Shown here piece by piece: positions 1 through 20,941 of a stretch of DNA of 20,941 nt (the stretch's first letter is position 1; every line of letters begins with the position of its first letter). Under the pieces are notes generated by a model. That model saw only the letters and a program-made list of their open reading frames with translations, was not told where the DNA came from and searched no databases. Source of the DNA: a virus; the IMG/VR virus record IMGVR_UViG_3300037487_000415, positions 1-20,941 of that record; one strand, given 5' to 3'. The position numbers were made by a program, and so were the translations under genes.

Positions 1-541
1 TCCCATCGCGGCTCCAGAACGCTCCGGCTGCGAGCCAGCCACGTTTCGCAAACGCTTCCATAGCCTCGATGGGCATGGTGGCAGCGCGTGGCCAGTGAGT
101 GCGCAGGCCGTTAGTGTCGGGCGCGAAGTCGATGGCGATGCCCCAAGCGTGTTTGGAAAGTCGCGTCCCATCGCGCATCGGGCGGACGTTGTAGCATCCC
201 GCATACTCGCCGAGGATCCACGCCGCCGGGCTTGCAGCAATCTCGGTAATCGCAGCCAGCAAACTATCGGCGACGAGCCGGTGACAACGGATGGTTCGCA
301 CAGGCTTGCCAGCGTATTTCACGCCCAGCCCGATGACCGGCAGATTGACGAGCTGCTCCTCGTCGCCCGGCTCTCCGAACCGGCGGATCACGCTGGACTC
401 ATCGGCTGTCGGCCATGGGTGCGGGGTCGGCATGAGAGCGCGTAGGTGCCGCTCGCACGCCGCGGTCGATACATCGCCCCAGATGCCGTCCGGCTTCGTG
501 CCGATCCGTGTCTGAAGAGCGATGATCTTCGTGCGGTTCAT
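1..541 (-). CDS. Endolysin, M15-type zinc peptidase, 3' end cut by window edge
   Basis: The reading frame is open for 180 residues from the ATG at 541 to the left edge with no stop. The catalytic signature SKHAWGIAIDF (residues 129-139) carries the expected zinc ligands His131 and Asp138 of the M15 (VanY / L-alanyl-D-glutamate peptidase) family. The visible end, FWSRDG, is where this family normally continues into its third ligand, a His a few residues on, so that residue should lie just outside the window. Residues 4-37 (IIALQTRIGTKPDGIWGD...) look like a peptidoglycan-binding-type repeat. The protein would cut peptide cross-links in the cell wall at lysis. Its ATG overlaps the TGA of the upstream lipoprotein gene (ATGA), so translation is probably coupled. 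Family assignment is strong; bond specificity is unknown. Confidence 0.85.
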   Translation of the reverse strand, partial: MNRTKIIALQTRIGTKPDGIWGDVSTAACERHLRALMPTPHPWPTADESSVIRRFGEPGDEEQLVNLPVIGLGVKYAGKPVRTIRCHRLVADSLLAAITEIAASPAAWILGEYAGCYNVRPMRDGTRLSKHAWGIAIDFAPDTNGLRTHWPRAATMPIEAMEAFAKRGWLAAGAFWSRDG

Positions 542-714
542 TTAGTCGGGGTGACGCGGATCGTTTTACTGATCTCGGTCGCAGCCACGACGGATGCCTG
601 GTCGATGCCGCGTTGTTCAATCACGGTCACGGTGCCGTCAGGTGAGGTCGTGGTGGTGACGGTCGAGACGCAGGAGGCCAGCGCAAGGCTGGCGATGGCG
701 AGGATGGTTTTCAT
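538..714 (-). CDS. Small lipoprotein in lysis cassette, candidate outer-membrane spanin
   Basis: This 58-residue protein starts MKTILAIASLALASCVS, a short signal peptide ending in a lipobox (L-A-S-C, with Cys15 as the lipidated residue). The mature part is about 43 residues, rich in Thr and Val (STVTTTTSPDGTVTVIEQRG), with no further membrane segment. Small lipoproteins beside holin and endolysin genes are often o-spanins (Rz1-like), which link to an inner-membrane partner to disrupt the outer membrane. Here that role rests on the lipobox and position only, since there is no proline-rich stretch as in lambda Rz1. It overlaps the genes on both sides by ATGA (711-714 and 538-541). The lipobox implies a diderm host. 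It could also be a lysogenic-conversion lipoprotein. Confidence 0.72.
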   Translation of the reverse strand: MKTILAIASLALASCVSTVTTTTSPDGTVTVIEQRGIDQASVVAATEISKTIRVTPTK

Positions 715-875
715 CGGCGTGGGGTGGCGGTTGTGTCGGTGGAGAGATAGCCGAGAACGGCGAGGGATACCGGCAAGATCCATGTCTTCCAGTCGATCAG
801 TGAGTTGCCATCCTGCACGGTGGTCTGGATGGCGGAGGCGGCGGCTGCAAGCAGTCCGAGTATTGTGGTTTTCAT
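711..875 (-). CDS. Holin candidate, 54 residues, two hydrophobic segments
   Basis: This short gene lies between two lysis genes and overlaps both by ATGA (872-875 upstream, 711-714 downstream). The protein begins MKTTILGLLAAAASAI, a first hydrophobic segment at about residues 4-16. A polar stretch (QTTVQDGNSLIDWK) follows, then a second hydrophobic segment at about residues 31-46 (TWILPVSLAVLGYL), and the tail ends in TPRR. Two short hydrophobic segments separated by an acidic loop, in a protein this small beside an endolysin, fit a class II/III-like holin that would permeabilise the inner membrane. No family motif fixes this. The tight coupling on both sides is the best evidence that it is a real gene. 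The first segment could also act as a signal peptide. Confidence 0.65.
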   Translation of the reverse strand: MKTTILGLLAAAASAIQTTVQDGNSLIDWKTWILPVSLAVLGYLSTDTTATPRR

Positions 876-1075
876 GGTTTGCGATGGTTGTAGAGACAGG
901 TGCCGAGGCCGCAGCCTTTGCTGAGGCGGTCAACGTCCTCCTGTAATTTGGCGACGATGACGCGCAGCGTGGCGATCTCGTTGGCGAGTTGGCGGTAGAT
1001 GATCGCGGCCAGCGTCGAGATGACACCGGCCAAGGTTAGCAGCACCATTAGTATCCATTCGGTCGGGATTGTCAT
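872..1075 (-). CDS. Membrane-anchored coiled-coil protein of lysis cassette (holin or inner-membrane spanin candidate)
   Basis: The protein has 67 residues. Residues 7-27 (WILMVLLTLAGVISTLAAII) form a clear transmembrane helix. Residues 28-53 have heptad spacing of Leu, Ile and Val (RQLANEIATLRVIVAKLQED) and should form a coiled coil. The tail GCGLGTCLYNHRKP has two cysteines and a histidine. One N-terminal membrane anchor followed by a coiled coil is the plan of i-spanins (Rz-like), which would pair with the lipoprotein two genes downstream, but it is shorter than typical Rz. XhlA-type accessory holins are an alternative, though they usually carry the membrane segment at the other end. It overlaps the neighbouring genes by ATGA on both sides. 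Reality as a gene is well supported; the exact role is not. Confidence 0.7.
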   Translation of the reverse strand: MTIPTEWILMVLLTLAGVISTLAAIIYRQLANEIATLRVIVAKLQEDVDRLSKGCGLGTCLYNHRKP

Positions 1076-1407
1076 TGATCGGTAGGTTCAGGCTCAGGGG
1101 TAGGCTTAGGCTCAGGAGGTGCGACGTAGAGGACGCTGCCATCCGGCTGCGGCTGGAAGATTGTGAGGTCGGCGGCAGGCAGGTTTCCGGCTAGTCCGAT
1201 GGATGCCAGCGCGGTCTGCATCGTTGCGTAGAGCGTCAGAGCCTGCGTAGGGGTCACGCCGAAGTCGGGCATTGCGTCGAGGATGGCTTGCTGCTGGTCT
1301 GGCGTGTTGGCGAGGCTGTATGCCCGTGCCATCTGCGAGACGACGAAGGCGGGAACGCTGGAGATGATCTCAGCAATCGTGGCGGCGGTGGTGTGGGGCG
1401 TGGTCAT
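1072..1407 (-). CDS. Hypothetical 111-residue protein between tail fiber and lysis genes
   Basis: I do not recognise this protein. Residues 1-75 look helical and contain two similar stretches, TIAEIISSVPAFVVSQMARA and ALTLYATMQTALASIGL. The C-terminus turns acidic and proline-rich, with alternating Pro and charged residues (PPEPKPTPEPEPTDQ) encoded by short GGCTCAGG-like DNA repeats. It has no signal peptide or membrane segment. It starts three bases after the fiber stop and its stop overlaps the next start (ATGA), so it belongs to the same transcript as the fiber and the lysis genes. A role as fiber chaperone or tail accessory protein is possible by position but nothing in the sequence shows it. 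Confidence 0.7.
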   Translation of the reverse strand: MTTPHTTAATIAEIISSVPAFVVSQMARAYSLANTPDQQQAILDAMPDFGVTPTQALTLYATMQTALASIGLAGNLPAADLTIFQPQPDGSVLYVAPPEPKPTPEPEPTDQ

Positions 1408-1410
1408 GGT

Positions 1411-2703
1411 TTATGCGATTTTGCGTAGGATGCCGGACGTTTCGTAGGTAATAGGATTGGTCGGCGTAACGGAGCAAAAACCAAAAATTCTTAATGTGGT
1501 TTCGGCAGTCACTACGATACGCCCAGTGAAATAGTGTGCGCCTCCCCCGAAAGACGGGGATGCGTTTGTAATTAATACGCTTGTATTAAGAGTTCCACCT
1601 TGGCCAGTATAAGTTAGGCCTGCAATAGTGGCTGATTGTGCGTGGCTTTGAATCCCACGGTCTTGCATGGTTACCGTTCCCCCTGTAAAATTGACTGTAA
1701 TGGAAACAGTGCGACTTGTTGTATCCGTATGTAAAATACCTAACTTTGCATACTCGATCAGATAAGTGCCGACAGGCAGCACAACCGTTTTTACCGGAGT
1801 AGTCGCAGCAGATTCCGAATGGCTAGCTGATCCGTCGAGATCGTAGAACGGGCCACCATACCGCGCATCCCCATCCGCCCTAGTAATCAAGCTCGTGGCT
1901 GCTGGCGTGCCTGTGCCTGCTGATGTCGGGCGGGTCGTGCTGGAGAACGCGTGCGCTCCGGTGTGCGTCTCGGCGTCGATCATTGCCACGGTGCCATCCT
2001 TGTTGGGGAACGCAATCGCTCGGTCTGCTGTCGGGCTGTGTGATAGCGTGGTATTGTATGTGCCGTTGAAGAGTTTGAAGGTGGAGCGTGATTGGATGTA
2101 AGCGTTGGTTCCAGTTGTGCCGATGTTGGCGTTGGCTCCCTCTGTGAAGATGGTGGCGTTGGCTCCCTCTGTGAAGATGGTGGCGTCGGCTCCGGCTGTG
2201 TAGATTCTAGCCTCGGTTCCTTGTGTGTAGATGTCGGCATTGAATCCGCTTGTGGAGATAAATCCGAGCTGCCCTATTGTGAAGATATTGGCAGCCAATC
2301 CGCTTGTGGATATGCTGCCGTTGACTCCTGATGTAGAGATGCTAGCACTGGCTCCAGTCGTAGAGATTACCCCGCTCGATGTAACGCTAGTAGCTCCGAC
2401 GGCTGCGAAGTTCGATCCGCCTGTCGCGTCTCGGAGGGCGATAGTGTTTGCGGTGGCGGCGGTAGCCCCTGCCGTTGCTCCGCTGACGTTCGTGCCGTCT
2501 GCTGCGATGAAGCCAGTCAGGTTCGATGAAGTTGAAGTCGTGACGCTGTTCGGGCCAGCTGCTCCGTTGGTGCCGTTGGTGCCGTTGGTGCCAGCTGGGC
2601 CGCGTGCGCCGGTGCTTACCGAGTAGCTGGTCGATCCTTCGCCGGTGATGACTGTCACCTGTGTGGAGCCTTGACCGGCATTTACTGTGACGTTTGTTGC
2701 CAT
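1411..2703 (-). CDS. Tail fiber / receptor-binding protein with collagen-like and 9-residue repeats
   Basis: The 430-residue protein has a modular fiber plan. Residues 1-31 form a short beta-rich N-terminal part (MATNVTVNAGQGSTQVTVIT), probably the virion-attachment end. Residues 32-52 are seven collagen-like Gly-X-Y triplets (GARGPAGTNGTNGTNG). Residues 112-201 are ten 9-residue repeats of the form x-I-x-T-x-G-x-x-A. A linker with the phage-fiber pattern LITRADGDARYG (around residue 280) follows. The last roughly 145 residues are a beta-rich domain that resembles C1q/TNF-like jelly-roll knobs (GTYLIEYAKLGI, HYFTGRIVV). The protein is probably trimeric and carries host recognition in the knob. 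The knob DNA is far more AT-rich than the rest of the gene, which suggests exchange of the receptor-binding end. No catalytic motif is visible. Confidence 0.82.
   Translation of the reverse strand: MATNVTVNAGQGSTQVTVITGEGSTSYSVSTGARGPAGTNGTNGTNGAAGPNSVTTSTSSNLTGFIAADGTNVSGATAGATAATANTIALRDATGGSNFAAVGATSVTSSGVISTTGASASISTSGVNGSISTSGLAANIFTIGQLGFISTSGFNADIYTQGTEARIYTAGADATIFTEGANATIFTEGANANIGTTGTNAYIQSRSTFKLFNGTYNTTLSHSPTADRAIAFPNKDGTVAMIDAETHTGAHAFSSTTRPTSAGTGTPAATSLITRADGDARYGGPFYDLDGSASHSESAATTPVKTVVLPVGTYLIEYAKLGILHTDTTSRTVSITVNFTGGTVTMQDRGIQSHAQSATIAGLTYTGQGGTLNTSVLITNASPSFGGGAHYFTGRIVVTAETTLRIFGFCSVTPTNPITYETSGILRKIA
2101..2370 (-). repeat. Ten tandem 27-bp units coding 9-residue fiber repeats
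   Basis: Ten consecutive 27-bp units encode x-I-x-T-x-G-x-x-A, for example SISTSGVNG, DIYTQGTEA and RIYTAGADA. Two units (2128-2181) encode TIFTEGANA twice with identical DNA, so one is a recent duplication. The regular Ile, Thr and Gly positions fit a beta-solenoid or triple beta-helix shaft. The array length could change by slippage or unequal recombination. Confidence 0.85.
2548..2610 (-). repeat. Collagen-like Gly-X-Y triplets in fiber
   Basis: Seven Gly-X-Y triplets (GAR GPA GTN GTN GTN GAA GPN) are encoded here, the three GTN units by nearly identical 9-bp DNA. Collagen-like stretches are common in phage fibers, where they help trimerise the stalk. This one is short and sits between the attachment end and the beta-repeat shaft. 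Confidence 0.8.
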
Positions 2704-2710
2704 GTGATTT

Positions 2711-3079
2711 TTAGAGGATGAGGTCAGGCTTTATTGTGAGCGTGCCGATAAGCTGCACCTTGACCGTGCCGTCTGCGTCGGTCGTCTCCAGCGCCCATGA
2801 GTAGATGCCCGCGTCGAGCGTCAGGAGTCGTTTCTCGACGGTGATTGACCAGAGCTTAGGTGTTGTTACGTTAAGCGTAATCTCGCTGCCCACGGCGCTT
2901 GTGAGCGTCAGGACAGCGGCGCCAGTCGAGTCCTGCAACTGGAATCGAGCCGAGGACAGCACCGCGTCGTAGTCGGTGCCGTCTGTCGAGTCGATCCGCC
3001 AGGTCAGCCCGTCCCATGTCGCGCCCTTGAACGCGCATGGAAGCTCGATGGCTGGAGGCGATGAGGAACAGCAACTCAT
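2711..3079 (-). CDS. Small beta-rich tail-tip protein, function unknown
   Basis: The 122-residue protein starts MSCCSSSPPAIELPCAFKG and continues with an alternating beta pattern (TWRIDSTDGTDYDAVLSS, ARFQLQDSTGAAVLTL, GIYSWALETTDADGT). This resembles the small immunoglobulin-like or BppU-N-like beta-sandwich proteins found near phage baseplates and fibers, but I cannot assign a family. I chose the ATG at 3079, one base after the upstream stop, over a GTG at 3091 that would overlap the upstream gene. Three cysteines within the first 15 residues are unusual and could bind metal or form disulfides. It lies just upstream of the fiber, so it may be a fiber adaptor. Confidence 0.7.
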   Translation of the reverse strand: MSCCSSSPPAIELPCAFKGATWDGLTWRIDSTDGTDYDAVLSSARFQLQDSTGAAVLTLTSAVGSEITLNVTTPKLWSITVEKRLLTLDAGIYSWALETTDADGTVKVQLIGTLTIKPDLIL

Positions 3080-3080
3080 A

Positions 3081-3950
3081 TTAGGCTTCACCGAGGACGG
3101 TTACGGTCAGGATCGTGGAGCTACCAACGATGCTTAGGGCAGTCTCGCCGGTCAGGACGTTGCCGCCTGCGAAGAGGATGGACGATCCGCCCTCGATGTC
3201 GAGGTTGGCTAGGGTGCCGCCACCGTCGATCTCCAGCGCGGTGGTGCCGCTGTTGGCAAAGAGCACCGCGTTAGGAACGCAAGTCGGGATCGCCACGCCT
3301 TCAAAGTCCTCTCCGTTGCCATCGAGAACATATACGCCGCTCGTCACGGTGCCTGCGGTAGTGTTTGCAGACGTGGCGGCGGCGGTTACTCCTGCTGGGC
3401 CAGACAGTGCGATGTTGAGTGTTCCGTCCGTGGCCACGAAGAGGTTCACGGTATTGACGCCATCGCTTAGAACTTGACCAGGCTTGCGGGTCAGGATGAT
3501 GGCAGTTGTAGCACCGGAAACCGTGAATCGAGCGGCGATAGTCGCATTTGCAGCAAGTGCCGTGCGCACCTTGCCTGCCCACACTGAGGCCGTGTCACCG
3601 TTTAAGATCGGCACAGTGACGGCGAGCGGTGATCCCGTCATGCCTGCGCTAGTGATCGTCACAGTGACATCGCCAGATGCTGATGCTGTTCCTGCTGCGG
3701 TGGCCGTCTCGACCTGTGCTACGCCGGTCACGAACGCGGTCGAGCCGGTAGAATGGCCGGTGGTCAATGCCAGCGCAAACGTAGGCGCTCCAGCCGCGAA
3801 GAACGCGCGGACGGAATAGCCCACATTGGCGTCGGGGAACGTGATCGTTTGCGGGTTGTCACCGAGCTGGACGCTGCCATTGACGGCGGTGCTTGTCGGG
3901 GTGGCTTTAGTTGTCAGGCCGATGGTGGCGCGGGAGTTGGCTAGGTTCAT
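3081..3950 (-). CDS. Beta-rich tail/fiber structural protein, 289 residues
   Basis: The protein is rich in Thr, Ala, Gly and Val and poor in charged residues, as in extracellular phage structural proteins. The middle part (about residues 75-180) alternates beta strands and turns, with stretches such as SGDVTVTITSAGMTGSPLAV and WAGKVRTALAANATI that occur in many phage tail and decoration proteins. The last 70 residues contain short glycine-rich strands (GGGTLANLDIEGGSSILFAG) that look like a small beta-helix. The stop is separated by one base from the next start, so it is in one transcript with the fiber. A role in the tail tip or as a second, non-enzymatic fiber is likely from position and composition. 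No catalytic motif is seen. Confidence 0.68.
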   Translation of the reverse strand: MNLANSRATIGLTTKATPTSTAVNGSVQLGDNPQTITFPDANVGYSVRAFFAAGAPTFALALTTGHSTGSTAFVTGVAQVETATAAGTASASGDVTVTITSAGMTGSPLAVTVPILNGDTASVWAGKVRTALAANATIAARFTVSGATTAIILTRKPGQVLSDGVNTVNLFVATDGTLNIALSGPAGVTAAATSANTTAGTVTSGVYVLDGNGEDFEGVAIPTCVPNAVLFANSGTTALEIDGGGTLANLDIEGGSSILFAGGNVLTGETALSIVGSSTILTVTVLGEA

Positions 3951-3982
3951 GATGGTGAGTGCTTACGCTGAATGACCGCGTG

Positions 3983-4459
3983 TCAAACGGGCGGGCCGAA
4001 CGTCACGTCGATGATTTCGATGAACATGCCTGATCCGTAGGGGTCATCAATCTCCGTGTAAATCAGCCACTCATTCCCGCAAGCACGACCCATTATGCCG
4101 AGATCGTTAAGGTCAACCTCGATGTCTACAACTTCAGCACCCGAGCTGGTTTCACTGCCAAAACCACCAACAATTTCATCGTTGATAGTTATCACTGCAC
4201 CTCTTGCTCCCGCAGCCTCCGAGGATATTGTAAATCGAACGGTAGCTTTCCATAAACAACAAGTGGCAAATTGAATACCACCGTAAACAGTCGAAAAATT
4301 ATCTTCTGATGGAAGTTGCCAAGAGTCATCGTCCTCCGCGCCAACCAATTCCATAGCATCACCCAAAAGAGAGACCGTCCGCCACTTGGGCGTAGTCGCT
4401 CCGTGCTTGACGCAATAGCGCGTCCCCTCGATGTCGATAGATTGAATCAGGTGGCTCAT
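3983..4459 (-). CDS. Hypothetical tail-tip protein, 158 residues
   Basis: I do not recognise this protein. It begins MSHLIQSIDIEGTRYCVKHG, then shows a beta-rich acidic region (VDIEVDLNDLGIMG, WLIYTEIDDPYGSG) and ends in FIEIIDVTFGPPV. It has four cysteines (about residues 17, 67, 68 and 127). The acidic, strand-rich composition fits a small carbohydrate-binding or structural domain. The start codon shares one base with the upstream stop (TAATG), a sign of coupled translation, so it should be made together with the 118-residue protein encoded just before it. The central part looks slightly less GC-rich than flanking genes. Confidence 0.66.
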   Translation of the reverse strand: MSHLIQSIDIEGTRYCVKHGATTPKWRTVSLLGDAMELVGAEDDDSWQLPSEDNFSTVYGGIQFATCCLWKATVRFTISSEAAGARGAVITINDEIVGGFGSETSSGAEVVDIEVDLNDLGIMGRACGNEWLIYTEIDDPYGSGMFIEIIDVTFGPPV

Positions 4460-4815
4460 TATGTCGGGATTCCTAGAATCGTGTATTCAATCGGCGTGCC
4501 ATCTTCGCAGATGCTGACAGTGATCTCCTTGTATTCGACCCACTCAGGCACCGCAGCATCGTGCTGCAAAGTCCACTTGTAGCCGCTGCTCGGTGTCCCT
4601 GGGTTTGCCAGTAGCACCCAGTCGGTGCCATTGTGGTAGAGCATGTCACCAAGTGCGCCGTCTGGCAGAGCACTTCCACTTTCACCCTCCTTCTTATCGA
4701 GATACTCGAAGTTTTCTTGGAGCTTAGTGCCGCTGATCTGCAATGGAGAACCGCCAACACCCGGGGGCGGCATGGGTGCTTTGCCGAGTGCTCGGAAATC
4801 GTTAGGAAGTGGCAT
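4459..4815 (-). CDS. Small tail protein with GALGDMLYHNG-type repeat motif
   Basis: The 118-residue protein has an N-terminal Pro/Gly-rich part (APMPPPGVGGSPLQISGTKL). It then carries the pattern G-x-x-G-D-M-L-Y-x-x-G-T-D-W-V-x-L, followed by G-Y-x-W-x-L and P-E-W. This motif recurs in phage tail and fiber proteins, usually as repeats, and here it is present once. It suggests a small fiber- or tip-associated structural protein. The start lies three bases after the upstream stop, and the stop overlaps the next start by one base. No membrane segment or signal peptide is seen. Confidence 0.7.
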   Translation of the reverse strand: MPLPNDFRALGKAPMPPPGVGGSPLQISGTKLQENFEYLDKKEGESGSALPDGALGDMLYHNGTDWVLLANPGTPSSGYKWTLQHDAAVPEWVEYKEITVSICEDGTPIEYTILGIPT

Positions 4816-4818
4816 GGC

Positions 4819-5574
4819 TTAAATCGTGTTGATCGGATTGCCGATGCTTACGCTTACGTTGATCCCTAGCTCGGTGAACGCGCCGTAGGAGGTCGAGAAG
4901 TCTATCCCGATTACCGGCGTAGCGTAACTGTAAAACGCAACCAGCTTTGTCCCGTTGTCGTATGTCTTGCCAATCTTTACCGTTGTCAGTGTCCGGCTGT
5001 AAATCTGGCCATCCCAGCTAACTGCATTTTGCGTAACGCTGCTACGGCTGATTTCCTCGATCACGTTGTCGGGGTCAACTGGGATCACGGCCAGAGGCTC
5101 GCCAAATTCTGGATCCAAATTGAGTTGTGCGTATGTCAGGCCATCTGCCTCAATGATCGCAATTTTGCCGACTAGACTATTGAAGGTGATGATTGCGAAA
5201 TCCTCTGTGTTTGCCGTCGTCGGCACGCCCACATTGCTTTCAACATAGGAGCTTTTAATCGTGGTCGAGGTCGTGCTGTAGCGCTGCGAAATAAGTTGGT
5301 CGGTTGCCCTGCCGTATCCCGATACCATAAATTTTGTCAGGCCGTCTCCAGTGCGGCTCTCCTGCGGCGATGGGAAGATCACAAGGCCGTCGATGGCAGG
5401 TGAGGTGTCGCTCGGGAAGGTAGCACCGACTGCCAGCGTAGTCCTGTTTGCATCTGCGGTTGCTGTCGTGCAAACAAACTCCTGATCGACGCGGATTAGC
5501 CCGGAATCGAACGTTGCAACTGAGCGATCCGGCTGGGCAATTAAACTGCCGATGTCTTTTTCGTAGATGGTCAT
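4819..5574 (-). CDS. Tail-tip structural protein directly downstream of tape measure, function unknown
   Basis: The 251-residue protein begins MTIYEKDIGSLIAQPDRSVA and is rich in Thr, Ser and Val with alternating strands (IKSSYVESNVGVPTT, FAIITFNSLVGKIAIIEAD). It starts six bases after the tape-measure stop. In long-tailed phages this slot usually encodes the distal tail protein (Dit or lambda gpM-like), so that is the first hypothesis. The sequence does not show a family signature, and a fiber-base role is equally possible. It has no signal peptide and no enzymatic motif. Confidence 0.7.
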   Translation of the reverse strand: MTIYEKDIGSLIAQPDRSVATFDSGLIRVDQEFVCTTATADANRTTLAVGATFPSDTSPAIDGLVIFPSPQESRTGDGLTKFMVSGYGRATDQLISQRYSTTSTTIKSSYVESNVGVPTTANTEDFAIITFNSLVGKIAIIEADGLTYAQLNLDPEFGEPLAVIPVDPDNVIEEISRSSVTQNAVSWDGQIYSRTLTTVKIGKTYDNGTKLVAFYSYATPVIGIDFSTSYGAFTELGINVSVSIGNPINTI

Positions 5575-5579
5575 GATAT

Positions 5580-7718
5580 TTATGCGCCAAGTGCAGGCAT
5601 TGGTAGTTTCTTTTCAAGGCTTTCAACGGCGATCTTGATGGCATCAACTGCTTTTTGCAAAAGGTTTTCTGGTGCAGCTTCTGGCTTAGGCGCTTCGCCG
5701 GGCTTGTCACCCTTTTTGCCCTCAGCTCCGGGCTTCAGCTCCGCTTGGCGTTTTTTCATCAGCTCTTCTTGCAGCTGCCTTTTCGTTTTACCGAAAGTGT
5801 CAATGCCTTGCTCTTTGGCAATGTCTGTTACGCTTTTTCCGAGGCCTCCTTCTTTCTTTCCAAATGCTTCTTGAAAGGCACGATCAAACTCACGGCTTTG
5901 AACTTGGCGGCCAATGCGACGCGCAGCAGCAAAGTTACCTTTGCCTTGGGCTTCAGTAGCTGCCTTTTCCATTTTCCCACCGGGATCAAGTCGATCTTTG
6001 CGTTCGGCAGCGTTTGCATCGGCAATGATCTTAGCACCGAGGCCAAGCTGCTTCATCAGCTCCTTTGTGATTTCCTTTTTGCCGTTGAGGTCTTCTTTGT
6101 TTTTGGCAATTACGCCGTCGATGATGTTCAGACGAGCTTTGTTGGCGTTGGCCATAGACTCATCGAGACTTAGCCCCTTTTCCTTTGATGCTTGCAGTTC
6201 TAGGTGAAAGGCTTTCATCGCCTCCAGCGCGGCAAGCTCTTCTTCATTACCTTGGCGCTTGGCTGAGGCGATGTCTTCATCTAGTTCCTTAATGCGATTC
6301 TCATGCGTCAGTCGATCCTTTGCGATCTTCACGCTCATCTCCTCGACGGTTAGCTTGTTAGCGGCAGAGGCAGCCGCATCGGCAGCGGCAATAGCCTCCA
6401 TTTTTTTGAGCTCGTTTCGGTGCTCTTGTAGCTTTACCTCCATCACCGATGTGTCGATCAGTTGCTTTGCATTTCCTAAAGAATTTGTAAAAGCAGCATC
6501 AGCAGCATTTCCTGCCTTAACGAAATCCTCACCGATGCGCTCTGCTAATCCGCTGATAACACCTGCTTTTATACGAATTTCGGCATCCAAGGCGTTTATG
6601 GCATCAGCATCACTAAATGGCATTGATTCAGCAATAGCCAGTTTCAATTTTAATGCCATCTGTTCGATTTTCTGCTCGATGATATTGAAAATCATGCTGT
6701 TGCCGCCAAACATCGTTGTCAGAAACGCGCCTGCTGCTGCTCCTCCTGCTTTTACATACGCTACTATGCTGTTGATGCTGTCGGCAGCTTGGAGCTTGAT
6801 GCTTTCAAAGGCGATCTTGAACGCCAGCCCGAACTCGCCGAGCTTCAGGGCGCTGAGCGCGTCGGTAAAGCCGCCCATCGCGTTTGACGCTCCGGTGATG
6901 ATCTCACCGAGCTTCATGCCCGCGCCTGCCGCGTCGAATCGAGTGATCAGGGTCGTGGCCAGTTCCAGCGCAGGGGCGAGGCTTTCAAGTAGCCCTGCGG
7001 CGAACTCCAAGAACTTGCCTTTTGCCACCTTGATGTTGTCAGAGATGTTATCGAAAGCACCGGCGCTGCGATCCATCACGCCGGGCATGTTGCCAAGCTG
7101 GTCTTGAGCTGTTTTCAACTCGCCGGAAAAGTCCGCCAGTAGCGGCAAGAGTTGCCCGCCCGCCTTGCCGAAAATGCCCATCGCCAATGCCGACCGCTCG
7201 CCGTTGTCAGATACTCCGTTCAGCTTCTCTGCAAGCAACGCCATCTGTTGCGTAGGGGTCTTGCCCTGCATGTCAGCCATAGTCAGACCGAGGCGGGCAA
7301 GGGTCGTGATGTTCTTCTCGCTGCCTTGCGCGGCATCGTCCATGAACTTCTGTAGCTTGTTAATCGACGTGCCGACCTTGTCTGCGCCGACTCCCGAGTT
7401 ATCGAACGCCCGGCGCAGCAGCAGCAGGTTGCCCGCTGTCTCGCCTGTGCGCTCGCTCAGGTCTTTCATCGTGCCGCCGAGGTCGAGCGCGTCCTTGAAC
7501 GTGTCGAGCGTGCCGGTGATGGCACCCATCGCCGCCTTGATTGCGCCGAAGCCGAGAGCCAGACCAGCCCCCGCTTTGACCATCGAACCGAAGGATGTTT
7601 TTACCGAGCTGGCGGTCTTCGCCACTGAGTCATCCATGCTTTTTACCGAGGTCTTGACCTTGGAAACGGTCGATGTGAACCCAGCATCGGTGGCGGAAAA
7701 CTTTACGTCGAGGCTCAT
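5580..7718 (-). CDS. Tail tape measure protein
   Basis: The 712-residue protein is the longest in the window and lies directly after the tail assembly chaperone, the standard place for the tape measure. The N-terminal third has the usual core (DLSERTGETAGNLLLLRRAF, residues 86-105, then PTQQMALLAEKLNGVSDNG and SALAMGIFGKAGGQLLPLL). Hydrophobic stretches occur at about residues 50-68 and in the middle (AGGAAAGAFLTTMFGG). Residues after about 430 are charged, helical and probably coiled coil. By the lambda ruler (about 0.15 nm per residue) the tail would be near 100 nm, which is an inference. The ATG overlaps the TGA of the frameshifted chaperone by ATGA and has no visible Shine-Dalgarno, so translation likely depends on that upstream stop. 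Confidence 0.88.
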   Translation of the reverse strand: MSLDVKFSATDAGFTSTVSKVKTSVKSMDDSVAKTASSVKTSFGSMVKAGAGLALGFGAIKAAMGAITGTLDTFKDALDLGGTMKDLSERTGETAGNLLLLRRAFDNSGVGADKVGTSINKLQKFMDDAAQGSEKNITTLARLGLTMADMQGKTPTQQMALLAEKLNGVSDNGERSALAMGIFGKAGGQLLPLLADFSGELKTAQDQLGNMPGVMDRSAGAFDNISDNIKVAKGKFLEFAAGLLESLAPALELATTLITRFDAAGAGMKLGEIITGASNAMGGFTDALSALKLGEFGLAFKIAFESIKLQAADSINSIVAYVKAGGAAAGAFLTTMFGGNSMIFNIIEQKIEQMALKLKLAIAESMPFSDADAINALDAEIRIKAGVISGLAERIGEDFVKAGNAADAAFTNSLGNAKQLIDTSVMEVKLQEHRNELKKMEAIAAADAAASAANKLTVEEMSVKIAKDRLTHENRIKELDEDIASAKRQGNEEELAALEAMKAFHLELQASKEKGLSLDESMANANKARLNIIDGVIAKNKEDLNGKKEITKELMKQLGLGAKIIADANAAERKDRLDPGGKMEKAATEAQGKGNFAAARRIGRQVQSREFDRAFQEAFGKKEGGLGKSVTDIAKEQGIDTFGKTKRQLQEELMKKRQAELKPGAEGKKGDKPGEAPKPEAAPENLLQKAVDAIKIAVESLEKKLPMPALGA

Positions 7719-8337
7719 AATAATTTAGCGAATGCGTTGTCTATTAGGGCGCGGGAGTCAAACGGCGTTGCGTCGTTCCGGTAGGTGCGCTGATGACCGG
7801 CTGCGTATGAGTCGCAATCGAGGATCTGCAAGCCTGCCGCAATCGGTAGCTCCTCCATGATCTCGGTGTAGCCCCAGCCGGTTATGCTTGCGATGCGCCA
7901 GGCATAGCTTGCGAGCCAGTTGGGGATAGCTAGTTTTTTCTCGCAGCCCCGGCAGTCGCGATACCGCCAGCCTCCTGCACGGCGGTTGACGACGCGGCAA
8001 GGTAGGTGTTCATCGCCTCGCTCATCAGGTCGCTGTATGGCGAGAGTTGGGCATGGTGCGGAAAGTTTGCCTCGATCCAGTCGTCCACCGCGTCGAGGAA
8101 GGCGTTGCGGTCATTGACGACGGCGCGGATGACTTCGCGCGGCTGGCTGTGGAGATAGACGAACGCGGCAGTCTTCTGCATCGAATCGCCGGTATCGCCG
8201 AACACATCGTTGCGTTGCAGCCAAGACAAGCTCAAGGCCGTCATAGGGCGAATGGTGATACCGCTGATCTTCTTGTCGCCTTGGGTCATGCCCTGCTCGC
8301 GCAGTGCCTCGTCATCTGTCAGTAGTTCTATGCTCAT
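7715..8337 (-). CDS. Tail assembly chaperone, -1 frameshift long form (lambda gpGT-like)
   Basis: Slipping back one base at 7933-7939 carries the ribosome past the TAG at 7930-7932 into an open frame of 72 codons. It reads LAIPNWLASYAWRIASITGW, then GYTEIMEELPIAAGLQIL and so on, and ends at TGA 7715-7717. The fusion would be 207 residues. The extension contains no in-frame ATG near its beginning, so it is not an independent gene. Its stop overlaps the tape-measure start exactly (ATGA). The composition is protein-like, and otherwise about 210 bases would be non-coding in a dense operon. In lambda the analogous extension binds tail tube subunits while the G part coats the tape measure. The frameshift itself is inferred, not shown. 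Confidence 0.8.
7930..8337 (-). CDS. Tail assembly chaperone, short form (lambda gpG-like)
   Basis: The 135-residue protein lies between the tail tube region and the tape measure, where long-tailed phages encode the chaperone that coats the tape measure during tail assembly. It is soluble and helical (MTALSLSWLQRNDVFGDTGD, REVIRAVVNDRNAFLDAVDD). Its last codons are GCG AGA AAA AAC TAG, so the stop follows immediately after a perfect A AAA AAC slippery heptamer. Most ribosomes should terminate here and make the short form. Sequence similarity to lambda gpG is not obvious by eye; the role rests on position, size and the frameshift signal. Confidence 0.8.
   Translation of the reverse strand: MSIELLTDDEALREQGMTQGDKKISGITIRPMTALSLSWLQRNDVFGDTGDSMQKTAAFVYLHSQPREVIRAVVNDRNAFLDAVDDWIEANFPHHAQLSPYSDLMSEAMNTYLAASSTAVQEAGGIATAGAARKN
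7933..7939 (-). promoter_or_regulatory. Slippery heptamer A AAA AAC for programmed -1 frameshift
   Basis: In the zero frame the codons are AGA AAA AAC TAG, which matches the X XXY YYZ rule exactly, and A AAA AAC is among the most slippery heptamers in bacteria. A purine-rich AGGAGG element lies about 31 bases upstream, further than the usual stimulatory distance. Only weak 5-bp stems (for example TAGCT at 7928-7932 with AGCTA at 7905-7909) are visible downstream. Confidence 0.82.
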
Positions 8338-8348
8338 ATTTTTTATTG

Positions 8349-8738
8349 TTAAATCATTTCGGCAATCTGCCGTTTCGTCTGTTCGCTGGCGTTCTTGCTG
8401 ATGGCGATCTTCTGCCCGTCCTTCTCGATCACGACCATCTCCGGCGTTTTGTGGATGTCGGCAATTAGCTCGTCACGGTTGTTCGCGTAGCACCGCAGGT
8501 AATTGACGATGTGCTCAGGCTCTTTGCGGGCAAGTGCCTCGCCGCCTTTTGTCATGCCGTGGAATACGTCACGGGCTTTTATTCCATCGGCGTTTGTGCC
8601 GGCGAACCAAAACACGATACTGTTTTGCCCGTCTGCTCGGGTTATTTTGCTAATCGTGATCTTCTCGAATCCGAGAGTCAGGAGAGCCGTGGCCACCTTC
8701 AAATTGGTCGTGTGGAAGAGTTCCATTCTGTCTGTCAT
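8349..8738 (-). CDS. Hypothetical tail-region protein, 129 residues
   Basis: I do not recognise this protein. It begins MTDRMELFHTTNLKVATALL and has an alpha/beta pattern (EKITISKITRADGQNSIVFW, EPEHIVNYLRCYANNRDEL) that ends in a charged helix (ASEQTKRQIAEMI). It sits between the tail tube candidate and the tail assembly chaperone, an interval that lambda leaves empty, so it could be an additional tail chaperone or assembly factor. I chose the ATG at 8738. A GTG at 8753 in the same frame would add five residues but lies inside the stem of the hairpin at 8748-8771. No Shine-Dalgarno is visible. Confidence 0.7.
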   Translation of the reverse strand: MTDRMELFHTTNLKVATALLTLGFEKITISKITRADGQNSIVFWFAGTNADGIKARDVFHGMTKGGEALARKEPEHIVNYLRCYANNRDELIADIHKTPEMVVIEKDGQKIAISKNASEQTKRQIAEMI

Positions 8739-8747
8739 AAATATATT

Positions 8748-8771
8748 TGGCACCCATTAGCCGGGGTGCCA
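8748..8771 (-). other. Perfect hairpin after tail tube gene
   Basis: On the minus strand TGGCACCC and GGGTGCCA form an 8-bp perfect stem around an 8-base loop, 13 bases after the tail tube stop and just before the next gene. It is followed by AATATATTT rather than a run of U, so it is a weak terminator at best. A role in protecting the 3' end of an abundant tail tube mRNA, or in masking the next start region, is possible. Confidence 0.6.
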
Positions 8772-8784
8772 TCGGCTGTGAGGG

Positions 8785-9159
8785 TTAGGCTTCGGTCATC
8801 GTGGACGCGTATTGCGTTGCCGATACCGAGATCCGCTTAAACTCGCCTTGAGCAGTGGACTCATTGACTGAATCGACGATGATCGTTCCGCCAGTCAGTC
8901 CGCTTGTCGTGGTGTCGTTGGCAAGGGTAAGCAGGGCAGCTACGTCATAGGTCGCTGTGCCGTTGATGAAGCCATCAAGCGTGATAGCTGCGGTCAGGCC
9001 AGAATAGGCAACGGCGACAACATCGTTGTCCGCATCGCGCACCTCGGTTTTAACCGAGCTGACATTGCGGGAGAATGAAGTGAGGATGATGTTCGTCTCA
9101 TTGACGATACCATACTCGAGATCAGCGGCGGTGGATGCGGTGTAAACTGTGGCGGCCAT
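8785..9159 (-). CDS. Major tail tube protein candidate
   Basis: The 124-residue protein has the composition of a tail tube or Ig-like tail subunit: strand-rich, high in Thr, Ser, Ala and Val (YGIVNETNIILTSFSRNVSS, VVAVAYSGLTAAITLDGF), with no Lys-rich or membrane segments. It follows the U-like gene and precedes the chaperone and tape measure, the position of lambda V. It is about half the length of lambda gpV, so it would correspond to the tube domain alone, without the C-terminal Ig domain. A hairpin abuts its ATG and another follows its stop, unusual for this operon and consistent with a highly expressed gene under its own post-transcriptional control. The assignment is by position and composition. 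Confidence 0.65.
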   Translation of the reverse strand: MAATVYTASTAADLEYGIVNETNIILTSFSRNVSSVKTEVRDADNDVVAVAYSGLTAAITLDGFINGTATYDVAALLTLANDTTTSGLTGGTIIVDSVNESTAQGEFKRISVSATQYASTMTEA

Positions 9160-9188
9160 AAGTTTGAAGAGTTCAAACTGGCGGCCAT
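9151..9188 (-). repeat. Inverted repeat flanked by a 9-bp direct repeat at the tail tube start codon
   Basis: On the minus strand the order is ATGGCCGCC, then AGTTTGAA CTC TTCAAACT (a perfect 8-bp inverted repeat, 9161-9179), then one T, then ATGGCCGCC again. The second copy is the real tail tube start. The first copy (9180-9188) starts a different frame and would act as a decoy start. The hairpin ends one base before the real ATG, so in RNA it should limit ribosome access. The direct repeat around a palindrome looks like a tiny insertion with a 9-bp duplication. Confidence 0.75.
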
Positions 9189-9194
9189 GTCAAA

Positions 9195-9623
9195 TCATGG
9201 CGGGTCGTTCTGCGCCTGCGGGTCGAATCGGGAGCACATCGTTTCGATGGAGAAGGAGATTTCCAAGATGTTTTCGTCCCACTCCTGCACGCTGCCGGAA
9301 TACGTCCAGGCATAGACTTTCACGAGGTCACTGGTTGCAGCTTTAATAAAGCTCACATCGGTCAGGGTCGTCTCAATCTGGTCAATCCAGCCGTCGATGT
9401 CTTCATCGTCACCGGCATGGACGCGCAGGGTGGCCGTCAGCTCGATCCGCTCAACATTCTGAAGTGCCTCGCTGTGGGCGGTGGCTGCTGTCACGTCCAC
9501 GGCCAAGAGCGGCAAGGCAATCTCGCCGCGTTGCTTTGCATCCACGACGGCGATGGATTCGTCAGGCTTGGCCGCGTCTAGGACGGCGATCAGGGAAAGT
9601 TTGATTCGTTGGGAGGTGGTCAT
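9195..9623 (-). CDS. Tail terminator / minor tail protein, lambda gpU position
   Basis: The 142-residue protein begins MTTSQRIKLSLIAVLDAAKP and has an alpha/beta pattern typical of gpU-like tail terminators: an N-terminal helix, then strands (EIALPLLAVDV, ERIELTATLRVHAG), an acidic helix (DEDIDGWIDQIETTL) and a final strand (ILEISFSIETMCSRF). Its start overlaps the stop of the Z-like gene (ATGA, 9620-9623), so the two are made together, as expected for the pair that caps the tail before joining to the head. The call rests on gene order and predicted fold; residue-level homology to lambda gpU is not evident by eye. Confidence 0.68.
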   Translation of the reverse strand: MTTSQRIKLSLIAVLDAAKPDESIAVVDAKQRGEIALPLLAVDVTAATAHSEALQNVERIELTATLRVHAGDDEDIDGWIDQIETTLTDVSFIKAATSDLVKVYAWTYSGSVQEWDENILEISFSIETMCSRFDPQAQNDPP

Positions 9624-10315
9624 TGTAGCTGGCGGTTGGCTTTCTCAATAGTCTTCTGGGTGGTGATTGTCATCCATTTCAATCCGTTTTTCATGCCGTC
9701 GGTTGCGGCCTTTGCCACGTCCTCGGTGTATTGAATGCTTTTGATGTAGGGCGTTTCGTTAGAAATTTGAATTACAGTATTGATGCCGGTGCCGCTGAGT
9801 TTGTAGCTGCCGCGTGCATTAGCAAGGTGGCGATTGATAATGTTATCAAGACCGCTCATCTTTGGTTTGCCAAGGTCATTGGCGATCTTGACCCATGCGG
9901 CTTTTGCACGTCCTACCTTTTCCACGGCAATTTTCTTGTAGGTGTCGCGCTCTGAGGCCGGGATTAGGTCAAGCCATGGCTTACCTTTCTCCTTACGGAA
10001 AAGACGACTTGGCACCACGCCATTGCGGCGGGCACCATAGTGAGCATCCTTCATGTTGTTTGTCGCAGGGAATGCCCCGAGGTTTGTTCCGAACCATGCA
10101 CGGTCAACTTGGAGGGCTACGCTTTTCTGGAACTTTGCCAGCCTGCCACCTTTCAATCCGTAGGGCTGCACGGTAGAGGCAAGGCGCTTGCAAGATGCCT
10201 TGGCAATTCGCTTCATGCCGTCCTCGGCAGTCTTGCCAGTGGCTGCTGCGAACTCAGCCAGAGTGCGCTCGAACTTGGCGATAGCCGCTGCGTCGAATTG
10301 TATCTTCGTCTCCAC
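9620..10315 (-). CDS. Tail completion protein, lambda gpZ / HK97 gp10-like position
   Basis: The 231-residue protein is basic and helical and begins METKIQFDAAAIAKFERTLA. It has a helix pair (ATGKTAEDGMKRIAKASCKR), a central Lys/Arg-rich part (RLFRKEKGKPWLDLI) and a C-terminal region (ETPYIKSIQYTEDVAKAATD) that matches the general pattern of HK97-gp10/gpZ family proteins, where a Tyr-rich NxTPYA-like segment precedes the last helix. These proteins complete the tail before head joining. It starts 22 bases after the ligase-like stop and is coupled to the next gene by ATGA. The call is based on position and general pattern. Confidence 0.7.
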   Translation of the reverse strand: METKIQFDAAAIAKFERTLAEFAAATGKTAEDGMKRIAKASCKRLASTVQPYGLKGGRLAKFQKSVALQVDRAWFGTNLGAFPATNNMKDAHYGARRNGVVPSRLFRKEKGKPWLDLIPASERDTYKKIAVEKVGRAKAAWVKIANDLGKPKMSGLDNIINRHLANARGSYKLSGTGINTVIQISNETPYIKSIQYTEDVAKAATDGMKNGLKWMTITTQKTIEKANRQLQ

Positions 10316-10337
10316 GCAATAGGCGCGGAGTCAAAAC

Positions 10338-10862
10338 TCAGGCAGCCTTGCGGCGATTCGCACGAGGCGCTTGCGGCACCCAGCGTAGCACGTCATCCGT
10401 GCGACCGGCGACGTAGCGGGCGCTTGGGTTGCGAACCACGGCACCCTCACCGCCTGCCGTGACGATCTCATCAGCGTGCTCGATGAGGTGGCGGGTGTCG
10501 CGGCAGCGCACCTGGGCGACGATGCCGACGTGGGCTGGGAGGTCGAGAGTCAGTAGGTGCTTGTAGCGGGCGCGGAACGGTGCAGCGCTTGGCGCATCGA
10601 ACGCTTGGAAGGTCAGGCCGTGCCAGCCAGCGGCCATGAGAGTCTGAATCTGATTGAACTCGCCGCGCCCGGCGAAGAGTTCACCGTCGAGCTCAACTGC
10701 TGGCATGCCTGCCTTGAACCATGCGGGGGCGGGCAGGATGTTGCCTTGGCGGGTGATGAACTCAGCACCATCCCACATGACGCGCCAGCCGTCGAGCTTC
10801 TCACTCATCAGCCAGCCGTCAACGGGTTGGCCTTGGTAATCGCGTAGGAGAGTTGCTTGCAC
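10338..10862 (-). CDS. Minimal ATP-dependent DNA ligase-like nucleotidyltransferase, GTG start
   Basis: With the GTG at 10862 as start the protein has 174 residues. It shows ligase motif I EKLDG (Lys22, the adenylated residue), motif Ia TRQGN (38-42), motif III ELDGEL (57-62), motif IIIa FQAFD (85-89) and motif IV EGAVVR (139-144). Motif V, usually LLKxK, reads VLRWVP here, so both lysines are replaced. The OB-fold domain that normally follows is absent; the protein ends in a basic tail (APRANRRKAA). The frame stays open upstream to 11114, but that part is an off-frame reading of the neighbouring head-tail gene. GTG is preceded by GAAAGGGG, the clearest SD-like sequence nearby. It could seal nicks, act only in nucleotidyl transfer, or be a degenerate relic. 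A ligase among tail genes is unusual. Confidence 0.78.
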   Translation of the reverse strand: MQATLLRDYQGQPVDGWLMSEKLDGWRVMWDGAEFITRQGNILPAPAWFKAGMPAVELDGELFAGRGEFNQIQTLMAAGWHGLTFQAFDAPSAAPFRARYKHLLTLDLPAHVGIVAQVRCRDTRHLIEHADEIVTAGGEGAVVRNPSARYVAGRTDDVLRWVPQAPRANRRKAA

Positions 10863-10870
10863 GCCCCTTT

Positions 10871-10907
10871 CTAGGCTTTGCCTAGGTAGTTGTAAAGACT
10901 TTTTTTT
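10871..10907 (-). promoter_or_regulatory. Promoter/operator-like element, copy 2 (before ligase-like gene)
   Basis: On the minus strand an A-tract (A8) is followed by TTTACA (10891-10896, -35-like), then the perfect palindrome CTAGGC AAA GCCTAG (10871-10885). TAGAAA overlaps the palindrome end as a possible -10 at 17-bp spacing. The same architecture occurs at 14488-14525. If the -10 is right, transcription would start at or very near the GTG of the ligase-like gene. The palindrome sits where a repressor would block polymerase. Confidence 0.55.
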
Positions 10908-11223
10908 ATCGCGAATCCCCAGCGCTCGCCAGCGTGAACGTGATCGCCACGTTGCCGACTGCGACCTCAGCCACGCGGAACGGCTCGCCGTCGATGGTGC
11001 AGCGTTTCTGGAGTAGCGCGTTGGGCGTGGTGACTGCGCCCGGCTGCGCCACGACGGTGGCTTGTAGGTCGCTTTCCAGCCCGCCCAGCGCACCCTCGTA
11101 GCTCTTCCGCGCATCGTTAAAGACGACGGCGAATGTCTGACCGGCGCAGACCATCGTGCGCGTGCCGATCAGCTCATCCGTCTCTTCGTGTCCGCCGTTC
11201 AAAAAGTCGTCAATGCCGCTCAT
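10906..11223 (-). CDS. Head-tail joining protein candidate (lambda gpFII position)
   Basis: The 105-residue protein begins MSGIDDFLNGGHEETDELIG and continues with strands (TRTMVCAGQTFAVVFNDARK, CTIDGEPFRVAEVAVGNVAI). This resembles small phage proteins of the head-tail connector type that carry a modified base of antiparallel strands. In lambda order, the gene between the capsid and the Z/U pair is FII, which attaches the tail to the head. Here it is separated from both neighbours by accessory genes: glycosyltransferases upstream and the ligase-like gene downstream. It starts 16 bases after the glycosyltransferase stop without a visible Shine-Dalgarno. The functional call is from position, size and strand pattern. 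Confidence 0.65.
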   Translation of the reverse strand: MSGIDDFLNGGHEETDELIGTRTMVCAGQTFAVVFNDARKSYEGALGGLESDLQATVVAQPGAVTTPNALLQKRCTIDGEPFRVAEVAVGNVAITFTLASAGDSR

Positions 11224-11239
11224 GCTATGGGGCTGGGTG

Positions 11240-11803
11240 TCAAGTCGGCTCAGGCGCTGCTGTGGTCGCTGCGTCGTGCCGGTAGAAGTGGAGGATCTTC
11301 GGAATGTGAACGGTCGTCTCTGCCATCCGCCGGGCTTGCTGGCACCATGTCAGATCCTCGCCGTAGTTCGATTCTCCGAACTGGCAGTGTGCCACGCGGC
11401 TGCGCCTCCATGCATTGACGTGCCACGCATCACGGTTGGTGACCCCGCCCGGCACGAAGCTGTGATCGCCTTGCCCGAGTTGGAAGTCCACAACGCTCTG
11501 TTTGCCGTTGTAGGTTGCGCCTTGCAGGAACGTGATGACATCTGCACCGCTGGCGGCGGCAGTCAATAGCTCGGCGACGTAGGAGTCGGCGATGTCATCG
11601 TCATCGTCAACGAACGCGATGTATTGCCCGCGAGCAATGTTGACCAGTGCCTGCCGCTTCGCGCCGATGCTGCGCTTGCGGTTGTCACTCAGGTTCAGGT
11701 GCTCGACGGGCTGCCCGCCGATCTGTCCCTCGATCTTTTGTTGGAGGGCTTGGAGCTGCTTCTCGCGCCCGGGTATCGTCGGTGTCAGTATTGATAGGAT
11801 CAT
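11240..11803 (-). CDS. Family 2 glycosyltransferase, single GT-A domain
   Basis: The 187-residue protein starts MILSILTPTIPGREKQLQAL, the usual first strand of a GT-A fold. The metal/sugar-nucleotide-binding acidic run is at residues 66-70 (FVDDDDD, the DxD motif) and a likely catalytic-base region is GEDLTWC (148-154). Both are in their expected order, so the enzyme looks intact though short. Acceptor and donor cannot be read from sequence. The ATG at 11803 is preceded by AGAAAG. The frame is open upstream to 11857 but that part lacks GT features. The gene overlaps the small ORF that begins at 11894. It could modify virion proteins, host surface sugars or phage DNA; location among virion genes makes the first two the main options. 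Confidence 0.82.
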   Translation of the reverse strand: MILSILTPTIPGREKQLQALQQKIEGQIGGQPVEHLNLSDNRKRSIGAKRQALVNIARGQYIAFVDDDDDIADSYVAELLTAAASGADVITFLQGATYNGKQSVVDFQLGQGDHSFVPGGVTNRDAWHVNAWRRSRVAHCQFGESNYGEDLTWCQQARRMAETTVHIPKILHFYRHDAATTAAPEPT

Positions 11804-11894
11804 GTGTTTTCTTTCTAAAGATTGCGTCGTAGTTGTTCCGGTATGCCGGAGCGTCACCCAGCCGGTGCCAGTCCCCTTTATGGGTCTTGCTCAT
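11685..11894 (-). CDS. Small coupled ORF between the glycosyltransferases, 69 residues
   Basis: The ATG at 11894 overlaps the stop of the upstream glycosyltransferase by ATGA, the same coupling used by undoubted genes in this window. Residues 1-29 (MSKTHKGDWHRLGDAPAYRN then NYDAIFRKK) look like a real small polar protein. The remaining 40 residues are read out of frame over the start of the next glycosyltransferase and are Arg/Pro/Thr-rich, so they look like shadow coding. Either the gene truly overlaps by about 119 bases, or an original stop near residue 30 has been lost. Function unknown. Confidence 0.5.
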   Translation of the reverse strand: MSKTHKGDWHRLGDAPAYRNNYDAIFRKKTHDPINTDTDDTRAREAAPSPPTKDRGTDRRAARRAPEPE

Positions 11895-13543
11895 GGTTTG
11901 AGTCTTTCATAAGTTACCAGCCCTGCCTCGTAGTTTGATGGGTCATTGCTGCGGGCATACGTCTCATCGACCTCGGCCTTGCCGAACGCCGGGTGCATGT
12001 GCTCAATCACGATGTCCTTGGCGTCGATCACCACGCCGTCGGCATAGGCTCGGTCGGTGAAATGGTTGTCAGAAAACACGCTGAAAAAGTCAGGATGGAA
12101 TAGGTAGCTTTGTTTTTGGTAGCGAGCGCGGTTGAGGATCGCCATGCAAAGCAGGTTGTCGGTGCGGTGGCCGTCGCTGATCGCCAGCACCGCGGGTGTC
12201 GTGACTCCTTTGAACTTGGCAAGGATCAGCTTGTCCCAGTGCATCGGCGGATCCCAGTCATCGGAAAGTTGGATGAGGATCTCGCCCTTGGAGAACTTCG
12301 CGGCCTCGTTCCACGCAGCCACTGGACCGCGTCCGGGGTGGATGACGTGGCGACAGGTGATGAACGGCCCGATTGTCTCATCGTCTGGATCCAACGCGAA
12401 GATGTGCTCGATTGCGTCGGGGTCTGCTGCTCGGTCAAGCCATGTCGCCCGCGCTTTGTAAGCCATTGCAGGCCGTCCGCGCGTAGCGTGCAGGAGGCTG
12501 ATCTTCGCGCCGTGCAGGATAAAATGGTTCGCCTCGATGGCGTTGGCCTCCTCGTAACGGTCATTTGCCCGCAGGCACATGCCGCGCACTTGCACGCCCT
12601 GCCAGCCGTAGAACTTCTTGCGGCTGTTCCACCACCAGGCGGCGGGGTTCGGCAGGCAGTTCATAACTTCCGACCAGTTAAGAGCAAGCGGGAACTGGTT
12701 GGCTTTGAGCGCCTCCATGGCAAGCTCAGCGTAGGCTTCGCGCCGGTCAGGTGATACGGCGATGGCTTGCAGGTAAAGCTGCGACCGCGTGGCTGCGTCC
12801 GACACCATCTGACCCATGACGAGAAACGCCTCGTAGCGTTCCGGCTGCCCCGCGTCGGGTGCCATGCAGAGCTTGGAGGCTGTCCCCATGGCTTCTTCGA
12901 TCTGACCAAGCGCCCGCTCGCTCTGCATCATGTAGAAAAGCTGGCTGCTCGTCACCTCGTCCTCGGGGATCGAGCGGAGGATGCGGAGGTTGCGCTCGTC
13001 ACTGGATGATTTACGCTTGCCGTGTGGAAGGTGAAGTATCTGCACCTTGTCGAACCGAGCCATAGGAGCGTTAGGAGCGAACTTGAGCGACTCATGGATG
13101 GGATTGTGCCACCGAGCCGCGCCACGCCGCCAGAGGCGCTCCCTGTGCAGCGTAATGCCGTCGTCTGGCACGGCGTAGGGCATGAGCACGCCTTGGATGT
13201 CGTCACCGAGCTGCGGTAGCATTGCGCGGATCGAGGCGCAGTCCACCGGCATGATCGTGTCATCAGTGTCTGCCCACATAAGCCAGTCACCAGTCGCAAG
13301 ATCAAGGGCAGCGTTGCGGGCTGCAGCGAAGTCATCAACGTGCGGCCAGTCGTGGAAATTCAGATATTCACCGATGACGCAGCCGCGAGCCTCAGCGATG
13401 TCCAGCGTCCTGTCCGGTTCCTGATTCCCGATTGCCCGCACCACGATGATCTCGTCGGCGATTGGCTCGAAGTGATCGAGGAAACGGGTGATGTAGTTTT
13501 CGGCGTTGCCGGTGATGACGCACAGACTCAGTTTGTTTTTCAT
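11891..13543 (-). CDS. Two-domain glycosyltransferase with internal helical repeat region
   Basis: The 550-residue protein (ATG 13543) has three parts. Residues 1-180 are a family 2 GT-A domain: first strand KLSLCVITGNAENYITRFLD, then DFAAARNAAL and the DxD motif WADTDD (90-95), then a region typical of SunS/TPR-type glycosyltransferases (WHNPIHESLKF). Residues 195-345 are helical and look like TPR-type repeats (AYAELAMEALKANQFPLALN). Residues 346-550 form a second GT-like domain that starts LLHATRGRPAMAYKARATWL and has its own acidic motif LSDDWDPP (426-433). It may add two sugars in sequence or use the second domain for acceptor binding. A frame extension upstream to 13585 has no GT features, so I chose the internal ATG. 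The stop couples to the small ORF by ATGA. Confidence 0.8.
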   Translation of the reverse strand: MKNKLSLCVITGNAENYITRFLDHFEPIADEIIVVRAIGNQEPDRTLDIAEARGCVIGEYLNFHDWPHVDDFAAARNAALDLATGDWLMWADTDDTIMPVDCASIRAMLPQLGDDIQGVLMPYAVPDDGITLHRERLWRRGAARWHNPIHESLKFAPNAPMARFDKVQILHLPHGKRKSSSDERNLRILRSIPEDEVTSSQLFYMMQSERALGQIEEAMGTASKLCMAPDAGQPERYEAFLVMGQMVSDAATRSQLYLQAIAVSPDRREAYAELAMEALKANQFPLALNWSEVMNCLPNPAAWWWNSRKKFYGWQGVQVRGMCLRANDRYEEANAIEANHFILHGAKISLLHATRGRPAMAYKARATWLDRAADPDAIEHIFALDPDDETIGPFITCRHVIHPGRGPVAAWNEAAKFSKGEILIQLSDDWDPPMHWDKLILAKFKGVTTPAVLAISDGHRTDNLLCMAILNRARYQKQSYLFHPDFFSVFSDNHFTDRAYADGVVIDAKDIVIEHMHPAFGKAEVDETYARSNDPSNYEAGLVTYERLKP

Positions 13544-13604
13544 ATTTCTACCGGCGATGTAATGCAGGGGGTGGGTGGGTGGCAAGGCGATTATTTCATA
13601 TGGC

Positions 13605-14390
13605 TCATTGCACTACCGGGAAGACCGCCATCTTCCCGTCCACAAGGTTTATTGCCAGCTTCTTAATCCGCTTATTTTGGCGAGCAGCGTTCCACGCTTT
13701 GATGCAGAGCGCCATCATGAGCGCCTTTGATAGCTTGGCGTTAGCAATAGAGTTAGTCAGAAGCCGTTCACGCAGCACATACCACGGATCACCTTCTTCA
13801 AGCCCAACGCCTTTAAAGATTTTTTCTATAAAGACTTCCGTCATCGCAGGGTCTTTTTTTGAAAATAAGTAGTGGCAAGAGTCGAGGACGGATGGGAGCA
13901 ACAATCCCTTGCCATTCATCGTAATCATCAGTGATCCACGAATATCGGGGTATTTCCCAAGTAGACCTTCCACTTCCGTATTTGAGTATTGGACGGTTCT
14001 TTCCACGCGCCCCGTCATGTATTTGTCGATCATGATGAGGGCAGCAGCCATGCGACACGCATTCTTTTCTCCACGGCATCCCAGCGTGTCGGCAGCTGAC
14101 CGACGCTTGCCCACGTCAATCGTGTCAAACACGTCAGATGGAAGACCATCCATCACCCATGATTGAATTGTGATTCCAGAACGAACAACCGCGTGGAGTC
14201 GATGTTGTCCGTCGATGATAATATTGCTATCACTGAATCGGATCATGTCGCCATTAACTTTCCATCGGCCTCCTTTTATTTCTTTGACCAACCCCGCAAC
14301 ATTCGACTCAGTAAGTGGGCGGTTGGACTTATTGGCTTGAAGCATCTCACTTGCAATTTCTGGCGTTATTGTTTTCAGTTGTACCTTCAT
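13605..14390 (-). CDS. ParB/sulfiredoxin-fold DGQHR protein, phage accessory gene
   Basis: The 261-residue protein starts MKVQLKTITPEIASEMLQAN. It carries the ParB-fold signature IIIDGQHRLHAVVRSG (residues 57-72) after the helix pair NRPLTESNVAGLVKEIKGGR, and the motif FDTIDVGKRRSAADTLG (88-104) that follows DGQHR in phage members of this group. ParB-fold proteins include DNA-binding partition factors, CTPases and nucleases; this phage subgroup has no established role. The rest is helical without a recognisable domain. It follows a terminator and a promoter-like element, and its DNA is more AT-rich than the capsid gene before it, so it looks like acquired cargo. The frame is open to 14573 but that part crosses the terminator, so I chose the ATG at 14390. 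Confidence 0.78.
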   Translation of the reverse strand: MKVQLKTITPEIASEMLQANKSNRPLTESNVAGLVKEIKGGRWKVNGDMIRFSDSNIIIDGQHRLHAVVRSGITIQSWVMDGLPSDVFDTIDVGKRRSAADTLGCRGEKNACRMAAALIMIDKYMTGRVERTVQYSNTEVEGLLGKYPDIRGSLMITMNGKGLLLPSVLDSCHYLFSKKDPAMTEVFIEKIFKGVGLEEGDPWYVLRERLLTNSIANAKLSKALMMALCIKAWNAARQNKRIKKLAINLVDGKMAVFPVVQ

Positions 14391-14487
14391 ATTGTTTCTT
14401 TTTTTTGTTTTTAATTTGTTGTTTTTAGGTGATTCCGAAGAGTGCATAAAATGTGTTGAACCTCTTCGGCTTCGCCATGCCGAGAAA

Positions 14488-14525
14488 CTAGGCATTGCCA
14501 AGCGTACTTGTAAAGACCTTTTTTT
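14488..14525 (-). promoter_or_regulatory. Promoter/operator-like element, copy 1 (before ParB-fold gene)
   Basis: On the minus strand an A7 tract precedes TTTACA (14509-14514), followed by the near-perfect palindrome CTTGGC AAT GCCTAG (14488-14502) and TAGTTT as a possible -10 at 18-bp spacing. The order and much of the sequence match the element at 10871-10907. It lies just downstream of the capsid terminator, as expected for a promoter that restarts transcription for an accessory block. Confidence 0.58.
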
Positions 14526-14530
14526 CACAC

Positions 14531-14564
14531 AAAAAAAACCGCCAGCCCCTTGCGAGGCTGACGG
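14531..14564 (-). terminator. Intrinsic terminator after major capsid gene
   Basis: On the minus strand CCGTCAGCC (14556-14564) pairs with GGCTGGCGG (14539-14547) in a 9-bp stem with one G-U pair and an 8-base loop, followed by eight T (14531-14538). It begins 21 bases past the capsid stop. It should limit read-through from the head operon into the accessory block. Confidence 0.9.
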
Positions 14565-14585
14565 CTGAGACACAACCGAGGGAGA

Positions 14586-15467
14586 TTATGGGATGGTGAC
14601 GATGGCGAGGCCGAGGGTCAGTGCAGGGGTGAAGCCAAACAAGCACTCGAAGTTGGCAAAGTGTTTGCCGGTCGAGGTGTTGTAGTGGCGGCGATAGCCC
14701 ATCGTGATGCCGTTGCTGGCGGTCACTTGCTCCGCGGCGAGATACTCACCGGCGGCTTGTGGTTCGAGGTAACGCATTGCGATTGCGATGGAGTCCGGGT
14801 GAGCAACAAATCCGCCGAGCTTTGTGAGCGCGTTGGCTGGGATGATGTTGGACTCGTAGATTCCCATGCCAAGCAAGCGTGGGATCTGACCGTCGCGCAC
14901 TGCTTCGGCGCCACCGTAGTTGAGCGCTTGCGCAACTCCAGAGGAGGTGAGCAGTCCGGTGTAGATCTCGCTGTCGGAGATGAAGGACAGACGGTCGGTC
15001 GGCACGTTGCGCTGGGAAAGCGCTTTGCGGAGTGCGCCCATCTGAGCGATGGTGTAGTTGGCGCCAGCGGTCGTGAGGATTGCAGCACCAAAGTTAGCGA
15101 CCGTGATCGCAGACCAAATGTCTTGCAGCACGATGCGAGCGAGCGACTCACCGGCTTGGATGGCGAGGTTGTCCATGACAGCTGCGGAGCTGTTGGCAAC
15201 TTGCACGTCGGTAAGGTCAATCGATGCGATGCGGTGCTTGTCGATGCTGACGGTGGCAAAGGTGATTGCACCGCCGCCAACCTCATAGGATTGGTTAAAG
15301 GTGGTTGCTGTAATGCCGCTGATGAGCGGCACGACGATTGCATCACCCTTGCGTCGAGCGTCGCCGCTGAAGTCACGAGTGAATGCGTTGAGGGGGGAGA
15401 GCTTCGCCACAAATGCCTGAAGGGCAACTTGGGTAAAGATTTTGTCGTTGAGTGCGATGGAGGCCAT
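14586..15467 (-). CDS. Major capsid protein (HK97 fold expected)
   Basis: The 293-residue protein follows the protease/scaffold gene and precedes a strong terminator, as expected for the capsid subunit. It begins MASIALNDKIFTQVALQAFV. The region KLSPLNAFTRDFSGDARRKG through ISGITATTFNQSYEVG resembles the N-arm of P22-like/HK97-fold coat proteins. The stretch VSIDKHRIASIDLTDVQVAN and the ending NFECLFGFTPALTLGLAIVT fit the P-domain and A-domain of coat proteins with a viral capsid role. There is no N-terminal scaffold region, so scaffolding should be supplied by the preceding protein. No Shine-Dalgarno is visible before its ATG. Assignment combines context with a recognisable coat-protein pattern. 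Confidence 0.85.
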   Translation of the reverse strand: MASIALNDKIFTQVALQAFVAKLSPLNAFTRDFSGDARRKGDAIVVPLISGITATTFNQSYEVGGGAITFATVSIDKHRIASIDLTDVQVANSSAAVMDNLAIQAGESLARIVLQDIWSAITVANFGAAILTTAGANYTIAQMGALRKALSQRNVPTDRLSFISDSEIYTGLLTSSGVAQALNYGGAEAVRDGQIPRLLGMGIYESNIIPANALTKLGGFVAHPDSIAIAMRYLEPQAAGEYLAAEQVTASNGITMGYRRHYNTSTGKHFANFECLFGFTPALTLGLAIVTIP

Positions 15468-15497
15468 AGTGGTTTAGTAGTTGAGATTTGAAATTGG

Positions 15498-16886
15498 TTA
15501 GACTGCGTAGCGGTTTTTATCAGAGAGGATTTCGTCCTTGTGGATGGCGAAGTATTCGGCTGCCTCAGTCGGGGTCATGGATGCCATGGCCTTGAGGTGG
15601 CTGACGGGAGCTTCGTTGTTGTCACCGGCGAGAGCGACGGGAGCAGGGTGGCCGGTTGCGGCGAGCAGCTCGGCAGCGCGTGCGCTGACCTTCTCCTCGG
15701 AGACTTCGGTTTTTTCCTCAAGCTCCTCAACTTTGGTTTCCAGCTCCTCGACCTTCTCAGTCACTTCGGCAGCTTTCTCTTGCTCGATGGCAAGCTCGGC
15801 GCGGAGTTGAGTGATTGTCTCGGCGTGGCCGCTGAGTTCTTGGATGAGGGCGTGGGCGGTGGTAAGATCAGCGCGGAGTGAATCGTTTTCAGCGATGGCC
15901 GCTTCGATCTTGAGTGCTTCGTCGTTGCCCGGGAATAGTTTAGAGAGGATGCTCATGCTCTTTGGGGCGGTGTCAAATTGCACGATCTCATCCGCGAACT
16001 TCCGCTCCATAGCTTCGGCTGCGCCCATCCATGTTTCCGCTTTCATCAGCTCGCGCATTTCGTCGGGATCACCACCGGTGCGCTTGGCATAAATACCGGC
16101 GATTTCCTCGGAAATTTCCTCCAGCAGTTTCGCCGCGCGGGCGTGCGCTGCACTGTCACCGGCGACGGCTTGGCTGGCTTCGTGGATCATAATCCGTCCG
16201 CCCTCGACGATCCGCACCTTGTTCGCGGCCATGAGGATGACGCTGCCCATCGAGGCGGCCAGCGTGTTGACGGTGGCGATGATCTCGACGCCGCGCCCGC
16301 GCATCTGCATGAGCGAGTTGTAGACGCGATAGCCATCGAGCACCGATCCGCCCGGCGAGTTGATCTCGATCTCCAGCGTCTCAAGCGCATCGTCGGCAGA
16401 GCATTGCAGCATTCCAAGCATCACGTTCTCAGCCACGGCCTTCTGCCCGTAGCTGCGTTCGATGTCGGCGATCAGGTCATCCGCGCTCCATGGCGTGACG
16501 GCATCATTTAGCCGCACCTTGGCGACTCGGTTTTCGATGGTGAGGAGTTTCATTACGTTGTTGGTTTCGGTGTCAAGTTGTTGCTGCCTTGCTCGCGCCC
16601 ACGATGCGCCGGGGTCACCGCCCCATAGCGCCCATGCGATGCGACCGGCTGATGGGTAGCCATCTTCGCCAGGGGAGAATCCTTCGCCTTCCTTGTCCAC
16701 TTCATGCCGCGCGAAGTAGCTGACCATCCGTCCGATTGTGTCTGGGGAAAGGTTTGTCCGGTTGCTGATGTCCCGAGCGCGTGCTACGCCCACCGCGGTT
16801 CCGCCGCGGTTGAATTCGGCACGCCACTCCAGCCCGAGCTTTGCCTCGGCGGCCATGGCCTCAGTCGGTTTGAGATTGATCGCCAT
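15498..16886 (-). CDS. ClpP-like head maturation protease fused to coiled-coil scaffold, with extra N-terminal domain
   Basis: The 462-residue protein has three parts. Residues about 17-100 carry a compact domain found in phage head proteins (GGTAVGVARARDISNRTNLS, then PSAGRIAWALWGGDPG at 78-93). Residues 113-305 are a ClpP-like serine protease: INSPGGSVLDGYRVYNSL, catalytic Ser212 in LAASMGS, His235 in IMIHEA, and Asp273 in TGGDPDE. Residues 311-415 form a charged coiled coil (EEKTEVSEEKV) that suits an internal scaffold, as in lambda gpC/Nu3. The start overlaps the portal stop by 26 bases. A second ATG at 16856 with GAGG close by is an alternative, and an internal ATG at 15956 (residue 311) could give a separate scaffold. 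The protease would process the head, then be lost. Confidence 0.88.
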   Translation of the reverse strand: MAINLKPTEAMAAEAKLGLEWRAEFNRGGTAVGVARARDISNRTNLSPDTIGRMVSYFARHEVDKEGEGFSPGEDGYPSAGRIAWALWGGDPGASWARARQQQLDTETNNVMKLLTIENRVAKVRLNDAVTPWSADDLIADIERSYGQKAVAENVMLGMLQCSADDALETLEIEINSPGGSVLDGYRVYNSLMQMRGRGVEIIATVNTLAASMGSVILMAANKVRIVEGGRIMIHEASQAVAGDSAAHARAAKLLEEISEEIAGIYAKRTGGDPDEMRELMKAETWMGAAEAMERKFADEIVQFDTAPKSMSILSKLFPGNDEALKIEAAIAENDSLRADLTTAHALIQELSGHAETITQLRAELAIEQEKAAEVTEKVEELETKVEELEEKTEVSEEKVSARAAELLAATGHPAPVALAGDNNEAPVSHLKAMASMTPTEAAEYFAIHKDEILSDKNRYAV

Positions 16887-18315
16887 TGGATGCCATTTCG
16901 TTCGGGGTCAACATGGACATTTCGCGATCGTCAATGTCCACGCCGTAAAGCACGGCAGCGTCACGGGCTGCCAGTTTCCGCAGCGCGACTTCCTGCGCCC
17001 GCTCGGTATAGTGAGCCTCTAAGGTTTTGCCGCGCATCGACACGATGTCGCGCAGGTTGGCGGCGCCCATCTTCCAGAGTGCCTCCAGCTCTTTCGTGAT
17101 CCGCCCGTCGTCGATGGTGAGCTTCGGCGGGGTCGAGAACTCCCATTGATACCAGTCCGCAGACTGCGGGAGGTCGCCGCGTTTCATCGCCTTTGAGATG
17201 GCGTAACCGCAAAGCCGCTTGGCCGCATAGAAAAGCAGGTCTTGCCGATCCTCGACGGAGCGTTGCGCCATGGCGATCTCGGTGCGCTGCGCCGTGCCGC
17301 CCCCGGCTGCGTGTCCTTCGTAGAGCGCCATCGGCCAGTTGAGTCCGGCAAACGCGCCTTTCAGTAGGCGGTTGTGGAAATCGAGGAACGGGTTGCCGGG
17401 GCGGTTGTTTACCAGCGTCTCGATCTTCCCGCCGCTGTTGCTGCGGAAATAGCGGACGGTGCCACCGTCCAGCGACTCCACGGTCATGCCTTTGCATGAT
17501 CCAGTGTCACCAACGAGCGCGTTGTATGGATCGTCCAAGTCGGGGCCGCCGTTGTCGTTGTATTCGACGAGCGAGATGGACGACATCTGGAGCATCGCCA
17601 AGCGTTCCCACTCGGTCGATTGGATCATGTCTCGGCAATCGTTGATGCAGTGAGTCAGCGCGGTCAGGCCGCGTGCTTGGTATTGATACTCAGGATCGAA
17701 GAGGTGGATGACGTTCTGCGCCGGTAGCCACTGATCCAGCTCGCCTTTCTTGTCGCAGAACGCATACTCCTTGGCCTCGCCGCTTGGAAAGTAAGTGATG
17801 CCGTCTTGCAGCATCGCGCCGCGATATATCTGCCCATCGGTAAAGCCGCGCGGGGTGGCAATCCGGTGGGATGGGATGCCTTGATATTGAGGGAAGCCGG
17901 TGTCCGTTTCGGTCAGGAGGATGAAGATTTCGCCGTCAACGTCGATGCTGGTCGAGTATCCAAAGAGGTTGGTCTTGAGGTCGTGCATCCCACCGCGTCC
18001 GTCGCCGATGGGGTAGAAGCTGTCCGTCAGGAACTTGGTGGCAATCTTGCCGAACGCCTCATCGCCGCCGGTGTAGATTGGTACGAAAGCACGACCGACG
18101 GTGTACATGCCCCGCTGATTGATCGCGTTTTTGATCGGGCCGAAGTTGAGATAGATCCGGCGGGCGTGGCTTTGCAGAGTGACGCGGTCTAGCGCTGGCA
18201 CCAGGTCGCTGATGTCTTTCTTCTCGACCGGCTCATAGGGACGTTGCCGCGTGTCTTGCGCTGCGCGTGCTGCCTTGTAGCTGACCTGTCTGCCGAATTG
18301 ATCGAATATAGCCAT
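16861..18315 (-). CDS. Portal protein, lambda gpB family
   Basis: The 484-residue protein begins MAIFDQFGRQVSYKAARAAQ and shows lambda-type portal features: an N-terminal helical stretch with SHARRIYLNFGPIKNAINQR, the central region SIDVDGEIFILLTETDTGFP, and VIHLFDPEYQYQARGLTALT followed by a long helix (HCINDCRDMIQSTEWERLAM). The region GLNWPMALYEGH and the C-terminal part with Met-rich ends complete the pattern. Portals form the dodecameric ring at one head vertex that the terminase docks to. It starts 11 bases after the preceding gene and ends inside the protease gene, so expression is coupled. No Shine-Dalgarno is visible before its ATG. Confidence 0.9.
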   Translation of the reverse strand: MAIFDQFGRQVSYKAARAAQDTRQRPYEPVEKKDISDLVPALDRVTLQSHARRIYLNFGPIKNAINQRGMYTVGRAFVPIYTGGDEAFGKIATKFLTDSFYPIGDGRGGMHDLKTNLFGYSTSIDVDGEIFILLTETDTGFPQYQGIPSHRIATPRGFTDGQIYRGAMLQDGITYFPSGEAKEYAFCDKKGELDQWLPAQNVIHLFDPEYQYQARGLTALTHCINDCRDMIQSTEWERLAMLQMSSISLVEYNDNGGPDLDDPYNALVGDTGSCKGMTVESLDGGTVRYFRSNSGGKIETLVNNRPGNPFLDFHNRLLKGAFAGLNWPMALYEGHAAGGGTAQRTEIAMAQRSVEDRQDLLFYAAKRLCGYAISKAMKRGDLPQSADWYQWEFSTPPKLTIDDGRITKELEALWKMGAANLRDIVSMRGKTLEAHYTERAQEVALRKLAARDAAVLYGVDIDDREMSMLTPNEMASNGDQSQTD

Positions 18316-18326
18316 TGTGTCTTATG

Positions 18327-18608
18327 TTAAAATCGACCGAGCGAGCGGCTGCTTGAAGGCACGAAGCCGATGCCAAGAAATTCAATAGCCATCCGTAGGG
18401 CTGTCTGCCGCTCGACCTCATTGAGTCCGACGAGCTTCGCCATCGTGACGCCGTTCTTGGTGGCGGACGTGATGCTGTCCATACCGCCCTTGCTGAGAGC
18501 GCCGCCCATGGCCGCGTCGAACGCGCTTTTGATACCGGCAATCCGCTGAGGGTTGCCGTTGGCGTAATGAAACAAATTTCTTGCGACTTCTCGGACGTTG
18601 GCAGCCAT
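18327..18608 (-). CDS. Small head protein in the lambda gpW position
   Basis: The 93-residue protein lies between the large terminase and the portal, where lambda has the 68-residue head-completion protein gpW. Residues 1-40 are helical (VREVARNLFHYANGNPQRIA). The middle GGMDSITSATKNGVTMAKLV followed by GLNEVERQTALRMAIEFL has a short beta hairpin then helix, which loosely recalls gpW. A basic, serine-rich tail ends it (SSSRSLGRF). The similarity is pattern-level, so gpW function is an inference from position. It starts 16 bases after the terminase stop. Confidence 0.65.
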   Translation of the reverse strand: MAANVREVARNLFHYANGNPQRIAGIKSAFDAAMGGALSKGGMDSITSATKNGVTMAKLVGLNEVERQTALRMAIEFLGIGFVPSSSRSLGRF

Positions 18609-18624
18609 CGACTAGGCCGCCATG

Positions 18625-20343
18625 TCAAACATCGAAGCCGGGGATGATCTTCAGCATAAGCGCCGCCACAATCTGCATCGCTTCCACGTCCCATGCGTGG
18701 TTATTGTTCCGCGTGCGTGTCCAGCGATACTCGACCTGCTTTGTCTTGGAGTTGGTCACCTCCTTCTTGATCTCACTGTCGATCTGCTTGAGGAAGTCCG
18801 GCGAGATGTCATCCGGGATGTCCCATTGCCCAGCGATGCCGGTGCGGTGCGCATGCAAGATGTCTTTGATCCGGTCACTCGCCCAATGCGAGTAGCGGGC
18901 TTTCCCGCCGCCCGAGGCGGTCGCATCTTGGAAGCGCGTGAACGGTCGATGGATCACATCGCCGTTCTGCTTCTTGTAGGCGAATGACTTTTGCCCGCTG
19001 CCGTGCAATGCCGTCCAGTTCATCCGAGCGCAGGCGGAATAGACCTGGTCGGTGTCATAGCCAGCATCCACGAAGACCATCTGAGGCTTGATGCCGTAGC
19101 GCAGGGCGAGGTCGTGCACGCCATCGAACGTCTCGATCCGCCCATACCAGAGCAACATCGATTCACCGTTCGCCCGCCACGCCCGCACGCCTGCCCAAAA
19201 GTGATCCCGCTGCTTGTCCACGGTCAGGAAGCGGTGCGCCTCATCCTCGATCTTCTGACCGGCGGTGAACTCACTGACGAGGTAGCCATTGCCGACAAGT
19301 GCCGAGCGATTGTCGGTCAGATCTTCTTCCCATGTCTCGGCGAGCCGCTTCTGAATGAACTGCCGCAGCGGATCCACGTTGCCGACGCGCATGGCTGCCT
19401 TGGCCTCGATCCAGAGTAGGACGATCTCCCATAGCGGCTTCCGCCAGTTCGCCAGCACGTTGTAGTGAAAGCCAACGTGTCCCGGCATGCCGACCGCAGT
19501 CGCGACGTATTGCCCGCCCTCCGCCAGCGCCCGCCGCGGTTGTGGCGAATCCGGGCATGTCCAATCGCATTCCGCGTTGTCGCATTTCAGCCGAGCCAGC
19601 TGCGCCCGTGCCAGCGGCTCCAGCGTGTCGTCCTCATAGCCCACGACGTTGCACCACTTCCACGGCTGCACGGTGCCGCAGTCCGGGCAGGAGAAGCTGA
19701 ACTCGCGCTGGTCGGAATGTCCCCACGCTTTGTCGAGGTCATCGCCCTTTACACCGGCCTGTGACAAGATGAAGAACTGCCGGTTCCACCGATCATGCAG
19801 ACGACCCCGCGCCTCGTTCAACATGCCCGGTCGATACTGCCAGGCTTCATCACAAAAGACGCGGCGCATCGACTTTGACTGGAGGCCGGATAGGTTCGCG
19901 CCGGTCAGGAAAAGAGACATGTGCGGGAACAGGATCTGCATCTTCCGCTTCTTGTGCCGATCCTCCGGTAAGAGCGCCGCTGTCTCCGGCGTGTTGCGGA
20001 TCGCATAATCCATCCGCGTTTCCGCCCAGTCTTTCAAGTCGTCATCGGTCTGACCCACCAGCAGGGTCGGGCCGGGGTCTTCGGCGATGATGTATTGCAG
20101 CGCCGCCTCCATGAAGGTCGTCTTGCCGGTGCCGATTGGCGCAAGAATCACAACTTCCTTCGCGTCGGCGTTTGCCACTACGTCGAGCGGTTCGATCTGC
20201 CACGGGGCGTTCGATGTCGAGTATTTCGGAGTCAATCCGTCTTGGATCGCTACGCGGTCGGTCGCCCACTCGCTCGGTGGTAGCCGGGCGGGCGGTCTGC
20301 ACGCGCGTTGAAAAACGCTAAGTAGCTGTTCAATCAGTCGCAT
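18625..20343 (-). CDS. Terminase large subunit, GpA family
   Basis: The 572-residue protein is the DNA-packaging ATPase-nuclease. The ATPase part has Walker A APIGTGKTT (68-76) and Walker B RVFCDEA (161-167). A zinc-finger-like cluster follows, with Cys219, Cys222, Cys254 and Cys259/263 (SCPDCGTV, CDNAECDWTC). The nuclease part includes the first acidic strand QMVFVDAGYD (421-430, Asp426) and a C-terminal region WDVEAMQ. I chose the ATG at 20343: it has GGGAG upstream, whereas the frame extends to 20445 with a sequence unlike the family. The start overlaps the small-terminase stop by 14 bases. GpA-type enzymes usually make cohesive ends, but no cos site is identifiable here. Confidence 0.93.
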   Translation of the reverse strand: MRLIEQLLSVFQRACRPPARLPPSEWATDRVAIQDGLTPKYSTSNAPWQIEPLDVVANADAKEVVILAPIGTGKTTFMEAALQYIIAEDPGPTLLVGQTDDDLKDWAETRMDYAIRNTPETAALLPEDRHKKRKMQILFPHMSLFLTGANLSGLQSKSMRRVFCDEAWQYRPGMLNEARGRLHDRWNRQFFILSQAGVKGDDLDKAWGHSDQREFSFSCPDCGTVQPWKWCNVVGYEDDTLEPLARAQLARLKCDNAECDWTCPDSPQPRRALAEGGQYVATAVGMPGHVGFHYNVLANWRKPLWEIVLLWIEAKAAMRVGNVDPLRQFIQKRLAETWEEDLTDNRSALVGNGYLVSEFTAGQKIEDEAHRFLTVDKQRDHFWAGVRAWRANGESMLLWYGRIETFDGVHDLALRYGIKPQMVFVDAGYDTDQVYSACARMNWTALHGSGQKSFAYKKQNGDVIHRPFTRFQDATASGGGKARYSHWASDRIKDILHAHRTGIAGQWDIPDDISPDFLKQIDSEIKKEVTNSKTKQVEYRWTRTRNNNHAWDVEAMQIVAALMLKIIPGFDV

Positions 20344-20887
20344 CGTTCTCCCATATTTTCGCGGTCGATTCGGAAAGCATACCCATAATCTCATCCACCT
20401 TCCCACGGATGATCCGCTGCATTGCCGGTGGGTCGCAGCCCTCAAGCTGCGGCGGCAGGTCGGCTTCCATCCGCAGGATCGCCGCCTTGACCGCTGCCGC
20501 GATGCGGATCAGCGCCTCGTCAACCATCGCCTTCGCCACATATTTTCCCGCAGCCTCCCGCAGCTTGTAAGCGTTCAGCAATCCGTCGATCTGGATCTTG
20601 ACCGTCTGCGCCTGGTGCTTGTCGGTGACGTTCGACAACTGCCGGATGATCGCCTCGATGTCGATCTGCGTCGGGTCTTCGCCGGGTGCCTCAATCTTCT
20701 CCGCCAGCTTCGGCATGAACTCCGGCTTGAGCGTCGGCGGAATGCTTCTCATCCGCCCGATCCTTAGCTTCACCTCCTTGTCCGAGTTGATGTTCACGCC
20801 GCACCGCTTCCAACTATTGAGCGTCGGAATCGAAACGCCGATCTCAGCTGCTCGGTCTAGCGCGGAGGCTTTCTTTTTGGCAGGCAT
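20330..20887 (-). CDS. Terminase small subunit, Nu1-like helix-turn-helix
   Basis: The 185-residue protein begins MPAKKKASALDRAAEIGVSI. Residues about 9-45 form a helix-turn-helix with the Nu1-type pattern IGVSIPTLNSWKRCGVNIN, which in lambda recognises the cos region. A linker follows, then helices (EAIIRQLSNVTDKHQAQTVK, KYVAKAMVDEALIRIAAAVK) for oligomerisation and contact with the large subunit. It lies immediately before the large terminase, overlapping it by 14 bases. No SD is visible before its ATG (GTTTAAC precedes it). The 54 bases upstream hold only an eight-codon reading frame ending just before the ATG, and no clear promoter. Confidence 0.82.
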   Translation of the reverse strand: MPAKKKASALDRAAEIGVSIPTLNSWKRCGVNINSDKEVKLRIGRMRSIPPTLKPEFMPKLAEKIEAPGEDPTQIDIEAIIRQLSNVTDKHQAQTVKIQIDGLLNAYKLREAAGKYVAKAMVDEALIRIAAAVKAAILRMEADLPPQLEGCDPPAMQRIIRGKVDEIMGMLSESTAKIWENDATD

Positions 20888-20941
20888 GTTAAACGGTCGT
20901 TGGGTAATGGCTCATAAAAGTTTAAAGGGATGATGCGGAAC

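Follow-up and report, generated by a model that had tools for sequence, protein, structure and literature searches.

Programmed -1 frameshifting in the tail assembly chaperone genes of phages is known already, as are -1 sites touching a stop codon, both in RNA viruses of plants and in Rous sarcoma virus. The phage counterparts are lambda G/G-T, HK97 gp13/gp14 and P2 E/E'. Tail assembly chaperones are a class with low sequence similarity between phages (PMC5009743), and a ratio of 30:1 of short to fused chaperone in lambda is cited in the same paper. By our computation the 0-frame stop lies 15 nt behind the heptamer in lambda and 18 nt behind it in P2, and PMC10885494 gives average heptamer-stop distances of 26 nt for SEA-PHAGES and 36 nt for the set of Xu et al. 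The -1 sites in the polymerase genes of luteoviruses, dianthoviruses and umbraviruses (BYDV, RCNMV, GRV, PEMV) consist of a slippery site, a stop codon immediately behind it and then a stem-loop (PMC4737148). In PEMV the stop lies 3 nt after the slippery site, stop codons are interchangeable, and a sense codon in their place reduces in vitro frameshifting by about 72%; results on the role of the stop in BYDV conflict (PMC4737148). An engineered stop in the "intercodon" behind the HIV-1 heptamer gave less frameshifting in both mammalian cells and E. coli, and in E. coli extra RF2 abolished frameshifting at the HIV-1 site, which was read as slippage in the E and P sites (PMC4373837). In Rous sarcoma virus gag-pol, where the stop is likewise the codon after the heptamer, intercodon changes are cited in PMC4373837 as having left frameshifting unaltered. 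Whether ribosomes slip before or after transit of the heptamer, and what an adjoining stop does, is disputed, and the results from HIV-1, Rous sarcoma virus, BYDV and PEMV conflict.

Here we analyse a junction in IMG/VR virus record IMGVR_UViG_3300037487_000415 (20,941 bases; the whole stretch is referred to as the window). In the window and its relatives the stop follows the heptamer at 0 nt in every case (144/144 junctions) with a stem-loop close behind, which is the BYDV/RCNMV/GRV arrangement; a stop as the codon next to the heptamer is also shared with Rous sarcoma virus and the HIV-1 construct, whereas the lambda and P2 stops lie further off; some relatives nevertheless use the lambda heptamer GGGAAAG. 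The plant viruses differ in having eukaryotic ribosomes, a 5-nt spacer and a long-distance RNA contact, against bacterial ribosomes and a 6-7 nt spacer here. A phage clade fixed for stop contact with changing heptamers and stops is unusual, and we found no description of one in the literature searched. The clade offers a large natural bacterial set in which the position of the stop is frozen and the identities of heptamer and stop change, together with comparison cases in which the stop lies 3-18 nt away.

Junction layout and proposed mechanism

The locus very probably encodes a -1 programmed ribosomal frameshift that would produce a 135 aa chaperone and a rarer 207 aa fusion from one message, a judgement drawn from sequence and leaving aside any active role of the stop. 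Features are collected in Table 1. The upstream ORF (8337-7930) ends GCG AGA AAA AAC TAG, as described in the initial annotation: the heptamer is in phase (7939-7933) and directly precedes the stop (7932-7930). After a -1 slip, reading would continue CTA GCT ATC ... for 72 codons, residues 136-207 of the fusion, to a TGA (7717-7715) that overlaps the tape-measure ATG (7718-7716) as ATGA (7718-7715). The coordinates and residue numbers given there were correct. The -1 frame of the window contains no ATG, GTG or TTG from the upstream stop (59 codons back) to codon 25 of the extension.

Most ribosomes would decode AAA AAC and finish at the stop that follows. In a minority, two tRNAs sitting on the heptamer would shift by one base to the -1 frame, aided by a stem-loop 6-7 nt downstream, and these ribosomes would go on through the extension to the tape-measure start. 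We take this slippage to be translational, at a rate that would leave few fused chaperones for many short ones, as in lambda.

Table 1. Features of the junction and flanking genes in the window
Feature	Position	Strand	Basis or remark
Upstream 0-frame ORF, 135 aa	7930..8337	-	ORF and relatives; by position a lambda-G-like tail assembly chaperone
Slippery heptamer A AAA AAC, in phase	7933..7939	-	Sequence; other slippery heptamers there in relatives
0-frame stop TAG adjoining heptamer; spacer codon 1	7930..7932	-	TAG, TAA or TGA in 144/144 junctions
Stem 5' arm, consensus columns 14-22	7918..7926	-	RNAalifold, pair counts; window CCCCA 7925-7921 pairs
Stem 3' arm, columns 61-69	7871..7879	-	Window UGGGG 7876-7872 pairs
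-1 extension, 72 codons + TGA, T-like part	7715..7933	-	Open and protein-conserved in all complete relatives
ATGA overlap, -1 stop/tape-measure start	7715..7718	-	Sequence; ATGA in many, not all, relatives
Tape measure protein, 712 aa	5580..7718	-	phrog_9483 tail length tape measure, E 7.8e-20

Collection of relatives

Searches with the upstream 0-frame protein as query returned nine IMG/VR loci; the -1 part and profiles as queries returned many more relatives than the upstream protein alone. Removal of identical 300-nt contexts left 144 distinct junctions, from which 54 representatives (<90% nucleotide identity) were taken for a tree built without the junction columns. Because the 144 contexts are related, the number of changes on this tree, rather than 144, gauges the independent evidence. 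Three relatives lie in Verrucomicrobia MAGs, so the hosts of this family of uncultivated phages are probably Verrucomicrobia. Remote homologues were recovered by running a profile against 388 genomes from this phylum. The named-phage collection yielded no close relative of the window proteins, only the distant phage Moulinsart, which was reached through locus L257.

Heptamer and adjoining stop codon

A slippery-type heptamer in phase, followed directly by a 0-frame stop, was found in all 144 junctions, and the -1 frame is conserved, so that the comparison with relatives proposed in the initial annotation bears out the frameshift extension and leaves -1 programmed ribosomal frameshifting as the one convincing reading. 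The heptamers are GGGAAAC (61 junctions), AAAAAAC (37), GGGAAAG (27), GGGGGAG (17) and AAAAAAG (2), and the stops TAG (85), TAA (53) and TGA (6). On the tree of 54 representatives the heptamer changed at least 6 times, the stop at least 5 times and their combination at least 10 times, and the contact between them was lost 0 times.

The first two bases of the stop come from codon 1 of the -1 frame. This codon gives a 0-frame stop in 54/54 representatives, versus 37 of the 194 Leu/Val codons that served as comparison from the rest of these ORFs, and is limited to CTA, GTA or CTG (synonymous constraint z -15.4); elsewhere in these ORFs CTA makes up 11% of Leu codons and GTA 6% of Val codons. Comparison of the relatives demonstrates, at the level of sequence, selection on the reading frame, the heptamer, the adjoining stop and the stem described below.

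In the 17 contexts with G GGG GAG (L024, L026, L052, L064 and others), the P-site tRNA can re-pair in full, but on GGA the Glu tRNA would form a G-U pair at the middle position, and by the customary criteria such a heptamer is weak; the poor A-site re-pairing is a point against the frameshift reading. As a separate candidate we considered a Shine-Dalgarno-like stimulator of the dnaX style. It was dropped for lack of support, as matching 4-mers within 20 nt upstream of the heptamer occur in only 15 of the 54 representatives.

Downstream stem-loop

The initial annotation had suggested that a slow stop might stand in for a downstream structure. This reading found no support and was rejected, as a covarying stem, accompanied by low folding energy, lies behind the stop. 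The covariation search covered 84 nt from the heptamer onward. RNAalifold gave an 8-bp stem starting 7 nt past the heptamer with a 38-nt loop; overall the stem has 8-9 bp and starts 6-7 nt past the heptamer. The stop lies in the spacer ahead of it and is thus spacer codon 1, not a substitute for structure. With one outer pair included, 93.5% of pair cells are paired, as against 27-63% in slid controls, and at least 8 of the 9 pairs form in 131 of 143 contexts. Covariation in the stem (0.293) exceeds that of every slid control and of shuffles (0.174 +- 0.012), 0 of 500 of which reach it. Codons 2-26 fold below synonymous-codon nulls (mean z about -2.0; 43/54 representatives below -1), and windows further along lie between 0.1 and -0.8.

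Compensatory swaps were seen between the two arms: the third base of Gly19 (GGT/GGC) tracks the second base of codon 5 (A/G) on the opposite arm, and codon 3 at its third base varies together with codon 21 at its second. On independent tree pairs, which are too few for a sign test, no swap at 20:63 or 15:68 went in the wrong direction. Pro4 is CCC in 50 of 54 representatives, a preference that we ascribe to the stem. Of the 9 consensus pairs, 7 form in the window itself, whose own fold (-21.8 kcal/mol) closes with CCCCA/UGGGG at the consensus place; this fold was not better than dinucleotide shuffles (z -0.3), and window positions 7700-8050 matched no Rfam frameshift element up to E 1.

Distant homologues

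Among the remote homologues, the stop lies 15 nt from the heptamer in L256 and L257 (CCCAAAC), 3 nt in L258 and 18 nt in L254 (GGGAAAC), and in the IMG/VR relatives L260-L262 it lies 15 or 18 nt past the heptamer. A strong stem 6-7 nt past the heptamer was found in L256 (z -2.5), L257 (z -4.2) and L254 (z -3.5); in L258 and L255 the stem is weak or different. Contact between heptamer and stop is therefore not inevitable, as distant homologues keep the stem with the stop 3, 15 or 18 nt off. Two of these loci were used with caution: L254 has the cassette and an upstream ORF closed after 29 codons, and L255 has a different arrangement, with a ten-A run near the junction and no clear stem.

Moulinsart (L259, ON453896.1, 10632-11332), an inducible prophage of Akkermansia muciniphila strain YL44 (PMC10197239), reads CCC TCA AAA AAC TAG in phase, followed by a stem (GCCGG/CCGGC) whose spacing is roughly that of the window family. 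Its extension is a distant homologue of the -1 part of the window, and nine IMG/VR loci share its type of junction and stem. It differs from the window in that further genes precede the tape measure, and its putative fusion is unannotated, the two ORFs standing as separate hypothetical proteins. In a short, partly unresolved tree Moulinsart groups with L256-L262 rather than with the clade of the window, so that the heptamer-stop contact either arose twice or was lost several times. As an inducible prophage in a culturable host, Moulinsart provides a laboratory handle on this type of junction.

Role of the adjoining stop

Granted that the frameshift is real, we consider it evenly balanced whether the adjoining stop is a working part of the site or a passive one. 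As a working part it would set release factor against -1 slippage while the stop occupies the A site, and the yield of fusion would then follow the speed of termination. Published results from other systems cut both ways; the drop in frameshifting seen in E. coli with a stop behind the HIV-1 site counts against the favoured explanation. Retention of the contact through changes of stop, and its presence in the separate Moulinsart clade, speak for an active role, and the occurrence of all three stops agrees with any stop being sufficient. The passive reading, to which we give the same weight, holds that the stop only ends the short protein, in a position that was inherited and is hard to move. 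In its favour, 87 of the 144 contexts have no further stop in frame 0 until 65 codons on, so that part of the constraint on the stop reflects the need to end the short protein; distant homologues appear functional at heptamer-stop distances of 3, 15 or 18 nt, and the Rous sarcoma virus result cited above also fits a stop without effect. Against it, the contact persists in 54/54 representatives through at least 5 stop codon changes, it also occurs in a separate clade, and a spare stop in frame 0, at codon 14 or 17, is found 19 times among the representatives, all of which kept the first stop.

A stronger form of the active role, in which the stop is required, the ribosome slips after reading the heptamer while the stop occupies the A site, and the proportion of short to fused protein follows host release-factor activity, is tentative and in our view rather doubtful. 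If true, it would mean natural bacterial -1 frameshifting coupled to termination, fixed throughout a clade and reached separately in Akkermansia prophages.

Origin of the extension product

Leaving the stop aside, three routes to the extension other than ribosomal frameshifting were weighed. Re-initiation after the stop, translating the second ORF alone, has the precedent that short overlapping ORFs in operons are often coupled, and it is nonetheless very unlikely. It is opposed by the absence of ATG, GTG and TTG from the -1 frame between the last upstream stop and codon 10 in 81 of 144 contexts; in several relatives only 3-8 -1 codons are open upstream, with no start codon among them. Protein conservation in the -1 frame begins at the heptamer, from the first codons, and the heptamers turn over only among slippery types. 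The -1 frame 5' of the heptamer is unconserved and in many relatives closed within 3-12 codons, and the final residues of the 0-frame protein vary freely except for the two fixed by the heptamer. Conservation from the heptamer onward together with few upstream starts fits a shift at the heptamer rather than independent initiation. Among relatives the -1 product shares 43-99% identity with that of the window, and complete lengths are 72-87 codons.

RNA polymerase slippage on an A-run, which would yield a fused message, has in its favour the six A of the window and is no more probable than re-initiation: most relatives carry GGGAAAC, GGGAAAG or GGGGGAG at the same place, and the downstream stem is conserved at ribosomal spacing. 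Least probable of all, by a further step, is readthrough of the stop in frame 0, since for all that readthrough sites also have a stem behind the stop, frame 0 of the window closes again 15 codons beyond the TAG and the conserved protein is that of the -1 frame.

At the far end of the extension, an ATGA overlap of the tape-measure start with the -1 stop is frequent and comes without an obvious Shine-Dalgarno sequence, so translation of the tape measure may rely on the minority of ribosomes that have shifted frame. In other relatives the two are separated by a gap or overlap by more. Shortly before this start there is a TGA in the third frame and often a TAG in frame 0, so that both other frames are closed near it.

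Identity of the two products

The two ORFs in -1 relation lie directly 5' of the tape measure gene, as in the G/G-T type. Searches of both proteins against Pfam, PHROG and NCBIfam gave no family match, neither has sequence similarity to known chaperones, and fold searches for the two gave no significant match, an AlphaFold model of the upstream protein (pLDDT 77) included. The name chaperone given in the initial annotation thus stands on position and architecture before the tape measure and drew no backing from homology or fold. Chaperone function by analogy is compatible with this, given the low sequence similarity within the class, and from position, frame arrangement and the stem-assisted shift we infer that the pair is a G/G-T-like tail assembly chaperone. 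It would represent an unnamed chaperone family, one that gene finders will overlook or record as two genes.

The window carries a structural gene block of a phage, in which terminase, portal, ClpP-like protease and capsid are encoded. Two candidate ORFs at the position of the major tail protein (8785-9159 and 9195-9623) matched no Pfam family. Inside the head-tail block, an ORF on the minus strand (10338-11114) resembles DNA ligase (PF01068, E 7e-4, below the curated cut-off), and a gene similar to family 2 glycosyltransferases (PF00535, E 1.8e-12) lies on the minus strand between capsid and tail genes (11891-13585).
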